The notes under the pieces were generated by a model. That model did not search any database. It worked only from the letters and a program-made list of their open reading frames with translations, and was not told the DNA's origin. From positions 310,001 through 374,000 of the IMG/VR virus record IMGVR_UViG_3300036853_000446: DNA of 64,000 bases; one strand, written 5' to 3'. This document shows positions 1-64,000 of this stretch, piece by piece (the first letter of the stretch is position 1; each line of letters begins with the position of its first letter). The position numbers and the translations under genes are program-made. The DNA comes from a virus.

Positions 1-25
1 AGCAGCAGTCCGACAAGCGTTCACG

Positions 26-574
26 CTAAGGGCGCGTCGGAACATCGTGCTCGGGTAGCACGCGACAGAGCCGGTGGTCCCGCACGAGGAGCCGCCAGCG
101 GGGCTTTCCAAACTTGGCGCCGCGTCCCTTGGCCCGCCACAACTCGTTGCCGTTGTCTTGCGTCCGCGAGAACGACGCCGTCCTCAGGACCTCCGACAGC
201 TCTTGCCGGGCCTTTGCCAAGCCGGCTGGGTTGTCCTCGCCACACGAGAGCAAACAGAAATCGCGGACCACGCTGACCGACAGCTTGCCGGGCTCGCATT
301 CGATGTAGCGCTCGGGAGCCGGTACTTGAGCGACGTTGGCCCTCAACGTTTCAGCCCGCGCGCGGTGTCTCTCGGTGGTTACGATCTCGACCTTCCACGT
401 GTCGCGGGCGTCCGTACCGCTGCCCGTGAGCGTGAGGCGATCCGTGACGTAACCCCGCTCCGCACAGCGCGTCGCGATCGCTTCGAGACTCGCCGTCACC
501 TCCGACCAGAAACGCCCGTCGGAGGTGACACGCTGTGCCGCGTCCGGCTCGGTGACGCGGAGAGTCGACTTCAC
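26..574 (-). CDS. Hypothetical protein, 182 aa, coupled to upstream gene
   Basis: Unknown protein of mixed alpha/beta character with no motif I recognise. I place the start at GTG 574 because it overlaps the stop of the upstream gene (571-1092) as GTGA, a 4-nt overlap that recurs in at least seven other gene pairs here. An earlier in-frame start at 670 would force a 100-nt overlap. Two cysteines lie mid-protein (FCLLSCGE) and the C-terminal third is basic. It is the last visible gene of the first minus-strand operon. Confidence 0.65.
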   Translation of the reverse strand: MKSTLRVTEPDAAQRVTSDGRFWSEVTASLEAIATRCAERGYVTDRLTLTGSGTDARDTWKVEIVTTERHRARAETLRANVAQVPAPERYIECEPGKLSVSVVRDFCLLSCGEDNPAGLAKARQELSEVLRTASFSRTQDNGNELWRAKGRGAKFGKPRWRLLVRDHRLCRVLPEHDVPTRP

Positions 575-1092
575 GCCGCCGTCGAGGCGCTGAGAAACTG
601 CGCCAGAAGCGCACGCAACACCGGTTCCGCCTCCTGCAGGTCCTCGAGTGTGGGGGTCATCCGCTCCCATTCGATCGTAATATCACGGTCGCGGTCGCCG
701 GGGTGGGCGGCATATTGGCCGACGCGGCCGGTGCCCGATTCATCGGAGCTGTACCAGAAACCATTGCGTCCGAGGTAGCAGCCACCGTCGGTCGTCTGCC
801 GGCGCCAGGTGTGATAGAAGCCCGTCTCCGTCGGCACGTCCTCGGTTTCTCGACCGCGGACACGGACGACCGAAGGTCCGCGGCCATGCCGCTCTTCGCT
901 CGGTGGGTAACTGTTGTCGAAATGCCCCGCCTCATCCGTGATGCTCGTGCTGGTGCCCTTCCAGACGTCGGGCTGCCGACGCGCCAGGATCTTGCCCATT
1001 GCGTTACACAAGCGCAGCAGCCGGGTCTGTTCCTCAGCGTCGGTTTGCTCGATTTTGGCGGCCAGTTCTTCGAGCTGTTCAATCGTTATCAT
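571..1092 (-). CDS. Hypothetical protein, 173 aa
   Basis: Unknown soluble protein. The N-terminus (about 1-45) is predicted helical and acidic (ITIEQLEELAAKIEQ) and is followed by a Gly/Tyr/Trp-rich beta-like part around residues 85-125. Start ATG 1092 is preceded by GGGAGAG, a good ribosome site; the in-frame GTG 12 nt upstream is less well placed. A class 1 promoter box pair lies at 1140-1167. Its stop overlaps the GTG of the next gene by 4 nt, so the two are probably translated together. Confidence 0.75.
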   Translation of the reverse strand: MITIEQLEELAAKIEQTDAEEQTRLLRLCNAMGKILARRQPDVWKGTSTSITDEAGHFDNSYPPSEERHGRGPSVVRVRGRETEDVPTETGFYHTWRRQTTDGGCYLGRNGFWYSSDESGTGRVGQYAAHPGDRDRDITIEWERMTPTLEDLQEAEPVLRALLAQFLSASTAA

Positions 1093-1438
1093 GATCTCTC
1101 CCAAGGGTGAGCGCTTGTTGACGTGCGCTTGCCCTAGAGAGTACGGGCCAGGGTTCAGGTTTGATCCGTTGGGTCGTAACGCCCTCTTGTGGGACGTTCC
1201 CCGAATAACCTACGAGGCGTTCTTCGCCGTGCACTCGATACAGCCAAAGAACCCAGGATGGGTCTTCGGCGAGTTGAGCCAGCTTCGCGGAGTCAACGAA
1301 GCGATCGCAGTGAGCGCAGCGCCGGAGACGAGTCCGTCCTTTGGCCTCCGCGGGATGCGGAAAGCCCCGCCGGTCTCGAGTCTTGTGCCCGGGGCACTCG
1401 GGGCAGCAGGCGTCGGGTCCATGGTGCGGGCAGGTCAC
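1079..1438 (-). CDS. Zinc-ribbon-like small protein, 119 aa
   Basis: Begins MTCPHHGPDACCPECPGH and has a second knuckle CAHC near residue 42, so it probably binds one or two zinc ions. Function unknown. Start GTG 1438 lies 9 nt after a class 2 promoter box, matching the near-leaderless geometry seen elsewhere. The last 20 codons run through the class 1 promoter of the next gene (1140-1167), and the stop overlaps that gene by 14 nt. The C-terminal tail may therefore be constrained by the promoter rather than by protein function. Confidence 0.6.
   Translation of the reverse strand: MTCPHHGPDACCPECPGHKTRDRRGFPHPAEAKGRTRLRRCAHCDRFVDSAKLAQLAEDPSWVLWLYRVHGEERLVGYSGNVPQEGVTTQRIKPEPWPVLSRASARQQALTLGRDHDND
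1140..1167 (-). promoter_or_regulatory. Class 1 promoter box pair
   Basis: Reads GGATCAA, 15 nt, CGTACT on the minus strand. It lies inside the 3' end of gene 1079-1438 and 47 nt before ATG 1092, so this copy would give a leadered transcript. Confidence 0.7.
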
Positions 1439-1447
1439 GGCAGCTTT

Positions 1448-1454
1448 TACACCG
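1448..1454 (-). promoter_or_regulatory. Class 2 promoter box CGGTGTA
   Basis: CGGTGTA on the minus strand, 9 nt before GTG 1438. Confidence 0.55.
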
Positions 1455-1644
1455 CCAGGGCGCGGGCACGAGCGGTGTCGTTCCGCTGAGATTTCGCAGG
1501 GGCGTTCGCAATTTCCGACACAGCAGGTGCAGCCTCACTTCAGCGCCTAAATTCATGACCTTTCGGGTCGACAAACTGACTGCCAAAAATGCTCGTCTCG
1601 GTATACAATTCCCTTTGAAATCGATGACGAAAAACCATTTCAGA

Positions 1645-1786
1645 GGCTGCGTGGAGCCCGCCCAACCACGACTCATTCAATCGGCAGAACTTGGTTCAAA
1701 TATGAAGGGCTGCGTGGAGCCCACCCAACCACGACAAGATTCACGACACGCTGTGAGAGGCCGCGTGGAGCCCACCCAACCACGAC
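1645..1786. repeat. Three copies of a 28-bp hairpin-forming repeat in a 430-bp gap
   Basis: Copies at 1645-1672, 1708-1735 and 1759-1786, differing at two or three positions. Each contains CGTGG and CCACG separated by an 11-nt C/A-rich loop (G/T-rich on the other strand), so each can fold as a short hairpin. Spacers are 35 and 23 nt, too uneven for a CRISPR array. The rest of 1455-1871 shows no credible gene on either strand. Possible roles are a protein-binding array, an RNA decoy or translational operator, or a replication or partition site. Confidence 0.8.
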
Positions 1787-1871
1787 AAGCACCAGGATCA
1801 CTTTGTCCAGCTGAGCCGCCGGAGTAGTTCCCGGTGGCCCAGGCGACGGCCTCCCGGAGGCTTCGCGCGCT

Positions 1872-2099
1872 TCATTTCTTCGCGGCCTTCCTCTGGCGGT
1901 ATTTGACGACGTCGGCGGCGACCTTCTCCTGCTCGACGCCGAACATGTCGGCGACGAACCCGACGGTCACGTAGCTGTGGACCATCTCGGGATCCAAGGC
2001 CGAGTCATCACCGGCCGAGTCATTCTCGCCGATCCAGGCGATGGCGTCGCGGTAGCTCGGACGCTTCATGCGTTTCGGCGGGTTCGTCTGGTTTGCCAT
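1872..2099 (-). CDS. Hypothetical protein, 75 aa
   Basis: Small protein with a basic N-terminus (residues 1-20), an acidic middle and a basic tail ending KYRQRKAAKK. Start ATG 2099 is 5 nt past the stop of the upstream gene at 2105, so it is probably the second gene of a two-gene operon. An in-frame TTG at 2108 is an alternative start. No family recognised; the segment VGFVADMFGVEQEKVAADVV looks helix-turn-helix-like, but this is weak. Confidence 0.65.
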   Translation of the reverse strand: MANQTNPPKRMKRPSYRDAIAWIGENDSAGDDSALDPEMVHSYVTVGFVADMFGVEQEKVAADVVKYRQRKAAKK

Positions 2100-2104
2100 G
2101 TCCT

Positions 2105-2512
2105 TCAAGAGTACTTTACCCCACCGATCGACTCCTGTTCATCGCGAGCATTGATTCGAGCGAGGATCTTTGCGGCCGAGAGCAGATGATCCGCCTCGCG
2201 CTTTTGCTTGGCACGGAGACCCATGGGCCGCGTCATGATGTTGTTTTTCGCGATCACCTGCTCCGTCACGTGCTGCAGGGCCAGCTTGAAGCCCCCGACA
2301 CATACCGACCCAGCCGCGAACCGGACGCCCTTCTCGCTTGTACGATACCAGCCGCTCTTGAGGTAATCGACCAGGCCAACCGCCACGAGACAATTCACCA
2401 GGGAGTGCGCCGGGTCGCCGTTGCTGATCCGGACCGGCTTCTCGCAGTCGATGAGCAGCTGAAGGATGCTCGAGTAATTGGCTTGGGCGAGCTGGGCAAT
2501 CGTCGTGGTCAT
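2105..2512 (-). CDS. Hypothetical protein, 135 aa
   Basis: Unknown protein with a compact alpha/beta N-terminal domain (about 1-80) and a charged helical C-terminus. Start ATG 2512 lies exactly 6 nt after the class 1 promoter, leaving no room for a ribosome site, so the mRNA is predicted leaderless. The segment HSLVNCLVAVGLVDYLKSGWYRTSEKG could be a winged-helix fold, but no confident assignment is possible. Confidence 0.75.
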   Translation of the reverse strand: MTTTIAQLAQANYSSILQLLIDCEKPVRISNGDPAHSLVNCLVAVGLVDYLKSGWYRTSEKGVRFAAGSVCVGGFKLALQHVTEQVIAKNNIMTRPMGLRAKQKREADHLLSAAKILARINARDEQESIGGVKYS

Positions 2513-2518
2513 AACTAG

Positions 2519-2546
2519 AGTACGGGCGGGGGCCTCGGTTTGATCC
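2519..2546 (-). promoter_or_regulatory. Class 1 promoter box pair
   Basis: GGATCAA, 15 nt, CGTACT on the minus strand, 6 nt before ATG 2512. Confidence 0.75.
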
Positions 2547-2567
2547 ACCAAGGTCCGCCGCCCGCGG

Positions 2568-3434
2568 TCACTTCTTGACCGGGGTCATGCGGTAGATTTC
2601 TTCGGGCCAGCTGAAGAGCATCCCGTTGTGCGGGGTAAAGAGACCGGCCGCCTTCAGCGTCGCCTTGTGGCTCTCGGGAAGGTTCTCGAAGAAGCCCCAG
2701 CGCTGGGTTTCCGTGATGGGAAGCGAGAGCTGCAGGACCGCGAGGTAGGCCTTCCGGACCGCCTCGACGTCCGTCGGATCCACCGCGTCGAGAAGCGGCA
2801 GGCACTTGGCGACGGCTTTGTCGATCTTGGCCTGAGCGCTGGCGGCCCGTGCGGCGTCGCGTTTGGCCTTCTCGGCCGTCTTCAGGTCCCGGGCGGCCTG
2901 CTTTTCGTCCCGCTTCGCCTGAGCCTCTGAGTGGCCCTTGGCGGTCTCTTCCTCGACCGTCGTCAGGGGCTGTTCCGTCCAGGTGGCGATCAGGTTCGTC
3001 AGGCGCTGGATGTCGCGCTCGACGGCGTCGGTCTCCCGCGCGATCTCGCGCAGCATCGACTGTTGGAGTGAATCGAAGCTCGGGATCGTGTGCATTCCTT
3101 CGTAGCGGGTCCGGTCGCCTTTCCGGACCGTAACGGGCACTTCCTGGCGGGTCTCACGACGCCCTTCGATGTGCGTGTGCGTGAGTTCCGCAGCACTCTC
3201 GACCCGAGCCGTGCGGGCGACGAGCGCCTTCAGGTGGGCCTCGAGGACTCCGCAGTAGTCCTTTGCCAGATCCGGGCTCGTCTCATGGGGCAGCCGGTGC
3301 ACGCCGAAACAGTCACCAACGATGTGGCCGTAGCCGGGGCGCTCGTAACCGTGGTGCACCAGGGTGCCGCCGCGGACCTTGATTCGACCTTCACATACCG
3401 CACAGGTCCCTACGTATCGAGTCGTGGTTGCCAT
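2568..3434 (-). CDS. Zinc-finger and coiled-coil protein, 288 aa
   Basis: The N-terminus holds CAVCEG, HHGYERPGYGH and DCFGVH, a likely zinc site over residues 10-50. A long charged helical stretch (about 125-215, Lys/Glu/Ala-rich) predicts a coiled coil, followed by a compact C-terminal domain. I have seen similar zinc-plus-coiled-coil proteins in phages without known function. Start ATG 3434 is 8 nt after a class 1 promoter. It is monocistronic: neighbouring genes have their own boxes. Confidence 0.8.
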   Translation of the reverse strand: MATTTRYVGTCAVCEGRIKVRGGTLVHHGYERPGYGHIVGDCFGVHRLPHETSPDLAKDYCGVLEAHLKALVARTARVESAAELTHTHIEGRRETRQEVPVTVRKGDRTRYEGMHTIPSFDSLQQSMLREIARETDAVERDIQRLTNLIATWTEQPLTTVEEETAKGHSEAQAKRDEKQAARDLKTAEKAKRDAARAASAQAKIDKAVAKCLPLLDAVDPTDVEAVRKAYLAVLQLSLPITETQRWGFFENLPESHKATLKAAGLFTPHNGMLFSWPEEIYRMTPVKK

Positions 3435-3442
3435 CGAAGAGA

Positions 3443-3470
3443 AGTACGGGTCAGGGGTGGGGTTTGATCC
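3443..3470 (-). promoter_or_regulatory. Class 1 promoter box pair
   Basis: GGATCAA, 15 nt, CGTACT on the minus strand, 8 nt before ATG 3434. Confidence 0.75.
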
Positions 3471-3494
3471 GTCTCAGGCAGACCCACTCAAAAC

Positions 3495-3788
3495 TCAGAG
3501 TCTAGGCCCTTCGCCCCTCTGAGCGCCCCAGACTCGAACGACGTGTACGGCGTCACCTTGGACTCTGAAGTAGACGTGTTGTCGGGTCTGCTCGAGTCGC
3601 ACACGTCGAACCTCAGTCCCGTTGATAGTCGCATAGACCGTGTAGGTGAAGGGGTGCCGCGTTGCCTTCGTGAACGCCTGGACAAGTTCCTCGACGAACC
3701 GCCCCGGAGCCGCCGGACGATTCTCGCGCCACCAGGTGTCGATGGCTTCAGCATCCTGCGCGGCAACTGTGGTGACAACTACATTCAT
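3495..3788 (-). CDS. parE: ParE/RelE-family toxin
   Basis: 97 aa, the usual size for this fold. Family features visible: an N-terminal Val-rich strand, AIDTWWRENRPAAPGRFVEE (helical hairpin), the central VRRVRLEQTRQHVYFRV strands and the terminal VHVVRVWGAQRGEGP strand. ParE members inhibit gyrase and RelE members cleave mRNA; sequence alone does not separate them, though the WWRENRP...F..EL pattern favours ParE. It overlaps the upstream antitoxin gene by 4 nt (ATGA), the standard toxin-antitoxin order. It suggests the element needs to be kept as a plasmid or prophage. Confidence 0.85.
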   Translation of the reverse strand: MNVVVTTVAAQDAEAIDTWWRENRPAAPGRFVEELVQAFTKATRHPFTYTVYATINGTEVRRVRLEQTRQHVYFRVQGDAVHVVRVWGAQRGEGPRL

Positions 3789-4024
3789 CGAGACATCAGG
3801 CGTCGGATTAATTCTTCGGCAGGCACGACCTGACCCGCTAGGCTCTGTGCGACGCCCTCGGCCAGGGCCGCATGCAACCTCGCGCGCTCCTCCTCATCCA
3901 GGTCGTCATCGCCGTCGACAACGACCACTTCCAGGCAGGCCCCCTCGGGCAGCGTGGTGTGCCCGTCCAGGACAATCCGGCCATTCTCGACGTGTGCTTT
4001 CCGTGCCTGCATGGCTTGAAACAT
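3785..4024 (-). CDS. parD: Antitoxin of ParDE-like module
   Basis: 79 aa, acidic, directly upstream of the ParE-like toxin. The N-terminal VENGRIVLDGHTTLPEGACL resembles a swapped-hairpin (AbrB-like) DNA-binding strand set, and the C-terminal helical part (EEERARLHAALAEG...EELIRRL) resembles toxin-binding tails. So it may be an AbrB-type rather than ribbon-helix-helix antitoxin. Start ATG 4024 has GGAAGG 10-15 nt upstream. The in-frame ATG at 4042 is only 4 nt from the promoter box and would add six residues. Autoregulation at the class 1 promoter is likely by analogy. Confidence 0.75.
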   Translation of the reverse strand: MFQAMQARKAHVENGRIVLDGHTTLPEGACLEVVVVDGDDDLDEEERARLHAALAEGVAQSLAGQVVPAEELIRRLMSR

Positions 4025-4046
4025 ACCGCGTTTTCCTTCCATTGAG

Positions 4047-4075
4047 AGTACGGGGCCGCTGGCTAGTTTTGATCC
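4047..4075 (-). promoter_or_regulatory. Class 1 promoter box pair
   Basis: GGATCAA, 16 nt, CGTACT on the minus strand, driving the toxin-antitoxin pair. Confidence 0.7.
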
Positions 4076-4162
4076 GCTGCAAGAGCGCCGGCCTGCGGAC
4101 CAACACCGAGAACCGATTCTGCTTCGGAGTAGCTCCAGCGCGTGACTTAGAAGCATTTTTCA

Positions 4163-4190
4163 CGATTAACCAACCGGGTTTATCCGTACT
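4163..4190 (+). promoter_or_regulatory. Class 1 promoter box pair (variant upstream box)
   Basis: CGATTAA, 15 nt, CGTACT; 8 nt before ATG 4199. The upstream box matches consensus at 5 of 7 positions. Confidence 0.6.
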
Positions 4191-4198
4191 TTTGAGGC

Positions 4199-4453
4199 AT
4201 GACGACCAAGGCCAAGCCAATTCCCTTCTGTGGCGGCGAGAAGTGTTACGCCTGTGACGCCAAGCCGGTCGGCTTCAGGGACCGTCGTCCCGAAGGGGGC
4301 GATCGCGAGGTCGCATGCGAACGCCACGCGGACCCCACCATCACGGTGTTCGAGGCGTGCATGTACTGCAACGGCCCGGTGCGGAAGGGCTCGTTAATCA
4401 TCGACAAACAGTTCGCTCACAAGGCATGCGAGGCAGCAGCCTCCGCGGACTGA
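4199..4453 (+). CDS. Small zinc-binding protein, 84 aa
   Basis: Pairs of cysteines and histidines (CYACDAK, CERHAD, CMYCNG, HKAC) predict two zinc sites in a protein of under 90 residues, much like the many zinc-ribbon microproteins of phages. Function unknown. The start ATG lies 8 nt downstream of a class 1 promoter, so translation is probably leaderless. It is divergent from the toxin-antitoxin operon. Confidence 0.75.
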   Translation: MTTKAKPIPFCGGEKCYACDAKPVGFRDRRPEGGDREVACERHADPTITVFEACMYCNGPVRKGSLIIDKQFAHKACEAAASAD

Positions 4454-4496
4454 GAGACGAGGGTGGTGGCTGACACCAACGCGACCATCCTTCGTC

Positions 4497-4524
4497 GGAT
4501 CAATCACGAGGCACGGCCCGTACT
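4497..4524 (+). promoter_or_regulatory. Class 1 promoter box pair
   Basis: GGATCAA, 15 nt, CGTACT; 6 nt before ATG 4531. Confidence 0.75.
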
Positions 4525-4530
4525 ACGGGC

Positions 4531-4818
4531 ATGACAGCCATCGCCCCGCAACTCAACCTCAACGGTTCGAGTCCCGACACCCTGCTCGCGGCCCTTAAAG
4601 GCGCCCTCTCGGCGCTTACCAAGGCCCAGTCCGCTCTTGCGGAGTGTGCCCCGCATGGCCGCGACTTCCCGATCCAGGCGGAATATCCCCTCGCTCGAGC
4701 CCAGCACGAGGCTCGTCAAGAGGCCCTAGACGTCGTCCTGAAGGAGACGGCCGCGGTGTACTGGAACGTCCACGAGCAGCAGCAGGCCCGCGTCCAGAGG
4801 GCTGCAGCTCGCCGCTGA
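4531..4818 (+). CDS. Hypothetical protein, 95 aa; paralogue of 5294-5725
   Basis: All-helical small protein. Residues 8-75 align with residues 54-120 of the protein at 5294-5725: both share NGS, ALAEC, PHGRD, LARAQH and an AR-EA pattern. This is a duplication with one gene in between. The shared ALAEC-PHGRD core is the most conserved part and may be functional. Start ATG is 6 nt after a class 1 promoter (leaderless geometry). Confidence 0.75.
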   Translation: MTAIAPQLNLNGSSPDTLLAALKGALSALTKAQSALAECAPHGRDFPIQAEYPLARAQHEARQEALDVVLKETAAVYWNVHEQQQARVQRAAARR

Positions 4819-4877
4819 ACCGCCACCCAGGCATCAACTGCGTTTTCACTTATGGCCGGCGGAAGGGGAGGACGACC

Positions 4878-5237
4878 ATGCTTCACGACTACGACCGCCG
4901 CACCGCCAAAGCCCCCCAGGGGCGGATCGATCCTGCCACTCGCAGCGTCATCAACCGCGACCTCGAGAAGGCGGGGTTCGACGGCAATGGGCGCTTCGCG
5001 CGTATGGGTCAGGCCCTCTCCAAGGCTTTCGACGTCTTGAGTGAGCACGGCATCCAGACTGCCGAAATCATCAACGCCCACACCTTCAATCAATCCAAGG
5101 GCCACCGCCTCATCGAGCTAGCATTCTCGAATGCGGAAGACTCGTTCTCTCCAACGAGCGTCAGCAACGCAGGCCTAGCCTTCTCGTGGCACGACCTCGG
5201 CGACGAGCGGTTCGAGGTCATCGCCTACATTTCCTGA
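4878..5237 (+). CDS. Hypothetical protein, 119 aa
   Basis: Unknown. Start ATG 4878 is preceded by GGAAGGGGAGGACGACC, a strong ribosome site; an upstream in-frame start would run into gene 4531-4818. The C-terminal half (RLIELAFSNAEDSFSPTSVSN...SWHDLGDERFEVIAYIS) looks like a beta-sandwich strand set. Likely cotranscribed with 4531-4818. Confidence 0.75.
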   Translation: MLHDYDRRTAKAPQGRIDPATRSVINRDLEKAGFDGNGRFARMGQALSKAFDVLSEHGIQTAEIINAHTFNQSKGHRLIELAFSNAEDSFSPTSVSNAGLAFSWHDLGDERFEVIAYIS

Positions 5238-5293
5238 GGGTCCTCGTCGCTGGATCCTTTGATGTTCATGGCAGTGAAAGGTCTTTTTCTCCA

Positions 5294-5725
5294 ATGCACA
5301 AGATCGCAACTCCGCAACAGCTCCAGTCTAAGCTCCGTCAAATCATGGCGACTGTTGCAGAAGGCTGCTCACGACGGCAGATCGCCGCTGATCTCCGGAC
5401 GCTTGCCAATGGGTTGGGAGGCAGGACCGCCGCCCGCAACATCGTCGCTCCGATCGCCAACCTCAACGGGTCCGACCCCAATCGGCTTGCTGAGGACTTG
5501 GAGAAAGCGTGGAGACCACTCTCTGAAGCGGCTCACGCCTTGGCAGAATGCATGCCTCATGGTCGGGACTATCAAATGAATCCACCGGGGGATTTCCAAC
5601 TGGCACGCGCACAGCATACTGCTCGGCTAGAGGCCGTTCGTGACATCATGGACGACTTGGCCGCGATCGGTGATGTACTCGCGGATCAAATATCCGAGCG
5701 TGCCCGTCAAAAGTCATATCGCTGA
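5294..5725 (+). CDS. Hypothetical protein, 143 aa; paralogue of 4531-4818
   Basis: Helical protein carrying the same NGS...ALAEC.PHGRD...LARAQH module as 4531-4818 (here residues about 54-120), with an extra N-terminal domain of about 50 residues that includes a possible helix-turn-helix (CSRRQIAADLRTLANGLGG). No family recognised. The start at ATG 5294 avoids overlap with the previous gene; the ribosome site is weak. Confidence 0.7.
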   Translation: MHKIATPQQLQSKLRQIMATVAEGCSRRQIAADLRTLANGLGGRTAARNIVAPIANLNGSDPNRLAEDLEKAWRPLSEAAHALAECMPHGRDYQMNPPGDFQLARAQHTARLEAVRDIMDDLAAIGDVLADQISERARQKSYR

Positions 5726-5778
5726 TCACGATTGCTCAGCCCGTCGGTCCAACCAAGGGTCGACTTGATCGCCGCACG

Positions 5779-6057
5779 TTAAAGAGCGTCCACCCTGGTG
5801 TAGACGTCATAAAGAAGCAGGCACGGGTCGCCTTCGGGAATGATCTTGCCCTCTTTCGTTGCGACCGCCTTGATCGCGTTCTTAGCGGCACGTCCGTACG
5901 CGGGCGTGATGTTTTTGTCGTCGCACTGCCCGGGGCGGTACGTGGCCCAAATCCGCCTCTGCATCTCTTTCGGGACCTGGCGCCAGTGCTCGATGCACAT
6001 GAACATCTCGCGTCTGACGTGCGTATCGCAGCCGTAGGCGTGGCAGGTGTGGCTCAT
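5779..6057 (-). CDS. Phage-type zinc-finger microprotein, 92 aa
   Basis: Begins MSHTCHAYGCDTHVRREMFM and continues CIEHW, RRIWATYRPGQ, DD and an alanine-rich helix. This Cys-His-Cys...Cys-x-x-His plus WATYRPGQ arrangement is a widespread small phage family of unknown role that I recognise from many phage genomes. Start ATG 6057 is set by family length and by a class 2 box 11 nt upstream; the longer in-frame reading to 6153 would overlap the upstream gene. C-terminus LLYDVYTRVDAL is slightly longer than usual. Confidence 0.85.
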   Translation of the reverse strand: MSHTCHAYGCDTHVRREMFMCIEHWRQVPKEMQRRIWATYRPGQCDDKNITPAYGRAAKNAIKAVATKEGKIIPEGDPCLLLYDVYTRVDAL

Positions 6058-6068
6058 TCTCAGAGCCG

Positions 6069-6075
6069 TACACCG
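6069..6075 (-). promoter_or_regulatory. Class 2 promoter box CGGTGTA
   Basis: CGGTGTA on the minus strand, 11 nt before ATG 6057. Confidence 0.55.
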
Positions 6076-6091
6076 CGCGGGGCTCCGCTTC

Positions 6092-6304
6092 TCACGATCG
6101 ATGCATCCCGCCCGGACAGCACATGCATTGGGGTCCTTTTGCGAGTTGGTCACGAAGGTCGTCCGGGGTGAGATGCCAAACGAGCCCGTGTTTAGGGCAT
6201 TGAATCTGGATCCCCTTGCGGGTCAACCCGACTTCGAGCCGTTCCGTCTGCTTGTTGGCGACGCACGTAAGGCAGTGCGCGTACGAGTGAATCTCGAGTG
6301 ACAT
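6092..6304 (-). CDS. Small zinc-ribbon protein, 70 aa
   Basis: CLTC at residues 11-14, CPKHG in the middle and CMCC near the end suggest a zinc ribbon; LEVGLTRKGIQIQCPKHGLV resembles a recurring phage microprotein core. Function unknown. A GGGAAGGGAA ribosome site lies about 6 nt before ATG 6304. Confidence 0.75.
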   Translation of the reverse strand: MSLEIHSYAHCLTCVANKQTERLEVGLTRKGIQIQCPKHGLVWHLTPDDLRDQLAKGPQCMCCPGGMHRS

Positions 6305-6327
6305 TGTGTTCCCTTCCCTAACCCGAA

Positions 6328-6334
6328 TACACTG
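6328..6334 (-). promoter_or_regulatory. Possible class 2 box (CAGTGTA)
   Basis: CAGTGTA on the minus strand, 23 nt before ATG 6304; one mismatch to the class 2 consensus. Confidence 0.35.
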
Positions 6335-8128
6335 TCACCGTAAATCACGAGCGAGCGCGAGGGCGCCTCGACCTTCGATCAGGCCCAGCGTGCGGAGACG
6401 AGAAAGGGAGTTTGAGAAACTACTGCTCGTGACCGAGTATCCCGTCGCTCGCGCCAGATCGGCTTTGCCCAGGATAGGGGCGGCACTCGGGGCGGCACGG
6501 AGCGCCGTCAGAATGGCACGCGAGCACTTATCGAGTCGGGGGTGGTTGAGCCAATAGTCAAAGAGGGCCTTGCCCACGGGTAGACGCGGTACGGAGCCCA
6601 GGGCCGTTGCCCCCGCGGCCGTCGCCTCGAGGTCGCCGCGACCATCAACCCAGCCTTTGGTCCGCAGCTCCGACAGCGAGTTGCTGAAGCTACTACTCTT
6701 CGCCGAATAGCCTGCCATCAGGGCCAGGCGCGGCTTGGTGAGGGGCTTCTTTTGCTGGACCAGGACCGTCAGGATGGCTTTCGAGCACTTGCCCAAGGCG
6801 TCATGGCCACCCCTGTCGACGGGGCCAGCCTTGTCGACCGATGCCGGCGCCGGAACGGGCGGTAAGTCCTTCGTTGGCGGCGCCTCCCGCGTGTCGGAAA
6901 GTCCGAGGCATCGAATGAGCGCGATCAACCCGGGAGCGATCTCGTCGTTGAGTCTCCGTTTGAGCCCCTCGACCTCCTTGATGATCTCGGTGAGCCCCTT
7001 CCGGATCTCCGCTTGTTTCTTCTCGTGGCGCGCGACGTCGTCGAGCAGACCCTCGACTTTCGCCTCCGCCGCGCGCCGGGCCCCCTGCTCTTGCCGGCGC
7101 GCTTCCTCGTCCGCGACTTCCGCACGGGTCTGGGCGATGATCTTTGAGACCGTGCTGTTGGCAGCGATCTTGGAAACAGTCTTGCCAGCGGCCTTGGCAA
7201 CGGTTGGCCCCTGCATTGCGATCCTCAGGGCGTCGAGTTCGCCCCCGGATAGACGCCCCACGGGCGGCTCCACGTGGCTCGAGTCTTCGCCGATGCCGGG
7301 CGTGCTCGAAGCATCGTACGTCCATTTGGGCAGGACCTGGATCTTTTGGAAGATCCGCAGCCAACTCGGTGACCAGCAGAAAAACTCTCCCCGTCGGAGC
7401 GCCGCGAGTTCGTCGAGTCGAGTCTTTAGGTCCTCGTCCTTCTCGACGATCCAGGCGAGCAGCGCCTTGCGCGCATGGGACTCGTTGATCTGTCCGACGA
7501 ACAGGCACTCGACCTGGCTCAGGACCTCCTTGTTTACGGACTGCGGCCGCTGTGAAATGAGCATGCACCCGAGGCCGTAGTTTCGGCCGAGCCGAACGAT
7601 GTCCTCCACGGCGCCGAGCATGCGCTCTTGGCCCTTGAACTGTTGTGGCGCGAACCGCTGGGCTTCCTCGAAAACCACCATGCGAGCCTGGCGCCTGCGT
7701 TTGCTCCGCTCGAAAAGCCGCTCACAGAAATCGGCGACGAATCGCCGCATGTTCATCTTGCTGAACGAGCTGACGTCGAGCACGACGTTCAGGTTGCGCT
7801 CGACGACGAGTTCGGCGACGGCAGCGCCGCCCTCCGGCGACAATTCCACGTCGCCCTTCTCTCCGCCGAGCACGACGAGAGTTAACCCCGGATCCCGGCC
7901 GTTCGCCGCCACCGTGAGACCCCACCAATTGCCGACGGGGTCGATCACGACCAACGGACATTTTAGTCGGTAGAGCTGCTCGACCAGCTTGCCCGCGAGA
8001 TAGGTCTTTCCACCGGATTTGCGAGCCACGATCCCAAACGTTTGGGTCGCCGCCGTTTCGTCGAACGTGAGATCGGTCGCGATCTCGATTCGTCTGTCCC
8101 CTTCGGCGCGACGGGCGGCGTCAGTCAT
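6335..8128 (-). CDS. HerA-like P-loop ATPase with C-terminal tandem winged helices
   Basis: 597 aa from ATG 8128. ATPase domain: P-loop ARKSGGKT at residues 35-42, then VIDPVGNWWG, and Walker B VVFEEAQRF at 151-159, followed by RNYGLGCMLISQRPQSVNKE, the sensor-like segment of HerA/FtsK-type DNA pumps. Residues about 320-420 are a coiled coil. The C-terminus has two copies of a winged-helix repeat (CSKAILTVL.../CSRAILTAL..., each with SSSFSNSLS.LRT.G). HerA-type motors move on duplex DNA; the C-terminal repeats could give specificity. A class 2 box lies 9 nt before the ATG; an earlier in-frame start at 8245 would cross it. Confidence 0.85.
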   Translation of the reverse strand: MTDAARRAEGDRRIEIATDLTFDETAATQTFGIVARKSGGKTYLAGKLVEQLYRLKCPLVVIDPVGNWWGLTVAANGRDPGLTLVVLGGEKGDVELSPEGGAAVAELVVERNLNVVLDVSSFSKMNMRRFVADFCERLFERSKRRRQARMVVFEEAQRFAPQQFKGQERMLGAVEDIVRLGRNYGLGCMLISQRPQSVNKEVLSQVECLFVGQINESHARKALLAWIVEKDEDLKTRLDELAALRRGEFFCWSPSWLRIFQKIQVLPKWTYDASSTPGIGEDSSHVEPPVGRLSGGELDALRIAMQGPTVAKAAGKTVSKIAANSTVSKIIAQTRAEVADEEARRQEQGARRAAEAKVEGLLDDVARHEKKQAEIRKGLTEIIKEVEGLKRRLNDEIAPGLIALIRCLGLSDTREAPPTKDLPPVPAPASVDKAGPVDRGGHDALGKCSKAILTVLVQQKKPLTKPRLALMAGYSAKSSSFSNSLSELRTKGWVDGRGDLEATAAGATALGSVPRLPVGKALFDYWLNHPRLDKCSRAILTALRAAPSAAPILGKADLARATGYSVTSSSFSNSLSRLRTLGLIEGRGALALARDLR

Positions 8129-8137
8129 GTCGCCCGG

Positions 8138-8144
8138 TACACCG
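8138..8144 (-). promoter_or_regulatory. Class 2 promoter box CGGTGTA
   Basis: CGGTGTA on the minus strand, 9 nt before ATG 8128. Divergent from another class 2 box at 8179. Confidence 0.55.
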
Positions 8145-8178
8145 GGCAGCAGAGGCCGCCGCGAAACTTTACCAATTC

Positions 8179-8185
8179 CGGTGTA
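8179..8185 (+). promoter_or_regulatory. Class 2 promoter box CGGTGTA
   Basis: CGGTGTA, 11 nt before ATG 8197. Confidence 0.55.
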
Positions 8186-8196
8186 AGAAAGAAACC

Positions 8197-8508
8197 ATGG
8201 CCCCTTTAGAGTCATCGCGTCTCTGCGATGTTTGCAGCGAAACATCGCGCGTGGGGGTCTGCCGAATCTGTGGCGCCCTGCTCTGCCCTGCTCATCGCTG
8301 GAGCACGGGCAACCCTAAAGACGGATACTACTGTGTGGACAGTCTGTGTGTTCCTGTGGATAACAATGAGGTGATTTTGGCTCCGCCCTGGGTCACTGTT
8401 ACCCCACCGCCCGCGCGCCCGAGATTCAGAAGGTGGGAACTAGTGGCCTTTGGATTTTACTTCCTCGTGGCCCTCATGCTGCTAGCCTACTGGGCTGGAG
8501 GCGGTTGA
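8197..8508 (+). CDS. Zinc-finger membrane-anchored protein, 103 aa
   Basis: N-terminal zinc module CDVC, CRIC, CPAH (residues 10-32), then a proline-rich linker (PPPARPRFRR) and one C-terminal membrane segment (LVAFGFYFLVALMLLAYWAG). The topology suggests a tail-anchored protein with the zinc domain in the cytoplasm. AN1-type fingers are a loose comparison. No function assigned. Confidence 0.75.
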   Translation: MAPLESSRLCDVCSETSRVGVCRICGALLCPAHRWSTGNPKDGYYCVDSLCVPVDNNEVILAPPWVTVTPPPARPRFRRWELVAFGFYFLVALMLLAYWAGGG

Positions 8509-8512
8509 TGTG

Positions 8513-8896
8513 ATGGCTTTCACGCCTAAATTCTATCGAGAGTGTGTCGACCTCATCGATTTCTCGGGACTCACCCTCCCCTATCGGTCGTCGATGCAGC
8601 GCTGCATCGAACGAGGATGCCCGCCGGGCGACGCTCTCTTGCTCGTCCTCGAAAACGACCTGAAGGCAATCCTCCTATTCGATGACCCGAGCGCGCTGCG
8701 GAAGGTCTTCTCGTGGGTGAACGGCGAGTTGCCGTCGCCCATTTGGGGAAGCCCACAAAAAGTCAAAATGTGGATGCGGCTCGCTCACTCGCAATGGAGG
8801 GCACCCGATGCGCCCGCGGCTCGGACAGCCGACGATGCGCCGTTCGCGCCACCAAGGGCAATGAGCGCCGATCTCGACGCCCTCATGCGGCGCTGA
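8513..8896 (+). CDS. Hypothetical protein, 127 aa
   Basis: Soluble helical protein starting MAFTPKFYRECVDLIDF. The core RCIERGCPPGDALLLVLENDLKAI...VFSWVNGELPSPIWGS is compact, and the tail is a flexible alanine-rich stretch. Follows the zinc membrane protein by 4 nt, probably the same transcript. No family recognised. Confidence 0.7.
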   Translation: MAFTPKFYRECVDLIDFSGLTLPYRSSMQRCIERGCPPGDALLLVLENDLKAILLFDDPSALRKVFSWVNGELPSPIWGSPQKVKMWMRLAHSQWRAPDAPAARTADDAPFAPPRAMSADLDALMRR

Positions 8897-8942
8897 ACGG
8901 GCGCGATTTTATTTATCTTCCAGGTCGAGCAAGGGGATCTGG

Positions 8943-9317
8943 ATGACCTACGACTACGCACGCACCGCACGACGAGTTCACGCCAACATGGATTTCGCCG
9001 GGGAATTCTATTCCGCCATGAATCGCGCTCGGCAGAAGGCCCGGAAGGCCGAGCAGGCGGAGCAGGTCAAGCTGCTGCGCGAAGTCGCCCACCTGCTCAC
9101 GAATTTCGATCTCGTTCTCGACATGAAGAAATCCAACCTGCAACTCGAGGAAGTCGGTTCCGATCAGGTGCAGGGTTGGGCGTACTTGTGGATCAGCTCT
9201 AAAAACTCTGGGATGACCGACAAGGGCGTCAAGGCTGCCGTGTGGGACGTGACGCGCATCGACGCGAGGTCTATCAAAAACACAGGCGACGGATGGCTGG
9301 TCGAACTCGGTTTCTGA
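8943..9317 (+). CDS. Hypothetical protein, 124 aa
   Basis: Residues 25-60 are a charged helix (ARQKARKAEQAEQVKLL), and the C-terminal half is beta-rich (QVQGWAYLWISS...GDGWLVELGF). AGGGGATCTGG upstream of ATG 8943 is a clear ribosome site. No family recognised. Confidence 0.75.
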   Translation: MTYDYARTARRVHANMDFAGEFYSAMNRARQKARKAEQAEQVKLLREVAHLLTNFDLVLDMKKSNLQLEEVGSDQVQGWAYLWISSKNSGMTDKGVKAAVWDVTRIDARSIKNTGDGWLVELGF

Positions 9318-9344
9318 ACCATTCCGAATAGGTGCTCGCCATCG

Positions 9345-9995
9345 ATGGACCTCACGGTCGAAAACGTCCAAGCCATCTTCCTCGACAGCCTCGCGCCCGC
9401 GGGGGGCGGACTGACAATCCGCGTATCGGGCGTTTTCAACGAATTCGTCTTCGACATGGCACGACTCGAGAGTCACGCGAGCGAAATTCGAGGGTTTCTC
9501 AGCCACCTCTCGACCCGTTACTATGCCGACCGCGGGGGAGGCCACTCGTACGCAGCCATGGGGCACCGCCGCGACGGAGAGCACTGGGGAGGACGCCCGG
9601 ACGTCGAACGCCTCGTCACCCTCGGACTTGGGCTCGGACTCGTTGATTTCTGCCTCGACCGCAGCCGTTGGCATTTGTTTCCGACGAACATCCCCTTCGT
9701 GCGCCTCTCCGGCGATCTGTTCAGGCTCTGCGCCACGTTTTGCCGCCCCACCCGAGGGGCGCGAGAAGAGGGTTCCAGCGTCTCGTTTTCATTCGACCCA
9801 GAAGCCCATCCCGCGCCTCCGGGAGTCGCCGACGAGGACTGGTACTGCCCCCGGACCTTTGAGGTTCAGGACCTCGGAAACGTTCCGACCCACGTCGCCA
9901 CGAGCTTCTACAATCGGAGCGTCGTTGATGGCTTCTTCGACAACAGTCTGCCCTCCTGGATCCTCGACTCGGATACGACTCTTCACGTCTACTGA
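9345..9995 (+). CDS. Hypothetical protein, 216 aa
   Basis: Unknown. Contains RYYADRGGGHSYAAMGHRRDGEHWGGRPD, a Gly/His-rich loop, and LHVY at the C-terminus. Hydrophobic patches are too short for membrane segments. No recognisable fold. Ends shortly before a promoter region, so it closes the 8.2-10.0 kb operon. Confidence 0.7.
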   Translation: MDLTVENVQAIFLDSLAPAGGGLTIRVSGVFNEFVFDMARLESHASEIRGFLSHLSTRYYADRGGGHSYAAMGHRRDGEHWGGRPDVERLVTLGLGLGLVDFCLDRSRWHLFPTNIPFVRLSGDLFRLCATFCRPTRGAREEGSSVSFSFDPEAHPAPPGVADEDWYCPRTFEVQDLGNVPTHVATSFYNRSVVDGFFDNSLPSWILDSDTTLHVY

Positions 9996-10055
9996 GGCGC
10001 CGATCCTTCTCTTATATATTCACCACCGTTGGGGAGCGTGACAGCCCAGGGCCCC

Positions 10056-10062
10056 CGGTGTA
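10056..10062 (+). promoter_or_regulatory. Class 2 promoter box CGGTGTA
   Basis: CGGTGTA with a 41-nt leader to ATG 10104, which has its own GGGGAAG ribosome site. Confidence 0.5.
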
Positions 10063-10103
10063 TGGGACCCCTTCCACCATCAAAGAATGAGGGGAAGACC
10101 CAT

Positions 10104-10421
10104 ATGTTAGATTCAAATCTCCAGACTACGAGCGACGGGAAGGCCTTCAAACTTCGCACCATGGACGGGCCCTTCAGCGCCGTTCCCCAAGGGCATGGCG
10201 CCGCGTCGGTACTCGGGCTCAACGGGGACACGAAGCACATTTGGGATAAGACCAAACCCGCGGAAGTCGAGGCCATGCGGAATCTCTTTGCGACGATGCG
10301 CGAGAACGGTTACCTCGCCTTTTCGGTCCGTGGAGAAAAGGGCGAAAAGGGCGAGCAGGTCAATGAATTCGACCCCAAGATGGAGCGCTTGATCTTTGCT
10401 CCACAAATGCGAGGCGGCTGA
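10104..10421 (+). CDS. Hypothetical protein, 105 aa
   Basis: Unknown small protein; AEVEAMRNLFATMRENGYLAF resembles a helix-strand pair. The tail carries a Lys/Glu/Gly run (RGEKGEKGEQ). Starts after GGGGAAGACCCAT and is followed 4 nt later by 10426-11178. Confidence 0.75.
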   Translation: MLDSNLQTTSDGKAFKLRTMDGPFSAVPQGHGAASVLGLNGDTKHIWDKTKPAEVEAMRNLFATMRENGYLAFSVRGEKGEKGEQVNEFDPKMERLIFAPQMRGG

Positions 10422-10425
10422 GCCA

Positions 10426-11178
10426 ATGACCCCCGCCCTCACCCTCACGTCGGGCACGCTGACCTCAGGCACGTCGACAGCAGTCACGTCGACGATTTGG
10501 CCGACGTGGAATCAGCAATACACATCCACCACCGGAGGTATTACCACCGGGACCACGGTCTGCGGAGGTGCAGGTGCGGTCTCCAATAGCGTCATCGTCG
10601 TCCACGCCGACGGCGAGATCGTCAAAGGGTGGAAGAGTTGGAACTCGACCTACGTGGAGCGCACGACCGCGACCGGAACATCGGGCACGACGACCCTAGT
10701 AGTTGACCCGTGGGTCGTCTGGGTTCAGCTAGCGGACGGTACCATCACGGGGACCCTCCCGAGTATCCAGCCCCGCATCTCTGAGGAGGAATATCAGGCC
10801 CGGAGGCGAGAGGAAGAACGTCGTGAGAATGAGTGGCGACAACAACGTGCCATTGAAGCTCGCGAGCGAGAGGCGGCCAAGGCCCGCGCTCAGGTCCTCC
10901 TGAGAGAACACCTGACGGAGGAGCAGAAGGCAGAGCTGGCGGACAAGCGGTTTTTCAGCCTCTCGGTCATCGACGGCAAGAGCGGCGAGCGCCGCCATTA
11001 CCGAATCCATCAAGGGCGGGCTGGCAACGTCGAACAGGTCAACGAGAGCGGTAATCGCATCAAGGGGTTTTGCATCCATCCGAGCATCGACTGCCCAGAC
11101 GAGGACACGATGCTCGCGCAGAAGCTCTGGCTCGAGACCCGCGAGGACGAGTTCCGCCGCGTTGCCAACCACCGCTGA
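10426..11178 (+). CDS. Phage-type protein with conserved C-terminal domain, 250 aa
   Basis: The N-terminal 90 residues are a Ser/Thr/Gly-rich low-complexity stretch (many TGT, TSG), then a Glu/Arg coiled coil (about 118-160). The C-terminal domain (ELADKRFFSLSVIDGKSGERR, YRIHQGRAGNVEQVNESG, HPSIDCPDEDTMLAQKL) matches a domain I recognise from many tailed-phage genomes but which has no assigned function. The Ser/Thr-rich start is compatible with a virion surface protein, which is inference. Confidence 0.75.
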   Translation: MTPALTLTSGTLTSGTSTAVTSTIWPTWNQQYTSTTGGITTGTTVCGGAGAVSNSVIVVHADGEIVKGWKSWNSTYVERTTATGTSGTTTLVVDPWVVWVQLADGTITGTLPSIQPRISEEEYQARRREEERRENEWRQQRAIEAREREAAKARAQVLLREHLTEEQKAELADKRFFSLSVIDGKSGERRHYRIHQGRAGNVEQVNESGNRIKGFCIHPSIDCPDEDTMLAQKLWLETREDEFRRVANHR

Positions 11179-11181
11179 GAC

Positions 11182-11355
11182 ATGGCCAAAGTCATCAAGT
11201 TCACGAAGAGGCAAGTTAGCAAGGAGCTTGAGATCGCCGCGAACGAGTATCGGCTCCTCCGCGACGTGCTTCACAAGCAAATACTGTGGAACGTGGCCAA
11301 TCGAGTCGGTAAGGCACCCGAAGAAATCGAGGAGGAGTTCGCGGCACTCACATGA
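11182..11355 (+). CDS. Small helical protein, 57 aa
   Basis: Very small gene between 10426-11178 and 11352-11888, on the same strand. The product starts MAKVIKFTKRQVSKELE and ends EEIEEEFAALT. Its stop overlaps the next ATG as ATGA, and it starts 3 nt after the previous stop. This tight fit and helical, charged composition support it being real. Function unknown. Confidence 0.65.
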   Translation: MAKVIKFTKRQVSKELEIAANEYRLLRDVLHKQILWNVANRVGKAPEEIEEEFAALT

Positions 11356-11888
11356 CAAGGCCGGCCCTGGATTGGATTGAGCGTTACAACGTTCGCTCGG
11401 ACGGACGTCACGAAGGTTGGGCCGTCGTCGTCATCGACTCCAAAGGCTTCCTCGGGGTCGTCAGCGACTACGGCAACTACGCCTTTCACTGGTCAAGCTT
11501 CGGCGACGACTTCCGGAAGTTCCTCCGTGAGATCGATGACGACTACCTGTACGGGAAGCTCATGCAGGGCCGCGATGCCAAAGTCTACGACGGGGAGGCC
11601 ACGCTCCGCGGTATTCTGAAGCGCATTATTGAACTCCGGCGTGAAGGGCGGCTCACTCCGGATAGGGCTCGGGACGAATGGACCCTCGCAAAGGACAGTG
11701 AGATCAACCACGATCGCTTCAGCGACGGTTTCAGCATCTGGTACAGAGAGACCCAGCTCGAGAATGCCAACGAGCTGTACGAAACCATGCAAGATCCGCA
11801 GTGCCGAATGTTCTGTCAGAAGGTTTGGCCCAGATTCGTCGAGCTACTGAAGGCCGGTCAACATGATCCGGTCAACAGGGGGAAATGA
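11352..11888 (+). CDS. Phage-type hypothetical protein, 178 aa
   Basis: Starts WIERYNVRSDGRHEGWAVV and continues SDYGNYAFHWSSFGDDFRKFL. I recognise this pattern from a common phage/prophage protein of unknown function. The C-terminal half (GRLTPDRARDEWTLAK...WYRETQLENANELYETM) is helical and may be extra. Coupled by ATGA to 11182-11355. Confidence 0.8.
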   Translation: MTRPALDWIERYNVRSDGRHEGWAVVVIDSKGFLGVVSDYGNYAFHWSSFGDDFRKFLREIDDDYLYGKLMQGRDAKVYDGEATLRGILKRIIELRREGRLTPDRARDEWTLAKDSEINHDRFSDGFSIWYRETQLENANELYETMQDPQCRMFCQKVWPRFVELLKAGQHDPVNRGK

Positions 11889-11891
11889 CCG

Positions 11892-12281
11892 ATGGCATCT
11901 TTCTTCGACATGGGACCAGCATTTCAAGCGGAAATACGACGGGTCCGCGAGCACGCCGAGAAGCCAGAAAATCTCTATCGGCCGGGTTCCTCGGTGCCTC
12001 CGCCAGGCGACGACCCACGCTTCTGCTTTACGTCGGGTACCTATCGCGTGGTCTACTCGCTCACACAAGCACCGACGCTCGTGATTCGACACATGTCGAT
12101 CTCCACGCTCCGGAAGGGCTCCTACCCGCAACCGCTCGTCGTCTGGACAACAGCCCACCATTTGGGCTTCACGGGAGCGACCGTCGATCAGCACGGCGTC
12201 GTCTCGGAGCCAGCGCCGGAGTGGGGGTTTTATACGGACGAGAGCTGGCCTTGCCTCGTCGTCCAACAGCCGTACCCATGA
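11892..12281 (+). CDS. Hypothetical protein, 129 aa
   Basis: Beta-rich protein (TYRVVYSLTQAPTLVIRHM, QPLVVWTTAHHLGF). Possible small structural or binding protein. Begins 3 nt after the preceding stop and ends with a 4-nt overlap with 12278-12718. Confidence 0.7.
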   Translation: MASFFDMGPAFQAEIRRVREHAEKPENLYRPGSSVPPPGDDPRFCFTSGTYRVVYSLTQAPTLVIRHMSISTLRKGSYPQPLVVWTTAHHLGFTGATVDQHGVVSEPAPEWGFYTDESWPCLVVQQPYP

Positions 12282-12718
12282 GCAACTCCGACGAGTCAGA
12301 TTCGAAGAAATACCTGAAATCGCTCATCGACTTCGATAGCGACAATTTCTTCGGCACAGGTTTGTCGCTTCAGGAATTCGTGCTGAGCGAGGATTTCAAG
12401 CGCTGGCACAACAGTCTCTCGCGCGTCGACGCATCCGAACGACGCCGCCGGCTCAAGCTCATTCGCAAGCTCTACTTGACGCTCGAGGCGGTCGAGCGCG
12501 AAAGTGGCGTCTTCGGAACCATCTGGGTCGACAGCGGCGTCGAGGCCATCTTCAACGGCGACTGGAAAGAATGTCGCTTCAGCGCCGACATGCTCCTGCA
12601 TGAGGGCGAGGACGCGCAGATCATCAAAATCTACCGCAAGGCACACGCTCCGCTTCGTGCTCTGCTCCTCGAGGCCTGTGAGACCGCACTTCCGGGCGAC
12701 GACGAAGCCAGGCACTAA
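12278..12718 (+). CDS. Hypothetical protein, 146 aa
   Basis: Soluble helical protein with an acidic N-terminus. ATG 12278 overlaps the previous stop as ATGA. Its 3' end overlaps the convergent membrane-protein gene by 4 nt. No recognised domain. Confidence 0.7.
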   Translation: MSNSDESDSKKYLKSLIDFDSDNFFGTGLSLQEFVLSEDFKRWHNSLSRVDASERRRRLKLIRKLYLTLEAVERESGVFGTIWVDSGVEAIFNGDWKECRFSADMLLHEGEDAQIIKIYRKAHAPLRALLLEACETALPGDDEARH

Positions 12719-12996
12719 CGCCGCCAGCTCCCTCGTATCGAGGCGATGAGCCGTGACAGGCCGCCTTCTCGCAACTGCGAGACAGACCAGCGCGTCATGA
12801 TGAGGGCCAGGACCGCGGTGATAACGACAGCAGCTCCTTTGAGCGCTTTATCGACGGTCTGTGGATCCATGCTCGCCAGCTCCCGGTGGATGACTTGCCG
12901 TCCGTACGTGACGCCTGCGTAAAGGCCCCAAAGGCAAACCGTGGTCAACCAAAGGAACGCGACCACCCGCTTTATTAGTCGACCGCGCCTCGACAT
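12715..12996 (-). CDS. Small membrane protein, 93 aa
   Basis: Basic N-terminus, then two hydrophobic segments: VVAFLWLTTVCLWGLYAGVTYG and a second around AAVVITAVLALIMTRW. A GTG 6 nt earlier could also be the start. A class 2 box precedes it. Holin-like topology is possible (two segments, basic ends), but no family match supports this. Confidence 0.65.
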   Translation of the reverse strand: MSRRGRLIKRVVAFLWLTTVCLWGLYAGVTYGRQVIHRELASMDPQTVDKALKGAAVVITAVLALIMTRWSVSQLREGGLSRLIASIRGSWRR

Positions 12997-13009
12997 CTCC
13001 ACTCACTCT

Positions 13010-13016
13010 TACACCA
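13010..13016 (-). promoter_or_regulatory. Class 2 promoter box (TGGTGTA)
   Basis: TGGTGTA on the minus strand, 13 nt before ATG 12996 and 7 nt before GTG 13002. Confidence 0.45.
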
Positions 13017-13096
13017 CGGCAACTTCTGGCCCGGACCGTCGGGCCCTCGACTCAGCCTACAACGTGTACCGTTGTGGTTACAAATCAAACAGTCCC

Positions 13097-13121
13097 GACT
13101 TTAGGGTCGCGACTTTAGGGT
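13097..13121 (+). repeat. Tandem 11-bp repeat with 14-bp period before the recombinase
   Basis: GACTTTAGGGT at 13097-13107 and again at 13111-13121, separated by CGC. It sits between the divergent membrane-protein promoter and the recombinase promoter, so it could be an operator or a recombinase arm site. Confidence 0.7.
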
Positions 13122-13161
13122 ATGGTTACTGCGGCGGTTTCCTCGCAAACCAAAGATCGAC

Positions 13162-13190
13162 GGATCAAACACTCCGGCGTCATTCGTATT
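13162..13190 (+). promoter_or_regulatory. Class 1 promoter box pair
   Basis: GGATCAA, 16 nt, CGTATT; exactly 6 nt before GTG 13197, which argues for that codon as the recombinase start. Confidence 0.6.
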
Positions 13191-13196
13191 GAACAC

Positions 13197-14045
13197 GTGG
13201 CAAATCTTCCTCGCGACTACTCCGGCGTAACGTTCGATTCTGAGATGGTCACCCTGTGGCTGCTCGGCCGATCAGAGCAGACCATAAAGACGTACCAGCG
13301 CGACGCGCGCCGGTTCCTGGAGTTCGCGGCACCGAAATCGCTTGCTGACCTGACAGTCAAGGATGTGGGCGATTGGGTGCAAGCCTTGACTGGTTCCCTC
13401 AACTACCGGATCCGCCGGCTCACGAACATCAAGAGTCTTCTGACGTTTGCCCACCGAACCGGGTATTGTGTGGCCAACGTGGGCGCAGTCATTCGTCTCC
13501 CCCGTGCCAAACGCCGAATGCAGGAACGTGTGTCCGAGCTGAGCGTCGTCAGAGGCATGACAGCAGAGGCAGCCGAAGGGCGCGACCGCACCCTCATTCG
13601 CCTCATGTACGCCTCCGGCTGCCGCGTCTCCGAAGCCGTTGGCGTCAATTTCTGCGACCTCAAGTTGAAAGAGGGCGTCGTCACCTTCTTTGGAAAGGGA
13701 CAAAAGACCCGTACCGTCCCGGTCAACCCGATGGTCATTCGAGAGATGTGGGCTCTCTGTCGACCCGGCGACGGTAGGGAGTCTCCGATCTTCAGGAATT
13801 TCGTGAATGGCAAGCGCCTGCACGTGCGGAGCGTCCAACGCATGGTCGCTGCAGCCCGTCTGGCGGGCACCGTGGTCGTCGTGACACCCCACGTGTTCCG
13901 CCACACGCACGCTGCGGACGCGCTCGAGAACGGGGCTCCCATCCAGCTCCTGCAGCACCAGCTCGGCCACTCCAACGTATCGACGACGAACGTGTACGTC
14001 CACATTCGGGGCGACCAGGGCACCGGCGATTTTATTACCCTCTGA
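13197..14045 (+). CDS. Tyrosine recombinase (XerC/D-like integrase)
   Basis: 282 aa from GTG 13197. SAM-like N-terminal core-binding domain (about 15-105: SEQTIKTYQRDARRFLEF) and catalytic domain with all active residues visible: R143 (GCRVSEAVG), K167 (FGKGQK), H232 and R235 (HVFRHTHAADA), H258 (LGHSNVSTT) and nucleophile Y267. It could integrate the element, resolve dimers or recombine att sites. A start at ATG 13122 would add 25 residues but would run through the promoter boxes. No obvious attachment site with a tRNA was found next to it. Confidence 0.9.
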   Translation: MANLPRDYSGVTFDSEMVTLWLLGRSEQTIKTYQRDARRFLEFAAPKSLADLTVKDVGDWVQALTGSLNYRIRRLTNIKSLLTFAHRTGYCVANVGAVIRLPRAKRRMQERVSELSVVRGMTAEAAEGRDRTLIRLMYASGCRVSEAVGVNFCDLKLKEGVVTFFGKGQKTRTVPVNPMVIREMWALCRPGDGRESPIFRNFVNGKRLHVRSVQRMVAAARLAGTVVVVTPHVFRHTHAADALENGAPIQLLQHQLGHSNVSTTNVYVHIRGDQGTGDFITL

Positions 14046-14061
14046 GGCAGCTTGTCGACTC

Positions 14062-14089
14062 GGATCAAAGGACGCCTCTTGGCCGTACT
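14062..14089 (+). promoter_or_regulatory. Class 1 promoter box pair
   Basis: GGATCAA, 15 nt, CGTACT; 6 nt before ATG 14096. Confidence 0.75.
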
Positions 14090-14095
14090 TTCTGC

Positions 14096-14368
14096 ATGAC
14101 CAGCCGAATCCAGATCACCGTCACCGCCTCGAGCATCACCGAACGTCTCGTCGCCGCCGTCCGCGCCTTGCGCGCTGCTGAGTCCACCGCCCCGGAAAGC
14201 TTCGACCCGGAAAGCCTAGGCTACGGAGCCTGCGCGCAGGTGGTCACCACGTTGTGCAGCCACCTCGACCGGAACAACCTCATCCGCCGAGCCGATTTCG
14301 AATCTTCGAATGGCGAAGCTGAGCGCGCCGAGATCATGGAAGCGGAATTGGAACGACGGGGCTACTGA
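14096..14368 (+). CDS. Hypothetical protein, 90 aa
   Basis: Helical small protein beginning MTSRIQITVTASSITERLVA; the first strand then helices resemble small DNA-binding or dimerising proteins, but nothing specific. Predicted leaderless transcript from the class 1 promoter immediately upstream. Confidence 0.7.
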   Translation: MTSRIQITVTASSITERLVAAVRALRAAESTAPESFDPESLGYGACAQVVTTLCSHLDRNNLIRRADFESSNGEAERAEIMEAELERRGY

Positions 14369-14398
14369 TCTTCGGCCTGGGCTCGCGCCATCTGACCG

Positions 14399-15199
14399 TC
14401 AGAAACACCACTGCGCCGCGAGCTGGGGGTCCCCGTAGTGGGCACGGCCGGCGACGCACGTCAGGTTTGGCGTGAGCTGGACCTTGCCGCCGCCGTGTGT
14501 ATGGCCCGTGAGGACGGTAAACTCGACGTGTGGGTGGTTGTCGGTCACTTCCCGAATGGCGTGGCCGAACGTCGTGTTGATTGACCACGGCCACCACCCG
14601 CTATCGGGGACGTCGAGCAACCCGTCCGGGGCGAAGCAAGCCGCGCTGAAGCAAGGGAAGTGCGTGACCAAGAAGACCTCCTGGTGCCCCCTGGCGGCCT
14701 CCTCGAGCACGGGAATGGCCTTCTCCGTCTCTTCCTCGGACCACCTCCGGCATTGCAGCTGAAGGAGGTGCGGGACTCGCCAGACGTCCACGAAGCGCTC
14801 GATTCGCTTCCAGTCCTGTGGTTCGACCCTCGAGGATCCCGGATTGCCACTCAGGGTGTCGTACCAGCCCGACCGCCCGACGAGCGCGACCCGGGGAGTC
14901 AGCTCGATGATTTCACCCCGATCGAGGTACCCCGGGAACGTCGAAGCCATGGCGCGAACGACCGCCTCCGGCGCGTTCCAAAAGTCGTGGTTGCCGAGCA
15001 CGAAATAGACCGGCACCATGGCGCCTTCACAAAAGGCACTAAAGTGATCTTTGAATTGCTGGCCCGTCGAGATATCACCGCCGATGACGAGGGCATCCTG
15101 ACCGGCGGCGATCGTGGCGCCACGACGGCGCTGCTCGGGATAGCCCTTCCCGTCGCCGAGGAAATCGAGGTGGATGTCGGTCGCAAACCCTAGCTTCAT
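14399..15199 (-). CDS. Calcineurin-like metallophosphoesterase
   Basis: 266 aa. All family motifs present in order: DIHLDF near residue 8 (DxH), GGDIS (GD), GNHDFW (GNHD), THFPCF and GHTHGG. These bind two metal ions and hydrolyse phosphomono- or diesters. Substrate cannot be told; phage members act on DNA ends, cyclic nucleotides or protein phosphates. Start ATG 15199 is fixed by the family N-terminus and by a class 2-like box 13 nt upstream. Confidence 0.9.
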   Translation of the reverse strand: MKLGFATDIHLDFLGDGKGYPEQRRRGATIAAGQDALVIGGDISTGQQFKDHFSAFCEGAMVPVYFVLGNHDFWNAPEAVVRAMASTFPGYLDRGEIIELTPRVALVGRSGWYDTLSGNPGSSRVEPQDWKRIERFVDVWRVPHLLQLQCRRWSEEETEKAIPVLEEAARGHQEVFLVTHFPCFSAACFAPDGLLDVPDSGWWPWSINTTFGHAIREVTDNHPHVEFTVLTGHTHGGGKVQLTPNLTCVAGRAHYGDPQLAAQWCF

Positions 15200-15212
15200 C
15201 TTACGGTGAGCA

Positions 15213-15219
15213 TACACCC
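15213..15219 (-). promoter_or_regulatory. Class 2 promoter box (GGGTGTA)
   Basis: GGGTGTA on the minus strand, 13 nt before ATG 15199. Confidence 0.45.
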
Positions 15220-15351
15220 GCAAGGATCGGACCTGGCTAAATCCAACGAACCGCAAATCTCCGAAAGCAACCACGCGACTACTTCGACGGATTTATCCAA
15301 GCTGACATGCACGAGGTGTTAACCCAACTAAACGCACGCACGGCACCGACT

Positions 15352-17052
15352 TCAAACGGTCACGCAGATCCTCGGGTGAACGGTCTCCGCTAAATACCTC
15401 TCCGCGACCTTGGAAGCCGCGCGGTCCTTATCGAGCAGGACGGCTTTGAACGACGCCTTCTGATCGGCGTTCATCTTCATGCCAAGGACGTAGAACTTGA
15501 AAGCTTCGGCAAAGGCTTCGTCGATATTTGTCTTACCATACTCGCTCACCGGCAGAATCTCGCGTACTTCCTCGTCCCACGCCTTCTGCTCCGGTGTTCG
15601 GTTGCCAAGCTCGTGTTCATTGAAGGCCGAGAATGCATGCTCGAGGCAAATATTGGAGGCGAGTGCCGCCGCACGTATCAGTTGACGGGCTGTTGCAAAC
15701 CACTCGGTCCAGACCTCAAGGACGGCCGAATCCTCCGCTGCGAAGGCATCTGGCGGCTTTTCCAAGCATTCCACAGCCTCTCTCACCGCATTCTGCACGT
15801 CCTTGTGGAGGGCTTTCCCTCTGCTGTCGACGAGGCGCGCCGCGCGCAAGGCAATCTCCTCCAAGGCCGAGATGCCATCGATGGATTGGCCCATACTTCG
15901 ACGGAGCTGGACGACAGACATCCTGCCGAGAATGACTTCCTTCTCACCCTGCTCGAGTGCCCTTAGAGCCTCTCCCTTCATTTCGGCAACGTCGTCCTTG
16001 GCATCCAAACCATCGGGATTGATCCGGCTCTCTCCGCCGGGTCGAGAATCTTCTCTGATGAGCACGAGCGATTCGAACTTCGCGCGCTGGCCTTGTGACA
16101 TGCTCTTGAACCAGTACCTGTGCCCGAGTTCGTGAACCATGACGTCGACCACCTGCGGGGACGGCCTGAGGAAGATTTTTACATGATCTTCCTGGATGTT
16201 GTAGTGACCTCTAACGTCGGGGCGCCCATCACAGGTCTGACAGTCGATAAAAACCGTGCCATACCACGCCCGATCGAGCTTCCTTCGCTTGAGCAGATGA
16301 TAGGCGGCATTGAGATGCTCGACATACTTATCGTGGTCGTCGGGCCCCACGCTCCAGTCATCGATGACGACCTTCATCCCCGCGAGTTCGAACTCGAGAT
16401 AGCGCCCCTTGCCCGTGGCGTAGTTCGAAAGCGTGGTTCGAACAAGCCCGACCCATTTGACGAGGTCGAGGTCAACCTTACCTTTCTTGATGAGCCGCGG
16501 GATGCTGCCATCCACGTGGTCCGCGTAGAAGGCCGCCGCGATCGGTGACTCGTATAATTCTACGGCCGCGGCCTCCTCCGGGGTGGCTTCCTTGAGGGCG
16601 CGAGCAGCCAGAGCTTTGACCTTCGCGGGGTCGATAGTGATTGGTGTTTTGAGAGCCTTGCCCAGCGTCTTCACATCCGCCGAGACCTTTGCGTTCACGA
16701 CGTTTCCAATGTGGCCCATCACGCACTCGAGGCGGGTCTTCGGCCACTGATAGTTCACGGCTACCGACGAATGGAAGTACGAGTCGCAGGTGCTCTTGAT
16801 GCTCGCGAGGCACGCCCGCGCAAGGGAATCGATTCCTGGCCTACTGACTGGTGCGAGGCCGATGATCTCCTTTCGGAATTGCTCGACCAGCGGAATGACG
16901 TTGGCCTTCATCAGGTAGATCGCGGTTGGCATCCCGTGGGACAGCGGCTCCGCCGAAAGCCTCTTGAACTCCGCCTCGTAGTCCTTGAAGAACTTGTCCG
17001 GGATGAACGCGCTGAGCACGTGCCGCGCAGCGACCCTTTGAACAAGGCTCAC
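15352..17052 (-). CDS. Zincin-like metallopeptidase with RVAxR-Y tags (paralogue 1)
   Basis: 566 aa from GTG 17052. N-terminal tag SLVQRVAARHVLSAFIPDKF closely matches the next gene. Zinc motif HELGH at residues 307-311 (MVHELGHRYWFKSM) with a likely third ligand in NIDEAFAEAFKFYV near the C-terminus, the HExxH...E pattern of gluzincins. A strand before it (AWYGTVFIDC) is shared with its paralogues. A second tag copy, SKVAERYLAE, sits near the C-terminus. GTG 17052 overlaps the upstream stop as GTGA; ATG 17070 is the alternative. No signal peptide, so it would act in the cytoplasm or be carried in the virion. Confidence 0.85.
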   Translation of the reverse strand: MSLVQRVAARHVLSAFIPDKFFKDYEAEFKRLSAEPLSHGMPTAIYLMKANVIPLVEQFRKEIIGLAPVSRPGIDSLARACLASIKSTCDSYFHSSVAVNYQWPKTRLECVMGHIGNVVNAKVSADVKTLGKALKTPITIDPAKVKALAARALKEATPEEAAAVELYESPIAAAFYADHVDGSIPRLIKKGKVDLDLVKWVGLVRTTLSNYATGKGRYLEFELAGMKVVIDDWSVGPDDHDKYVEHLNAAYHLLKRRKLDRAWYGTVFIDCQTCDGRPDVRGHYNIQEDHVKIFLRPSPQVVDVMVHELGHRYWFKSMSQGQRAKFESLVLIREDSRPGGESRINPDGLDAKDDVAEMKGEALRALEQGEKEVILGRMSVVQLRRSMGQSIDGISALEEIALRAARLVDSRGKALHKDVQNAVREAVECLEKPPDAFAAEDSAVLEVWTEWFATARQLIRAAALASNICLEHAFSAFNEHELGNRTPEQKAWDEEVREILPVSEYGKTNIDEAFAEAFKFYVLGMKMNADQKASFKAVLLDKDRAASKVAERYLAETVHPRICVTV

Positions 17053-18791
17053 AGGCAGGCCTCGAGCCATCGGTCCACGACCGTCGAGGCCATCTTGTCT
17101 TTGTCCAGCAGGACGGCTTTGAAGGACGCTTCCTGGTCGGCGTTCATGCCAAGGTCGAGCACGTAGTGAGCAAATGCCTCGGCAAATGCCTCACTGATGT
17201 TTGACTTGCCGTAGTCAGAAACGGGCGTGACGTCACGGGAGTCTGCATCCCACGCCTTCTCTTGCTGACTTTGAGCCTCATTGCTCAACGAAATCATGCG
17301 ATCGATATAAGCAAACGCTTTCTTCTGTAGCTCGGTTGCGTGTTCTTTTGCCGCTTCGACGAACGCCGCGCGACGCTTCTCAAAAGCTGAAGTGAGACCG
17401 GTGTCGTCGAGCACAGGCCCGCTGGGATCACCGAGCACCGAAAAAATCCGGTCCAGGAAATCGACCAAACCGTCACGAGCCTTCCTGGCCTCATCAAAAC
17501 GCCGGGCAGCCTCGGCATCCTTGGTGGGTGGCAGTTGAATGGGTACATTGAAGAAATCATAACGTGTCGACCTCGTGTTGAACTTCCGGAGCATCTGCTC
17601 AACCGGCAACGTGATCGGGGTCGCGAGGAAGCCCTCGAGATCGTCGGTCAGAGTCTTCAGCGTTGCAACCGTCTGTTTCTCAGCCTTGTCAGCAGCGCTT
17701 TGGACAGCGCGGGCATTGAAGTCGCCCGGATTCAACTCCTTATGAGCGCGCACCACTGACTCAAACTTCCCGCGTTGCCCCGGCGTCATGCTCTTAAACC
17801 AATACCGATGCCCGAGTTCGTGGGCCATCAGTTTAATGATGAACTTGCTCGGTCGGACGAAGACCTTCACGTGGTCGTCTTCGATATTGAAATGGCCACC
17901 TACCCCTCCGCCCGTGTTTTGGTTGACGCCACCACAGCTATCGCAGTCGATATAGACCGTTCCATACCACGCACGACCCAGCCTCTTTGCCCTGAGCTTG
18001 TGGTACGCGGCATCCAGATATTTGACGTATTTTTCTATCTCTTCAGAGGTCACGGTCGAATCATCGATCACAACCTTCATGCCTTTTAGATCGAACTGGC
18101 GATAGACGGGTTCCCCCGAGTAGTTGACCTCGAGCACACCCCGGACGAACTGGAAGAATTCCAGATAATTGATTTCAACCTTCTCCTTTTTGATCAGGCG
18201 CGCGACGGACTTGTCCACGTTGCGGGCGTAGAAGCCATACTTCAGTTCCAGGTTGCGGCTACCCCAGTCATCTGAGGCATCAATCGCAGCTCGCTCCTCT
18301 GGTGTGGCTTTCTTCAGAACTCGCTGAGCAAAGGCCTTGACCTGTGCACCGTCAATGGTGATGAGCGTCGTCAGAGCTTTCCCGAGGGTCGGAAACATGG
18401 CCCTGACTCTCTTGCTTATCTGTATCTCGATGTACTGGAGTACATGGTCAACGGTCGTGACGGCGGGATAGGGTGCCGCCGCCCCACGACCGAATTCCTG
18501 CAACCCCCGCGCCACCGTTTCTTTGAGAAACCTGACACGAGCCTCGAGTCGGTGAACCATGGTGGACTTCGCTTGGGGGACAAACTTAATCAACTCATTG
18601 ATGAACTCGGTCAGAAGCGGAACGACCTTTTCATCAATGAGCTTCGATGCCTCCCAGCACAGCGCACCGTCACTGAGGCGAGTCGCCAGCAACTTCTTGA
18701 GAGCTGCTTGATACCCCTCGAAGAATTTGTCCGGGATGAACGCGGCCATCCGGTAACGGGACGCGACACGTTCGACGAGGCTGCGAGGCAT
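17049..18791 (-). CDS. Zincin-like metallopeptidase with RVAxRY tag (paralogue 2)
   Basis: 580 aa. Tag SLVERVASRYRMAAFIPDKF at residues 4-23. Zinc motif HELGH from residue 324 (LMAHELGHRYWFKSMTPGQR) and the C-terminal NISEAFAEAFAHYV segment supplying the third ligand. Shares AWYGTVYIDC and the N-terminal IPDKFF module with paralogue 1, so the pair arose by tandem duplication. A long helical insert lies between zinc motif and C-terminus. A variant tag (TVVDRWLEA) ends the protein. First gene of the operon; divergent from the cupin gene. Confidence 0.85.
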   Translation of the reverse strand: MPRSLVERVASRYRMAAFIPDKFFEGYQAALKKLLATRLSDGALCWEASKLIDEKVVPLLTEFINELIKFVPQAKSTMVHRLEARVRFLKETVARGLQEFGRGAAAPYPAVTTVDHVLQYIEIQISKRVRAMFPTLGKALTTLITIDGAQVKAFAQRVLKKATPEERAAIDASDDWGSRNLELKYGFYARNVDKSVARLIKKEKVEINYLEFFQFVRGVLEVNYSGEPVYRQFDLKGMKVVIDDSTVTSEEIEKYVKYLDAAYHKLRAKRLGRAWYGTVYIDCDSCGGVNQNTGGGVGGHFNIEDDHVKVFVRPSKFIIKLMAHELGHRYWFKSMTPGQRGKFESVVRAHKELNPGDFNARAVQSAADKAEKQTVATLKTLTDDLEGFLATPITLPVEQMLRKFNTRSTRYDFFNVPIQLPPTKDAEAARRFDEARKARDGLVDFLDRIFSVLGDPSGPVLDDTGLTSAFEKRRAAFVEAAKEHATELQKKAFAYIDRMISLSNEAQSQQEKAWDADSRDVTPVSDYGKSNISEAFAEAFAHYVLDLGMNADQEASFKAVLLDKDKMASTVVDRWLEACL

Positions 18792-18847
18792 ACCTGCGCC
18801 GGCTCAACGAACGAATACCGGAAGCGGCCGCGGCATGGCGAAAGGGC

Positions 18848-18854
18848 CGGTGTA
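18848..18854 (+). promoter_or_regulatory. Class 2 promoter box CGGTGTA
   Basis: CGGTGTA, 11 nt before ATG 18866. Confidence 0.55.
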
Positions 18855-18865
18855 TTTTGCCGAGG

Positions 18866-19486
18866 ATGGAGCGTCACGAGATCCAGGCCTTCGTTCGTCA
18901 GCACCGCAAGGTCTCGGAGAGCTTTCTCGAGCGTAAGCTTTGGGACGTTGCTGCAGCCGCTCCGCTCGGAGGCGGACTGCCGGGAGGCTCCTTGCAGGAC
19001 CCCTATTTGCTCCGGGTTTACCTGAGCCCGCGAGAGCCTCAATTCAGGGCCCTCTGGCGCGCGCTGCGCCTCTATGCGGACGTCGGGGAATACGACCCTA
19101 AAGTCTTCCGAGGCGTCCCGCACCTCTATCTTCACCATTTCTTCCGCGGCGACGCGGACGCCGAGGTACACAATCACCCGTGGCGATTTTCGATGAGCCT
19201 GATCCTGACGGGCGGCTACATCGAAGAGCGTTGGGTGCCGGCTACAAAGACGCTCGACACGAGGCATCTCTATCCCGGCGACATCAACGTCCTTCGGAAA
19301 GACGATTTCCACCGCGTGACTCTCAACGAGCCGGAGCGCGGCTGCTGGACGCTGTTCCTATCGAGTGATCGGCTCGACGAGAGCAACGGTCACGACTGGG
19401 GATTTCTCCACCCGCAAACCGAGCAGTACACGCCGTGGGGGCCATTCGTCGAGCAACGGTACCCGAAAGAAATCGGGGGAATATGA
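18866..19486 (+). CDS. Phage-type cupin-fold protein, 206 aa
   Basis: Double-stranded beta-helix pattern: LYLHHFFRGDADAEVHNHPW gives the His/Glu metal ligands, followed by SLILTGGYIEERW, LYPGDINVLRKDDFHRVTL and CWTLFLSSDR. I recognise this arrangement as an uncharacterised cupin common in phages. The N-terminal 60 residues are an extra helical part. Enzymatic role unknown; an isomerase or dioxygenase is possible by fold. Confidence 0.8.
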   Translation: MERHEIQAFVRQHRKVSESFLERKLWDVAAAAPLGGGLPGGSLQDPYLLRVYLSPREPQFRALWRALRLYADVGEYDPKVFRGVPHLYLHHFFRGDADAEVHNHPWRFSMSLILTGGYIEERWVPATKTLDTRHLYPGDINVLRKDDFHRVTLNEPERGCWTLFLSSDRLDESNGHDWGFLHPQTEQYTPWGPFVEQRYPKEIGGI

Positions 19487-19559
19487 CCGCGCAAACGCCA
19501 CATGAGAAGCACGGACACGTAGCGGGCATGTCGAATGCGTGTCGAGTGGTTATCACCTG

Positions 19560-19585
19560 AGCTTCAGCCGTACGGCACGGAAGCT
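19560..19585 (+). terminator. Stem-loop between cupin and small membrane protein
   Basis: AGCTTC...GAAGCT outer arms around a GCCGTACGGC inner palindrome form a strong hairpin in the 126-nt gap 19487-19612. There is no U-run after it, so it may be an RNA-processing or rho-dependent element rather than an intrinsic terminator. Nothing else is visible in the gap. Confidence 0.4.
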
Positions 19586-19612
19586 GCATGTTAACCGGAC
19601 CAGGCTAATTCT

Positions 19613-19774
19613 ATGTTGATGATCCTTCTGATTGTGGTTTTGATTCTGGCGTTAGGCGGAGGTGCTTGGGGCCATTCGCGGGTCGGCTACGCCGGCTGGT
19701 CTCCGCTGGGCATCATTCTCGTGATTCTTTTGCTCCTGTGGCTGACCGGCAACCTGCACAGCTTGCGCCTCTAA
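19613..19774 (+). CDS. DUF3309-like small membrane protein, 53 aa
   Basis: Two hydrophobic helices (MLMILLIVVLILALGGG and PLGIILVILLLLWLTG) flank a short Trp/Gly/Ser loop (AWGHSRVGYAGWS). This is the pattern of DUF3309, a family of about 50-residue membrane proteins in proteobacteria, with the typical WPYS-like centre here as WGHS. Function of the family is unknown. Finding it next to ThyX in a phage-like context suggests capture from a host. Confidence 0.75.
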   Translation: MLMILLIVVLILALGGGAWGHSRVGYAGWSPLGIILVILLLLWLTGNLHSLRL

Positions 19775-19820
19775 AGAGAGGGAGTAAGCCGGGACCGATT
19801 TTCGGGAGATTGGCCCCGGA

Positions 19821-19827
19821 CGGTGTA
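19821..19827 (+). promoter_or_regulatory. Class 2 promoter box CGGTGTA
   Basis: CGGTGTA, 9 nt before ATG 19837 of thyX. Confidence 0.55.
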
Positions 19828-19836
19828 GCTCCAGGG

Positions 19837-20772
19837 ATGAAGCTACACAGCGCCAAGATTCTGCTCGACTCGATTTCGAAGCACGGCCATCGGCTGACGA
19901 CGTTCGAATGCTGCTTCCCACGCATCATTCTTTCCGAGTGGAATACGCACAGAGTCTTTGTTCGTAACAGTGCGAGCAGCCGCGCCATCCCGGTCGAGAA
20001 GATGATCCGGATGGTGACGGAGAACCCCTACGTGCCGACGACCTGGGGAAAAAACCAGCGCGGAATGCAAGCCGCAGAGGAGATCTTGGGCGAGGAAGCC
20101 GTGCGCTGTGAAGCGGCCTGGCTCAAGGCCCGTGACTTAGCCGTCGGACAGGCGCAGGAGCTTCTCGAGATCGGCGTTCACAAGCAAACGACCAATCGCC
20201 TGCTCGAGCCCTTCCTCTGGCACACGATCATCAACACGGCGACCGAGTACTCGAATTTCTACGCCTTGCGCGCCCACAAGGCTGCGCACCCGGACATTCA
20301 AATCATTGCGTTCCTGATGAAGGACGCCCACGAGAAGAGCACGCCGCAGCTTCTCGCCGACAACGAGTGGCACACCCCGTATGCCGCACCCGACGAGAAA
20401 TACAGCTCCAAGCACGACCTGAGGAAGGTCACTTCTGGTCGCTGCGCGAGCATCAGCTACCTCACGCACGACGGCAAGGCGGACCCGCTGGCCGACATCG
20501 CGCGGCACGACCGCCTTCTCTCGAGCGGGCACATGAGTCCGCTCGAGCACGCAGCCCGTCCCATGAACGACCTGGAATACAACCACTGGTTCGAGCAGCC
20601 CAAGGTCCTCTGGGACGAAACGGCGAAGGCGTTCGTGGAGGTGGTCGGCTCAGATGGAGAGCCCCGCTCCACGCATTTCTGTGGCCCCTTTCAAGGCTGG
20701 GTCTCCTACAGGAAGCAGATCCCGAACGAAGAAGACTACGGCAAATTCGTGGCAAGTCAGGCCGCGGGATGA
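19837..20772 (+). CDS. thyX: Flavin-dependent thymidylate synthase
   Basis: 311 aa. Makes dTMP from dUMP using FAD and methylene-tetrahydrofolate. The ThyX signature region is at about residues 38-50 (THRVFVRNSASSRA), a phage-type variant of RHRxxSxNxxSxR. Also visible: YVPTTWGKNQRGMQA, KQTTNRLLEPFLWHTIIN and TSGRCASISYLTHDGK (substrate and FAD contacts). It supplies thymidine for replication of the element. The nearby methyltransferase follows with a 13-nt gap and may be cotranscribed. Confidence 0.95.
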   Translation: MKLHSAKILLDSISKHGHRLTTFECCFPRIILSEWNTHRVFVRNSASSRAIPVEKMIRMVTENPYVPTTWGKNQRGMQAAEEILGEEAVRCEAAWLKARDLAVGQAQELLEIGVHKQTTNRLLEPFLWHTIINTATEYSNFYALRAHKAAHPDIQIIAFLMKDAHEKSTPQLLADNEWHTPYAAPDEKYSSKHDLRKVTSGRCASISYLTHDGKADPLADIARHDRLLSSGHMSPLEHAARPMNDLEYNHWFEQPKVLWDETAKAFVEVVGSDGEPRSTHFCGPFQGWVSYRKQIPNEEDYGKFVASQAAG

Positions 20773-20785
20773 GCGAGCCCATCAA

Positions 20786-21508
20786 TTGCAGCCCCTCAGA
20801 ACTCTCCACCTTTTTGCTGGCATTGGCGGAGGGATCCTCGCCGACATCCTGCTCGGTCACCGACCCGTCTGCGCCGTCGAAGTCCGACCTTACTGCCAAC
20901 GGGTCCTCACATCGCGGCAAGCCGACGGTTGCCTCCCTTGGTTCCCCATATTTTCCGACGTTGAGGGGTTCGAGGGGACACCTTGGCGAGGGCTCGTCGA
21001 CGTCGTCAGTGGCGGCTTCCCCTGCCAACCCTTCAGCACGGCTTCTCGCGGACGAGCCAATGCCGAAGACCTCTGGCCCGAGATGCTCCGCGTCGTCCGA
21101 GAGAGCGAGCCCCGACGGGTCTTCGCAGAAAACGTGTCCGACGAACCCATCAAAGCCGCCGCAGACGACCTTTACGCACTCGGCTACTCGGCGCGGTATT
21201 GCCGTCTCGACGCCGCCTACGTGGGTGCGCCTCATCGTCGACCGCGCTGGTGGCTTGCTGCCCACGCCGACGGCCAAGGCGAACCACGACAGCCCGAGCA
21301 TGTCCAGATGGCCAGCGTATCGAGCCTACCGGGTTTGGACTGGTGGGCGAAAGACCTCTCCAGCACTTTGGGAGTGGATGATGATGATGCCGATCGGATG
21401 GAGCGGCTCAGAGCCCTTGGAAATGCCCAAATTTCTCTCGTGGCAGCATGGGCTTGGCGCCTTCTTGGAGGAGGTCATGAGCCCGACCCTCGAGGAAGAG
21501 ATTTTTGA
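20786..21508 (+). CDS. Compact DNA cytosine-5 methyltransferase
   Basis: 240 aa, short for the family, with a minimal target-recognition region. Motif I LHLFAGIGGG (residues 7-16), catalytic PCQ with Cys80 (SGGFPCQPFS), ENV at 115-117, RRPRWWLAAH (motif VIII) and GNAQISLVAAWA (motif X). The first in-frame start before motif I is TTG 20786; no ATG or GTG fits, so a weak start or a recoding event is implied. No cognate restriction enzyme is nearby, so it probably shields the element from host restriction. Confidence 0.85.
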   Translation: MQPLRTLHLFAGIGGGILADILLGHRPVCAVEVRPYCQRVLTSRQADGCLPWFPIFSDVEGFEGTPWRGLVDVVSGGFPCQPFSTASRGRANAEDLWPEMLRVVRESEPRRVFAENVSDEPIKAAADDLYALGYSARYCRLDAAYVGAPHRRPRWWLAAHADGQGEPRQPEHVQMASVSSLPGLDWWAKDLSSTLGVDDDDADRMERLRALGNAQISLVAAWAWRLLGGGHEPDPRGRDF

Positions 21509-21599
21509 GTTCGCGATGGGAAGGACCCCAGAAAGTCGAGGAGACGAGTCCGTAGAGAATTGTCAGGAAGTGGCCGTTACTCACTCTCATGGACACTGA
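21477..21599 (+). CDS. Possible small protein, 40 aa
   Basis: ATG 21477 is preceded by GGAGGAGGTC, one of the best ribosome sites in the window, and begins MSPTLEEEIFEFAMGRTPES. It overlaps the methyltransferase 3' end in another frame and stops just inside the next gene. Real translation is plausible from the ribosome site; no function can be given. Confidence 0.4.
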   Translation: MSPTLEEEIFEFAMGRTPESRGDESVENCQEVAVTHSHGH

Positions 21600-22023
21600 A
21601 GAGCCACAACTCCGTTTACCCAAGTCGTCCTGCACGATGTCCATCGGGACCACGCAAGACACTATCGAACTTCGGTGCGTCAAATGTGGGGACGTCAAGC
21701 TTCACTCGCTGCCCGAAAACCTCGATTTCGCGGTTCAGCAGGGTCGGGATTTCTCGAATTATCACCGCTGGTGCGGCGGGGGCGCCATCACGCGCCCTCG
21801 CAGAATGATCGATCCCCGCCCTAATCATCATGCTGTTGCTGTTGCTGCTCCTGTTGCTGCTCCTGCTGTTGCTGATCATGATGAACAGCTCGTACCCCGG
21901 ACACCTGAGACCGCGATCACTCCGAACGGGTGTGACCCGCCATCAAAGGACCAACCCACGGACTTCACCCCCGGTGATGAACCCGTGCCAGCCACACTCC
22001 CCCGGTTCCTTTCTGAAAATTGA
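21589..22023 (+). CDS. Zinc-ribbon protein with Ala/Pro-rich tail, 144 aa
   Basis: CVKCGDVKLH and HRWCGG (residues 30-63) form a zinc ribbon of a kind common in phage microproteins. Residues 80-100 are a His/Ala/Val/Pro run from a CTG/CTC-rich tract at 21826-21880, and the rest is a disordered Pro/Thr tail. The last 81 nt overlap the convergent gene 21943-22257, so the tail may be under little constraint. Confidence 0.65.
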   Translation: MDTEEPQLRLPKSSCTMSIGTTQDTIELRCVKCGDVKLHSLPENLDFAVQQGRDFSNYHRWCGGGAITRPRRMIDPRPNHHAVAVAAPVAAPAVADHDEQLVPRTPETAITPNGCDPPSKDQPTDFTPGDEPVPATLPRFLSEN

Positions 22024-22257
22024 TGGTACTAGGGTCAGCGTTTCGAAACTCTCGCCGGTGCGCAACCAGCCCCATTGGGCTTTGAGCGGACCGGGCCCGA
22101 TGGGATTCTCGAAGGGCACATAGAGTTCGTGGCCGGAGCCACAGGGGCAGTTGCAAACGAGCCCGACGCCTTCGGTGCGCGGCACTGGCTCGCCGTTCGT
22201 CGTGACGCCTTCACCGCCATGGCCTATGAGTCGTGGTTCGAGTTCGGTTAGCTTCAC
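21943..22257 (-). CDS. DUF6527-like phage protein, 104 aa
   Basis: Contains CNCPCGSGHELYVPF, WGWLRTGESFETLTLVPSI and CGWHGFITGGEV, the Cys/His pattern and order of a small metal-binding family common in phages (DUF6527-like). Start GTG 22257 overlaps the upstream stop as GTGA. Function unknown. Confidence 0.8.
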   Translation of the reverse strand: MKLTELEPRLIGHGGEGVTTNGEPVPRTEGVGLVCNCPCGSGHELYVPFENPIGPGPLKAQWGWLRTGESFETLTLVPSIFRKEPGECGWHGFITGGEVRGLVL

Positions 22258-22781
22258 GATGACGCTTTCGCTGACCCTTGCATGAGTTTCGCGAGCCGAT
22301 CGATCAATGCTGCCAAGGTCCTGAACTCCAAATCGCGCCACCCTGCCGATGCACCGAATGCACTGAGCCCGAACGAGCCGTCCCTCCGGCGCTCGATAAT
22401 GAAATGCTGCGCGTCGGACGACACGTCGATGTACACGCTCCGCTTGGAGCCGAATGCCACGGCGAACCGAAGCTTCACGGAAACGAGCTGTTCCTCGATC
22501 GCACGAACGACATTTTCAACGGCGTACGGCTCGGCTTCGTACGCTCCGCGGTCGACGCGGGCAAGCACGATACGCTCCAAGTCCGACTTGGCAAAGCCAA
22601 GATCCTTCATCCTCGAGGCATCGGCTTGCATGCGATCCTGGTGCTCGACGAATTTCCTCTGATGCCGCTCACAACACATGGCCTCGTCGAGGCTCCCATC
22701 AGCGGACGATCCCTCGACGGTCACCGTGGCCTCCGCTGTGCAGCGGGCCTGCTTGTGTGGGTGATATCGGCACTGAGGCAT
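22254..22781 (-). CDS. Zinc-finger protein, 175 aa
   Basis: The N-terminus has CRYHPHKQARC and CCERHQRKF (zinc module, residues 4-45). A helical middle is followed by a beta-rich C-terminal domain (VSVKLRFAVAFGSKRSVYIDV, HFIIERRRDGSFGLSAFG). Function unknown. A sigma70-like promoter lies upstream. Coupled to 21943-22257 by GTGA. Confidence 0.75.
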   Translation of the reverse strand: MPQCRYHPHKQARCTAEATVTVEGSSADGSLDEAMCCERHQRKFVEHQDRMQADASRMKDLGFAKSDLERIVLARVDRGAYEAEPYAVENVVRAIEEQLVSVKLRFAVAFGSKRSVYIDVSSDAQHFIIERRRDGSFGLSAFGASAGWRDLEFRTLAALIDRLAKLMQGSAKASS

Positions 22782-22803
22782 CGTGGGCGCCCTCTCCTTT
22801 CAG

Positions 22804-22833
22804 AGTATCCCGCTTTTCCCCGCATCACTGCAA
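22804..22833 (-). promoter_or_regulatory. Sigma70-like promoter candidate
   Basis: TTGCAG, 18 nt, GATACT on the minus strand, 22 nt before ATG 22781, with an AAAGGAGA ribosome site between. It does not match the element-specific classes. Confidence 0.4.
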
Positions 22834-22938
22834 GAAATACTTCCATGACTTGGCAAGTGTCCCCTATCATGATGTCGCTGCCCACCCGTCTTTGGCATAC
22901 AACCCGGGTCGCAGGTTAACGGAGGGAGGGAGTTCCAA

Positions 22939-23115
22939 ATGTCGGAACCATCGGACGCGAGCGGGGCGCCTCTTCGACGTGGGGATGCGGTGAGGGCCAT
23001 TCACCTCGCCGAGACGGGTATCGTGATGCGCGCCGATGGAGCGCTCGTCTGCATCCGCATCGACTCGAGCGGTCAATATTTGAGTTCCGTCGCGGGCTTG
23101 TGGCGCAAGTTGTGA
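22939..23115 (+). CDS. Small hypothetical protein, 58 aa
   Basis: Starts MSEPSDASGAPLRRGDAVRA after a strong GGAGGGAGGG ribosome site; the core AVRAIHLAETGIVMRADG and VCIRIDSSGQYLSSV suggest a small SH3-like or beta-barrel fold. Divergent from 22254-22781. Overlaps the next small gene by 4 nt. Confidence 0.65.
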   Translation: MSEPSDASGAPLRRGDAVRAIHLAETGIVMRADGALVCIRIDSSGQYLSSVAGLWRKL

Positions 23116-23225
23116 CGCCTCTCAGTAGACAGAGCTTGGTCAAGCTCGCGGACGCGCACATCGCGATGTTCAAGTCCCGGTTGGCTTTTGATTCCCCTAA
23201 CGTCCGACCCGGGCGGAGGTTATGA
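23112..23225 (+). CDS. Possible small protein, 37 aa
   Basis: GTG 23112 overlaps the previous stop as GTGA. The product starts MTPLSRQSLVKLADAHIAMF and has a basic end. The overlap pattern, repeated elsewhere in the window, is the main support. Confidence 0.4.
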   Translation: MTPLSRQSLVKLADAHIAMFKSRLAFDSPNVRPGRRL

Positions 23226-23258
23226 TGACCTCTTGCTGCCCGAGGAGTGCTACTCACG

Positions 23259-23462
23259 TCAAGAGACGGGTGACGAGAATGATCCTGCGCTGACGCTCGA
23301 AGGTTCCGGCGCGGGTTCAGGGTCGACCAACGGCGGCGATTTGGGCTCCTGAACGGACTTCTGAAAGTTGACGCCGCGTGAGCGGCTTTGTGAGCTGCAC
23401 TTGTCGCAAAGCGCGACAGGACCAATCACGGTAGCGGGCGCGCCGCAGTTGAAGCATTCCAT
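23259..23462 (-). CDS. Small zinc-ribbon protein, 67 aa
   Basis: CFNCGAPATVIGPVALCDKC at residues 3-22 is a clean CxxC-x14-CxxC zinc ribbon, followed by a disordered Pro/Ser tail. Lies 23 nt after the stop of 23486-24235. Function unknown; could be a transcription- or translation-associated ribbon. Confidence 0.7.
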   Translation of the reverse strand: MECFNCGAPATVIGPVALCDKCSSQSRSRGVNFQKSVQEPKSPPLVDPEPAPEPSSVSAGSFSSPVS

Positions 23463-23485
23463 GCCTGAGACCCGTCACAAGTTCT

Positions 23486-24235
23486 TTACTCGTCACTCGG
23501 GTCCGTCAATCGATCCCACAACGTCGGTCGGGCTGTGTTGTGTTCGACCTCGACCGGCACGCCTTGCCCAGTTGGCGACCCCCGTCTCGTCGGCGCTTGA
23601 ACGTCGAGTCTGACCTGGTCGAAATCGATGATCGGGGCGACGAGCGACGCACCCCCGCCACGCCCCGAGGGCGCTGCTCCAGGTGTCATTACGGGCGCAT
23701 TCTCGAGAACAATCTGAAGCGCGCCGTCCGGCAGATTCAGAAGCGTGCTGGTGTCGAAAACATACGCCTGCGCTTCCCACTGAGAGACGAAAAGCGCGCG
23801 GATCCCAGACCCGACGACCCAAAACCTTTCCTGGTTCAGCTGCTCGTCGAGATCCCCGTAGATCCTGACGTAGCGCGCCGTAAAGTCGGATCGTCGCATC
23901 ATCTCGACGACTCCGAGATTCCCCTCATCGAGCGTTCGAAAGCGAACCGTGTGAACATCGCTTCCTTCCGCGAGGTGAACCAAATGCGCGGCATTGCGTC
24001 GGTCAAACCAGGCTGACCCCGACTCGAGCCATGCCAGTGAAATATCCGGTGTGTCCTGGTACGTTTGCCGGAAGCACTCGGCATCCATTTCGAGCAATCT
24101 GTCGTAGAACCCGACCGACGGCCTCACGAGCGCGTTCATCACGACGACCGTACAAGACATTTCGCTCTCCGCGACGACCCGCACCACCTCCGGTCCTCCG
24201 TGGCGCTGATACCAGTACTCGCCAACCTCAGGCAT
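23486..24235 (-). CDS. Hypothetical protein, 249 aa
   Basis: Beta-rich N-terminal part (GEYWYQRHGGPEVVRVVAES, CTVVVMNALV) and a Pro/Gly/Ala-rich linker near residue 190. No motif recognised. Its start overlaps the upstream gene stop by 8 nt. Confidence 0.7.
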   Translation of the reverse strand: MPEVGEYWYQRHGGPEVVRVVAESEMSCTVVVMNALVRPSVGFYDRLLEMDAECFRQTYQDTPDISLAWLESGSAWFDRRNAAHLVHLAEGSDVHTVRFRTLDEGNLGVVEMMRRSDFTARYVRIYGDLDEQLNQERFWVVGSGIRALFVSQWEAQAYVFDTSTLLNLPDGALQIVLENAPVMTPGAAPSGRGGGASLVAPIIDFDQVRLDVQAPTRRGSPTGQGVPVEVEHNTARPTLWDRLTDPSDE

Positions 24236-24833
24236 CGGCGGCCCCCGACGACGGATAGAACCGCTGATAGTTGCTCGCGAGGTCTCTCAGGATGCTCAGG
24301 CGTTCGGGGGGCGGCGGCTCCGCTGGTTGGTCGAGGGGTGGCATCAGAAAGGGACCTTTCGCTCGCAAGACTTCGATGCTCAGGGCCGGATTCTTGCTGG
24401 TCTCTCGGTCCGGACCAAATAGCAACGTGGCCGCTAGGCCCACTGCCGAGAGAAGGCCAATAAACGAGTCCGCAGCGTCTTGGTCGCCGAACGGCGGTGG
24501 ATCGCCAATCGCCCAAATCGCGCCCGTCCAGCCATACCGATCGAGGACCGTCAGCGCGGCGGCTTCGGTATCGGGATAGAGGGGGATTTCCAATTCCAAG
24601 AGGCCCTTATTGAGGTGCTCCTCATCGTTCTCCAGGAGGCCCAACGCGAGCTTGATCAGCGGGATTCGGTCCCCCTCGCGGAACGCGATCCATCCGAATA
24701 TCGGGATCGACAGGAACGTCCCTTTGAGGGGATCGCCCACGACCCGCCCCCTGGGCAATTTCTGTTGAGCGGGCGACAACTCGTTCGAGTCTCGGTCGTG
24801 CTGCCGCTTTAGCTTTCTGAGTAAATTCGACAT
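24228..24833 (-). CDS. Hypothetical protein, 201 aa
   Basis: Basic N-terminus (residues 1-30), then a compact alpha/beta region (FLSIPIFGWIAFREGD, IPLIKLALGLLENDEEHL) and a short hydrophobic stretch (FIGLLSAVGLAATLLFG) that may be one membrane helix. A GGAGAG ribosome site and a class 2 box precede ATG 24833. Function unknown. Confidence 0.75.
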   Translation of the reverse strand: MSNLLRKLKRQHDRDSNELSPAQQKLPRGRVVGDPLKGTFLSIPIFGWIAFREGDRIPLIKLALGLLENDEEHLNKGLLELEIPLYPDTEAAALTVLDRYGWTGAIWAIGDPPPFGDQDAADSFIGLLSAVGLAATLLFGPDRETSKNPALSIEVLRAKGPFLMPPLDQPAEPPPPERLSILRDLASNYQRFYPSSGAADA

Positions 24834-24845
24834 GCTCTCCGGCGA

Positions 24846-24852
24846 TACACCG
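24846..24852 (-). promoter_or_regulatory. Class 2 promoter box CGGTGTA
   Basis: CGGTGTA on the minus strand, 12 nt before ATG 24833. Confidence 0.55.
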
Positions 24853-24906
24853 GTTTGCCCAATCAGGTGCTCGCGTGTGGGTCCACAATTGTTGTCGTTT
24901 GTCCGG

Positions 24907-24935
24907 TTGTCGCCAGTCTCCGGGGTATGTATTCT
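24907..24935 (+). promoter_or_regulatory. Sigma70-like promoter candidate
   Basis: TTGTCG, 17 nt, TATTCT; 36 nt before ATG 24972, which has an ACGGAGGGAAC ribosome site. Confidence 0.4.
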
Positions 24936-24971
24936 TTACCCGTGGGGGTTTTTGACGGAGGGAACTAACAA

Positions 24972-25625
24972 ATGACCAAACGAGTTCGAAGTTCAAAGCA
25001 GGTAACGCCGGCCGAGATAAAGGAATCCCGGATGACACTAAAGCAGGCAGAGAGCCTACGGGAGCGGTGCAAGGCAGTTGGCGCCAAGCACCAGTCGGCC
25101 TCCATCGAGCTTTGTAAGGTCGTTTGGGAGACCGAGGGCGCGGTGGTCAAGGTCGACGGCGAGTACACGTACTGCTGGGCTCTTTGGGGCTTTTCGTCCT
25201 GGGAAGACTACCTCGGCAAGGAGCTAGACCTTCACCTGACGACGGCGTACAGCCTCAAGAACGTGTGGGAAGTCTTCTACGTCGAGCTTCGAGGCGCGTG
25301 GGACGAAAGCCTGCTCCTGGGCATAACGAAGATGAAGATTCTCGCCTCGGCGGGCTTGACCCGCAAGAATGTGGAGTCCTGGCTGCGCAAGGCGCAAACC
25401 ATGACGTGTCGCAAGCTTCGAGCCGACGTCTATGGCACCGAAGAGCTTCATACGCTCCAGTTGCCCCTGACGGGCTCGCAATTGAGTCTGGTGCGGGGCG
25501 CCCTCGACATGGCGAAAACGACCGTCTCGAACGGCGAGAAGATGAATCGGGGCGAGCTTTTGACACACATCATTCGGAGCTGGCGCGACGCCAACCGCCC
25601 CAAGTTGCGAAGCGCAGCGGCCTGA
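24972..25625 (+). CDS. Probable helix-turn-helix regulator, 217 aa
   Basis: Residues about 65-135 (ALWGFSSWEDYLGKELDLHLTTAYSLKN..., GITKMKILASAGLTRKNVESWLRKAQTMTCRKLRADVYG) resemble the DNA-binding domain of ParB/KfrA-like proteins found in phages and plasmids, where WEDYL, TAYSLKNV and the LRADVYG end recur. A Lys-rich N-terminus precedes it. It may act in partition or regulation. It has a host-like sigma70 promoter rather than an element-specific box, so it could be an early or lysogeny regulator (inference). Confidence 0.7.
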   Translation: MTKRVRSSKQVTPAEIKESRMTLKQAESLRERCKAVGAKHQSASIELCKVVWETEGAVVKVDGEYTYCWALWGFSSWEDYLGKELDLHLTTAYSLKNVWEVFYVELRGAWDESLLLGITKMKILASAGLTRKNVESWLRKAQTMTCRKLRADVYGTEELHTLQLPLTGSQLSLVRGALDMAKTTVSNGEKMNRGELLTHIIRSWRDANRPKLRSAAA

Positions 25626-25638
25626 CTCGAGGTTCGAC

Positions 25639-26130
25639 TTGTTTGCGCGCGTGAATGTGGACTTCATCGACTTTGGCTCAACCAAACGGGGGGCCCTCGT
25701 CGGCAAGTTCACCGATCGCTATGGGGCGGCCTGCAGCATTCAGGAGTCCTCTTACCCGGACGAAGAATGCATTTGGCTCGGCGTCGAGGTCGATGCCATG
25801 GGCGACTTGATCCCGAGTGGCCGGATGCATCTCACGCGCGACCAGGCACAAAAGCTGGCCGAAGTGTTGCTGCACTTCGCCGCCGAGGGTACCTTGGGGC
25901 TCTACGACGCGGCCGAATACCCCGTGGGCTCGTGGGTCCTCGGGGTGGGTCGAGACAACCGCGGGGTCGTCGGGCGCGTCGTAGAAGCGCATCCGGGGAC
26001 CGTGCTCCGGGTGCAGGACGCCCATGGCGAAGAGCCGTGGGAATGCGCGTGGAGCCTCGTTCCTTCGAGCTGGATCCCGACGCAGGCGCCCCCGCAAGGT
26101 CGGTCGCTATTCGAGCATCTCGAGGCCTAG
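25639..26130 (+). CDS. Phage-type hypothetical protein with C-terminal beta domain, 163 aa
   Basis: Residues about 20-80 (GKFTDRYGAACSIQESSYPD, CIWLGVEV, RMHLTRDQAQKLAEVLLHFA) match a short, very widespread phage family of unknown function. An extra C-terminal part (YPVGSWVLGVGRDNRGVVGR...WECAWSLVPSSWIP) looks like an SH3-like barrel. Start TTG 25639 has GAGG at suitable spacing; GTG 25651 is an alternative. Confidence 0.75.
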   Translation: MFARVNVDFIDFGSTKRGALVGKFTDRYGAACSIQESSYPDEECIWLGVEVDAMGDLIPSGRMHLTRDQAQKLAEVLLHFAAEGTLGLYDAAEYPVGSWVLGVGRDNRGVVGRVVEAHPGTVLRVQDAHGEEPWECAWSLVPSSWIPTQAPPQGRSLFEHLEA

Positions 26131-26309
26131 GGCAAATCCGGGTCGCTCGGCATGGCCCGTACCTCTTTCCGAGCGACCTTCCAGGCGCGCTGGACAATCC
26201 AGGAAAGCGAGCGCTCGAGTCGAACCGCTTCCTCTCGAATCTCGACCAGCATCTCCTCAGGGAAGTACAGGCTCTGTTTTCTATCCAACGGTCGGGTCTT
26301 CTGTCCCAC
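26127..26309 (-). CDS. Ribbon-helix-helix protein, TIGR04563-like
   Basis: 60 aa. KQSLYFPEEMLVEIREEAVR followed by LERSLSWIVQRAWKVARKEV is a full ribbon-helix-helix DNA-binding fold: one strand and two helices. It closely resembles TIGR04563, a family I know as typical of myxobacteria and present in many copies there. It overlaps the 3' end of the previous gene by 4 nt (convergent). It is the best host clue in the window. Confidence 0.85.
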   Translation of the reverse strand: MGQKTRPLDRKQSLYFPEEMLVEIREEAVRLERSLSWIVQRAWKVARKEVRAMPSDPDLP

Positions 26310-26364
26310 TCACGTCCTCCTTCTGTTCGGTGGTGGACAAGTGGATCCGTGACCGACGCGGCAT

Positions 26365-26658
26365 CTACCTGTCCGACAGGTGAGTCACGAACTGGTCGAG
26401 CCTCTTGCGGGCTTCTATGCGGTCACCTCCGAGAGCGACGACGACCACGGCATGGTGGCGCCGCGCCGCATCATCGAACCCCCTGTAGCGGGGCGGGTAA
26501 CACGTGCACTCTTTTGACAGCATGACAGCAAGTTGAGCACGTACGATTCGCCCCATCTCGATCGCCTCCTGTGGGGTACGGCCGAAGACTTTGAGGTACG
26601 CCCTCAGGAACGGTCCTTGCTCCTCGAGTGTGTATTCCGATTTTGGTTCGGTTTCCAT
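26365..26658 (-). CDS. Hypothetical protein, 97 aa
   Basis: Start ATG 26658 is exactly 6 nt after a class 1 promoter, so the mRNA should be leaderless. Segments YLKVFGRTPQEAIEMGRIVR and ARRHHAVVVVALGGDRIEA suggest a small alpha/beta fold. No family match. Confidence 0.7.
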   Translation of the reverse strand: METEPKSEYTLEEQGPFLRAYLKVFGRTPQEAIEMGRIVRAQLAVMLSKECTCYPPRYRGFDDAARRHHAVVVVALGGDRIEARKRLDQFVTHLSDR

Positions 26659-26664
26659 ATTTGG

Positions 26665-26692
26665 AGTATGGTTGACGGAGCGATTCTGATCC
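26665..26692 (-). promoter_or_regulatory. Class 1 promoter box pair
   Basis: GGATCAG, 15 nt, CATACT on the minus strand; 6 nt before ATG 26658. One mismatch in each box. Confidence 0.65.
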
Positions 26693-26718
26693 GGATTACT
26701 CGTGCAAGATTGTGGGTC

Positions 26719-27009
26719 ATGTCTAAAAAGACGAAGCAAAGGGATACGGTGTGGGTGGGACCGGAGCTAGCCAATGGTCATCGCCCATTCGTGCGCCAAA
26801 CCAGCACGGGCAAATCCGAACGCGGATGCTTCGTGCCCAAGGACGAGGCTGAGCGCGCGGTCGAGTTGAAACACCTCGGGGGACACTGCTTCGAGGTGAC
26901 TCGGGAGACTCGCCTCACCGCCGGGGGCCCGTCCCAGGTGGCGAATCCAGCCTACCGCGACGGCTGGTCCCGTATCTTCGGCGGTAAGCAAGCCGTCGGC
27001 CAAGCGTGA
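26719..27009 (+). CDS. Phage-type hypothetical protein, 96 aa
   Basis: NGHRPFVRQTSTGKSERG and GPSQVANPAYRDGWSRIFGG match a recurring small phage protein whose QVANPAYR-GW-IFG ending is characteristic to me. Function unknown. It is divergent from 26365-26658 with their promoters overlapping. Confidence 0.75.
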   Translation: MSKKTKQRDTVWVGPELANGHRPFVRQTSTGKSERGCFVPKDEAERAVELKHLGGHCFEVTRETRLTAGGPSQVANPAYRDGWSRIFGGKQAVGQA

Positions 27010-27021
27010 GGCCTCGACGTT

Positions 27022-27654
27022 TTAGCGGGGACTTGGCAGTCTGATGTTGTGGGTCTCTCCCGGCGAATCGCGATCGGGGACCTTCAAGACGTAGCGCCCT
27101 TTGGCGTCGATGCTGACCTCGGGCGCATTTCCTGCTTTCAGTACCGCAGCTTCCGCCTGCTGTTTGGCTTCTCCCGCCACCCTCTGAGTGGCGCCTTGCC
27201 GCTCGAGGATCTGTGTCTGCTGATCCTGGATCTTCTCTTGCTTGGCCAGCATGTCGGTTTGCACGCTGCTCATGTGCCAGAGGGCGATGAGGTTGATCGC
27301 GAGCAACAGCACGCCGACGAAATTGCCAATGAAGACTCCGCGCATCATCGTAGAAGCGCGCCCGAATTTCATGACGAGCAGCATCAGGACGTCGGCAATC
27401 CGATCCATCCCCGTCATGAAATCGTTGGCGATCTTGCCCGCCTTATTGAGGTCATCGATGTCTGATACTCTCACGCTCGGTGCCTGCGGGGTCGGCGGGC
27501 TCCCCGGGGCATTCGGTGTCTTGATTGCTGCCGCCGCGAGGGTGTTGAGTTCAGTCTGGACCTCGGCTCGAACAGCCTTCATCTCAGTTGTGCTGAAGCT
27601 CCCCAGGGCTCGCTCGAGGCGCTTGGAAGAGTCCGGGCGTGGTTTGTCAGACAT
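27022..27654 (-). CDS. Membrane protein with coiled coil, 210 aa
   Basis: Disordered N-terminal region, then one membrane helix (GVFIGNFVGVLLLAINLIALW, about residues 107-127) and a coiled coil (MLAKQEKIQDQQTQILERQG). The C-terminal YVLKVPDRDSPGETHNIRLP could be a small periplasmic strand set. Last gene of a three-gene cassette of short membrane/coiled-coil proteins, a layout reminiscent of phage lysis or tail-associated genes, though no family confirms that. Confidence 0.75.
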   Translation of the reverse strand: MSDKPRPDSSKRLERALGSFSTTEMKAVRAEVQTELNTLAAAAIKTPNAPGSPPTPQAPSVRVSDIDDLNKAGKIANDFMTGMDRIADVLMLLVMKFGRASTMMRGVFIGNFVGVLLLAINLIALWHMSSVQTDMLAKQEKIQDQQTQILERQGATQRVAGEAKQQAEAAVLKAGNAPEVSIDAKGRYVLKVPDRDSPGETHNIRLPSPR

Positions 27655-27862
27655 TGCGTGGTCTCGGGTTGGGACGCGGCGGTGCGTCGTCGTCGGAGGA
27701 TGGCTCTTCGAGTGCCCTCTTTGCGGGTCTACGGCTTTCCTGCAGCCTTTCGGTAGCCGCCTGCAGGTCATCCTGACGGAGCAGGGCCTGATCGAGCATC
27801 TCACGGAAATCTTGCTCCGCTTGCGCGGCCTCGCGCCTCTTGAAAGGCCACCACCAGGACAT
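27647..27862 (-). CDS. Small coiled-coil protein, 71 aa
   Basis: Starts MSWWWPFKRREAAQAEQDFR: a Trp-rich membrane-surface anchor followed by a charged helix (about 10-45) and a Pro/Arg-rich tail. Sits between the two membrane/coiled-coil genes, overlapping the next by 8 nt. Function unknown. Confidence 0.65.
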   Translation of the reverse strand: MSWWWPFKRREAAQAEQDFREMLDQALLRQDDLQAATERLQESRRPAKRALEEPSSDDDAPPRPNPRPRNV

Positions 27863-27865
27863 GGC

Positions 27866-28264
27866 TTACCGTCGCCCTCGTACGGAACCGCCGCCATTAT
27901 TGAGCGTCGCGACGAGTCGCACCTGCTCATCACGCAGGCTGCTGACCTCCCTGTCCAACGTGGCGATGGATTTCTCGAGGCTCTGGATCTGCATGACGAC
28001 GGCGCTCGCGCTACGGCTAGCGTCGGAAACGGCGATGACCGTCGATTTATTGACCTCGACGGTGAGAGCCGAGACCCCTTCGTTGGTCTTTTGTAGCACC
28101 GCCGCGAACAAGGCTTGGTCTTTGATTCGTTCGTCCTTTGAGACCAGGAGCCTCATGACAGCCCAGATAAGGCCCGCGATCGCCAATACCGCGACCGCGC
28201 CGACAATGCCCTTGTCAAGGAACATCTCGTAAGCGGATTGGACGGTCTTTTCGTTCGGCGGCAC
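27866..28264 (-). CDS. Membrane-anchored coiled-coil protein, 132 aa
   Basis: One membrane helix at about residues 19-41 (GIVGAVAVLAIAGLIWAVMRL) and a long heptad helix after it (about 50-125, ending SLEKSIATLDREVSSLRDEQ). GTG 28264 has a GGAGACGA ribosome site. First gene of the cassette 28264-27022. i-spanin-like or scaffold-like geometry, but no clear family. Confidence 0.7.
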   Translation of the reverse strand: MPPNEKTVQSAYEMFLDKGIVGAVAVLAIAGLIWAVMRLLVSKDERIKDQALFAAVLQKTNEGVSALTVEVNKSTVIAVSDASRSASAVVMQIQSLEKSIATLDREVSSLRDEQVRLVATLNNGGGSVRGRR

Positions 28265-28388
28265 TCGTCTCCAACAAGCGAATCGTCAAAAGGATTAGGC
28301 AAGCCTCCGCGAACGGATTTTCTCAGAATTGTTCTTCGCGTGCGCCACGCCAAATTCTTCTTATACGCGCCCAGAGGGCGATCCCGCG

Positions 28389-28395
28389 CGGTGTA
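28389..28395 (+). promoter_or_regulatory. Class 2 promoter box CGGTGTA
   Basis: CGGTGTA with a 67-nt leader to ATG 28463. This copy is not near-leaderless. Confidence 0.4.
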
Positions 28396-28462
28396 GCAGA
28401 GGATCACCAGGACCGATGCGGTCCCGGTTGCGTTGGTTGCTTGCAAGTCAGGAGTTTGCGAA

Positions 28463-29359
28463 ATGCAGATGGAAAAGGTGGAAAAACAGATTGGATCCCG
28501 CGACCGTCGATTCGTCGTCTGGTCGAGGGCCGACGCGCTCGTGATGAAGACGGGGCAACCCTTCGAGGAGGTTTTGCCGACGGCGATGGCCGGGTACAAG
28601 CTGAGCAGCACGGACCTCCGCGGGGTGCTCGACCTGCAGAAGGTCAACCAGGAGGTCCGAACTGCCTTGCTGGGCGTTGCGTTTGCGCCTAGCCCGGTCG
28701 TCGCCGTTACTGCGGGGGTACAACCCGCCAAGATCGATTCGATCGATACCGTTCTCGATGATGTCATCACGCCGAATGTAGAGGACGACGTGTCAGCGGA
28801 TGACGTTGACCCGGAGACTCGACTCATCGCGGCCCGCGACCGCGTCGTCGCGTTTCTCAACTGGAATCGTGAACTGCCGTATCATGTCATCCCCTTCCCG
28901 AAGCTCGGGGTGTCATTCTTCATGGTGGGCAAGATCACGATCGACGGCGACCATCGAGAGTGGAATCACAACGGCAAGCACGCCAAATTCAAGGCTCTGA
29001 TCCCCGATTGCGAGTCGAAGATCATCGTCCTGAACGGCGAGACGTTCCCGAAATCGTTCTTCTTCGAGGACTGGACGTGGAAGATCCACGAGCGCGAAAA
29101 GAAGGGCCTCTGCTCCGGCAACCTAAAGATCTTCTGCTTCAAGCACGAGATCAACGCTGAATACATTTGCTGGATCAATCCGGGCGGGAAAGGCGACCCC
29201 TGGCGCTTCATTTATAAGATGACAGCGACGGGTCTCGAGATGACCCGGTTCAGGCTGAAGCCCGATTCGAAGGAGGATTACGTGCGGCTCGACGCCAAGC
29301 CCGTGATCATCAGTCCAATCGACTTCAGCGCGATCGACTTCGACGTTCCGCGGCAGTAG
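28463..29359 (+). CDS. Hypothetical protein, 298 aa
   Basis: The N-terminal helical part (1-75) is linked by an acidic spacer (about 95-115) to a beta-rich C-terminal domain (VSFFMVGKITIDGDHREWNH, GETFPKSFFFEDWTWKI, FIYKMTATGLEMTRFRLKP). Aromatic density and strand pattern would suit a structural or carbohydrate-binding domain, which is inference. AGGAG lies 8 nt before ATG 28463. No family recognised. Confidence 0.75.
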   Translation: MQMEKVEKQIGSRDRRFVVWSRADALVMKTGQPFEEVLPTAMAGYKLSSTDLRGVLDLQKVNQEVRTALLGVAFAPSPVVAVTAGVQPAKIDSIDTVLDDVITPNVEDDVSADDVDPETRLIAARDRVVAFLNWNRELPYHVIPFPKLGVSFFMVGKITIDGDHREWNHNGKHAKFKALIPDCESKIIVLNGETFPKSFFFEDWTWKIHEREKKGLCSGNLKIFCFKHEINAEYICWINPGGKGDPWRFIYKMTATGLEMTRFRLKPDSKEDYVRLDAKPVIISPIDFSAIDFDVPRQ

Positions 29360-29361
29360 TT

Positions 29362-29369
29362 CCTTTTAT
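29362..29369 (+). promoter_or_regulatory. Class 3 box CCTTTTAT
   Basis: CCTTTTATCGGCG, 14 nt before ATG 29384; same spacing and near-identical sequence as at 33532 and 55999. Confidence 0.5.
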
Positions 29370-29383
29370 CGGCGGGCTACTGC

Positions 29384-30571
29384 ATGCCCGTAGCCCGCCG
29401 AGTCTCTCGCCGATATCTGGACCAGCAGACCGCTCGTCGTATCGTCGGCCGCGTCTTCTGGGCCATGAGCCGCGACGAGGCGAAGCGGACGCTCAAGCTT
29501 CCTCTTGGCGTGGAACCGTCGGACGAAGATATCGGCAAGGCATACAAGGCCCTCGTTCGGGACGCGATTCGCAACGATCCCGAAGCGGCGATCACGCAAG
29601 AGGCCTTGAAGGATTTCAACGTCGCCAAGGACACGCTCCGCGGGCAGTTCGACCGGAAGGCCCCTGGCACTGGCCCGAACGCACCCGAAAGTGGAGGACG
29701 CGCGCCGACAAACTTTAGACCCGAGCCACCACCGTCAGACCCACCGCCCATGCCCAAGGGCGATTCGTTTACGGTCGCGTTTCATACGCTCGGCAATGTC
29801 GAGTGGAAGATTGCGACCGACGGCGTCTACAACGAAGAAGTCGTCGTGGAGGACGAAGGTCCGCCCCGCAAGATCTATTGGACCCTGATCGAGGAGGTGA
29901 TTCTGATCGGCAAGACGGACACTCACTACGTCTTTGCCAAGCTCACGCAACGGACCAATTCCCGAAAAGATTACCGAGACAAGACCATCTACTCGCGCTG
30001 GGAATCTTTCAAATTTGTGCGTCCTGTCGCAGATCATAATCTGCTCAAGCTCGCTCCCAAGGTCCTCAAGGGCATGCGGGAAGGCGCGCACCGACGGGCC
30101 CAGTTCACGGTCCTCGAAGGGGCCCTGACCGAACAAAGGCTCCTGAATTTACGGGGCCGGCTCTCGCTCCCCGACGCGATCATCGGATCGGGCATCTTGG
30201 CCGAAGGCGCGCCGACCCCAAAGGGACGCAAGATCCAAGTCGAACTCGAACCTGTTTTCAATCAAGCCAAATACACGGCGATGTCCAGGATGAGCGAGGG
30301 TCACAACGCCTACGACTGGTTCCTCTACGTCAACGGCAAGCAGCACCAACTCGCCGATCACGAGGTCGAGGGTCTCAAGACGACGTACCTGCTGAGTTCG
30401 GTCTTCGGCTACGATTATAGGAAGGGCAGGGTCAACTTGACCCGACTCAAAGGCACGAGAATGAAGATGGGGCCGAAGGCCTCGCTCGATGCCCTCGCCA
30501 AGTCTCTCGACGCTGGCCCCGTGCGAGACGCTGTCGAACGGGCTTCCGAAGCCTTTCCGGAAGAAGGGTGA
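29384..30571 (+). CDS. J-domain-like protein with RVxRRYL tag, 395 aa
   Basis: N-terminal tag PVARRVSRRYLDQQTARRI (residues 2-20). Residues about 40-85 (EPSDEDIGKAYKALVRDAIR...ITQEALKDFNVAKDTL) look like a J-domain but lack the HPD loop needed to trigger Hsp70, with RND in its place. A proline-rich linker follows, then a large beta-rich domain, in which HTLGNVEWKIATDGVYNEEV is followed by WTLIEEVILIG and SRWESFKFVRPVADHNLL. Tag plus J-like domain at the N-terminus is an arrangement I associate with large uncultivated phages. Function unknown. Confidence 0.8.
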   Translation: MPVARRVSRRYLDQQTARRIVGRVFWAMSRDEAKRTLKLPLGVEPSDEDIGKAYKALVRDAIRNDPEAAITQEALKDFNVAKDTLRGQFDRKAPGTGPNAPESGGRAPTNFRPEPPPSDPPPMPKGDSFTVAFHTLGNVEWKIATDGVYNEEVVVEDEGPPRKIYWTLIEEVILIGKTDTHYVFAKLTQRTNSRKDYRDKTIYSRWESFKFVRPVADHNLLKLAPKVLKGMREGAHRRAQFTVLEGALTEQRLLNLRGRLSLPDAIIGSGILAEGAPTPKGRKIQVELEPVFNQAKYTAMSRMSEGHNAYDWFLYVNGKQHQLADHEVEGLKTTYLLSSVFGYDYRKGRVNLTRLKGTRMKMGPKASLDALAKSLDAGPVRDAVERASEAFPEEG

Positions 30572-30575
30572 AAGA

Positions 30576-31946
30576 ATGGCCAAGAAATCCCTGAAAGTCT
30601 CGGACGCGGAACAGAAGCGTATCGAGAAGCTGTTTGGCAAGGGCCTCACGAGTGCCGGCAAGAACCCAAAGAAGTTCTGGGAAGAGAAGAAGAAGCGGGA
30701 CGATGCCGTCAAGCCGTGGAAGGGTTTCGGCAAGGTCAAAGGCAAGACCAAAGACAAAACCACAGCCAAGGGCAAAGACGACGCGAAAGACGGGGGCAAA
30801 GGTAAGCAAGAGGCTAAAGGGAAAACCAAGGCCAAGACGGCCACGGTGCTCCACGTTGCCTACCGATACCTGCAGGCCATGGAGTTCGCGACTCCGGATG
30901 CGCTCGATAAATATCTCGGAGAGCACCCTGCGGCCGACAAGTCCCGTCACACGGTCAAGGAGCGTGACGAGAAAGCGCCAAAGAAGGACGACGCCAAGGC
31001 GGTAAAGAGCAAGCCCATGAAGGCCCCGGCGAAAGCCTCTCGCGTGGGCATTCCCGGCGACGAGGTTCTGCCGCCCCCGCGACTCCCGCGCCTCAGTGGG
31101 CTCAGCCCCGCCGAGAAAGGCATGGAGCACAAGATGAACTCCGCCATTGAGAAGGATCCCGCGGGCGCTGCCAAGGCCTTTACCGACGTCGCAAAGGCCA
31201 ACAACTGGGTCTTCGAAACGGATGGCGCCAAGGCGCTCATGCCCGAATGGACACGTCCTGACCTTCCGCCGGACGAAAAGGGCAAGGTCCACCCCGAGCG
31301 CGCCAAGTTTAGGGGCAAATACAACGCGGTCCTCCACCAGGGGGCGAACGCAATCGCCAAACGGTCCTTCGTCTCGCGCCTCGACGAGATCGAGAAGATG
31401 CCCGAGGACAAACGTCAAGTCTTGGTCACGAGTGGCGGAGTAGCGGCAGGTAAAGGGTCCGCGCTGGCTGCACAACCCGATCTCGCCAAGAGTGTCGCGG
31501 CCACGTGGGACGCGGCGGGTGAGCAGAACGCCACCGAGAACGACTGGGTACTCGACGAATGCAAGAAGCGCGGCATCAAACCCGTCTTCCTATTTGTGCA
31601 CGCGGATCCGGAGAAGAGCTGGCCGGGGGTCATCGAACGCGCCAAGGGTATTGGACGGATGGTGGACGCGCAACTCTTTGCCGACAGCTACGCGGTCGGG
31701 GCGAAGAACTTCGCGGCCTTTCACGCGAAGCACAAGGACGAGGCCTCCTTCGTGTTCGGACGCTTCAAGGGCCGCGGAGAGCCCGCCGAGATACTCGACA
31801 AGATGCCCCAAGAAGCGCTAGAGCTGGACGCGGACGAGATCTACGAGCGCGCCTCGAAATACGTGGACGACAAGAAGGACGATCTGCCCGATTTCGTTTA
31901 CCAAGGGGCTACGATTGGGCGCCGTACGTGGAAGGCGAAGGCATGA
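30576..31946 (+). CDS. Zeta-toxin-like P-loop protein with internal tag, 456 aa
   Basis: Lys-rich disordered N-terminus (1-90), then VLHVAYRYLQAMEFATPDAL at 91-110 leading into LDKYLGEHPAADKSRHTV, a tag plus short module. The C-terminal half is a kinase-like domain: P-loop VTSGGVAAGKGSAL and a downstream helix-strand series (GIKPVFLFVHADPEKSWPGV) like zeta toxins, which phosphorylate UDP-N-acetylglucosamine. No epsilon antitoxin is adjacent. An AAGAAGGGTGAAAGA ribosome site fixes ATG 30576. Confidence 0.8.
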   Translation: MAKKSLKVSDAEQKRIEKLFGKGLTSAGKNPKKFWEEKKKRDDAVKPWKGFGKVKGKTKDKTTAKGKDDAKDGGKGKQEAKGKTKAKTATVLHVAYRYLQAMEFATPDALDKYLGEHPAADKSRHTVKERDEKAPKKDDAKAVKSKPMKAPAKASRVGIPGDEVLPPPRLPRLSGLSPAEKGMEHKMNSAIEKDPAGAAKAFTDVAKANNWVFETDGAKALMPEWTRPDLPPDEKGKVHPERAKFRGKYNAVLHQGANAIAKRSFVSRLDEIEKMPEDKRQVLVTSGGVAAGKGSALAAQPDLAKSVAATWDAAGEQNATENDWVLDECKKRGIKPVFLFVHADPEKSWPGVIERAKGIGRMVDAQLFADSYAVGAKNFAAFHAKHKDEASFVFGRFKGRGEPAEILDKMPQEALELDADEIYERASKYVDDKKDDLPDFVYQGATIGRRTWKAKA

Positions 31947-32164
31947 CCATGAAGAGGTACGCCTTTTGGAGTGATCAGTTCGTCCAGCGCGGGCACCGAA
32001 CGCAGGTCTGGTCGACCATCGATGGGAAGGAGATTGAGGCCTGTTTCGTCCTCGCGACGGCGACCGCGCCCACCACCTGGTCAGATATCAAATCGCTCGG
32101 CGAGGTCGTCGAATGGGTGCGGAACGGTCAGCGTTCGATGTCCCCGCCGCCCGCTAAGCGGTAA
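31943..32164 (+). CDS. Hypothetical protein, 73 aa
   Basis: ATG 31943 overlaps the kinase-like gene stop as ATGA. The product (MTMKRYAFWSDQFVQRGHRT, WSTIDGKEIEACFVLATATA) is a small alpha/beta protein. Close coupling makes it a candidate partner of the zeta-like protein, which is inference only. Confidence 0.65.
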   Translation: MTMKRYAFWSDQFVQRGHRTQVWSTIDGKEIEACFVLATATAPTTWSDIKSLGEVVEWVRNGQRSMSPPPAKR

Positions 32165-32229
32165 GGCTTACCTCCTTGGGCAGCGATGAACCGTTGAGCG
32201 ACCCGGTGCGCGAGTCGGGTTCGAACCAC

Positions 32230-33009
32230 TCACACGACGATCTTGAAGATTTCGAGGTGCATGGGATCCTTCCTCGTTGCAAACCAGAGGCCGCTGAAGA
32301 AGCCGTGGCGGTAGGCCGTCAGAACTAACTCACGTACGGAACCCTTTTCTCCAACGAGTGCCCCGCGCGTGCCCAGGCCGTTCCAAGGCACATTTAAATC
32401 GATGGCACCTCCGTGAGCATGTTGGGAGAGCGTTGTCGTGCTCCCCCGGATGAAGCGCGGGGCAAAGCTCCCGCCCCAGCTCTGGATGCGGTTCAGAAGG
32501 CCTTCCTTCTCCCACGCCGCGAAAAGGGCGACGAGCTGAGGGACCGCTGCCTTGTTGAACGAGACGGTGCCGTTCGCTGGGGCTCCATAGATGCCTTGGA
32601 GCTGGGGGATCTTCACGGAGACGAGGTGCAGCGCCTGCCAGTCATTCGTGATCTTGATCGCCTCCGGGTTGCCGGCGACCGGCGCCGGCACGAACGTGAT
32701 GGCCCCGAGCAGCCTCTGACGTTCCTCGAAGCCGAGAGGTTTGGCATCAGGGGGCTTCGGCGGGAAGTCGGGCGACGACAGTTCGAAGACCTCGAACCCG
32801 AGGTGCGCCATGGCGTAGCCGACCGTCTCGTTACCGGCCTTGCCATCGATGCCGAGATGAAAGCGGCTTTGGAAATTCCGCGTCGCTTCGGCCGTGATCT
32901 CGGTGTACTCGTTGTCGACCTCTTTACCGATGAGCAGGTCGAGTCCTCGTAGGAAAGTCTCCCATTGTTCAACCAAGGGTCCCTTCGAACCAATTTGTAA
33001 TGCCTCCAT
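32230..33009 (-). CDS. Endolysin: peptidoglycan-binding domain plus M15 peptidase
   Basis: 259 aa from ATG 33009. Residues 1-65 form a PG_binding_1-like domain (KGPLVEQWETFLRGLDLLIG, TRNFQSRFHLGIDGKAGNET). The C-terminal half is an M15 (VanY-type) zinc peptidase: SQHAHGGAIDLN with H197 and D204, and DPMHLEI with H251 as ligands. It would cut peptide cross-links in the host wall at lysis. No signal peptide, so it needs a holin or virion delivery. A TTGGAGAACC ribosome site precedes the start. Confidence 0.9.
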   Translation of the reverse strand: MEALQIGSKGPLVEQWETFLRGLDLLIGKEVDNEYTEITAEATRNFQSRFHLGIDGKAGNETVGYAMAHLGFEVFELSSPDFPPKPPDAKPLGFEERQRLLGAITFVPAPVAGNPEAIKITNDWQALHLVSVKIPQLQGIYGAPANGTVSFNKAAVPQLVALFAAWEKEGLLNRIQSWGGSFAPRFIRGSTTTLSQHAHGGAIDLNVPWNGLGTRGALVGEKGSVRELVLTAYRHGFFSGLWFATRKDPMHLEIFKIVV

Positions 33010-33110
33010 GGTTCTCCAACCAAGTTGGCGCAACCAAAGGAAAACCGCGGAGCCGCTGGACGCCGGGCCGCCCTGGACCACGCCCGTGCACAATTTCTGT
33101 CGTCCAAATA

Positions 33111-33117
33111 CGGTGTA
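33111..33117 (+). promoter_or_regulatory. Class 2 promoter box CGGTGTA
   Basis: CGGTGTA, 8 nt before ATG 33126. Confidence 0.5.
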
Positions 33118-33125
33118 TCCTCCGG

Positions 33126-33527
33126 ATGCGGCGTGAGAGAGTCCGTAAAGGTGAGCTGACGGGGCGAGCGGCTGTTCGCCAGCGGGGTTGCCTCCCGCGG
33201 AGATACTCCGAAGAAGAAAGCAAATTGATGGCCCTACCAAACGACGACGACGCCCTGATGCACGAAGTGTGGGACGAACTCCGGAGCACGAGAGATCCTT
33301 CGTCCCGCGAGGTCCTGCTCGTTCGTCTGGCGGAGTTCGCGCTCGACCTTCACGACTTCTCAGATCTCGAAGTACATGAGGAAATCCACGACGCCTTTGC
33401 GACGATGCGAGCGGCCCAGGAGCAGTACCAACTCGCCGCCCTGCGCGTTGGCCGCCTCGTCGTCAGCATGCTGGAGGCGGATGATCAATACGCGACGAAC
33501 CTCTGCAACGAGAACACCGCAAACTGA
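33126..33527 (+). CDS. Hypothetical helical protein, 133 aa
   Basis: Basic first 35 residues, then an acidic helical protein (ALMHEVWDELRSTRDPSSRE, FATMRAAQEQYQLAALRVGR). The start at ATG 33126 is supported by the class 2 box 8 nt upstream; ATG 33228 is an alternative that would drop the basic leader. Function unknown. Confidence 0.65.
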   Translation: MRRERVRKGELTGRAAVRQRGCLPRRYSEEESKLMALPNDDDALMHEVWDELRSTRDPSSREVLLVRLAEFALDLHDFSDLEVHEEIHDAFATMRAAQEQYQLAALRVGRLVVSMLEADDQYATNLCNENTAN

Positions 33528-33531
33528 GACT

Positions 33532-33539
33532 CCTTCTAT
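33532..33539 (+). promoter_or_regulatory. Class 3 box CCTTCTAT
   Basis: CCTTCTATCGGC, 14 nt before ATG 33554. Confidence 0.45.
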
Positions 33540-33553
33540 CGGCAGCCGATCGT

Positions 33554-33784
33554 ATGACGGCCGCCAGGATCGTCGGGTCTCGCGAGAGATCCGTCATCGT
33601 CGATCTGACTGAAGTCCAACGCGAGCTGAGCCAGCTCCACATCCTATTGCTCGGGATAAGCGCGGATACTGAAGACGTCCTCAGCCCAGTGCGTCCGGTC
33701 GGTGGCGACGCCGATCTCAGAAGGGGTGTCCGCAGGGCGCTTGCTTGTCTCGACGCACTGCGAGAGCGCCTGCAAAAGAGCTGA
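33554..33784 (+). CDS. Hypothetical protein, 76 aa
   Basis: Helical small protein; VDLTEVQRELSQLHILLLGI and ALACLDALRERLQKS suggest a small dimeric helical bundle. Function unknown. Confidence 0.65.
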   Translation: MTAARIVGSRERSVIVDLTEVQRELSQLHILLLGISADTEDVLSPVRPVGGDADLRRGVRRALACLDALRERLQKS

Positions 33785-33788
33785 CGGT

Positions 33789-34109
33789 TTGAACCGCCCT
33801 CCGACGTGGCTACGGCCACATCGCGAAAACGAGCCTCTGCCGCCTCGAGGAGCGTTCGAGTACTGGAGACGAGCGAGCGAGCCCGTGCTCAGCTTCCTCC
33901 TCGACGAGCCCCGGAATTGGAAGACCCTGGATCAATGGGCCAAGGACACCCGCTTTGGCAAGAGCCGTCTTCGTCACGTGCTCGCCTGGCTCGAGCAGCG
34001 CGGAGAAGCTTACACGTTCACGCAATTGGAGGGACGAAAGGCGATCATCTATTGGGCTATTCCAGAGACGTTGAAGCCGTGTACCGCTTTGCGACCGCCG
34101 CAGAGGTGA
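33789..34109 (+). CDS. Probable winged-helix protein, 106 aa
   Basis: Residues about 25-85 (PVLSFLLDEPRNWKTLDQWA, GKSRLRHVLAWLEQRGEAYT) have the spacing of a winged helix with the recognition helix at GKSRLRHVLAWL. Start TTG 33789 is the first in-frame start after the previous stop; no ATG or GTG fits better. The 3' end overlaps the convergent 2H phosphoesterase gene by 53 nt. Confidence 0.6.
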   Translation: MNRPPTWLRPHRENEPLPPRGAFEYWRRASEPVLSFLLDEPRNWKTLDQWAKDTRFGKSRLRHVLAWLEQRGEAYTFTQLEGRKAIIYWAIPETLKPCTALRPPQR

Positions 34110-34659
34110 AACGGTCAACAACCCTCCGGGCCATGGCCGCCACCACCGCGTTGGTTGGGTTCAGTGCCAGGGGGAACGTCACCGTGAGCTTGCGGTCCCC
34201 CTCGTCACCGCCCCACATGCTGATCTCGTGCGCGCCCCATTCGATGGTTGGGATTCGAAACTCTTCGACGGCGTCGGGCGCGTAGGCCAGGGTCACATGC
34301 GGCCTAAACGTACGGAATTTCTTGTTGAACTCGACGCCAGCCTCATCGAACGCCGCCACCAGATTGTTGCGCAGCGTGTGCAGGTCATCGGACTCGATGT
34401 GCGCGACGACAGGGTGTGACTCGTCGCCGCTAATGGGAAAGCTCGCGACCCGCGACGTCCCTACGGTGAATGGTCGCGTCCGGGCCGTGACCGCGTAGGT
34501 GGCCTTGATGGCTTCGGCGAGCATGTCTATAGGCACGTCGTCACCGATATAAATCAGCGTAATGTGCTGGTGGTCCCTTGGCGTCTTGTCCCCGGGGACT
34601 TCAATGTCGCTCAAGAGACGTGACGTGGGCGCGGGAATCGGCAGTCCGATCATCGCCAT
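34057..34659 (-). CDS. 2H phosphoesterase with C-terminal RVVxRF tag, 200 aa
   Basis: The two HxT motifs of the 2H superfamily are clear: HITLIYIG near residue 32 and HVTLAYAP near residue 118. These enzymes cleave 2',3'- or 2',5'-phosphodiesters, including RNA ends and cyclic oligonucleotide signals made by host defences. Phage 2H enzymes can therefore act in RNA repair or anti-CBASS defence; sequence does not decide which. The C-terminal extension (MARRVVDRFTSAAVAKRYTA) carries two tag-like copies. Confidence 0.85.
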   Translation of the reverse strand: MAMIGLPIPAPTSRLLSDIEVPGDKTPRDHQHITLIYIGDDVPIDMLAEAIKATYAVTARTRPFTVGTSRVASFPISGDESHPVVAHIESDDLHTLRNNLVAAFDEAGVEFNKKFRTFRPHVTLAYAPDAVEEFRIPTIEWGAHEISMWGGDEGDRKLTVTFPLALNPTNAVVAAMARRVVDRFTSAAVAKRYTASTSLE

Positions 34660-34661
34660 AT

Positions 34662-36071
34662 TTAAAGATCCTCTTTTCCTGTCATGACGGCTTCGAAGCG
34701 CTCGAGGATCTTGTCATCCCAATTACCTCTGGTGCCGAAATGCCCGAGAGCAAACAGCTCAGCGAAGGATTCACTCCCGCCGAAGCCCTCGGTACGGCTG
34801 TAGCTGGTCGTGCGCCACTGTTCCCGGTCGAAGTCTTCGGGCAGCCGGTTGAACCTCTCGAACCGGTGGCCCAGCTCATGCACCAGGATGTAGTCGGCAC
34901 TCCCATAACTTCCTTCGCCGCGCTTCATGACCGCGGGCGTGGCCTTGACCCACATCTCGTCCTTGGCATGGATGTACCTGCCTTGTGACTTGATCTGCCC
35001 GGCGCCTTGAAAGACGACCGTGAGCGATCCTTTGAGTGCCTTGGCGCGCCATCCCTTTATCCGACCGAAGACGGCATCAATTTTCTCAGCATACTTCCGG
35101 AAGTTGACCTCGCTGATACTGGCTCGGCTCACGTAGACGGCATGCGCGAGCTTCAACTCGACAATCTGCTCCTTATTGCCGGCTGAACCATCTCCCTCGA
35201 CCGTGAAGTATCGAACGAGGTCATCAAGGGCTGGCTCGAGGTGGCTCGACCAACCCCACCCCCACTGACCGTTAAAGTCAAAGAGTGAGGCACGGGCCGT
35301 TGAGTAATCACGGCTGTACTCCTCGAGCATTTTGAGGAAGCGGTTTGCTTCTTCCTTCAGCTTCTTCTGCCCTTTGGGCGTCTTCGCAGAGTCGACACGG
35401 AAGGTCTTCCGAAACCAGGCTGCAAACTCTTGAACCTTGCCCTTGTCCTCTCGACTGAGCGGGGCGTCAGCGGGGTACGCCTTCACTCGCCCTTGGAGGT
35501 CGTCGACCTTTCGGACGAGTTCCTCCTTGAGGCCTGCCCGGAACACCCGCATCCCGGCCGCGGTGATATCCCAGAAATCACCCGCCTGGCTCTGGCCAGC
35601 GAGCTTCACGAGGCCTTGGGCCTTCAGGGCGTCGAGCTGCCCCTTGGGCGCTAGGACCACGCCCCCGTGGGCCATGATGCAAAGCTCATGCGTATGGGCG
35701 CCTGAAGCCTCCTTCTTGCCCCTCCAGCCGCCACCGAAGCCGTTGTACTGCTTCACCGCCCACGCGATGCCGTACGGATTGGGCATGTGCTCGTAGCCCC
35801 TACCCTCGTTCGGCGCGTGGATGGTTCGTCCCGACTGCGTGAATTCACGTCGGTCACCGTTCGCGACCTCGAGGCATTTGTCCCAGAGGTGCGGATTCGT
35901 TGCTTCGGAATCGTCCCTCAGGTTCGGCTCTGAGGGCGCCGTCTTCACGGCCCTCTTGACAGGGCGCTTGGCGGCCCTCTCGACCGGCTTGGGCGCGTCT
36001 TCCCGCCACGCGGGGGCTGAGGCACGAGCCTCCTCAGCCCAACGCAGCTGTCCCGTCCTCGACGTCTCCAC
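34662..36071 (-). CDS. Zincin-like metallopeptidase (paralogue 3)
   Basis: 469 aa. HELGH from residue 398 (YILVHELGHRFERFNRLPED) and the following GGSESFAELFALGHFGT as the likely third ligand make an HExxH...E peptidase of the same group as 15352 and 42924. It differs by lacking an obvious RVAxRY tag and by a unique N-terminal domain (HMPNPYGIAWAVKQYNGFGG, ELCIMAHGGVVLAPKGQLDA). GTG 36071 is the only suitable start. Confidence 0.8.
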   Translation of the reverse strand: METSRTGQLRWAEEARASAPAWREDAPKPVERAAKRPVKRAVKTAPSEPNLRDDSEATNPHLWDKCLEVANGDRREFTQSGRTIHAPNEGRGYEHMPNPYGIAWAVKQYNGFGGGWRGKKEASGAHTHELCIMAHGGVVLAPKGQLDALKAQGLVKLAGQSQAGDFWDITAAGMRVFRAGLKEELVRKVDDLQGRVKAYPADAPLSREDKGKVQEFAAWFRKTFRVDSAKTPKGQKKLKEEANRFLKMLEEYSRDYSTARASLFDFNGQWGWGWSSHLEPALDDLVRYFTVEGDGSAGNKEQIVELKLAHAVYVSRASISEVNFRKYAEKIDAVFGRIKGWRAKALKGSLTVVFQGAGQIKSQGRYIHAKDEMWVKATPAVMKRGEGSYGSADYILVHELGHRFERFNRLPEDFDREQWRTTSYSRTEGFGGSESFAELFALGHFGTRGNWDDKILERFEAVMTGKEDL

Positions 36072-36110
36072 GCATGGAGCCAGTCATTTAGTAGATTAGC
36101 GGGCCTCTGC

Positions 36111-36743
36111 TTATGCCGCGCCCATGCTATAAGCCGCCCGAACCTCTGGCAGCGGTTTGACTTTCAGGACGACGCCGCCCATTTCGAAGAAACCAGCGAT
36201 CTTCCGGTGTTGCTTCGACCCGGGCGCAATGTGGGGGCAAACGTCTTCGAATGCTCCGAGGCTCGTAACGAGCGTCTCGCGCTGTACCCCGGGGTAGTTG
36301 ATGTAGCCAATTCGCTTGGCTTCCCTCGGCGACATCTCTGCCGGCGTCGCTCCTCCTCTGACCGACGGAGGCGGTAACAAGAAGGTGCCACTCTTACGGC
36401 GTAGCATGATCTGTTTGGCGTTCGTCTTGACAAGCCCCGTTTCGACTACCACGGAAGCGGTCGTCGAAACGGGCGACGGGGTTGAGAGTGCACGCTGCGT
36501 CGGCTGCATCGGCGGCGCGCCGGGTTCGCCCTTTTGCCATGTAGGGACGACCACGCGGCGTCTCGATGTCGGTTCCGCATCGAGCTTTTGGCCAAAATAG
36601 ACCTTCTCGATCCAGGCCTTCTGTTTGTCGCTACAGCGATTGAATCGGTGGATCCGATCCCACATGTCAGTGAAAGATTCGCGCTCGCGCTGATTGAGTT
36701 CAGCCCGTCGAAGCACAACGGCGAGCATGTCCTTGGCTGTCAT
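36111..36743 (-). CDS. Hypothetical protein, 210 aa
   Basis: N-terminal helical module (NQRERESFTDMWDRIHRFNR, CSDKQKAWIEKVYFGQKL) similar in layout to short phage modules that follow a KQ..WI pattern, then a Pro/Ser/Thr linker and a C-terminal part (YPGVQRETLVTSLGAFEDVC). The product is not a recognisable enzyme. Confidence 0.7.
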   Translation of the reverse strand: MTAKDMLAVVLRRAELNQRERESFTDMWDRIHRFNRCSDKQKAWIEKVYFGQKLDAEPTSRRRVVVPTWQKGEPGAPPMQPTQRALSTPSPVSTTASVVVETGLVKTNAKQIMLRRKSGTFLLPPPSVRGGATPAEMSPREAKRIGYINYPGVQRETLVTSLGAFEDVCPHIAPGSKQHRKIAGFFEMGGVVLKVKPLPEVRAAYSMGAA

Positions 36744-37074
36744 TCTTCTCTCCTGGGGACTCCCGATGAGTCAAGAGCGAGGCTTGCCTTTTTCTGGAAG
36801 GCCGCGACTCAACTCTGTTCGTCCCCCGCAGACGATAAACGCTCTCCGCGTTCAGTTAACGCTCCCACGCGATCTTGTCAACGACTCAACTATAGCATCC
36901 CGATGTGGCAGGACCCAAATCTCGAAGCCACGAAATAGTGTCACCCGGCGAGAGCACATCGCCCAATTGGGTCGAGCCTGTGTGGAGAAAGCACGAGCTT
37001 TCAATACCCCGCCCCTGTACCAAACCATCCGGGCGATCCCGCCGTTCTGGCGTCTCCGGCGCTTCCGGCTTTTC
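36744..37074. other. Gene-free stretch between divergent operons
   Basis: About 330 nt with no well-supported gene. An open frame on the plus strand from 36905 to 37186 exists, but only its last 75 nt have a ribosome site (see 37112). A class 2 box ends this stretch. Confidence 0.5.
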
Positions 37075-37081
37075 CGGTGTA
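37075..37081 (+). promoter_or_regulatory. Class 2 promoter box CGGTGTA
   Basis: CGGTGTA about 104 nt before the kinase gene and 30 nt before the small frame at 37112. Confidence 0.4.
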
Positions 37082-37111
37082 ACGGTTATCACGTTTATCC
37101 GAGAGGCTCAT

Positions 37112-37186
37112 GTGATAGCAACAAAGTTCGCTGTCGGTGCACCATATCTCATCGTTGCATCTGACGAGATATGGGGGCGAGCTTGA
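37112..37186 (+). CDS. Possible 24-aa leader peptide
   Basis: GTG 37112 has GAGAGG 5 nt upstream and encodes MIATKFAVGAPYLIVASDEI plus four more residues, ending in a TGATG overlap with the kinase gene start. It could be a translationally coupled leader controlling 37186-37758. Confidence 0.3.
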   Translation: MIATKFAVGAPYLIVASDEIWGRA

Positions 37187-37758
37187 TGACGTCGCGAGTT
37201 GCCTTCTGCGGCGCCAGTGGGACGGGCAAGACAACGCTGACCGAGTGGGTCAAGACCACGTACTCTCTGCCCATCAATCCGGTGGGAAGCCGTAACGTCG
37301 CACGCGCGATGGGGTTCAGCAACGCCTACGAGACGGATGCGGCCGGCAAAAGATCGGAATTTCAGATACGACTGATGCGGGAAAAGATCGAATGGGAAGC
37401 CGACCACAACGAGTTTGTGACGGATCGGACCACGTTCGACAATCTTACCTATTCGACGCTCCACGGCTGCTCGAGCATCGACGCCGCGCAGTTTGAAGCC
37501 GCGTGCACTGGCATGAACCGCTACGAATGCGTCATCTATTGCCCAGTCTCCGTATTCATCGACTTGGGGGACGATCCCGAGCGTCTATCGAGCATGACTT
37601 ATCAACAGCTCTATGACGCAGCGTTGTGGGGGCTTCTGCAGAAATTTCGCCCGCCCGGTACTCGACTCGTTACCATGCCATTCCCAAAGCTCGAGCACCG
37701 GAAAGACTTCCTACGTCAGCTGCTGCGAACCGGCCGCGAAGGCGAAGAGGACTCCTAG
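37186..37758 (+). CDS. P-loop nucleotide kinase-like protein, 190 aa
   Basis: Starts MTSRVAFCGASGTGKTTLTE: Walker A GASGTGKT at residues 9-16. The DRTTFDNLTYSTLH segment resembles the acceptor-binding region of NadR-type and phage nucleotide kinases (AAA_28-like). Likely phosphorylates a nucleoside or nucleotide, feeding DNA precursor or NAD metabolism; substrate not determinable. Start ATG 37186 has GGGGGCGAG upstream. Confidence 0.8.
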   Translation: MTSRVAFCGASGTGKTTLTEWVKTTYSLPINPVGSRNVARAMGFSNAYETDAAGKRSEFQIRLMREKIEWEADHNEFVTDRTTFDNLTYSTLHGCSSIDAAQFEAACTGMNRYECVIYCPVSVFIDLGDDPERLSSMTYQQLYDAALWGLLQKFRPPGTRLVTMPFPKLEHRKDFLRQLLRTGREGEEDS

Positions 37759-37783
37759 AGGAGCCCTAGACCAGCTCCGGGAT

Positions 37784-38542
37784 TCAGCTGGCTGCGCGTA
37801 GGGCCGCGATGATGTCGGCCTTTGTCATGCCGTACTTGGTCTCGACGCCCTTCTCGGTTGCGGCGGCGATCAGCTTCTTCTTGCTCCACGATTCGTAGTG
37901 CTCGGCATTATCGTCAGACACCTCAGCCTCCTCAGCGTCATGTGCGGGCGTCACAGCGATGGTGTCGGCAGCGTCAGAAATCGACTCTGCAGCTCCTGCG
38001 ATCGAATCGGCGGCTTCCGCAATCGACTCTGCGGCCTCGGTGCGGCGCTCTGCACGATCCCCTCGCGGTGGCTCGCTCGCCCTGGGACCCACCAGAGTGG
38101 GCTCATCAACCGAGACGGGTTCAACCGAGGCGGGTTCAACCGAGACGGGCTCGTACTCATCAGCAACCGAGGCGGACTCATCCGAGACGGGCTCCTGGGT
38201 CGAGTTTACGGAAGTCTCCCGCGGGAGATCTTCTAACGGAGCTGCTTTCGGAGGGTCTTCCGACGGAGCTGCTTCTCGAGCTGGCTCAGACGATTGAGCT
38301 GGCTCGGATGGCCCAAATGATTCAGTGGGTTGAGCTGGCTCGGATGATTGAGCTGGCTCGGATGGCTCGGATGGTGGCTCCCCGATTGCCGCACGGCACA
38401 AGGCCGAAAGCCCTGCCGGCGAGGCGTCCGTGCCCCCCATTTCCTGGGCGTAATGGTCGCCGCGGGCGATCGTGTAGCCACGCAGCTCGGAGAGTCGAGC
38501 ACGGCGGAGTAGGTCAGTGAGATCGGGGAGGTTGAGGCTCAT
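37784..38542 (-). CDS. Acidic repeat protein with C-terminal SAP/HeH-like domain, 252 aa
   Basis: Residues 55-100 are Ser-Glu-Pro-Ala repeats (SEPAQSSEPAQ), residues 128-150 are Val-Ser-Val-Glu-Pro repeats and 170-195 are AAESIAEAADSIAGAAESI repeats. The last 35 residues (SWSKKKLIAAATEKGVETKY) form a helix-extended-helix like SAP or Rho-N modules, which bind nucleic acid. An acidic spring with a DNA- or RNA-binding tip suits a nucleoid, tail or scaffold role; inference only. The long leader contains a CCTTTTAT box. Confidence 0.75.
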   Translation of the reverse strand: MSLNLPDLTDLLRRARLSELRGYTIARGDHYAQEMGGTDASPAGLSALCRAAIGEPPSEPSEPAQSSEPAQPTESFGPSEPAQSSEPAREAAPSEDPPKAAPLEDLPRETSVNSTQEPVSDESASVADEYEPVSVEPASVEPVSVDEPTLVGPRASEPPRGDRAERRTEAAESIAEAADSIAGAAESISDAADTIAVTPAHDAEEAEVSDDNAEHYESWSKKKLIAAATEKGVETKYGMTKADIIAALRAAS

Positions 38543-38622
38543 TTGGGGTTGGGTCCTTCCAACTTCCTCGGGGTCATAAAAGGATTTTTGTTCCGCTCAC
38601 GTCGGGACCGGGCGGATCGCCC

Positions 38623-38629
38623 CGGTGTA
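38623..38629 (+). promoter_or_regulatory. Class 2 promoter box CGGTGTA
   Basis: CGGTGTA, 10 nt before ATG 38640. Confidence 0.55.
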
Positions 38630-38639
38630 TGCCGAGCCC

Positions 38640-39113
38640 ATGATCGATCTCGCGGTCTTCCACCGAAATCTATTGGGCCTCGACCCAAAGAGAACCCCCG
38701 TCGAATTCCGTCTCACCAAAACACATGAACGCCTCTACGCGGCAAGCCGCGAGTCAGCCCGCCACGGATTTCTCCTCCCTTCAAACCGAAACCTCGAGAG
38801 TTGGGAGCACTTTCTGGGGACCTTCGTCTTGGCGTACGGCCAAACTCCGATTGGCTCCGTGACCTTTGCCGTGAGCGCGCCCGTCCGCCGGTGGGCGAAT
38901 GAACAGCTCAAGAAGGTCGCGCACCACATCTTTTCGTCACGCGCCAAGGCGTCGAGAGCGAGCATTGACGACCTCTTCTCGAAGTTTCAACGACTCGAAA
39001 TCGGGTCGAGCGTCCTGCAGATGGCAGAGCCCGAGCGATGGGTCGCGTATGGGTTCACCGACGAGGACATCCTAACCCCTTGGATGCGCAACCGACTCCT
39101 CATTGCAGCATGA
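38640..39113 (+). CDS. Hypothetical protein, 157 aa
   Basis: Unknown alpha/beta protein (MIDLAVFHRNLLGLDPKRTP). Start is ATG 38640; the earlier in-frame ATG at 38625 lies inside the promoter box. Overlaps the next gene by 4 nt (ATGA). Confidence 0.7.
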   Translation: MIDLAVFHRNLLGLDPKRTPVEFRLTKTHERLYAASRESARHGFLLPSNRNLESWEHFLGTFVLAYGQTPIGSVTFAVSAPVRRWANEQLKKVAHHIFSSRAKASRASIDDLFSKFQRLEIGSSVLQMAEPERWVAYGFTDEDILTPWMRNRLLIAA

Positions 39114-39709
39114 ATGTGACCCTTCCTCTGAACCCTAAAGACCTCTGTGTCGCCCTCGACCGAGAGGCCCCCGCCCACCTGACACTTGCTCCTTTCGACC
39201 TCGACGACGTCAGAGCCACACTTCGCCGTCGCCGTCCTCTACTGCTCCTCGAGTCGAATTCGGGGGCAATGGTCGACGTCGTGGAAGCGCTGCGGCCACA
39301 TATCGAGATCTTCATCGACAGCCTGGTCCGCGTCGCCGATCTCGTGATCGGCGATGATTTACAGCAGGTTCTCGATCTCGGTCTTTATAATCCGCGGCTC
39401 GGCGTCCTGTTCGAGACCCTGTGGGCTGCGCGATTCGAGCACCTCGAGCATCGGGATTTCTCAGCCCCTTTCCTCGAGCTGACGAAGACGACATTCGACG
39501 ATCCGTCTGCCCTGATTCGCAATGACGCGCTCCTCTTCTGGTTAACCCTCCTCCGGCAAAACGATGCCACGACCACGAGACAGGTCATTCTCGTCATCAG
39601 GAGCCCTGGCGGTCTGGACCCCGCGATGTGCGCCTTCGTTCGTGCGGCCGAGCATTGGATATCGCTCGGCTCTCCCGTCCGCATCGTCACGGAGGCGACC
39701 GTCAGTTGA
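39110..39709 (+). CDS. Hypothetical protein, 199 aa
   Basis: Leucine- and arginine-rich soluble protein (VRATLRRRRPLLLLESNSGA, FLELTKTTFDDPSALIRNDA). No motif recognised. Coupled to 38640-39113. Its 3' end overlaps the convergent gene 39702-40190 by 8 nt. Confidence 0.7.
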   Translation: MNVTLPLNPKDLCVALDREAPAHLTLAPFDLDDVRATLRRRRPLLLLESNSGAMVDVVEALRPHIEIFIDSLVRVADLVIGDDLQQVLDLGLYNPRLGVLFETLWAARFEHLEHRDFSAPFLELTKTTFDDPSALIRNDALLFWLTLLRQNDATTTRQVILVIRSPGGLDPAMCAFVRAAEHWISLGSPVRIVTEATVS

Positions 39710-40190
39710 GCACCTTCGAAGGGTCGGGAGGTAGCTCCGGCGTCTCGAACTCGTTCGGAATCCCGGCCTTCCGCAGGGCATGCGCGCGACCCAGCTCGAT
39801 CAGCTTATACGCAGCATTATGAAGGGCCTTGTCCGCTTTGGAGGCTTCGAGCCGCGCTTGGACGGCCTGCGCCGTCCCGACCATCTCGTTCATCCTCTGC
39901 GCGGCGACTTGATTCGCCATGTCGGCGTAGCCCGCCTGGAGCAGGGCCTGCTCCCACTCGAGAAACAGCTCCCGCGCCTCATGAACCGGGTGCTCCGCCG
40001 TCCCTAAGACTTCCACCTGAGCCCGACGCCGCGCGAGTGCGTCCCAAAACACAGCGGCGGCCTCGTCGGGCGTATAGTCCGGCCCATAGATCAGCCTGCC
40101 GTCCGGTTTTATCGTCACGAGCACTCGAGACGCCGACGTGCCGATGACCAAATCCTTCTCCGAAGGTGAATCGTCTCGTGAATCGCCCAT
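39702..40190 (-). CDS. Phage-type hypothetical protein, 162 aa
   Basis: SRVLVTIKPDGRLIYGPDYT followed by PDEAAAVFWDALARRR is a short strand-and-helix module recurring in phages at the start of small proteins. A helical tail follows. ATG 40190 overlaps a GGATTTTAT stretch, so the transcript may be leaderless. Confidence 0.7.
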   Translation of the reverse strand: MGDSRDDSPSEKDLVIGTSASRVLVTIKPDGRLIYGPDYTPDEAAAVFWDALARRRAQVEVLGTAEHPVHEARELFLEWEQALLQAGYADMANQVAAQRMNEMVGTAQAVQARLEASKADKALHNAAYKLIELGRAHALRKAGIPNEFETPELPPDPSKVLN

Positions 40191-40342
40191 AAAATCCGCG
40201 CCAGTCCGATGGTCGCCCCATTCTAGCGCGCTACCGAAGTTTACGGCAAGCTGCCTTCGGGTTGCGGCGGTCCGCGCGCATCACCAAGGTCACACCGAGT
40301 TGCTCCCGACTCTTTAGGGAGTCACTCTTTATAGTAACCCAA

Positions 40343-40549
40343 ATGAAGTGGATGTTGCTCGCGCTCTTGGCCCTCGGAACTCCCTCTCGAGAGTCACACT
40401 GTTTCCATAACTGCTCGCAATGCGCCTTCCGGTGTAAACGCGCGAGTGACCCTGAAACGTGTCGCCAAACTTGCTTCGAACTCAAACGCGAGTGTTGCCA
40501 AAGTTGCAAGTCAGGACCAGGACCTCAAAAGACCTGCGCCTGCACATAA
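40343..40549 (+). CDS. Secreted cysteine-rich peptide, 68 aa
   Basis: MKWMLLALLALGTPSRESHC is a signal peptide followed by a mature part with 12 cysteines in about 50 residues (CFHNCSQCAFRCKR, CRQTCFELKRECCQSCK, CACT). This density suggests a disulfide-knotted secreted peptide or metal-binding protein. It would be exported to the periplasm or medium, unusual for a phage. The 3' half overlaps the RNase HII gene in another frame by 104 nt. Confidence 0.65.
   Translation: MKWMLLALLALGTPSRESHCFHNCSQCAFRCKRASDPETCRQTCFELKRECCQSCKSGPGPQKTCACT
40430..40436 (+). promoter_or_regulatory. Class 2 promoter box CGGTGTA
   Basis: CGGTGTA inside the cysteine-rich gene, 9 nt before GTG 40446 of the RNase HII gene. 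Confidence 0.55.
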
Positions 40550-41207
40550 ACAGAAGGCCAACGCTCTCCTCGAGAAATCCACTGCGGAGTGGATCCTCGG
40601 CTCGGACGAGGCCGGTTATGGTACACTCGCGGGCAGTCTGGTCGTCGTCGCCATGGCGGTCCGTCGATCGTGGGGCGATCCTGAGGTTACCGATTCAAAG
40701 GTGCTTTCTGACACAAAACGTCGGAGCATCGTGCGACGCTACCGTGGGGCTGAGGACGTCTTCAGGGTCGTCCACACGACGTCTCCTCGAGGGATCGATG
40801 AGGTGGGTGTTTGGACCTCACTGATCAACGCTCACAATCAGGTGCATGAAGCTTTAGAAGCCAAACTGCGAGCCGTAGACCCATGGGGCGAGCTGCTTCA
40901 CATCGTGGATGGTCTGGAGAACGCGCGAAGACGCCTCGACGCCCGTTTCACCCCACTATCCTCGGCGGACCTCTATGTTCCGGCCGTCTCGCTGGCGAGT
41001 TGCTTCGCCAAAGTCGTTCAATGTGAGTTGATGGATCTTGCTGCGAAAAGCTACCCAGGATATGGCTTCGAGAGGCACCGCGGCTACGATACGCCGCAGC
41101 ATCGAGAGGCGCTCGCGCGACTCGGGGTCACTCCGATCCACCGCAAGAGTTACCGGACTATCCGGGACCTGCTGAGCGCCGATGGCTTCTCTGCTGATCG
41201 TGGATGA
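40446..41207 (+). CDS. rnhB: RNase HII-like protein with altered active site
   Basis: 253 aa. SDEAGYGTLAGSL (canonical DEAGRG), LLHIVDGLENARRRL (third acid, D in VDG) and ASCFAKVVQCELMDLAAKSY followed by PGYGFERHRGY. The usual fourth acid, Asp in AKVxRD, is Cys here (AKVVQC), so metal binding and activity may be changed. RNase HII removes RNA from DNA. A basic N-terminal extension (MTLKRVAKLASNSNASVAKV) has tag-like RVA and VAK copies. Start GTG 40446 follows a class 2 box. Confidence 0.85.
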   Translation: MTLKRVAKLASNSNASVAKVASQDQDLKRPAPAHKQKANALLEKSTAEWILGSDEAGYGTLAGSLVVVAMAVRRSWGDPEVTDSKVLSDTKRRSIVRRYRGAEDVFRVVHTTSPRGIDEVGVWTSLINAHNQVHEALEAKLRAVDPWGELLHIVDGLENARRRLDARFTPLSSADLYVPAVSLASCFAKVVQCELMDLAAKSYPGYGFERHRGYDTPQHREALARLGVTPIHRKSYRTIRDLLSADGFSADRG

Positions 41208-41583
41208 TGACCTCATGGTCCAACGCGCTCTGATACGTGCCCTTCGCGAACACATCTGCGTTGCAGCTTGCAACGGCTGCGAGGCCCTCCGATTGCTCGG
41301 CGTCCAGCCCTTTGACCTCGTCATCTCGGACGTCGACATGCCCGTGATGAATGGCCTCGACTTCTACAGGAAGGCCCGCGAGCTTTTCCCGAACCTTCGG
41401 ATCATTTTCCGGACGGGATCCAAAGTACCGGGACTTGCGTCGATCGGGGTCCCGGTCCTACCAAAGGACTGGCCTTTGACCGACACGCTCGAGGCGATCG
41501 ATTCTTTCGTAACGCGCGGTGTAACGCACATGGATGCCGGCACTCTTCAAGGCAAAGCCCTTTCTGAAATGGGCGGGCGGTAA
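41182..41583 (+). CDS. Stand-alone response-regulator receiver domain
   Basis: 133 aa. LLIVDDD (acidic triad), DLVISDVDMPVMNG with the phospho-acceptor Asp, IIFRTGS (Thr) and VLPKDW (Lys) form a complete CheY-like receiver with no output domain. It overlaps the 3' end of the RNase HII gene by 26 nt. It may tap a host phosphorelay, sequester phosphate or bind a partner. No histidine kinase is nearby. Confidence 0.85.
   Translation: MASLLIVDDDLMVQRALIRALREHICVAACNGCEALRLLGVQPFDLVISDVDMPVMNGLDFYRKARELFPNLRIIFRTGSKVPGLASIGVPVLPKDWPLTDTLEAIDSFVTRGVTHMDAGTLQGKALSEMGGR
41517..41523 (+). promoter_or_regulatory. Class 2 promoter box CGGTGTA
   Basis: CGGTGTA, 10 nt before ATG 41534. Confidence 0.5.
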
Positions 41584-42400
41584 GACTCGTCTCCTCGAGA
41601 CGCTATCGAATCTTCTCCCCGAGACGATCGACACCTACTACGAGCCCTTCATCGGCGGCGGGGCTTTGTTCTTTCACCTCGCACACGAGCAGCGCTTTCG
41701 GCACGCGATCCTCAACGATTTCAATCCCGAACTGGTCAACTGCTACCAAGTCGTCCGCGACGCAGTGGAGGCCCTCATCGCGCAGCTAAAGACATTCCAG
41801 GTGACCCGCGACGAGTTTTACGCCGTGCGCGCGCTCGACCCTCTCGCGCTGTCTACCGTCCACCGGGCTGCCCGCACGATCTATCTGAATCGCACGTGTT
41901 TCAACGGCCTGTATCGGCTGAACAAGCGCGGCGCATTCAACGTGCCGCGGGGCGATTACAAGGATCCTCGCGTTGTCGATGAGGGCAACCTCCACGCTTG
42001 CTCTGCTCTGCTTCATTCGGTGACGCTGCGCGAGGGCGGTTTCGTTCAGGCCGTAAAAGGGGTCGTCAGCGGGGACGCCGTCTATTTCGATCCCCCCTAC
42101 GTGCCGCTCAACGCAACCAGCAATTTCAAGAGCTACACGAAGGAGGGCTTCACGTTGGACGACCAGCAGCGGCTCGCCGAATGCTTTCGAGAGCTGGCGG
42201 ATCGCGGCGTCTTCGTTCTCGAATCGAACTCGGACACGGCCACCGTCCATAACCTCTACAAGGGTTTCGAGAGACGGGTCGTTCGGATGCGCCGCAACAT
42301 CAACAGCAAGGCCGACAGTCGAGGCGCCGTCAACGAGTTGGTCGTCATGGTCCGACCCGGCGGTGGCGAAGAATGGGATCACCGTGGCTATCAATCCTAA
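41534..42400 (+). CDS. dam: DNA adenine-N6 methyltransferase, D12 class
   Basis: 288 aa. SAM-binding LKWAGGKTRLLE (residues 11-22), EPFIGGGALFF (37-47) and catalytic DPPY at 186-189 (VYFDPPYVPLNATSNFKSYT), with NELVVMV near the end, in the order typical of Dam/DpnIIA enzymes. It methylates adenine, probably in a GATC-like site. No restriction endonuclease is adjacent, so protective or regulatory methylation is likely. GATC is the core of the class 1 box, so methylation could gate those promoters (inference). Confidence 0.9.
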   Translation: MPALFKAKPFLKWAGGKTRLLETLSNLLPETIDTYYEPFIGGGALFFHLAHEQRFRHAILNDFNPELVNCYQVVRDAVEALIAQLKTFQVTRDEFYAVRALDPLALSTVHRAARTIYLNRTCFNGLYRLNKRGAFNVPRGDYKDPRVVDEGNLHACSALLHSVTLREGGFVQAVKGVVSGDAVYFDPPYVPLNATSNFKSYTKEGFTLDDQQRLAECFRELADRGVFVLESNSDTATVHNLYKGFERRVVRMRRNINSKADSRGAVNELVVMVRPGGGEEWDHRGYQS

Positions 42401-42665
42401 GGACTGGCTCGGAAGGGATCGGCGACTGCACCGAACCCTCGTAATTGCCCTCATCGTCGTGCTGGCCACCCTTCGTGATACGTTCTGGCGAGACGCTCTC
42501 ACTTATGTGGGTCTGGTCCTGATCGGTATTCACGCGGAATTCCGCCATGCTGCCTTACGGCATCTGATCGCCAGTCGCCCTTTCGACGATTTCGTCAGAG
42601 CCTACCGTCCTCGAGGACGAGATGGGCGGGATGCCAACCCGCCCGAACCTCGCATCTACAGTTAG
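42363..42665 (+). CDS. Small membrane protein, 100 aa
   Basis: One hydrophobic segment (TLVIALIVVLATL, then DALTYVGLVLIGIHAEF) in a basic protein; possibly two short membrane helices. GTG 42363 overlaps the methyltransferase by 38 nt; GTG 42384 is an alternative. Confidence 0.6.
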   Translation: MAKNGITVAINPKDWLGRDRRLHRTLVIALIVVLATLRDTFWRDALTYVGLVLIGIHAEFRHAALRHLIASRPFDDFVRAYRPRGRDGRDANPPEPRIYS

Positions 42666-42903
42666 CGCAGAGCAGCGTGCAACGGTCGAGAGCGGGTTGG
42701 ATTTGCTCCCAACTCGAGGAGGACGAGATGTAGAAAGCGCGGTCGCGGGTGTCGGCGAAATGGAAATGCAGCGCCGCCGGACAGCGACAGTAGCCACAGA
42801 TCTGGCAACGCCCGCCCTTGTACGCGAGGGCCCTTTCCTTGAGTCTGAGGTGCCGCCGGTGGGCTCGGAAGCGACGCTGCCACCGCTCATCGAGTTCGCC
42901 CAT
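42595..42903 (-). CDS. Degenerate HNH nuclease-like protein, 102 aa
   Basis: ALAYKGGRCQICGYCRCPAA, HFHFAD and CTLLCANCRCEV follow the HNH endonuclease layout with both CxxC zinc pairs intact, but two catalytic histidines look replaced: the second His of the FHH motif is Phe, and the last His (usually CHREVH) is Arg. It may be a non-cutting DNA-binding relic. The 3' end overlaps the convergent gene 42363-42665 by 71 nt. Confidence 0.75.
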   Translation of the reverse strand: MGELDERWQRRFRAHRRHLRLKERALAYKGGRCQICGYCRCPAALHFHFADTRDRAFYISSSSSWEQIQPALDRCTLLCANCRCEVRAGWHPAHLVLEDGRL

Positions 42904-42913
42904 AGCCCCGTCT

Positions 42914-42920
42914 TACACCG
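42914..42920 (-). promoter_or_regulatory. Class 2 promoter box CGGTGTA
   Basis: CGGTGTA on the minus strand, 10 nt before ATG 42903; it lies just after the stop of the next operon. Confidence 0.55.
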
Positions 42921-42923
42921 CCT

Positions 42924-44030
42924 TCAGAGGGTCAGCTCAAAGCGCTTCATCACCGACGAAGGTATCGGCATGTTGAACACGTACGTCGCGAACGTCTCAG
43001 CGAAATCCTCACGCACGTTCGTCGCCGCGTAGCTCGACACGGTTTCTACCTTCACGGATTTCAGCCGAACGTATCGGTGATTGGGGCGCACGACTTGCCG
43101 TTCGACCCAAGCTCCCGCCTCGCTGTAGGCTCGCCAGTAATCCTTCGGTGAGGCTCCGATCTCCTTCAGATACTCGGCGACGGGAAGCCCCTTCTCTCGG
43201 AGAAATTTCTTCGCAGCCGCCGGCCTGAACTCGCCCTTCACGAGTGCTTGAAACAGATCCTGCCGCTGGTCGACGGTAAGTCCGCCCGCCGAGTACAGGT
43301 CCTCGTACTGCTCTTGCTGTGCCGTCGAGAGATGCTTGTGCCATCGCCGGTGCCCTATCTCGTGTACCAGCGTGAAGACGTCCGAGTGTTGATTTTTCGC
43401 ATCTACGGTCAGCGCGATCGAGTCGCTGGCCTTAAAATATTCCCCTGCAACGCCAGGGCGACTCACTTTCGTATCCAGCAGGACTTCCCCGTACAGCAGG
43501 TCTCCGAACCCCTTTGCACGGACACGATCGGAGGCTTTGTCCAGCACCTCGAGGGGCTCGGCGTACTCCGACACGGAAAAGCCGTACTTGTTGACGATCT
43601 GCCATGGCCCATGGCTGAAGGTCTTCTCAACCTTAGCGTAGCCTTCGATCCGGTCTGCGACACGGCTCAACGACTTGAGCGTGTCTGCAAGCGACTCGAG
43701 GTGGTTGTGAATATGAATGTCTTGGATCGTCTCGTCGAGTTCGAGAGATCGGGAGTCGAAAGCTCTCTGAAGGTGCCGCAACCACCCGATCACGTTTTTC
43801 AGCTTCCGCTGCTCGTCTGGCCGCGAGAACTTGATGTTGTCGAGCGCCGACGCGAGTGGCGCCAGCTCCCGTCCAAGTTCGAGGAACCGCTCCTTGGCTG
43901 CGGGAATGTTCTTCGCCTGGAGGAGGGCTTCGATTCGCGGCCGCGCCGCCCTGAACGCTTGAATGGCGTCGTTCACGAGCTGTTTCGAGGCGTAGCGGGT
44001 CGCGACCCGGTACACCATCGTACTGGTCAC
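42924..44030 (-). CDS. Zincin-like metallopeptidase with RVAxRY tag (paralogue 4)
   Basis: 368 aa from GTG 44030. Tag MTSTMVYRVATRYASKQ at residues 1-17. Zinc motif HEIGH from residue 223 (FTLVHEIGHRRWHKHLSTAQ) and NVREDFAETFATYVF as the third-ligand region. The strand LLYGEVLLDT matches the YGTVFID strand of paralogues 1 and 2. Last gene of a four-gene operon with topoisomerase IB, coupled by GTGA at each junction. Confidence 0.85.
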   Translation of the reverse strand: MTSTMVYRVATRYASKQLVNDAIQAFRAARPRIEALLQAKNIPAAKERFLELGRELAPLASALDNIKFSRPDEQRKLKNVIGWLRHLQRAFDSRSLELDETIQDIHIHNHLESLADTLKSLSRVADRIEGYAKVEKTFSHGPWQIVNKYGFSVSEYAEPLEVLDKASDRVRAKGFGDLLYGEVLLDTKVSRPGVAGEYFKASDSIALTVDAKNQHSDVFTLVHEIGHRRWHKHLSTAQQEQYEDLYSAGGLTVDQRQDLFQALVKGEFRPAAAKKFLREKGLPVAEYLKEIGASPKDYWRAYSEAGAWVERQVVRPNHRYVRLKSVKVETVSSYAATNVREDFAETFATYVFNMPIPSSVMKRFELTL

Positions 44031-45160
44031 AGAAGCGACTCCATGATCGCGCCAATGCCCGGGGGCAGGTTCTTCCCCATGACATAGTGCGCGAATGCTT
44101 CCGCAAAGTTCTCCATCCAGCCGCCTGTCTTCCCGTAGCTCGTGACGTACTCGGGCTCGCGGACGACCTCCTTCGTCTTGATGGTAAAGTCCTTGCCGCT
44201 GACGACTGCCTTGCGCAGCTCCGCTTCGACGTCCTCCCCCTTCACGAACCGAACGCCAAGCTTTTGGGCAACGGAGCCAGCCGGCGTGCCGATGGTATGC
44301 CCCATCCACTCCAGGAACAGCTCCGATGGTTTCGGCTGGGGCTTGCCGTCACGCCGCGCCTTCGCGATGTCGATGTATTCGGCCGCGACGTTCTCCCGAG
44401 CCCCGGCGTCATATGTGATCTCGCGGTGCTCGGGCGTCGTGGAAAGACGCATGAACTCGTCCCGCTGGTCCTTGTTCTTCCAGAACTTGTAGAAGTACCG
44501 GTGCCCAAACTCGTGGCACAAGGCGTGGACGTCTCCGATGTTGCCCCGGGCCTTGAGGCTCAAGTAGACAACGTCGTTGGTCACATTGTAACGAGCGGCC
44601 GCCATATGATTCGACAGATTCTTGACGATGAAGACCCGCCCGTAGAGGACCTTTGGAAACTTTGGCTGGAGGATCTTGTAGGCCTTGTCGAGCGCCTCGA
44701 GACATTCTCGAACTTTAGGCCCCGTGACTCCGTGAGGCACGATCTCGAAAACGCCGTGCTGGAAGGTCTTGTCGTCGGCCTTGTTGATGATACCCTGCAG
44801 CCATTTGATTTCGAACGCGAGTTGGCCAAAAAGCTCCTGAGGAGCTGCGTCTGGTTCGAGCACCAGTCGTCCAAGAGCGCGAATGATGGTCAATGCTCTC
44901 TTCTGATGGCGGGGGCCGAGGGCGGAGTACCAGTCCGCGTCCACAGACCATCGGTCACCGTTACGTATGACATCGAGTTCCGCGAGCGCCTGCTCTACCA
45001 GGGCCACGTTGAACTTACCCGTACTCAGGCCCTGAACGACGGGGCCCAGAGCGCCGCGCGACAGGATGTATCGCGCCGCTACCCGCCCGGTCATCACAGC
45101 GGCTGCGGCCACCCGCGCCTTTACAGCCCACCGCGTGGCCACCCGAGCCGTCAGGTTCAC
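44027..45160 (-). CDS. Zincin-like metallopeptidase with double tag (paralogue 5)
   Basis: 377 aa. Two tag copies in tandem: LTARVATRWAVKARV (about 3-17) and VMTGRVAARYILSRG (about 22-36). Zinc motif HEFGH from residue 216 (HALCHEFGHRYFYKFWKNKD) and GGWMENFAEAFAHYVMGK. GTG 45160 overlaps the upstream stop as GTGA. The doubling of the tag in one protein is the clearest sign that it is a separable module. Confidence 0.85.
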   Translation of the reverse strand: MNLTARVATRWAVKARVAAAAVMTGRVAARYILSRGALGPVVQGLSTGKFNVALVEQALAELDVIRNGDRWSVDADWYSALGPRHQKRALTIIRALGRLVLEPDAAPQELFGQLAFEIKWLQGIINKADDKTFQHGVFEIVPHGVTGPKVRECLEALDKAYKILQPKFPKVLYGRVFIVKNLSNHMAAARYNVTNDVVYLSLKARGNIGDVHALCHEFGHRYFYKFWKNKDQRDEFMRLSTTPEHREITYDAGARENVAAEYIDIAKARRDGKPQPKPSELFLEWMGHTIGTPAGSVAQKLGVRFVKGEDVEAELRKAVVSGKDFTIKTKEVVREPEYVTSYGKTGGWMENFAEAFAHYVMGKNLPPGIGAIMESLL

Positions 45161-46518
45161 GCGACACCTTGAAGCGACAGATAGCGCTCTGCCACTCGCG
45201 TCGCGGCCAGTTTGGCCCCACCCAACCCACAAACCTGGCTGAAGAACTCCCGCGTCCATGGTTTGACGGCGCGAGGCCCCTTCGTAATCCACAGGCGAAA
45301 GACTTCGGCGAAGGCTTCCATCGGGTTCGTATTGCCGTAGTCGGTCGTCTCTTCGATCAGAACCGGCTCCCCTACCTTGGTCTCGAGAAATTTCGTGTAG
45401 GCTGCGGGGTCAAAGACTTTCACGTCCCAAGGCATGAGAATCATCTTAGCTAGCTCTCGAAACTTGGCTTCATCCGCGGCACCCCCCGCGTGAGGCAGAA
45501 CCGCCCGTAACCGATCGTCGTCCCCGTCCAGAGCCCTTAGTGTTTGAGAGTCAACCTTACGAATGATCAGGTCGGCGAACCTACGCACGTCGTCGCGCGT
45601 GATCTTCACCGACCGCGACATCATGACCTCCTCCCAGTGGTTTCGTGCCTGCACCGGCAATTCCCGAAAGTAGAAGCGGTGCCCACACTCGTGTACGAAA
45701 GTTCCGTGACCAGAATCGTCTCCCACGATTCCGAGCGAATACATGCTCAATGTGTCGGTCGCGGGCTGATACATCCCGGTTGTTGCCCACTCTTTCGCCT
45801 TCGTGTCGAAGTCGACCGTTACCGTCAGCCCTTTGACTGCCCCTCCGAATCCAGACCGTTTGATCTCGTCGACTCGTTGCCTGAGGCTTCGAAGGAAGGA
45901 CTCGAGATCATTCTGATCATCATCGTCACGTCCAAAGTTCAGTAGCACGACGTGGACGCCGCCTACCTCCAAATGGTCGACCGGGATGTAACGCTCGACT
46001 TTGCCTTCTGGTGACATTTCAAGGTAGTCGTCGATTTCCTTCAGCGCCTTCGTTGCCTTCAGTTGATAGCGCTTGATATTGCGGTCACGTTCGTGTCGAA
46101 GCTTCGACCAGTCGGGCTCCTTGCTCGGGTGGAAGACGGGGAAGAGCTGGTGGGCATCGAGTTCGTGCCTGAGGTCCCACGCGCTCGTTCGAATCGCCTT
46201 CTCCATGTGGGTTTCGGGCCGGTCCGACGCATGGGTCTTCGGGAGGAGTTCGCGATAAACCCACTCCTCAAAGTTTTCCCGAAAGTTACGAAACAGACTT
46301 CGGGCCTGCTCGAACACGGCGCGCGCATCACGAACGCGAGTCACGTCCGCGTCGTAGGGTACATCGGCGTCGATGGAGCGGTAGATCTTCGTCATGATGC
46401 GGAGGTCTTTCCGCCACCGATCAACAGTACTCTTGTCGAGGGTCCTCGCGCTTCGACCGCCGGTTGACAGATAGCGATGGACTAGACTCGCCGTGAGAGG
46501 TTCTCCGTCCATGATCAC
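45157..46518 (-). CDS. Zincin-like metallopeptidase with N- and C-terminal tags (paralogue 6)
   Basis: 453 aa. N-terminal LTASLVHRYLSTGG and C-terminal AATRVAERYLSLQGVA tag copies. Zinc motif HECGH from residue 276 (GTFVHECGHRFYFRELPVQA) and NPMEAFAEVFRLWITKG. GTG 46518 overlaps the topoisomerase stop as GTGA; ATG 46512 is an alternative. Conserved fold with variable helical surroundings suggests different targets for each paralogue. Confidence 0.85.
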   Translation of the reverse strand: MIMDGEPLTASLVHRYLSTGGRSARTLDKSTVDRWRKDLRIMTKIYRSIDADVPYDADVTRVRDARAVFEQARSLFRNFRENFEEWVYRELLPKTHASDRPETHMEKAIRTSAWDLRHELDAHQLFPVFHPSKEPDWSKLRHERDRNIKRYQLKATKALKEIDDYLEMSPEGKVERYIPVDHLEVGGVHVVLLNFGRDDDDQNDLESFLRSLRQRVDEIKRSGFGGAVKGLTVTVDFDTKAKEWATTGMYQPATDTLSMYSLGIVGDDSGHGTFVHECGHRFYFRELPVQARNHWEEVMMSRSVKITRDDVRRFADLIIRKVDSQTLRALDGDDDRLRAVLPHAGGAADEAKFRELAKMILMPWDVKVFDPAAYTKFLETKVGEPVLIEETTDYGNTNPMEAFAEVFRLWITKGPRAVKPWTREFFSQVCGLGGAKLAATRVAERYLSLQGVA

Positions 46519-47333
46519 CGCTCCAGATAGATTTCTGCGACGCAGGCCGCGGTCTTGACCATCTTGTCCATCACGCTGCCATCTTTCAAATACGCATCGG
46601 ATAACCCAGGCACGAGGTATTGATTCTCCAGCGTACCGGCCTCGTGGCCAACAGCCTCTGCTGTGGTCTCGAGTGCCTTCTTGAACTCCTTCTTGAGCTG
46701 AGTCTTACGCTCTTTCGGATCGGTTGGAAGCTTTCCACCTTTGCTCCGGACCGCCTTGAGTTCCGTCTTCATGGTTTCGTTTGCATGAAGTCCGCGAATG
46801 TCCTTGGCACTGATGTCAAATTCGTCGAGAAAGGTATTCACCTTCTCCGCCGTGATCTTACCCCCTTCATGGCAGAAGAGATCGCCGTCTTTGCAGTTCT
46901 CATGAGCATGTTTGAGAGCCGAGACGAGGGCCTTGTCGGTCACGGTCTTCTTCTGCTTGACTCCGCTCTTGCCTGTGTAGCTGATCGTAGCCTTGGCCTT
47001 GCCAAAGCTCACGTGGCTCTTCTGCCACCCGGTCACGCCCACGTGACCGAGTTCTTCCTTCGAAGTATCATTGCCGACCCGTTCCGCGGTGTGATCCATC
47101 AACCCGACGACGAGCGCCGTCAGGGCCGTCTCGGGGTCCTTTGACGCGAGGTCCTTCTTGACGCGGGCGCGGAGCTTGTGGACGCTCTTCCGCAGCTTCT
47201 CGAGCCGTTTGGCCTTGTCGCTGTTGCGCTTGGCAATTTGCCGCTCGGAATACTCGTAGACGACCGTGTCCGAGTCCGGGATTTTCTTCTTGGATTTGTA
47301 ACGAGCGGCAACTCGGGCAGCAATGGACGTCAC
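46515..47333 (-). CDS. DNA topoisomerase IB with RVAARY tag
   Basis: 272 aa. Catalytic residues of the poxvirus/bacterial type IB family are visible: R85 (AERVGN), K122 (YTGKSGVK), R180 (DIRGLHAN), H230 (VGHEAG) and Y239 (NQYLVPGL). It relaxes supercoils through a 3'-phosphotyrosine link without ATP. The N-terminus carries TSIAARVAARYKSKK, the same tag as the downstream peptidases. First gene of the operon 47333-42924. Confidence 0.9.
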   Translation of the reverse strand: MTSIAARVAARYKSKKKIPDSDTVVYEYSERQIAKRNSDKAKRLEKLRKSVHKLRARVKKDLASKDPETALTALVVGLMDHTAERVGNDTSKEELGHVGVTGWQKSHVSFGKAKATISYTGKSGVKQKKTVTDKALVSALKHAHENCKDGDLFCHEGGKITAEKVNTFLDEFDISAKDIRGLHANETMKTELKAVRSKGGKLPTDPKERKTQLKKEFKKALETTAEAVGHEAGTLENQYLVPGLSDAYLKDGSVMDKMVKTAACVAEIYLER

Positions 47334-47446
47334 CCCCCTGCCGCGGCAACAGAGGATTAGGGGCCGGCGATTCTGCGCGTCCGGCGAAACCCGTTCGGGT
47401 GACGGCGCGGCCGGGGGCTAACTTCCACTTGTGCAGCTCCCCTGGC

Positions 47447-48739
47447 ATGAGCCTCTCGGAGTCACCGTCGAACAATCTACCGGTCGCCATCTATCATGCC
47501 TTCGACCTGCCATTCACCGAGGTCGAAAGTCTCGTGGAAGTCATTGCAAAGCAGGGTTACTCTCACGTTCAGATCCCGCCCGCTCAGAAGTCGAACGACG
47601 CGGGCGGCGCGTGGTACGAGCGCTATCAGCCCGTTGACTACACCGTGATCGAGGGACGAGGGAGCGAAGCCGAACTCGAGAGTCTGACCAAGGCGGCCCA
47701 TGCCTGCGGCCTGCGAGTGATCGCCGATGTCGTTTTCAACCAAATGGCCAACAGCCCGCCTTACTACGATAAGGAAACGGGCAAGCTCGATTTCCCCGGC
47801 TTGACTCCAGAGGACTTTCATCCCAAGAAGGACATCGATTACGGGAACCCAGACCTGATCAGAGACGGTTGGCTCAACGGCGATTTGCCGGACCTGGACC
47901 ATACCCGACCCGCCGTGCAGCGGCTTCAGAAGGGGCACCTCGCCAAGTTGCTCGCGCTCGGCATCGACGGCTTCCGGTTTGACGCCGCCAAGCACATGGC
48001 GATGAGCACCCTGCAAGACTATCTCGAATTCATCAACGTCGAGACCAACAACGAGGCCTGGAATTACCTCGAGGTCATCGAGGGCGATGGCATCTCGGGA
48101 GATAGCTACCAAAGCATCGCTGCCGTTACCGATTTTCGTCTCTACCATGCCGTCCGCGATGCCTTTTCCTTTGGAGGAGACCTAAAGAATTTGCGCATGC
48201 CACGCGGACTCGACGACTCGCGCAGCGTCCTTTTTGGCATGAATCACGACACCGATACGAACAATACCGAAGGCCTCAACGAGATGGCTTACGCCGAACG
48301 AAGTGATTCGCTGCTCGCAACGGCCTACGTGCTGGCCCGCGAGAACGGGGTCCCCCTCGTGCTCCATAGTGACAATCAGGTCGACTATATCCAGGCCGGC
48401 GCGAAGTTCCGGCAGATCATGCGAGCGAAATCGGGCGAAGGTCTATCCGTCACGGAGAATGTGCTCGGGATCGTCGAGGGAGACACGATACTCGTCATGG
48501 AACGGGGGACCGAAGGACTCTTCATCGTCAACAAGGCCGCAGAGACCTTCGATATTTCGAAGCTCGACGTGACGTTTACTCACCTCGGTGGGCGCTACCG
48601 CGAGCTGCGCCACGGCTTTACGATGGACATCGAACGGAAAGACGATCGGAAGGCCATCGTCAACTGGGGCGATACGAATCGAGATGGCCTGTACATCAAG
48701 GGAAGGGATGCCCTCTATTTCGTCCGCGCCGCTTCATAG
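47447..48739 (+). CDS. GH13-family glycoside hydrolase (alpha-amylase-like)
   Basis: 430 aa. The four GH13 conserved regions are present: IADVVFNQ (92-99), GFRFDAAKH with nucleophile D179, YLEVIEG with acid/base E209, and GMNHDTD with H267/D268. No signal peptide, so a cytoplasmic or virion-bound enzyme. The N-terminal strand LPVAIYHAFDLPFTEV starts the barrel directly. It may cut glycogen, trehalose-like sugars or a surface polysaccharide. This family is very unusual in phage genomes. Region III reads EVIEG rather than the common GEVW/GE pattern, so specificity is uncertain. Confidence 0.85.
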   Translation: MSLSESPSNNLPVAIYHAFDLPFTEVESLVEVIAKQGYSHVQIPPAQKSNDAGGAWYERYQPVDYTVIEGRGSEAELESLTKAAHACGLRVIADVVFNQMANSPPYYDKETGKLDFPGLTPEDFHPKKDIDYGNPDLIRDGWLNGDLPDLDHTRPAVQRLQKGHLAKLLALGIDGFRFDAAKHMAMSTLQDYLEFINVETNNEAWNYLEVIEGDGISGDSYQSIAAVTDFRLYHAVRDAFSFGGDLKNLRMPRGLDDSRSVLFGMNHDTDTNNTEGLNEMAYAERSDSLLATAYVLARENGVPLVLHSDNQVDYIQAGAKFRQIMRAKSGEGLSVTENVLGIVEGDTILVMERGTEGLFIVNKAAETFDISKLDVTFTHLGGRYRELRHGFTMDIERKDDRKAIVNWGDTNRDGLYIKGRDALYFVRAAS

Positions 48740-49674
48740 GCAGAGATGACCAGCTGGAGCATCTTGTACGGGTTCGGAGAGTCGAGGGTCATCGGCACAT
48801 TGAATCCCGCAGCTTTCGTGTGCCCCCCTCCCCCGTGAGCAAGGGCCAAACTGCCGCAGTCATACGAACCCCGCGAGCGCGAACTGCAGAGGAGCTTGAA
48901 GCCGCCCTCTTCATGGGCGATGTCGTACGCCACGACCAGGTCGATCTTTGCCCCCATCGCCTCGGCCACGTCGCTCGACCATTTCACGCCCTGAAACAGG
49001 GCGACCCGAGTACCCACGGGGCTCGTCCAGTGGTAGGCTCTCTCGGTAATCTTGGCGACCGTCTTGAGCTTCTTGGCCCAGAGATGCCCGCCAAGGCTGA
49101 GTTCGCTTCGCCAAAAAGCGGGCCCGTCCTTCAGCAAGTGCTCGAGGGGCCAGAACCTCAAGGCCTCGGCCATCTCACAGGCTTTATTCCAATCCGGGTC
49201 CCCCGTTTGCCACGTGTCACGGATGCCGCTCAATCGGGCGAACTCGCGGACAATGAGGGGCTCGGCGTCGAGCAGCTCCGCTGACCCCTTCAGCGGCCTC
49301 CAGACGTGCTCGTAGGCGAGCACGGCACCGCAGACCCCAGGGTCCTTGTCCTCGTCCCCAAAGACCCCGAGGCCCGCCTGGACGAACGCCTGAACGCTAC
49401 TCCCCTTCTTGTGATGGTCGAGAACGATGGTTCCCGCGTCGATGAAGGCCTGCGCCCTCTCTTCCGGGGGGCTGAAATCCACGAACATCATGCCCGGCAC
49501 AGCCTCGAGGTTCGATTTCTCAGTGGTACCGTGGTCAATGACCCGGATTTCGGGGCGACCCGCGCCGTAGGCGTCGGCCACGATCATGGCGGATGCGACG
49601 CCGTCTGGGCAACTGTTGCCGTGGCTGATGACGAGTTTGATGTTCCGAAGTTGCTCGAGCGTGAAATATCCCAT
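48715..49674 (-). CDS. DHH-family phosphoesterase
   Basis: 319 aa. ISHGNSCPDGVAS (motif I variant), FVDFSPPEE, IVLDHHKKG (DHH) and GGGGHTKAAGF (DHHA1, near the C-terminus) are in the correct order. The family includes RecJ exonucleases and nanoRNA or cyclic dinucleotide hydrolases; the short size and the DHHA1 end favour an NrnA-like or pAp-phosphatase activity. A class 2 box lies 10 nt before ATG. Its 3' end overlaps the convergent GH13 gene by 25 nt. Confidence 0.9.
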   Translation of the reverse strand: MGYFTLEQLRNIKLVISHGNSCPDGVASAMIVADAYGAGRPEIRVIDHGTTEKSNLEAVPGMMFVDFSPPEERAQAFIDAGTIVLDHHKKGSSVQAFVQAGLGVFGDEDKDPGVCGAVLAYEHVWRPLKGSAELLDAEPLIVREFARLSGIRDTWQTGDPDWNKACEMAEALRFWPLEHLLKDGPAFWRSELSLGGHLWAKKLKTVAKITERAYHWTSPVGTRVALFQGVKWSSDVAEAMGAKIDLVVAYDIAHEEGGFKLLCSSRSRGSYDCGSLALAHGGGGHTKAAGFNVPMTLDSPNPYKMLQLVISAYEAARTK

Positions 49675-49684
49675 TCAGTGGCGT

Positions 49685-49691
49685 TACACCG
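49685..49691 (-). promoter_or_regulatory. Class 2 promoter box CGGTGTA
   Basis: CGGTGTA on the minus strand, 10 nt before ATG 49674. Confidence 0.55.
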
Positions 49692-49719
49692 CGCCAGGAA
49701 GCGATCAGGTTTCTAGCGC

Positions 49720-50475
49720 TCAGTTTTCGAGGCGGTGCTTCTTCTCACGAATGGCGTCGAACAGCTCATTGCGCAACCGTTGGCTGGCGATACTGGCCAT
49801 TCTCCCCCGCGAGGCCCGGTACCACGTCTCGAGTTCGTCCATGCCTGCGATCCCGGAAAGCTCCGCCAAGAGGACCTGCTGTGTCAGCACCTCGGTCGTC
49901 TGCCTGGGCGGGTCGACGAAATCGCGATTGGTCGTCGCCTCGGGATGTTCCTCGATCTTCTGGTGGGTGGCCGCCAGCTGCGGAGCGAGGTCGAGGAGAC
50001 GGTTTATTCCCTCACGGGCTTTTGCCGCCGAGTCTTGGTCGAAGCCGTACGCCGCGTTGATGTAGATTTGCAGAGCCTGCCAGGCGTGGAGAATGAGATC
50101 GAAGTGGGCCTGCGTCTTGCAGTTCGGTATTGCCTGCTTGATGGCATCCTCGATCATTTGGGCTGGTGTCTCCGCCGGTGTCTCCGCCGGTGTCTTCGCC
50201 GGTGTCTTCGCTGGCGTCTGCATTGGTGTCTCGGCTGACGACGGGGTTACGACCTGCTTCTCCTGCTTCTCCCGAGCCTCGACCTTCAGCGCTTCGAGAT
50301 CGATACCCGCGGGCTGGCCCAGGGCCTCGAGGAGGCGCTCGATGTACGCGAGGCCCTCATCCTTCGAGAGAAGGTCTCGAAACAGACCCCGCAGTGCGTG
50401 CTGAAAGTCCTCATCGCCGTGTTCCTGTCGAATCCTTTGAAGAGTTTCGACCATTTGTTGGAGATTGATCTGCAT
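49720..50475 (-). CDS. Hypothetical helical protein with Thr-Pro-Ala repeats, 251 aa
   Basis: Two helical domains joined by a linker of pentad repeats (PAKTPAKTPAETPAETPAQ, about residues 85-106) encoded by a 15-bp tandem repeat. The repeat number looks recently variable. No family recognised. Confidence 0.7.
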   Translation of the reverse strand: MQINLQQMVETLQRIRQEHGDEDFQHALRGLFRDLLSKDEGLAYIERLLEALGQPAGIDLEALKVEAREKQEKQVVTPSSAETPMQTPAKTPAKTPAETPAETPAQMIEDAIKQAIPNCKTQAHFDLILHAWQALQIYINAAYGFDQDSAAKAREGINRLLDLAPQLAATHQKIEEHPEATTNRDFVDPPRQTTEVLTQQVLLAELSGIAGMDELETWYRASRGRMASIASQRLRNELFDAIREKKHRLEN

Positions 50476-50481
50476 GTCTTC

Positions 50482-50790
50482 TCAGGCTTGCGTCTTGTGG
50501 AGGCGATTACGTTGGGACTCGATTAACCGCGTGAACAACTTGTCGGCGGCTCGTTTGGCACGATGCGGCGCCACGCCGAATCTCAGCATCAGTCGTTCGG
50601 CGGTCCCTCGCATCAGCTGGGGGGCGGCCTGTGGGTCCTTGAGAATCGACCAGCACGGTTTGCAGTAGACGAGCGAGGCGGGCGGTTTCACACCCGCCTT
50701 GACAAAGGTGATTTCCTCATCAGCCCTCAACTCGAGACACACACAGCTTGCATCGGGCGTCGACCGCTCGCAAACAATGCAGGTCTTCAT
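50482..50790 (-). CDS. Phage-type zinc protein, 102 aa
   Basis: CIVCERSTPDASCVC and CKPCWSILKDPQAAPQLMRG match a recurring phage microprotein with a CxxC...CxC...CxxCW zinc ribbon. Coupled by ATGA to 50787-51422. Confidence 0.75.
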   Translation of the reverse strand: MKTCIVCERSTPDASCVCLELRADEEITFVKAGVKPPASLVYCKPCWSILKDPQAAPQLMRGTAERLMLRFGVAPHRAKRAADKLFTRLIESQRNRLHKTQA

Positions 50791-51422
50791 GTAGAACGAC
50801 TCAACATTTTGAGCAGCGTCAGCGGGATCTCTTCCAGCTGAATTTCTTCCTCGACGATCTGACAGCCGAGCAGGATGGCCACCGAGAGAGGAACATGCTC
50901 ATCCAGGCCCCGCACGTGGTCGCGACTCGCCTTCGAGGCACGACGCTCGGCTTCCGAGAATTCCGCCGTCTCCCGTTGAGTGTTCTCGAATGTCTCGGGG
51001 CCAAAATAGACCGAGCGGCACATGTCCGGATCCTTCGTGGACGAGGTGACGCGACATCGGAACGGTCGACTGTAGTAGACGCTGCAAAGGCCATCGACGA
51101 GGAGCGGACACGGGATGGCCGCCATCAACCAGATCTCTGGCGCTGCACCGAAGGTCAAATGCGCGTGACGCTCGAGACTGGTCTTCAGCTGCGATCGCCA
51201 TAGGCCATCCTGCTGGAGAACCCGATACAAGGAGATGCCCTCCCAGATCGAGATCGTGACGGGGTAGTGGCAGCAATGATTGCAACCTTTGTGGCAGGTG
51301 ATGTTCTCGAGGCCCACCTTCATGGCAAACGAAACTGCGAGCCTGGATTTGGCGAGACGGCAGGAGGCAAGCCCCTGCTCCACCACGAGAGGGAGGTGGC
51401 GAACGCCTGAATCAGTCGACAA
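50787..51422 (-). CDS. YkgJ-family Cys-cluster protein
   Basis: 211 aa. CHKGCNHCCHYPVTISIWEG is the CxxxCxxCC metal cluster of YkgJ proteins, followed by CPLLVDGLCSVYYSRPFRCR, also typical (C-x-x-L...G-x-C-x-x-Y-x-x-R-P-x-x-C-R). The family binds Fe-S or zinc; role unknown. Start TTG 51422 overlaps the upstream gene by 11 nt; a later in-frame start is possible. Confidence 0.85.
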   Translation of the reverse strand: MSTDSGVRHLPLVVEQGLASCRLAKSRLAVSFAMKVGLENITCHKGCNHCCHYPVTISIWEGISLYRVLQQDGLWRSQLKTSLERHAHLTFGAAPEIWLMAAIPCPLLVDGLCSVYYSRPFRCRVTSSTKDPDMCRSVYFGPETFENTQRETAEFSEAERRASKASRDHVRGLDEHVPLSVAILLGCQIVEEEIQLEEIPLTLLKMLSRST

Positions 51423-51900
51423 AATCCTCCCCGTCGAGGTAGTCCATCAGGCCGCGCTTCTCGCTAACCCCCGACGCCCTCACCTTGCGCTCGGCCATCG
51501 ACCCATACCGCTTGGTGATGACGATACGACTGGCGCTACCATTCTTGTATTGGGCGATGAGAACTTCGCCGACCTTGAGCTTCAGCGCCGGGGTCATGAA
51601 GATCGAGCCCCCAGCGCGCGCCATGTCGCTTGGCACCCATTCAACGAGTGGCTCGAGGCACCTCGACCGAGCCCCCCGGGTCAGGGAGAGCTTGACGAGA
51701 GGGCCCGCGCTCGGCTTCACGCGGGCCGTAATGACGGGCCAATCGCTGGGGTTCGCCATGACTTGAGCCCCGGGGTCATCGTCGGCGATCTCTTCGAGAT
51801 CACCACCCCACCGGATGAGGGTCACCGTTCTGACGTTTTTGTCTTGTTTATAGACACGCCAGCGGTGACCCCCATATTTGACGAGGGCCCCGAGATCCAT
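51412..51900 (-). CDS. Phage-type hypothetical protein, 162 aa
   Basis: GALVKYGGHRWRVYKQDKNV, LEPLVEWVPSDMARAGGSIF and LKLKVGEVLIAQYKNGSASR recall a beta-rich protein family frequent in phage genomes with no assigned function. It starts 3 nt after the AT-hook protein stop. Confidence 0.75.
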   Translation of the reverse strand: MDLGALVKYGGHRWRVYKQDKNVRTVTLIRWGGDLEEIADDDPGAQVMANPSDWPVITARVKPSAGPLVKLSLTRGARSRCLEPLVEWVPSDMARAGGSIFMTPALKLKVGEVLIAQYKNGSASRIVITKRYGSMAERKVRASGVSEKRGLMDYLDGEDFVD

Positions 51901-51902
51901 CG

Positions 51903-52871
51903 TCAGGCCGCGTTTGCGCCAGCGAACGGGCCATCGAGCACGTTCGATCCGAGGTCTTCGACACCATTGGAGCCGTGACTCTTCTTGCCGTTCGGCTTGC
52001 GCACCGTGACTTCTTTCTTGGCCGCGCCACCCTTGACCGGTACTGCAGCCTTGGCAGTAGCAGGCGAGGGGGTAACGGGGGCCGGTGGCGTGCCAGGCGT
52101 GCTGGGCGTGGGATCGGATCCGCCCCTCTTCACCCGGTAAACCCCGCGCTTGACGCGATCGAAATCGTCGGCAATGTGCGTCGACAGAATGAGGCTGATA
52201 TAGCCGCTGAGATTCGTGCTCGTTGGAACCCAGGCCGCATTGTGCGCCCTCAAAAGCTCGATGGCCTCGGGGATCGTTACATCGCGCGAGCCCATCACGA
52301 CCTTGAGCCTCTCAGTCAGTGGCGGGCCTCTCTCAGCAGAGACGCGGGCAACCTTGACCCCCCCGTTCTTCTTCGTCTTGACGGCCTTTGGCGGCTTCAC
52401 CTTATCGGCTGACTTGTCTGCAGCCTTATCGGCTGCCTTGTCGGCTGCCTTGTCCGCAGCCTTGTCCGCTGCTTTTGACTTCGTCGCCGAGGCTGCAGCC
52501 GTCGAAATCACGGCCGCCGCTTGTGCGGCTGTAGCGATCTTTTTGCCCCCTGAGCCCTTCGGGCGCCCTCCGCGCTTCTTCGCGGGCGCCTCGACAGGCG
52601 CAACAACCTCAACCATTGGCCTGGCCGCCGGGGCTACCGCTTGCTCTGCCTCTGCCTCCTCTTCATTATCGTTCTTGACCAATGACTCGGCGGCCACGAG
52701 GTAGCTCGTCGCGATGACCCTCTTCTCATTGGCGCTCTTCAGCAGCCTTCCACTCTGTTTCTGCAGATCTACGATCCGCTCCGCGAGGACGGATCCGTCC
52801 GTCTCCTCTTTCTCGGCCTCCGTCAACAACTGCCGAGCCTCGATCATCTTCGCAAATAGTAATGCACTCAT
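51903..52871 (-). CDS. AT-hook/lysine-rich DNA-binding protein with winged helix, 322 aa
   Basis: Coiled N-terminus (1-80), then KKRGGRPKGSGGKK, an AT-hook-like GRP core, then Ala-Ala-Asp-Lys repeats (ADKAADKAADKAADK, about residues 134-156), then a winged-helix-like domain (LTERLKVVMGSRDVTIPEAI) and a second Lys-rich tail. The layout resembles histone H1-like proteins of myxobacteria and other Deltaproteobacteria. It could compact the element's DNA or act as a xenogeneic silencer. A GGAG ribosome site precedes ATG 52871. Confidence 0.8.
   Translation of the reverse strand: MSALLFAKMIEARQLLTEAEKEETDGSVLAERIVDLQKQSGRLLKSANEKRVIATSYLVAAESLVKNDNEEEAEAEQAVAPAARPMVEVVAPVEAPAKKRGGRPKGSGGKKIATAAQAAAVISTAAASATKSKAADKAADKAADKAADKAADKSADKVKPPKAVKTKKNGGVKVARVSAERGPPLTERLKVVMGSRDVTIPEAIELLRAHNAAWVPTSTNLSGYISLILSTHIADDFDRVKRGVYRVKRGGSDPTPSTPGTPPAPVTPSPATAKAAVPVKGGAAKKEVTVRKPNGKKSHGSNGVEDLGSNVLDGPFAGANAA
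52401..52472 (-). repeat. 12-bp tandem repeat coding AADK
   Basis: Roughly six 12-bp units within the AT-hook gene; copy number is likely to vary. Confidence 0.75.
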
Positions 52872-52967
52872 CTCGCTAACTCCTTTTCGGTTCTCCTCCC
52901 TCGAAACGAGAGATTCATCAAGAACGACTCCGGAACACTTGGGAATGTCAAGTACAAGTTGTAAGGT

Positions 52968-53285
52968 TCATGATTCACTCTGTGTGAGTCTTTCGATCAC
53001 ACTCTCTTGAGAGGGACTCATGTCGATGGATTTTTTGTTGGTGAAGAAGCACTGCTTGAGTTGAAAACAGGTCGCGACGACGTCCGGACCTGCCTTCAGC
53101 CCTTCACAGGATTCGCATAGCGATGAGCCGAAATTCTTCGAGAACCGATCGCGCGCGGCGTCGTTCGAAAACGCTCGAATCTCTTTGATGAATTCATTCA
53201 CGGCCGCCCAAGCCTTGGCGGGGTCTCCCTCGGAAAAGGTCTCGTAGATCGCTCGCTCGTAGCGATCGATCTCCGTCGAACTCAA
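52968..53285 (-). CDS. Hypothetical protein, 105 aa
   Basis: Start TTG 53285 overlaps the upstream stop as TTGA. Helical, with CESC and a C-terminal Ser-rich end. No recognised family. Confidence 0.6.
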   Translation of the reverse strand: MSSTEIDRYERAIYETFSEGDPAKAWAAVNEFIKEIRAFSNDAARDRFSKNFGSSLCESCEGLKAGPDVVATCFQLKQCFFTNKKSIDMSPSQESVIERLTQSES

Positions 53286-53503
53286 AATTCTCGGTCTAGG
53301 TCCTGATCGCAAACGATCCCTAGAGATCGCAGGGTTTTCTCCTCCTGATTCAGCTCCAGGGCTCTCTCGAGGCCCAGCACTCGGCGGTCCGCCACCTTCC
53401 GTGCTCGCACCAAAGCCTTCTGACAAAGAGCCCTCCACTCTCGCGGCGTCGATGCGGCGCGCGGTATGACCGGTTCGCGATTACGCAGTACGGTTTTCGG
53501 CAT
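53282..53503 (-). CDS. Hypothetical protein, 73 aa
   Basis: Basic helical protein (MPKTVLRNREPVIPRAASTP, ADRRVLGLERALELNQEEKT). Overlaps the previous gene by 23 nt and the next by 4. Confidence 0.6.
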   Translation of the reverse strand: MPKTVLRNREPVIPRAASTPREWRALCQKALVRARKVADRRVLGLERALELNQEEKTLRSLGIVCDQDLDREF

Positions 53504-53930
53504 GTGTCGAGTCTTCCTGATTCAGCTCGCTGCTGCGTCGGAGATGCATGCCCACTGCCGAACCGGATCCAGCGGCAGCATGAACGCCATCAACACGGCC
53601 TTCTTCTCTCTCGGACATGACCTGCATTCGAAGAGTGGACTCCAGTCGCCTCCAGGCGTCCAAAGGCGCGTCTAACGGTTTCTCGAACACCACGGCCTGA
53701 AGCCGTAAGCTGACCTCCCGCTGAATCTCGATCTCCGCCGAAAGGGTCTCGTAATCATCGGCGAGCGCGTTCGCCAACATTTCGAGTCGAGCCGTCTGCT
53801 CCTCCAGGTCCTTGATGACCTTGGGCAGCTCCGTCGTTCCGCTCAAAGCTTGAACGGCGCTCTGCACTTGGGTCACGGCCTCATGAAGTTTCGTGACCCC
53901 TTGCCGTCGAAGACGTCGTGCGGCGCTCAT
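53481..53930 (-). CDS. Coiled-coil protein, 149 aa
   Basis: Residues about 10-80 are heptad-like (KLHEAVTQVQSAVQALSGTT, LEEQTARLEMLANALADDYE). ATG 53930 overlaps the upstream stop as ATGA. Function unknown. Confidence 0.7.
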   Translation of the reverse strand: MSAARRLRRQGVTKLHEAVTQVQSAVQALSGTTELPKVIKDLEEQTARLEMLANALADDYETLSAEIEIQREVSLRLQAVVFEKPLDAPLDAWRRLESTLRMQVMSEREEGRVDGVHAAAGSGSAVGMHLRRSSELNQEDSTHAENRTA

Positions 53931-54304
53931 CGGCGTGCCGTGGGGGGTCGACCCCGAAAGACCGAATAAAAGGGTATACCGGCGGGGTTGCGAGCCTCGC
54001 GAGCCTGTAGTTCGTCGGACCACTCGATGTTCGGGAGGAGCCGGGTAACATTAATGAGCTGACGCAATTGCGGGTTCGACGTCACCTTGGGCAGATCCTC
54101 CCGGGCGCGGGGATCGTGCTCGAGGATATCGACAACTTGCCGTTCGGATAGCAAGTCGAGCATGCAGATGCCGCGCTTCCCGGTGGAAAGATCAACGACG
54201 CCCTCGACCCACACGTTGTTGACGACGTCGAGGTCACAGTACGTCTCGGGCTCTGAGCCCGCGCACGTTTCGTATCCGGTTTCTGAGGGGTCGACAGCGG
54301 ACAT
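53927..54304 (-). CDS. Hypothetical protein, 125 aa
   Basis: Acidic N-terminus with two cysteines (YETCAGSEPETYCDLDVVNN) and a helical C-terminal part. No family recognised. Confidence 0.7.
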   Translation of the reverse strand: MSAVDPSETGYETCAGSEPETYCDLDVVNNVWVEGVVDLSTGKRGICMLDLLSERQVVDILEHDPRAREDLPKVTSNPQLRQLINVTRLLPNIEWSDELQAREARNPAGIPFYSVFRGRPPTARR

Positions 54305-54313
54305 GTTCTTCCT

Positions 54314-54619
54314 TCAAGGCGCGTCTTGGAGCCAATCAACACGGTGCAGCAATACTTTTTGAGGCTCGCCCGGGCAAACGAGGTAGGACCTCAAATATAG
54401 GTGAGGTCTGCGTCTCCGAACCTCGTGGCCCCCGAGGGCATAGCGCGCGTCCCCCTTCCCTACGGATGCTTCTCCTGGAGATAAAGCCCTGACCAACAGT
54501 TGAGCCAGCTGGTTGAAATCGGTGGTTACAGTCGCGCTCGAGACTTCACTGTCCGTGAGATCCAAAGAGTCCTCGTCCGGCGGCATCGAGGGAACAAACG
54601 TGGCCTTTGCATCAGTCAT
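54314..54619 (-). CDS. Hypothetical protein, 101 aa
   Basis: Acidic N-terminal half and basic C-terminal half (GGHEVRRRRPHLYLRSYLVC). Overlaps the upstream DUF1848-like gene by 8 nt. Confidence 0.65.
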   Translation of the reverse strand: MTDAKATFVPSMPPDEDSLDLTDSEVSSATVTTDFNQLAQLLVRALSPGEASVGKGDARYALGGHEVRRRRPHLYLRSYLVCPGEPQKVLLHRVDWLQDAP

Positions 54620-55430
54620 TTGTTGATCCCTTCAACATTCTGAGCCTGGTTGTGTTGCGCTTCTTGGGAGAAGTGGCCTGATTTGCGGAGTAACAGTACA
54701 GACAACCATAGGGGCAGGCCTCATTCTGCGAGAAAGGGTCTACCAACAGCGCGCAACCGCAACCTTCCCCTTTGATCTTGGGACCAAACCGCAACCCATC
54801 CTCACAGATCCCCCGCCGCACGCGCTCGTCGATGGGTGTGGATAAGTCATCGTTGCACAGGATCAACTCGAGGGTCGTGACCTTGGACAGTCTCGAAAGG
54901 AGGGCTTGCCTTTCATCCCGAGTTCGGGTTTCGGGAGCCCAATCGTTGTCTTGGACGAACGCGAGATAGACGTCTTTGATCCCTAAGGTCGTGGCTCGAG
55001 CCGCGATGCGTTGGAAACGCTCGACGGCGTCATTAACGATCGGCACGGGCGAAAACCGCCAACGGACGTTCTCGACCCCAAAGGCCTCGACGGCGCTTGC
55101 CAGTAAATCGAGGCCCTCCTCTATCCCCGGCGCTTTCGATTCGACCTCGTGCCAGCCGGTGAGGGTAAAGTGGATGACCTTTTGGTAGGCGCTCAATATT
55201 CGAGCGTCTTTGACCAGGTTCCGGCAGTTTCGGGTCCAGAAAACGAGCCCAAGAGTGTCGGCCGGGTCCAGGGACCACCGATCGGGGAGCCCGGTTCTGG
55301 GATCCATCGCAATCATGCTTCTTTCTGCAAGCTGGGTCCGAAACCACTCCCACTTTCCCGCGGGCAGATCGGTCCAGCGTGACAGACTATAGGGAAAGCC
55401 TTCGGCGAGACCTCGACGTATTTGGCTCAT
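54612..55430 (-). CDS. DUF1848-like radical-SAM-type protein
   Basis: 272 aa. LVFWTRNCRNLVKDARILSA, HFTLTGWHEVESKAPGIEEG and, near the C-terminus, CPYGCLYCYSAN give the Cys-x3-Cys-x2-Cys cluster of DUF1848, whose Fe-S motif sits at the C-terminus rather than the N-terminus. Members resemble spore photoproduct lyase-type enzymes, so a DNA repair or nucleotide-modifying role is possible. A class 2 box precedes the start by 13 nt. Confidence 0.85.
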   Translation of the reverse strand: MSQIRRGLAEGFPYSLSRWTDLPAGKWEWFRTQLAERSMIAMDPRTGLPDRWSLDPADTLGLVFWTRNCRNLVKDARILSAYQKVIHFTLTGWHEVESKAPGIEEGLDLLASAVEAFGVENVRWRFSPVPIVNDAVERFQRIAARATTLGIKDVYLAFVQDNDWAPETRTRDERQALLSRLSKVTTLELILCNDDLSTPIDERVRRGICEDGLRFGPKIKGEGCGCALLVDPFSQNEACPYGCLYCYSANQATSPKKRNTTRLRMLKGSTND

Positions 55431-55443
55431 GACCTTTGATCCC

Positions 55444-55450
55444 TACACCG
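55444..55450 (-). promoter_or_regulatory. Class 2 promoter box CGGTGTA
   Basis: CGGTGTA on the minus strand, 13 nt before ATG 55430. Confidence 0.55.
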
Positions 55451-55468
55451 GTGGAGCGGGGGCAAATC

Positions 55469-55984
55469 TCATAGGTTTGGGATCGCCTTCCGGAGTCCTT
55501 CGAGAGCAATATCGAGCCAAGCCGAGAAGTGTTTGTGCCAAATCTCGAGTCGGCGCACATCGTAGGCGATTTGGTTCCGTTTGAATCCCGGCCGCTCGAG
55601 GAACTCGGTTACCTCCGTCGCGAACTCGATTTGTGCTTTCGTCGGCGGGTCGAGATAGGATTCGATTCGAGAGGCCGTTTCTGGATTTGCATCCATGACG
55701 TCATCGTAAAGAGCGAGCAGCTCACGTTGGATGCTGGTGAAAGGCTCCCAAAAGTCGATGAAATCATCCTGCCAGACGAAGTCCCCATCCAAATCCTTCC
55801 GTGACGAGAGCCGCGCCCCCCTCAGCGTGGCGGGGAAAGTCGAAGACCACGCCTTGTATTTCTCGAGCTGGGCCAAAGCCTCCTCGAAAAGGGCCCGGCT
55901 CTCGTCGACAGCGAGGTGCTGCCGCGCCACGCGGTCCGACATGATTCGCTCGGTAACCCGGAGGGCGATGGTTTGGCGGGGCAT
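55469..55984 (-). CDS. Helical protein with RVARQHL tag, 171 aa
   Basis: MPRQTIALRVTERIMSDRVA with RVARQHLAVDE following is a tag-like start. The rest is a helical bundle (ALFEEALAQLEKYKAWSSTF, FIDFWEPFTSIQRELLALYD). Function unknown. A class 3 box is 14 nt upstream of ATG 55984. Confidence 0.7.
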   Translation of the reverse strand: MPRQTIALRVTERIMSDRVARQHLAVDESRALFEEALAQLEKYKAWSSTFPATLRGARLSSRKDLDGDFVWQDDFIDFWEPFTSIQRELLALYDDVMDANPETASRIESYLDPPTKAQIEFATEVTEFLERPGFKRNQIAYDVRRLEIWHKHFSAWLDIALEGLRKAIPNL

Positions 55985-55998
55985 GCCCTTTGGCGCCG

Positions 55999-56006
55999 AT
56001 AAAAGG
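55999..56006 (-). promoter_or_regulatory. Class 3 box CCTTTTAT
   Basis: CCTTTTATCGGCG on the minus strand, 14 nt before ATG 55984. Confidence 0.5.
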
Positions 56007-56007
56007 A

Positions 56008-57258
56008 CTAGGCTCGCGCGGCTTGGACTTGGGTCCTCTCGACAATGACAGGGCCGGCGACACCGTTGACGAAATCGGCCGTGACCCGAAGGGCCAAAAC
56101 CTCGGGACGGCTCGGGATATCGAGGTCGTAGGGCAATAGCAGCCTCTTCAGAGTGCCCCGCAGCGCGCGGGCCCCGGTCTCCCTGGCCTTGGCTTTCTTC
56201 GCGATCGCGAGCAAGGCGTTCGAGTCGAACTGCAGCTCGACATCGTCCATGGCGTAGAGTGCCTGCAGTTGCTTCACGATGGCGTCTTTTGGCTCGGTCA
56301 AGACGCGCACCAGCTCGGCCTCGGTCAGCGGCAAGACGCTCGTGAGCACGGGCAGCCGTCCTGCCAGTTCGGGGATGATGCCAAACTCGATGATGTCCTC
56401 GTCGATCAGGCTCGGGTAAAGGTCGGCGTCGGACACATTCTCTCGCAGCTTGTTCCCAAACCCGAGCTTGGCCGTCTTGTTGAGCCGGTTGCCGATCGTG
56501 TTTTGGATTCCGGCGAAACTTCCCATGGCGATGAACAGGATGTTCGTCGTATCGACGACGATGGCCTCCTTGGTCACGTCGCCCACGCGGGCCCCCAGCC
56601 CCTTGGATACGGTCACCTCGCCGCCCTCCACCATCTTTAGGAGGGCCTGCTGGACGCCTTCACCGCTGACGTCCCGATACCCCGCCACCTCGCGACCCGT
56701 CTTGCGCCCGATCTTGTCGATCTCGTCGATGACGATAATCCCCCATTTCGCCTTCTCGACGTCCCAGGAGCATTTCTCGAGGAGCCCTTGAAGCAGGCTT
56801 TCGGGGTCGTCCCCCGCATACCCGGCCTGAGTGATGCGCGTGGCGTCTCCGATGTGGATGGGCACTCGGAGCATCCGGGCGATCGTGCGAGCTATTTGCG
56901 TCTTGCCGGACCCCGTCGGCCCCACGATCAGGATGTTGCTCTTCTCAATGTCGACGGTTTCTCCCTTGAAGGTGAAGCCGCGCCGCACGGCGTCCCGCCG
57001 CTTGTAGTGTTCGTAGACGGCCGCCGCGATCGTGCGCTTCGCTAGGTCCTGCCCAATCACGTAGTCGTCGAGGCGAGCGAGTATCTCCCGCGGTTTCGGC
57101 AGCGGGACGTCCGACGGGTCTTCTTTAGGTTTTGCTGATAATGCTCGGATGCCATCACGCAGACACCCATCGCAGATGAAGGCGTTTGGGTCGCGCGTGG
57201 AAGGGACGAGGATTTTGACTTCGTTTCGAGGGCGACGACAGAATGAACAATTGACCAT
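56008..57258 (-). CDS. clpX: ClpX-like AAA+ unfoldase
   Basis: 416 aa from ATG 57258. N-terminal zinc domain C4/C7 and C29/C32, Walker A GPTGSGKT at 113-120, pore loop ITQAGYAGD (GYAG at 146-149, canonical GYVG), Walker B VIDEID at 176-181 and GARALR (sensor 2). The ClpP-docking loop reads KLGFG at 264-268 instead of the usual IGFG. It would unfold tagged proteins; no clpP gene is in the window, so it either recruits host ClpP or works alone. Class 2 box 13 nt upstream. Confidence 0.92.
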   Translation of the reverse strand: MVNCSFCRRPRNEVKILVPSTRDPNAFICDGCLRDGIRALSAKPKEDPSDVPLPKPREILARLDDYVIGQDLAKRTIAAAVYEHYKRRDAVRRGFTFKGETVDIEKSNILIVGPTGSGKTQIARTIARMLRVPIHIGDATRITQAGYAGDDPESLLQGLLEKCSWDVEKAKWGIIVIDEIDKIGRKTGREVAGYRDVSGEGVQQALLKMVEGGEVTVSKGLGARVGDVTKEAIVVDTTNILFIAMGSFAGIQNTIGNRLNKTAKLGFGNKLRENVSDADLYPSLIDEDIIEFGIIPELAGRLPVLTSVLPLTEAELVRVLTEPKDAIVKQLQALYAMDDVELQFDSNALLAIAKKAKARETGARALRGTLKRLLLPYDLDIPSRPEVLALRVTADFVNGVAGPVIVERTQVQAARA

Positions 57259-57271
57259 CAGAAAACGCCAA

Positions 57272-57278
57272 TACACCG
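57272..57278 (-). promoter_or_regulatory. Class 2 promoter box CGGTGTA
   Basis: CGGTGTA on the minus strand, 13 nt before ATG 57258. Confidence 0.55.
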
Positions 57279-57284
57279 ATGATT

Positions 57285-57518
57285 TCAGGTTCTCAGGGTC
57301 TCAGAATCGCCATCGGTGTCCGCGGCGAACGCTGCGAGAATGATTGCAGCCTTGACCTTGGCAGCCTCCCAAGACTCGGCGCTCAAGGTCTGAACGATCG
57401 GATACGGTTTGCGCCATCTGAAGTCGACACAGTCGTTGTGGGCGCTGTATCTCACCGGGCAGAGCAAGCAATCCCGCAAGTCCTCGGTGAAGAGCAGCGT
57501 GTATTCAGACGTCGTCAT
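57285..57518 (-). CDS. Hypothetical protein, 77 aa
   Basis: Starts MTTSEYTLLFTEDLRDCLLC; CLLCPVRYSAHNDC might bind a metal. The start overlaps the nitrilase stop by 14 nt. Confidence 0.6.
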   Translation of the reverse strand: MTTSEYTLLFTEDLRDCLLCPVRYSAHNDCVDFRWRKPYPIVQTLSAESWEAAKVKAAIILAAFAADTDGDSETLRT

Positions 57519-58227
57519 AGACGATGCAGGGCTTCGACCACTCGAGTCCCCGACAGTGCACACGGCCCTCCGGATTGATGATGCAGATGCCGCCTTCTCC
57601 GAAGTCGTTATTTTCCTCCAGCCCGAATCTGTTGCTAACGATCAGATGAACTCGATTTCGTTTGGCAAACCTCACCCATGAGCCGCTCGGGAACGCGCCA
57701 TTGCCGAAATTCGCACTGTACGCGATGACATCCGCGTCTCCCGCTTCGTAGAGATCATTCAGGGAATCCGACTTGTCTCTCACGTCTCGGCAGATCAGGA
57801 GACCGATTCGCTTCCCTTCGACCGTCACGACCGGGGGACTCATCGTTCCGGGCGTGGCCCAGAGCCAGTCATTTCCCCATTGATTTAGCTTCCGGCACGA
57901 AGACTGAAGCCCACCGGGTCCAACGAGCGCCTGGCAGTTGTATAGATTCCCATCGTCACCAAGCTCCATGAATCCGTACGCCACGTGCACGTCGAAGCGC
58001 GAGCACAGGCTCATCATCGAACGACAAGTGCGCCCGTCTTCAACGGATTCGGCAAATGGGCGAGCCTCATCGTCATAGAGGAAGGAATACCCACACGTCG
58101 CGAGTTCGGGCAGGACGACGACACGGGCCCCCGCCTGCGCAGCCTGCGCGGTGAGTTTCAGCATTTGACTCAGGTTGGCCGCGTAGTTCTTAAACCTTGG
58201 GGCCATCTGGACGGCAGCGACGAGCAT
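57505..58227 (-). CDS. Nitrilase/NAD-synthetase-type amidohydrolase
   Basis: 240 aa. Glu-Lys-Cys triad of the carbon-nitrogen hydrolase family: VLPELATCGY (Glu), SSCRKLNQWGND (Lys) and IGLLICRDVRD (Cys). The family hydrolyses amide or nitrile bonds, including the glutaminase step of NAD synthetase. Here it stands alone, so it could supply ammonia, act on a small metabolite or reverse a defence-related modification. Starts MLVAAVQMAPRFKNYAANLS, family-typical. Confidence 0.88.
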   Translation of the reverse strand: MLVAAVQMAPRFKNYAANLSQMLKLTAQAAQAGARVVVLPELATCGYSFLYDDEARPFAESVEDGRTCRSMMSLCSRFDVHVAYGFMELGDDGNLYNCQALVGPGGLQSSCRKLNQWGNDWLWATPGTMSPPVVTVEGKRIGLLICRDVRDKSDSLNDLYEAGDADVIAYSANFGNGAFPSGSWVRFAKRNRVHLIVSNRFGLEENNDFGEGGICIINPEGRVHCRGLEWSKPCIVYDDV

Positions 58228-58282
58228 CGCCTACGCGGGTCCACAAGTGGATCAAGTGCCTCGCGTCAGACCCTGAAATCCG

Positions 58283-58654
58283 TCAACTCGGAAACTGCCG
58301 CGTCCAGAACTTGTTGGCCGTCCCCCGCCAGCGGCGGTTGTAACCGGGCAATCTGGCTGCCTGGACGTTCACGATCGGAATTGCCCCCTCGGTCGTCTTC
58401 GAGACCAAGAGGTAACCGGCCTGGCTCGGCAGGATGAGAGCGCGGGCTTCCTCTTGAAAGAACGGGAGGAGCGCCTCGAGTCGCGGACAGTCCGTCTTGA
58501 ACCGAACAAATGTCGTCGCCCCAACGCTCAGCGGCCCATAGGGTTCGAGGAAGTCGAACTTTAGGCCGATGGCGTTGGCGTACTTAAAGAATGTCTGGAT
58601 CCCGTGAACCTCTCGCTCGCCGGCTTTGATCTCGACGGCGGCAAAATGGCTCAT
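58283..58654 (-). CDS. Hypothetical protein, 123 aa
   Basis: Starts MSHFAAVEIKAGEREVHGIQ. The first residues recall DUF1257/Ycf35-like openings (MSHFTxV) but the rest (FVRFKTDCPRLEALLPFFQE) does not. Overlaps the upstream stop as TGATG. Confidence 0.65.
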   Translation of the reverse strand: MSHFAAVEIKAGEREVHGIQTFFKYANAIGLKFDFLEPYGPLSVGATTFVRFKTDCPRLEALLPFFQEEARALILPSQAGYLLVSKTTEGAIPIVNVQAARLPGYNRRWRGTANKFWTRQFPS

Positions 58655-58854
58655 CAGACGAGGCCCTCTTTTGCCGCGAGCCAATACGGCAGCGAGATGT
58701 CTCCGTCTTCTCCTACCTTGCCCAGCGAGCCGCAGTAGGCTCGGGGCACCCAAACCTCGTCGCCCGTATCGAACCTGCAAAGGAGAGCGCTCTCCGTTGC
58801 AGCGACGACTGTCTTGACGGTCATGTCTACGTCTTCTTCGTCATCATGTGCCAT
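58654..58854 (-). CDS. Phage-type small protein, 66 aa
   Basis: KTVVAATESALLCRFDTGDE followed by VWVPRAYC and SLPYWLAAKEGLV matches a recurrent phage microprotein: an acidic start, a central ALL..F..GDEVWVP strand pair and a final WLA..KGL helix. Function unknown. GGAGGGATTCAA precedes ATG. Confidence 0.75.
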   Translation of the reverse strand: MAHDDEEDVDMTVKTVVAATESALLCRFDTGDEVWVPRAYCGSLGKVGEDGDISLPYWLAAKEGLV

Positions 58855-58896
58855 TTGAATCCCTCCGATGTAGTGAGTGCCCGCCTTTTGGGTGGC

Positions 58897-59157
58897 TCAA
58901 ACGGGCTCTACACCGGAGGGCCTGGCCCTCTCGTATCGAACGAGCGAACCGATCTTCTCGACGATTTTTACGACGAGATTCTCCATAAAGAGGTCTTCGA
59001 GCAGCCGTTCGGCGTCCTCGAGACTCCACAATGCGCCGCACGCGAGGGCCACCTCACCCACCAACATCGGGCGGCACTGCTTCTCCATCAGCTCGAGCGC
59101 CAGCGCTTTGGCTTCGTCCCGAGTGGCTCGGCGCTCTTTACGTTCCCAATCGCTCAT
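58897..59157 (-). CDS. Hypothetical protein, 86 aa, possible winged helix
   Basis: KALALELMEKQCRPMLVGEV and WSLEDAERLLEDLFMENLVV have the helix-turn-helix-wing layout. No specific family. Confidence 0.6.
   Translation of the reverse strand: MSDWERKERRATRDEAKALALELMEKQCRPMLVGEVALACGALWSLEDAERLLEDLFMENLVVKIVEKIGSLVRYERARPSGVEPV
58909..58915 (-). promoter_or_regulatory. Class 2 promoter box CGGTGTA
   Basis: CGGTGTA on the minus strand in the 3' end of the upstream gene, 54 nt before ATG 58854. Confidence 0.4.
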
Positions 59158-59398
59158 GGTCAGGCCCGCGATCCCCCACCAAAAGAAGGTCGTCCAAGGT
59201 CGTAGGCGGTTGCTCGATCGGATTGATAGACAGCACCTTGACGCCCAAATCTTCCAAGCGGCGGCGCACTTCCTCGATGTCCCGGGTCATGACCGTGAAG
59301 ACGTTACAGCCTGGCTCGAGGAAGGCCTCCGGGTTGACGATCGAAACTTCCAGCGTGGTGTGAGCAACGATACTGAACTGCTTCATAACTTGACTCAT
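59138..59398 (-). CDS. Hypothetical protein, 86 aa
   Basis: Alpha/beta small protein (IVAHTTLEVSIVNPEAFLEP, VMTRDIEEVRRRLEDLGVKV), resembling a ferredoxin-like or ACT fold. ATG 59386 is an alternative start. Overlaps the next gene by 20 nt. Confidence 0.6.
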   Translation of the reverse strand: MSQVMKQFSIVAHTTLEVSIVNPEAFLEPGCNVFTVMTRDIEEVRRRLEDLGVKVLSINPIEQPPTTLDDLLLVGDRGPDHERLGT

Positions 59399-59407
59399 GA
59401 TCTTCTT

Positions 59408-60601
59408 TCAGGATGGCTCGACCGAAGATGCCCGCGCGATCCCGACAATCGACAGGACCTGGACCTTACGGAGGTCGACGTAGATCGTGTAGGGGACGGT
59501 CGCGGTGACCTCCCAGCGATCGGACAGTTCTCTGGTTTGTACTCCAAAGTTACTCGAGACAGAGAGCGACCCGACACAGCCGCTCATCCCGATGGTATCG
59601 GCACTTTCCACCGGAAAGACCTTCGTCTTGGCAGAACCGAGCAGCGAGAAAATGTCGGGGTCGCTCACCCAGAGTTCCTGCGACGCAAACAGCTGGTCCC
59701 TCACGCAATCCACGTTGAGCGGCACGATAGACCCGGCTTGTTCCTTAGCGCGGAAGCTCAATTGCCGGGCGATATCCCTGACCCATGCCTGGGGCGCGAC
59801 GCTACGCAACGCCCCGAGCCGATTGTATCCCAGGTTGATCGTCCTCATGTCCTGGATGCCGAGGACTGACCGGGAACGGGCGACGCCCTCGATACGGACG
59901 AGGCAGGTCGTGTCGGTCGATACCTCGCGGGTGAAGCGCCTCAGAAACATACCGGCGGTGCCACCGGCGCGCCACAGCAGCTCGGACGGGTCATCCTCGG
60001 ACAGCTCCTTGGCAAGGCTCGTCCGCCCAGCCCTCGACGCCACCCGCAAGCGACCATCCCCCTCGTCCCGCAAGAGATCCGTCTGATGGGAGCGCGCGAC
60101 CAGGCTCGAGACGGTGTCCCCTTCCCGCGCGCGCTCGTGCCGACCGGTGACCAGTGCGGTCTCCAAGGCGGGGCTCAGCCGCGGAAGCGCTTGCCCCATG
60201 ATTCCCGACTCTCTCGGAAGGACGCCGGGATCGTGGAGGTCACCCTCGGCCACGACCAATTGAACCCGTCCCGTCTCCTTGTCGACGAGAAACACGCCCT
60301 CCTCGAGGGGCGCGCCCGGGAGGCACGCGAGCTGGTGGTATTCGTCGGCCAGGTATTGGCAAGCGTCGGCGACCTCGTCGAACGAGTGCCCGTCAGCCCG
60401 AACGAACACGCGGGTGACCAGCATGTCTCGAAGCCACTCCACGGATTTATGCTCGGCCTTGAACTGCACGAACAGCGCCCGAAGGTCAGTGTCCCGCTGG
60501 AGCACGCCTCGAACAAAGAGCAACAACGGTGCCACCGGGTTGGCAGTGGACCGAACCAGGACCGTCGGCGCCTCGCGGCCCTGGACGACGAGAAGGCTCA
60601 C
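59408..60601 (-). CDS. Hypothetical protein partnered with AAA+ ATPase, 397 aa
   Basis: Unknown large protein. GTG 60601 overlaps the AAA+ stop as GTGA, so production is likely coupled in a set ratio. Mixed alpha/beta; the segment ARSRSVLGIQDMRTINLGYN near residue 250 and the C-terminal TVPYTIYVDLRKVQVLSIVG strand are the most regular parts. A substrate or adaptor for the ATPase is the most natural reading. Confidence 0.7.
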   Translation of the reverse strand: MSLLVVQGREAPTVLVRSTANPVAPLLLFVRGVLQRDTDLRALFVQFKAEHKSVEWLRDMLVTRVFVRADGHSFDEVADACQYLADEYHQLACLPGAPLEEGVFLVDKETGRVQLVVAEGDLHDPGVLPRESGIMGQALPRLSPALETALVTGRHERAREGDTVSSLVARSHQTDLLRDEGDGRLRVASRAGRTSLAKELSEDDPSELLWRAGGTAGMFLRRFTREVSTDTTCLVRIEGVARSRSVLGIQDMRTINLGYNRLGALRSVAPQAWVRDIARQLSFRAKEQAGSIVPLNVDCVRDQLFASQELWVSDPDIFSLLGSAKTKVFPVESADTIGMSGCVGSLSVSSNFGVQTRELSDRWEVTATVPYTIYVDLRKVQVLSIVGIARASSVEPS

Positions 60602-62217
60602 TCCAACCCGCCCTCGAGTAGCCGCGTCGTATTGCTGCTCTTCTTGGTGCTCGCGTAGCGTGCCCGCAACCCGTCACGAGAATCCTCATCGTAACCGACC
60701 CAGTTGATGACCTCGCGCACCTCGGTGTCCATCGTCTTGAGGATCCGGGGCTTCGTGCGCAGCTCCCTCTCGAAGATCTCATAGTCGAGCCGAGGCTTCT
60801 TGCGGACAAACGACTGGCGAAGCGCGGCCTCGACCGCCTGTGCCATCTCCCTCGGGACCATGTTCTCCGAAGCCTCGGCCAGCCGTCGGAGGTTGAATTC
60901 GGAGATCTGCCCTTCGCTGAGATTGCCGAGCGTGCTCAGATGGATCTTGAGGATGTCAACCCGATCGTCCTCCGAGGGCAAGTCGAAGAAGAATCGCTCG
61001 CTGATTCGATTCGTAAACTCGACGGGCAGCGTCTTCAACGAGTTGGCGGTCAATGCCAAACAGACCTCGGCGCTCGTCTCCTGATGCCACGTGGACAGGA
61101 TGCCGAGCGAACGCGCCGTCGTGCCCGCATCCGAGAATGAACTCGAGTGGGCCCCGCTGAACGACTTCTCCGCCTCGTCGACCATCGCGATGCAAGGCGA
61201 CATGGCCTCGAGATAGCGGGTGACACGATACGTATTGGCTTCGGTGTTGCCGACGCCAGAGTCACGAAGTTTGCCGAGTTCGAGCTGGATGAGCTGCACC
61301 CCCCAAGCTCGACTCAATGCCTTGACGGAGAGGGATTTGCCGCAGCCCCAGACGCCGATACACAGCACACCCTTCGGCGGTCGAAGACCGAATGCCTTGC
61401 CCGCCGCCGTCCACGAGTGCCGAGTCTCCTCAGCCCAAGCCTTGAAGCGATCGACACCCCCGACGCGCTCGAAGCTCTCCTCAGAGGTATCGATCAGCTT
61501 GAGCAAGTCGGTCTTTCGGATCCGCTCGCGCTTGTACTGGAGGATGCACTCCTTCGTGACGATGCCCCGCTTCTCGGGGTCAGGATCGTTCTTGGTAATG
61601 CCGATCGACTGCCCCGCGGCGCTCGTGACCTGATAGGCGGTGAGGCCGCTAAACCACGTGTGAGCGTCCGCTGGCAGGGTACTTCTGACATTTTCGGAGA
61701 GTCCGTCGAGGACCTCCTGGATCTCTTCCCCGGTCAAGAGGTCGTCTCGAATGACGTGGACGTAGCTCGCGAGCTTTGGCGGGATCACGAGCGACGCCCC
61801 GATGAAATAGATGCACTTGACGATCTTGAGGTTGCTGTTGACCTGGTGAATGATGTTGAGGATGCGCCGCACGACGTCATCGTTCTGCAGGAACCGCTCG
61901 GGGTCTGTGATCAGGTAATAGTGCACGCGATCCTGCGTGTCCTCCATGAAGATTGACTCCAGGACCTTGATGATATTCGCGTGGTGCTCATCACGAGCGA
62001 GCGAGCGTTGCTTCAGGTTGACCTGATACTGCTCGACCGGGATGAGACCGAACGCCGCGTTGAACACCTTGACGGAAACGCTGGGGGCCCCCTTCTTGGA
62101 GGCCTTTCTCTTGACGAACGAGTTGGCGATCGAGTTGATGACCCTGTCCTCTTCTTCGGTCACGACGTAGTTGACATACGTCATGCACTTCAAGTTTCGC
62201 TTCAAATCAGGATGCAT
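60598..62217 (-). CDS. Ycf46-like AAA+ ATPase, 539 aa
   Basis: N-terminal module of about 240 residues (KIVKCIYFIGASLVIPPKLA) then an AAA+ core: Walker A GVWGCGKS (after GVLCI), Walker B CIAMVDEAEKSF, sensor 1 VCLALTANSLKTLP and arginine finger FTNRISERFFFDLP. This is the layout of Ycf46-type ATPases. Downstream partner 59408-60601 and upstream DUF1257/DUF2997-like genes complete a module. Role unknown; such ATPases in phages may remodel protein complexes. Class 2 box 9 nt upstream. Confidence 0.85.
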   Translation of the reverse strand: MHPDLKRNLKCMTYVNYVVTEEEDRVINSIANSFVKRKASKKGAPSVSVKVFNAAFGLIPVEQYQVNLKQRSLARDEHHANIIKVLESIFMEDTQDRVHYYLITDPERFLQNDDVVRRILNIIHQVNSNLKIVKCIYFIGASLVIPPKLASYVHVIRDDLLTGEEIQEVLDGLSENVRSTLPADAHTWFSGLTAYQVTSAAGQSIGITKNDPDPEKRGIVTKECILQYKRERIRKTDLLKLIDTSEESFERVGGVDRFKAWAEETRHSWTAAGKAFGLRPPKGVLCIGVWGCGKSLSVKALSRAWGVQLIQLELGKLRDSGVGNTEANTYRVTRYLEAMSPCIAMVDEAEKSFSGAHSSSFSDAGTTARSLGILSTWHQETSAEVCLALTANSLKTLPVEFTNRISERFFFDLPSEDDRVDILKIHLSTLGNLSEGQISEFNLRRLAEASENMVPREMAQAVEAALRQSFVRKKPRLDYEIFERELRTKPRILKTMDTEVREVINWVGYDEDSRDGLRARYASTKKSSNTTRLLEGGLE

Positions 62218-62226
62218 GGGGTCCGA

Positions 62227-62233
62227 TACACCG
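62227..62233 (-). promoter_or_regulatory. Class 2 promoter box CGGTGTA
   Basis: CGGTGTA on the minus strand, 9 nt before ATG 62217. Confidence 0.55.
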
Positions 62234-62271
62234 CACGTTCGTTTGTTCCAGCGTTTGTTTCAGCGTTTGCT

Positions 62272-62598
62272 TCAGGCGACCGCGACGTTTGCCGTGAGGC
62301 GAATCGTTCCATCCCCGAGAACGGTTCGCTCTTCGAGGTAGCCTCCATCTGCGATACGGTTCATCCAAAGGGCCTCGCTGTAAGCAACGCCGAAGGCGAG
62401 GACGGCATCCTTCGAATGAAGATCGGAATCCCCGACGAAGGCACCCGTCGTCATGTTGAGCGAGGCTCCGAATAACGGACCGCCGTCAAAGGCCACACGG
62501 CTACCGCTGATCTTGTAGAGCCATTCCCTGTCGTTGCAGACCTTCTCGATGGCGGCCTGGTTGGTGATCTCGGTCTTGATCGTTATCTTGTGTGACAT
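62272..62598 (-). CDS. DUF1257/Ycf35-like small protein, 108 aa
   Basis: Starts MSHKITIKTEITNQAAIEKV, the opening pattern of DUF1257/Ycf35 proteins, then WLYKISGSRVAFDGGPLFGA. In other phages and bacteria such proteins sit next to Ycf46-type AAA+ ATPases and DUF2997 proteins, as here. GGAGAATGAG before ATG 62598 supports that start. Match is by pattern, not by search. Confidence 0.65.
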   Translation of the reverse strand: MSHKITIKTEITNQAAIEKVCNDREWLYKISGSRVAFDGGPLFGASLNMTTGAFVGDSDLHSKDAVLAFGVAYSEALWMNRIADGGYLEERTVLGDGTIRLTANVAVA

Positions 62599-62617
62599 CT
62601 CATTCTCCTCGGACCCG

Positions 62618-62803
62618 TCAGACGGATCCTTCACTCATGTTCTCGTGAACCTCGTCGCAATCGGGGCCCGTGCGCTCGTCAGCCTCGATCGACATGCCCT
62701 GCACGAGGTGGTGCGAGACTTTGGTGCAGTGCTCGCCGTGCTCGCGGTCCAGGACCTCGTAAACCACTTTCCCGTCCGGCCTGATGTCGACTTGAATTCT
62801 CAT
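62618..62803 (-). CDS. DUF2997-like small protein, 61 aa
   Basis: Starts MRIQVDIRPDGKVVYEVLDR, then CTKVSHHLVQ. I/V-x-V-x-I-x-PDGxVxYEV is the DUF2997 opening and C...L the rest. Upstream partner of the DUF1257-like protein and AAA+ ATPase. Confidence 0.65.
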   Translation of the reverse strand: MRIQVDIRPDGKVVYEVLDREHGEHCTKVSHHLVQGMSIEADERTGPDCDEVHENMSEGSV

Positions 62804-62840
62804 TTTATATCGCTTCCCTTCAGGTGACCTGCCAAGCCCT

Positions 62841-62847
62841 TACACCG
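62841..62847 (-). promoter_or_regulatory. Class 2 promoter box CGGTGTA
   Basis: CGGTGTA on the minus strand; 37-nt leader to ATG 62803 with GAAGGGAAG as ribosome site. Confidence 0.45.
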
Positions 62848-63516
62848 TCACGCCGTAAACTTGATTCTCGCGCCAACCTTCACGATGGGTGGGCCCACTT
62901 CCAAGGGCGTCGAGCTTGGCACTGGCGGAGCAATCCAGCGGTCGACGGGCTTTGGCGGGGCAGCACTGCCAGAGTCGAGAACGAGGCCCTGTGAAAAGGG
63001 CGTGTTCAGCGGCGCCCGGGACACTGGAGGGGACCCTGACGGCGCTGGCACTGGCGATCTGGCTTCTGGCGTCCGGGCCACTTGGGCTTCTGGCGAGGCG
63101 CCCACCGATTCGGCCATTGACTCGGCCACGGATTCTGCCGTGGGTTCATTCGACGGCGGCGTTGGCGCCCTTGGACCCCGAACCGTCCGGGGCTTCACGG
63201 GCGCTTCCGATTCATCTTGGAACGCCCGCGGATCCATCCACTCGGACTTTCCGTCGACCTCCGGGATTCGGCCCGTGTTGATCTCGATGAACCGCTTCGC
63301 CGAGATGAGCGAATACAGAGGGTCATCTTTAGACATGCGCGCGGGGTTTTCAAAAAGGCGCTCCTCCCATGTCGCCACGCGCGTCTCGAACAAGCCACCG
63401 GCACGACTCCGCGAGCACTCGGGCTGGACGCACCGCACACAGAACGTGGCCTGAAACTCGGTCAATGGCACGCCATGGTCGTTGCAGACCGCGAGGTAAT
63501 CGCGTCGCTCAGCCAT
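62848..63516 (-). CDS. Phage-type Cys/Trp protein with Pro/Ala tail, 222 aa
   Basis: FCVRCVQPECSRSRAGGLFE, RVATWEERLFENPARMSKDD and SAKRFIEINTGRIP form a conserved domain (residues 20-85) I know from many phage genomes with no assigned role; the Cys pairs suggest zinc. The rest is a disordered Pro/Ala/Glu tail including an ESVAESMAESVGA repeat. Confidence 0.8.
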   Translation of the reverse strand: MAERRDYLAVCNDHGVPLTEFQATFCVRCVQPECSRSRAGGLFETRVATWEERLFENPARMSKDDPLYSLISAKRFIEINTGRIPEVDGKSEWMDPRAFQDESEAPVKPRTVRGPRAPTPPSNEPTAESVAESMAESVGASPEAQVARTPEARSPVPAPSGSPPVSRAPLNTPFSQGLVLDSGSAAPPKPVDRWIAPPVPSSTPLEVGPPIVKVGARIKFTA

Positions 63517-63997
63517 TCAATACCTCTTCTCTCTCGACCCACGAATCCAGTAGGTCGAGCCGCCGCAAGTTGATCTCGAGTTCCTGTACGTGCACGCGGT
63601 ACCCCTCTTGAGCCGAATATAAAAGGACTCGATCGGGGCCCCCCGCGAGGAATTCGATGACCATCTCCTTTTCCGGCTGATCGAGTCGAATGCCTTCGAT
63701 CTTGGCCGCCGCGAGTGCCCCGGCCACCGCAATGGCGTTTTTCTTGGTGACGTGAAATGGCCTGAGTTTGAAGGAAGCGATCTTCGTAGTGGTCCGATGC
63801 CTTGGAGATCCGTTGCCGTTCGCCGGTGATAAAGCCGTCGGCAACGCTGGAGGCTCCGTCTTTATCGCCACGGTCTCGAGTGCCACGGTCTCGAGTGCCA
63901 CGGTCTCGAGTGCCACGGTCTCGAGTGCTACGGTCTCGAGTGCTACGGTCTCGAGTGCTACCGTGTCCGGCGCCGTATCTACCACCGCCCCTGCCAC
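63509..63997 (-). CDS. Hypothetical protein with ETVAL repeats, possibly truncated by window edge
   Basis: GTG 63997 is the first start seen, but the gene may begin beyond the window. Residues 10-45 are seven ETVAL repeats; the C-terminal domain (KKNAIAVAGALAAAKIEGIR, DRVLLYSAQEGYRVHVQELE) is alpha/beta. Function unknown. Confidence 0.6.
   Translation of the reverse strand: MAGAVVDTAPDTVALETVALETVALETVALETVALETVALETVAIKTEPPALPTALSPANGNGSPRHRTTTKIASFKLRPFHVTKKNAIAVAGALAAAKIEGIRLDQPEKEMVIEFLAGGPDRVLLYSAQEGYRVHVQELEINLRRLDLLDSWVEREEVLNG
63867..63965 (-). repeat. 15-bp tandem repeat coding ETVAL
   Basis: Six to seven 15-bp units that differ at one position (C or T). Probably unstable in copy number. 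Confidence 0.85.
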
Positions 63998-64000
63998 CAG

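What the first reader, a model, noticed from the sequence alone, without database searches (positions are those of the whole stretch)
29384..32164. Tagged J-like protein without HPD next to tagged zeta-kinase-like protein
The J-like segment of 29384 has no HPD, so it cannot stimulate Hsp70 in the usual way and may be a binding decoy. The next gene carries the tag, a YLGEHPAADKSRHTV module and a P-loop domain like zeta toxin. Both proteins sit in one operon under a class 3 box. Together they look like host-directed effectors (chaperone interference and cell-wall precursor or nucleotide attack).
Basis: inference. Interest (0 to 1): 0.6.

Follow-up and report, generated by a model that had tools for sequence, protein, structure and literature searches.

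The report
Phage cell-wall kinase with built-in inhibitor
A giant bacterial virus carries two neighbouring genes for proteins marked with a short tag shared by about twenty of its proteins: one has an enzyme domain shaped like bacterial zeta toxins, which poison cell-wall building blocks, and appears to carry its own inhibitor, and the other has a broken chaperone-helper domain; the features suggest, without proving it, that both are loaded into the virus head.

Summary
The window is part of a 407,634-bp jumbo-phage contig related to Bacillus phage G. P0001 (29384-30571) has a terminal tag (RVSRRYL) and a degenerate J-like segment: it scores 39 bits against J segments of relatives (best of 3,000 shuffles 9), with HPD replaced by RNDP. 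P0002 (30576-31946) has the same tag, an HPxADxSxHTV module shared with large-phage proteins, and a kinase domain whose AlphaFold model (pLDDT 93) matches Neisseria zeta_1 toxin in the PDB (TM 0.74, E 1e-9). Residues matching zeta_1's catalytic Asp56, its Lys59/Asn75, Walker Lys and two Arg are conserved in all 37 aligned sequences that cover them. Relatives are fused to phage portal proteins. The motif was not found in 84,980 species genomes. New here: P0002's first ~57 residues are homologous to a small protein otherwise encoded directly after the kinase gene, a candidate cis antitoxin (compare E. coli EzeT). The HP module carries [A/S/G]-x-E-[F/H] (24 of 28 copies), like giant-phage prohead-protease sites; cutting there would free the kinase. 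A late-type box precedes P0001. Best reading: head-packaged, self-inhibited zeta_1-type UDP-sugar kinase. The chaperone-decoy idea is unsupported. Packaging, inhibition, cleavage and substrate are inferred.

The parts
29360..29369 (+). Late-type promoter-like box TTCCTTTTAT, 14 bp before P0001
   Evidence: CTTTTAT is enriched upstream of structural genes and rare elsewhere; the same box precedes the scaffold/capsid operon. Promoter activity not tested.
29384..30571 (+). P0001, 395 aa: tag, HPD-less J-like segment, Pro-rich linker, conserved C-terminal domain
   Evidence: paralogue in the same phage at 383241-384332 (31% identity)
29402..29419 (+). Terminal tag of P0001 (VSRRYL, res 7-12)
29468..29650 (+). 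J-like segment (res 29-89)
   Evidence: 39 bits against a profile of relatives (five of six with HPD), best of 3,000 shuffles 9 bits; helices 30-36, 47-64, 76-85 in the model
29570..29581 (+). RNDP (res 63-66) where relatives have HPD
   Evidence: Alignment A3
29759..30568 (+). C-terminal domain of P0001, beta-rich, unknown function, shared with J proteins of other large phages
   Evidence: no PDB match at E 0.001
30576..31946 (+). P0002, 456 aa: antitoxin-like domain, basic linker, tag, HP module, zeta_1-like kinase
30600..30746 (+). N-terminal domain (res 9-57) homologous to the small protein encoded directly after the kinase gene in other phages; candidate cis antitoxin
   Evidence: E 7e-12 to the L025 ORF and 3e-11 to the L048 ORF; found after 9 kinase genes, gaps -32 to +3 bp, and fused C-terminally in L147
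30855..30872 (+). Tag VAYRYL (res 94-99)
30876..30887 (+). AMEF (res 101-104): match to giant-phage prohead-protease motif [A/S/G]-x-E
   Evidence: P3 is A/S/G in 28 of 28 and P1 is E in 24 of 28 HP modules; the only such site in P0002 res 1-160. Cleavage not tested.
30912..30956 (+). YLGEHPAADKSRHTV module (res 113-127)
31053..31943 (+). zeta_1-like kinase domain (res 160-456)
   Evidence: AF2 pLDDT 93.1, pTM 0.89; Foldseek PDB 6EPH E 1.3e-9, TMq 0.74
31221..31232 (+). Asp216 and Lys219, equivalent to catalytic Asp56 and Lys59 of zeta_1, N-terminal of the P-loop
   Evidence: Conserved in all sequences with a letter there (35/35, 36/36); function from PMC5923241
31323..31325 (+). Asn250, equivalent to Asn75 of zeta_1
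   Evidence: 37 of 37; profile alignment
31434..31454 (+). Walker A GGVAAGK (res 287-293)
   Evidence: G287, G288, G292, K293 in 37 of 37
31638..31658 (+). Arg355 to Arg361, equivalent to Arg175/Arg181 of zeta_1
   Evidence: 37 of 37; same spacing of six residues
31943..32164 (+). 73-aa ORF overlapping the P0002 stop; no relation to the antitoxin-like domain seen

Best explanation
P0002 is a zeta_1-type kinase that phosphorylates UDP-activated sugars (cell-wall precursors). It is made late together with P0001 and held inactive by its own N-terminal domain, which in other phages is a separate protein encoded right after the kinase. The tag (and HP module) steers it to the growing phage head. 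Cleavage at AME103/F104, probably by the head maturation protease, or dissociation after entry, frees the kinase, which then acts on the next host. P0001 is a co-made head or host protein whose work is done by its conserved C-terminal domain; its J-like part is a leftover contact surface that cannot stimulate Hsp70 in the usual way. Shown: fold, conserved residues, homology of the N-terminal domain to the separate partner, HPD loss, tag and motif statistics. Inferred: substrate, inhibition, packaging, cleavage, timing.
For: Fold and residues. Relatives fused to phage portals (PF04860, PF06381) and to SNF2 and UDG domains as in packaged polyvalent proteins. Motif absent from 84,980 species genomes. 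Partner domain adjacent or fused in 11 cases. Precedent for a cis-inhibited zeta kinase (EzeT). Tag/HP module sits on a 906-938-aa protein encoded between portal and head protease in this phage (tag) and two relatives (tag and module). [A/S/G]-x-E motif. Late-type box shared with the head operon. Kinase and J-family genes lie within 4 kb of each other in three of the four records holding both.
Against: No virion proteomics exists for this phage or its relatives in the papers found. P0002 itself is below the Pfam Zeta_toxin cut-off (18.1 against 22.3 bits). The antitoxin-like domain does not match any solved antitoxin and could be an adaptor instead. Most tag-only proteins, P0001 included, lack an [A/S/G]-x-E site close after the tag, so cleavage may concern only HP-module proteins. 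The specificity of this phage's protease is unknown. In L147 the fused partner domain has no such site before it. J and kinase genes are arranged differently in different phages (62 kb apart in G001).
Confidence: 0.5

Rival explanations
1. The kinase acts in the cell where it is made, late in infection: draining cell-wall precursors weakens the wall and helps lysis; the N-terminal domain only delays it. The tag has another role, such as placing the protein at a phage assembly site.
For: Late-type box; zeta_1 expression causes lysis (PMC5923241).
Against: Portal fusions of relatives; tags on about twenty unrelated enzymes and on a head-cluster protein.
Confidence: 0.2
2. The kinase is not a cell-wall toxin but modifies another nucleotide-like substrate, for example a defence signal, NAD-like molecule or RNA end; the domain after it is a cofactor.
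For: The zeta fold is shared with kinases of other substrates (AvrRxo1 and polynucleotide kinase appear lower); the family-specific motif WD[SA]AG[DE]QNxTE is unexplained.
Against: Residues equivalent to the UDP-sugar contacts of zeta_1 (Lys59, Asn75, the two Arg) are fully conserved.
Confidence: 0.25
3. P0001 is an Hsp70 decoy: its HPD-less J segment binds host DnaK without stimulating it.
For: J-like segment retained although HPD is lost; HPD also lost or altered in relatives.
Against: No evidence that the segment still binds Hsp70. Other phages keep HPD in the same protein, which argues for a co-chaperone origin followed by decay rather than selection for a decoy.
Confidence: 0.12
4. The small domain at the P0002 N-terminus is a head-loading adaptor rather than an antitoxin.
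For: Always encoded next to the kinase; no match to known antitoxins; the L025 version ends in YDYDR, like a second tag of these phages.
Against: Short, predicted-helical by sequence, directly after the toxin gene or fused to it, the usual layout of an immunity or antitoxin protein.
Confidence: 0.25

Closest known systems
Neisseria zeta_1 toxin (epsilon_1/zeta_1; PDB 6EPG, 6EPH, 6EPI; PMC5923241)
   Same: Fold over 286 columns; catalytic Asp, Lys and Asn before the P-loop; two Arg after it; same Arg spacing
   Different: 15% identity; no C-terminal OB domain in the modelled fragment; extra N-terminal partner domain, tag and HP module; phage-encoded
E. coli EzeT (zeta-type kinase with N-terminal antitoxin domain; PMC4826407)
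   Same: Inhibitor-like domain fused N-terminally to a zeta-type kinase
   Different: Inhibition not tested here; the inhibitor-like domain is homologous to a separately encoded phage protein; a tag and module lie in between. Sequence homology to EzeT was not tested.
Polyvalent and MuF/portal-fused phage effectors (PMC5512222, PMC5576092)
   Same: Relatives of the kinase are C-terminal to phage portal proteins or in multidomain proteins with SNF2 and UDG
   Different: P0002 is a stand-alone protein with a terminal-type tag instead of a portal fusion
Jumbo-phage DNAJ proteins (PMC7824862)
   Same: J-like segment; some relatives keep HPD
   Different: HPD lost; tag at the N-terminus; distinct conserved C-terminal domain
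T4 capsid-targeting sequence and phiKZ/SPN3US head propeptides (PMC10052503, PMC5694885)
   Same: Short terminal signal on many otherwise unrelated proteins; Glu-terminated motif in HP-module proteins
   Different: Sequence unrelated; packaging and cleavage not shown

Membership tests
Zeta toxin superfamily | Zeta-type P-loop phosphotransferase fold | tested here: met
   Foldseek PDB top six all zeta_1, E 1e-8 to 1e-9, TMq 0.70-0.74
Zeta toxin superfamily | Pfam PF06414 gathering score (22.3) | tested here: not met
   P0002 18.1 bits; one close relative, L048, passes with 23.9
zeta_1 subfamily (UDP-sugar 4'-kinases) | Catalytic Asp, Lys, Asn N-terminal of the P-loop and paired Arg after it | tested here: met
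   D216, K219, N250, K293, R355, R361 conserved against PMC5923241; equivalence of Asp and Lys rests on sequence spacing, not on superposed coordinates
zeta_1 subfamily (UDP-sugar 4'-kinases) | Phosphorylates UDP-sugars | not testable with these tools
   Needs enzyme assay
Cis-inhibited toxin-antitoxin (EzeT-like) | Antitoxin domain fused to the kinase | tested here: inconclusive
   Domain homologous to the separate downstream partner; inhibition not shown; no match to solved antitoxins
J-domain co-chaperones | HPD motif | tested here: not met
   RNDP at the HPD position
J-domain co-chaperones | J-domain homology | tested here: met
   39 bits, best of 3,000 shuffles 9; Pfam DnaJ itself gives no hit for P0001
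J-domain co-chaperones | J fold in predicted structure | tested here: inconclusive
   Helices at expected places but pLDDT 69 overall and no J-domain PDB match
Head-packaged (ejected) phage proteins | Present in virions | not testable with these tools
   No proteomics available
Head-packaged (ejected) phage proteins | Targeting or propeptide signal shared with head proteins | tested here: inconclusive
   Tag/module on a head-cluster protein; [A/S/G]-x-E motif; function not shown

The most novel reading that the evidence does not exclude
A phage head carries a pro-toxin: a zeta_1-type cell-wall kinase made with its own antitoxin domain, sorted into the capsid by a short tag shared by some twenty enzymes, and switched on when the head maturation protease cuts [A/S/G]-x-E between inhibitor and kinase.
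Probability: 0.22. Interest if true: 0.85.

Novelty: new variant of a known kind. Interest (0 to 1): 0.6.

Why it matters
Zeta kinases are known as bacterial toxin-antitoxin parts. A branch seen here only in phage contigs, fused to portal proteins in some phages, with a partner domain that moves between a separate gene and a fusion, would show how phages arm the virion with cell-wall poisons while protecting the producing cell. The shared tag and HP module give a simple handle to predict the set of head-packaged proteins of phage-G-like jumbo phages from sequence, which could be checked by one proteomics run.

Tried and rejected
tblastn of P0001, P0002, the kinase domain and a portal-fused relative against 50,697 phage records found nothing related; the primase hits to P0001 (E 0.05) are chance. 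The search for related loci with single proteins in viral contigs failed or returned the query locus; DNA patterns for conserved peptides worked. PHROGs and NCBIfam gave no hit for either protein. A PDB search with the small partner domain found no antitoxin. I rejected PDB phmmer hits to ShuY/ChuY as chance. The CCGGTGTA and CGGATCAAA-CCCGTACT promoter classes precede replication, chaperone and small genes. A CGGTGTA site also lies 67 bp before the gene upstream of P0001, so co-transcription from there is possible. The portal-fused kinases do not have a demonstrable homologue of the partner domain after them.

Full report
WHERE. The window is 310001-374000 of a 407,634-bp IMG/VR virus record. 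Its capsid protein is 83% identical to an uncultured 485-kb phage, 49% to Tunturiibacter phage Tunturi_5 and 40% to Bacillus phage G, so it is a phage-G-like jumbo phage. It has its own GroEL-like and ClpX-like genes by inspection.

P0001. 395 aa, 29384-30571. Tag at residues 7-12. Residues 29-89 are homologous to J segments of relatives: a profile built without P0001 gives 39 bits (E 6e-11) against a best of 9 bits among 3,000 shuffles. HPD is replaced by RNDP. Whole-record searches of 18 phage contigs found relatives in seven. HPD is intact in L025, L138 and L140, HTD in L139, lost in L142 and its near-identical copy L141, and lost in the paralogue of this phage at 383241-384332. A seventh match, L143, resembles a third J protein of this phage at 171064-172077, which keeps HPD and bears a C-terminal tag. 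P0001's AlphaFold model is mediocre (pLDDT 69) and its beta-rich C-terminal domain matches nothing solved.

P0002. 456 aa, 30576-31946. Conserved-peptide patterns found 94 stretches in viral contigs, about 50 of them kinase relatives with a GGxxxGK loop and none in 84,980 species genomes (an earlier scan, agrees). The alignment of 37 gave a model with pLDDT 93 and pTM 0.89. The six PDB matches below E 0.001 are all chains of Neisseria zeta_1 toxin; the sequence profile also picks zeta_1 first (E 0.0019). Zeta_1 is topologically rewired: catalytic Asp56, Lys59 and Asn75 precede the P-loop, and Arg175/Arg181 follow (PMC5923241). The phage family has D216, K219, N250, Walker K293, R355 and R361 in that order, with no exception among letters present. 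I matched D216 and K219 by motif spacing (aDTFKELF against tDGAKALM), not by superposing coordinates.

Context of relatives. Kinase domains of the same family sit at the C-terminus of proteins with Phage_portal (L046, L062, E 1e-93 or better) or Phage_portal_3 (L093), or of proteins with SNF2/helicase (L052, L101) or uracil-DNA glycosylase (L107) domains. Such combinations are described as packaged, injected polyvalent proteins (PMC5512222).

A partner domain. In nine kinase loci the next ORF (gaps -32 to +3 bp) begins with or consists of a ~50-aa element. In L147 it is fused at the kinase C-terminus. In P0002 it is the N-terminus: E 7e-12 and 3e-11 to the small ORFs of L025 and L048 (E-values for single comparisons). 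A small protein that travels with a toxin gene as neighbour or fusion is what an antitoxin does, and EzeT is a precedent for a cis antitoxin on a zeta kinase (PMC4826407). No inhibition has been shown, and the element does not match a solved antitoxin.

Tag, module and head. The tag is enriched at both protein ends. Bearers include a type IB topoisomerase, a GNAT, a 2H phosphoesterase and zinc-peptidase-like proteins, that is, enzymes one would expect among delivered proteins. The tag with the HP module lies on a 938-aa protein encoded right after the portal gene in L042, and on the same protein upstream of a head protease in L040. The 906-aa equivalent here (90952-93672, between portal and protease) has a tag-like stretch. 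In 28 distinct HP modules the residues just after the tag read [A/S/G]-x-E-[F/H] with A/S/G in 28, E in 24. SPN3US cuts at A-x-E and phiKZ cuts at similar sites (PMC10052503, PMC5694885). In P0002 the only such site before residue 160 is AME103/F104, between partner domain and kinase. The modules are related to each other, so this is not 28 independent observations, and tag-only proteins mostly lack a site close to the tag.

Expression. The box TTCCTTTTAT lies 14 bp before P0001 and also precedes the scaffold-like gene next to the capsid gene and genes of the tail/structural cluster. This fits late expression with virion proteins; it is a sequence match only.

Verdict. The zeta-like fold is as good as established. 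UDP-sugar kinase activity is the most likely function but untested. Virion packaging is likely; cleavage activation is an attractive reading that nothing here proves. The chaperone-decoy reading of P0001 is not supported beyond the absence of HPD. Kinase and J-family genes are neighbours in three of four records that hold both, so the pairing is probably more than chance but not obligatory.

Noticed in passing
Contig 146264-146893, 149607-150140, 157402-158325, 238761-239423, 51163-51633 (outside the window): A second, longer shared N-terminal module, MxKIxSPxxLxxELxxLLxYAxxxxPSRxxLAxxLxxLAxRVA; in the protein at 238761 (with the upstream start seen) it is followed by the tag and the HP module.
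   Followed up: no
Window 4878-5237 (+); contig 142166, 159505, 264645; L142 N-terminus: A third short N-terminal tag, HDYDRR or YDYDRR. One J-family relative (L142) carries it in place of RVAxRYL, as if the tags were interchangeable.
   Followed up: partly
Window 42924-47333 (-): Run of tagged genes: three paralogous zinc-peptidase-like proteins (HExxH-type motifs) and a tagged type IB topoisomerase.
   Followed up: partly
Window 15352-18791 (-): Two tandem paralogues with zinc-peptidase-like motifs, the first tagged at both ends.
   Followed up: no
Whole contig: Three promoter-like classes: CGGATCAAA-N11-CCCGTACT, CCGGTGTA about 10 bp before start codons (leaderless-like), and TCCTTTTAT.
   Followed up: partly
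Contig 382609-383244 and L048 317-949: A ~210-aa protein with a signal-peptide-like start lies beside the P0001 paralogue here and beside the kinase in L048.
   Followed up: no
L067, L052, L090, L101, L113: In other phages the kinase and the partner-domain protein carry a different module, GPxGGxWADPxHT, perhaps the counterpart of the HP module.
   Followed up: no
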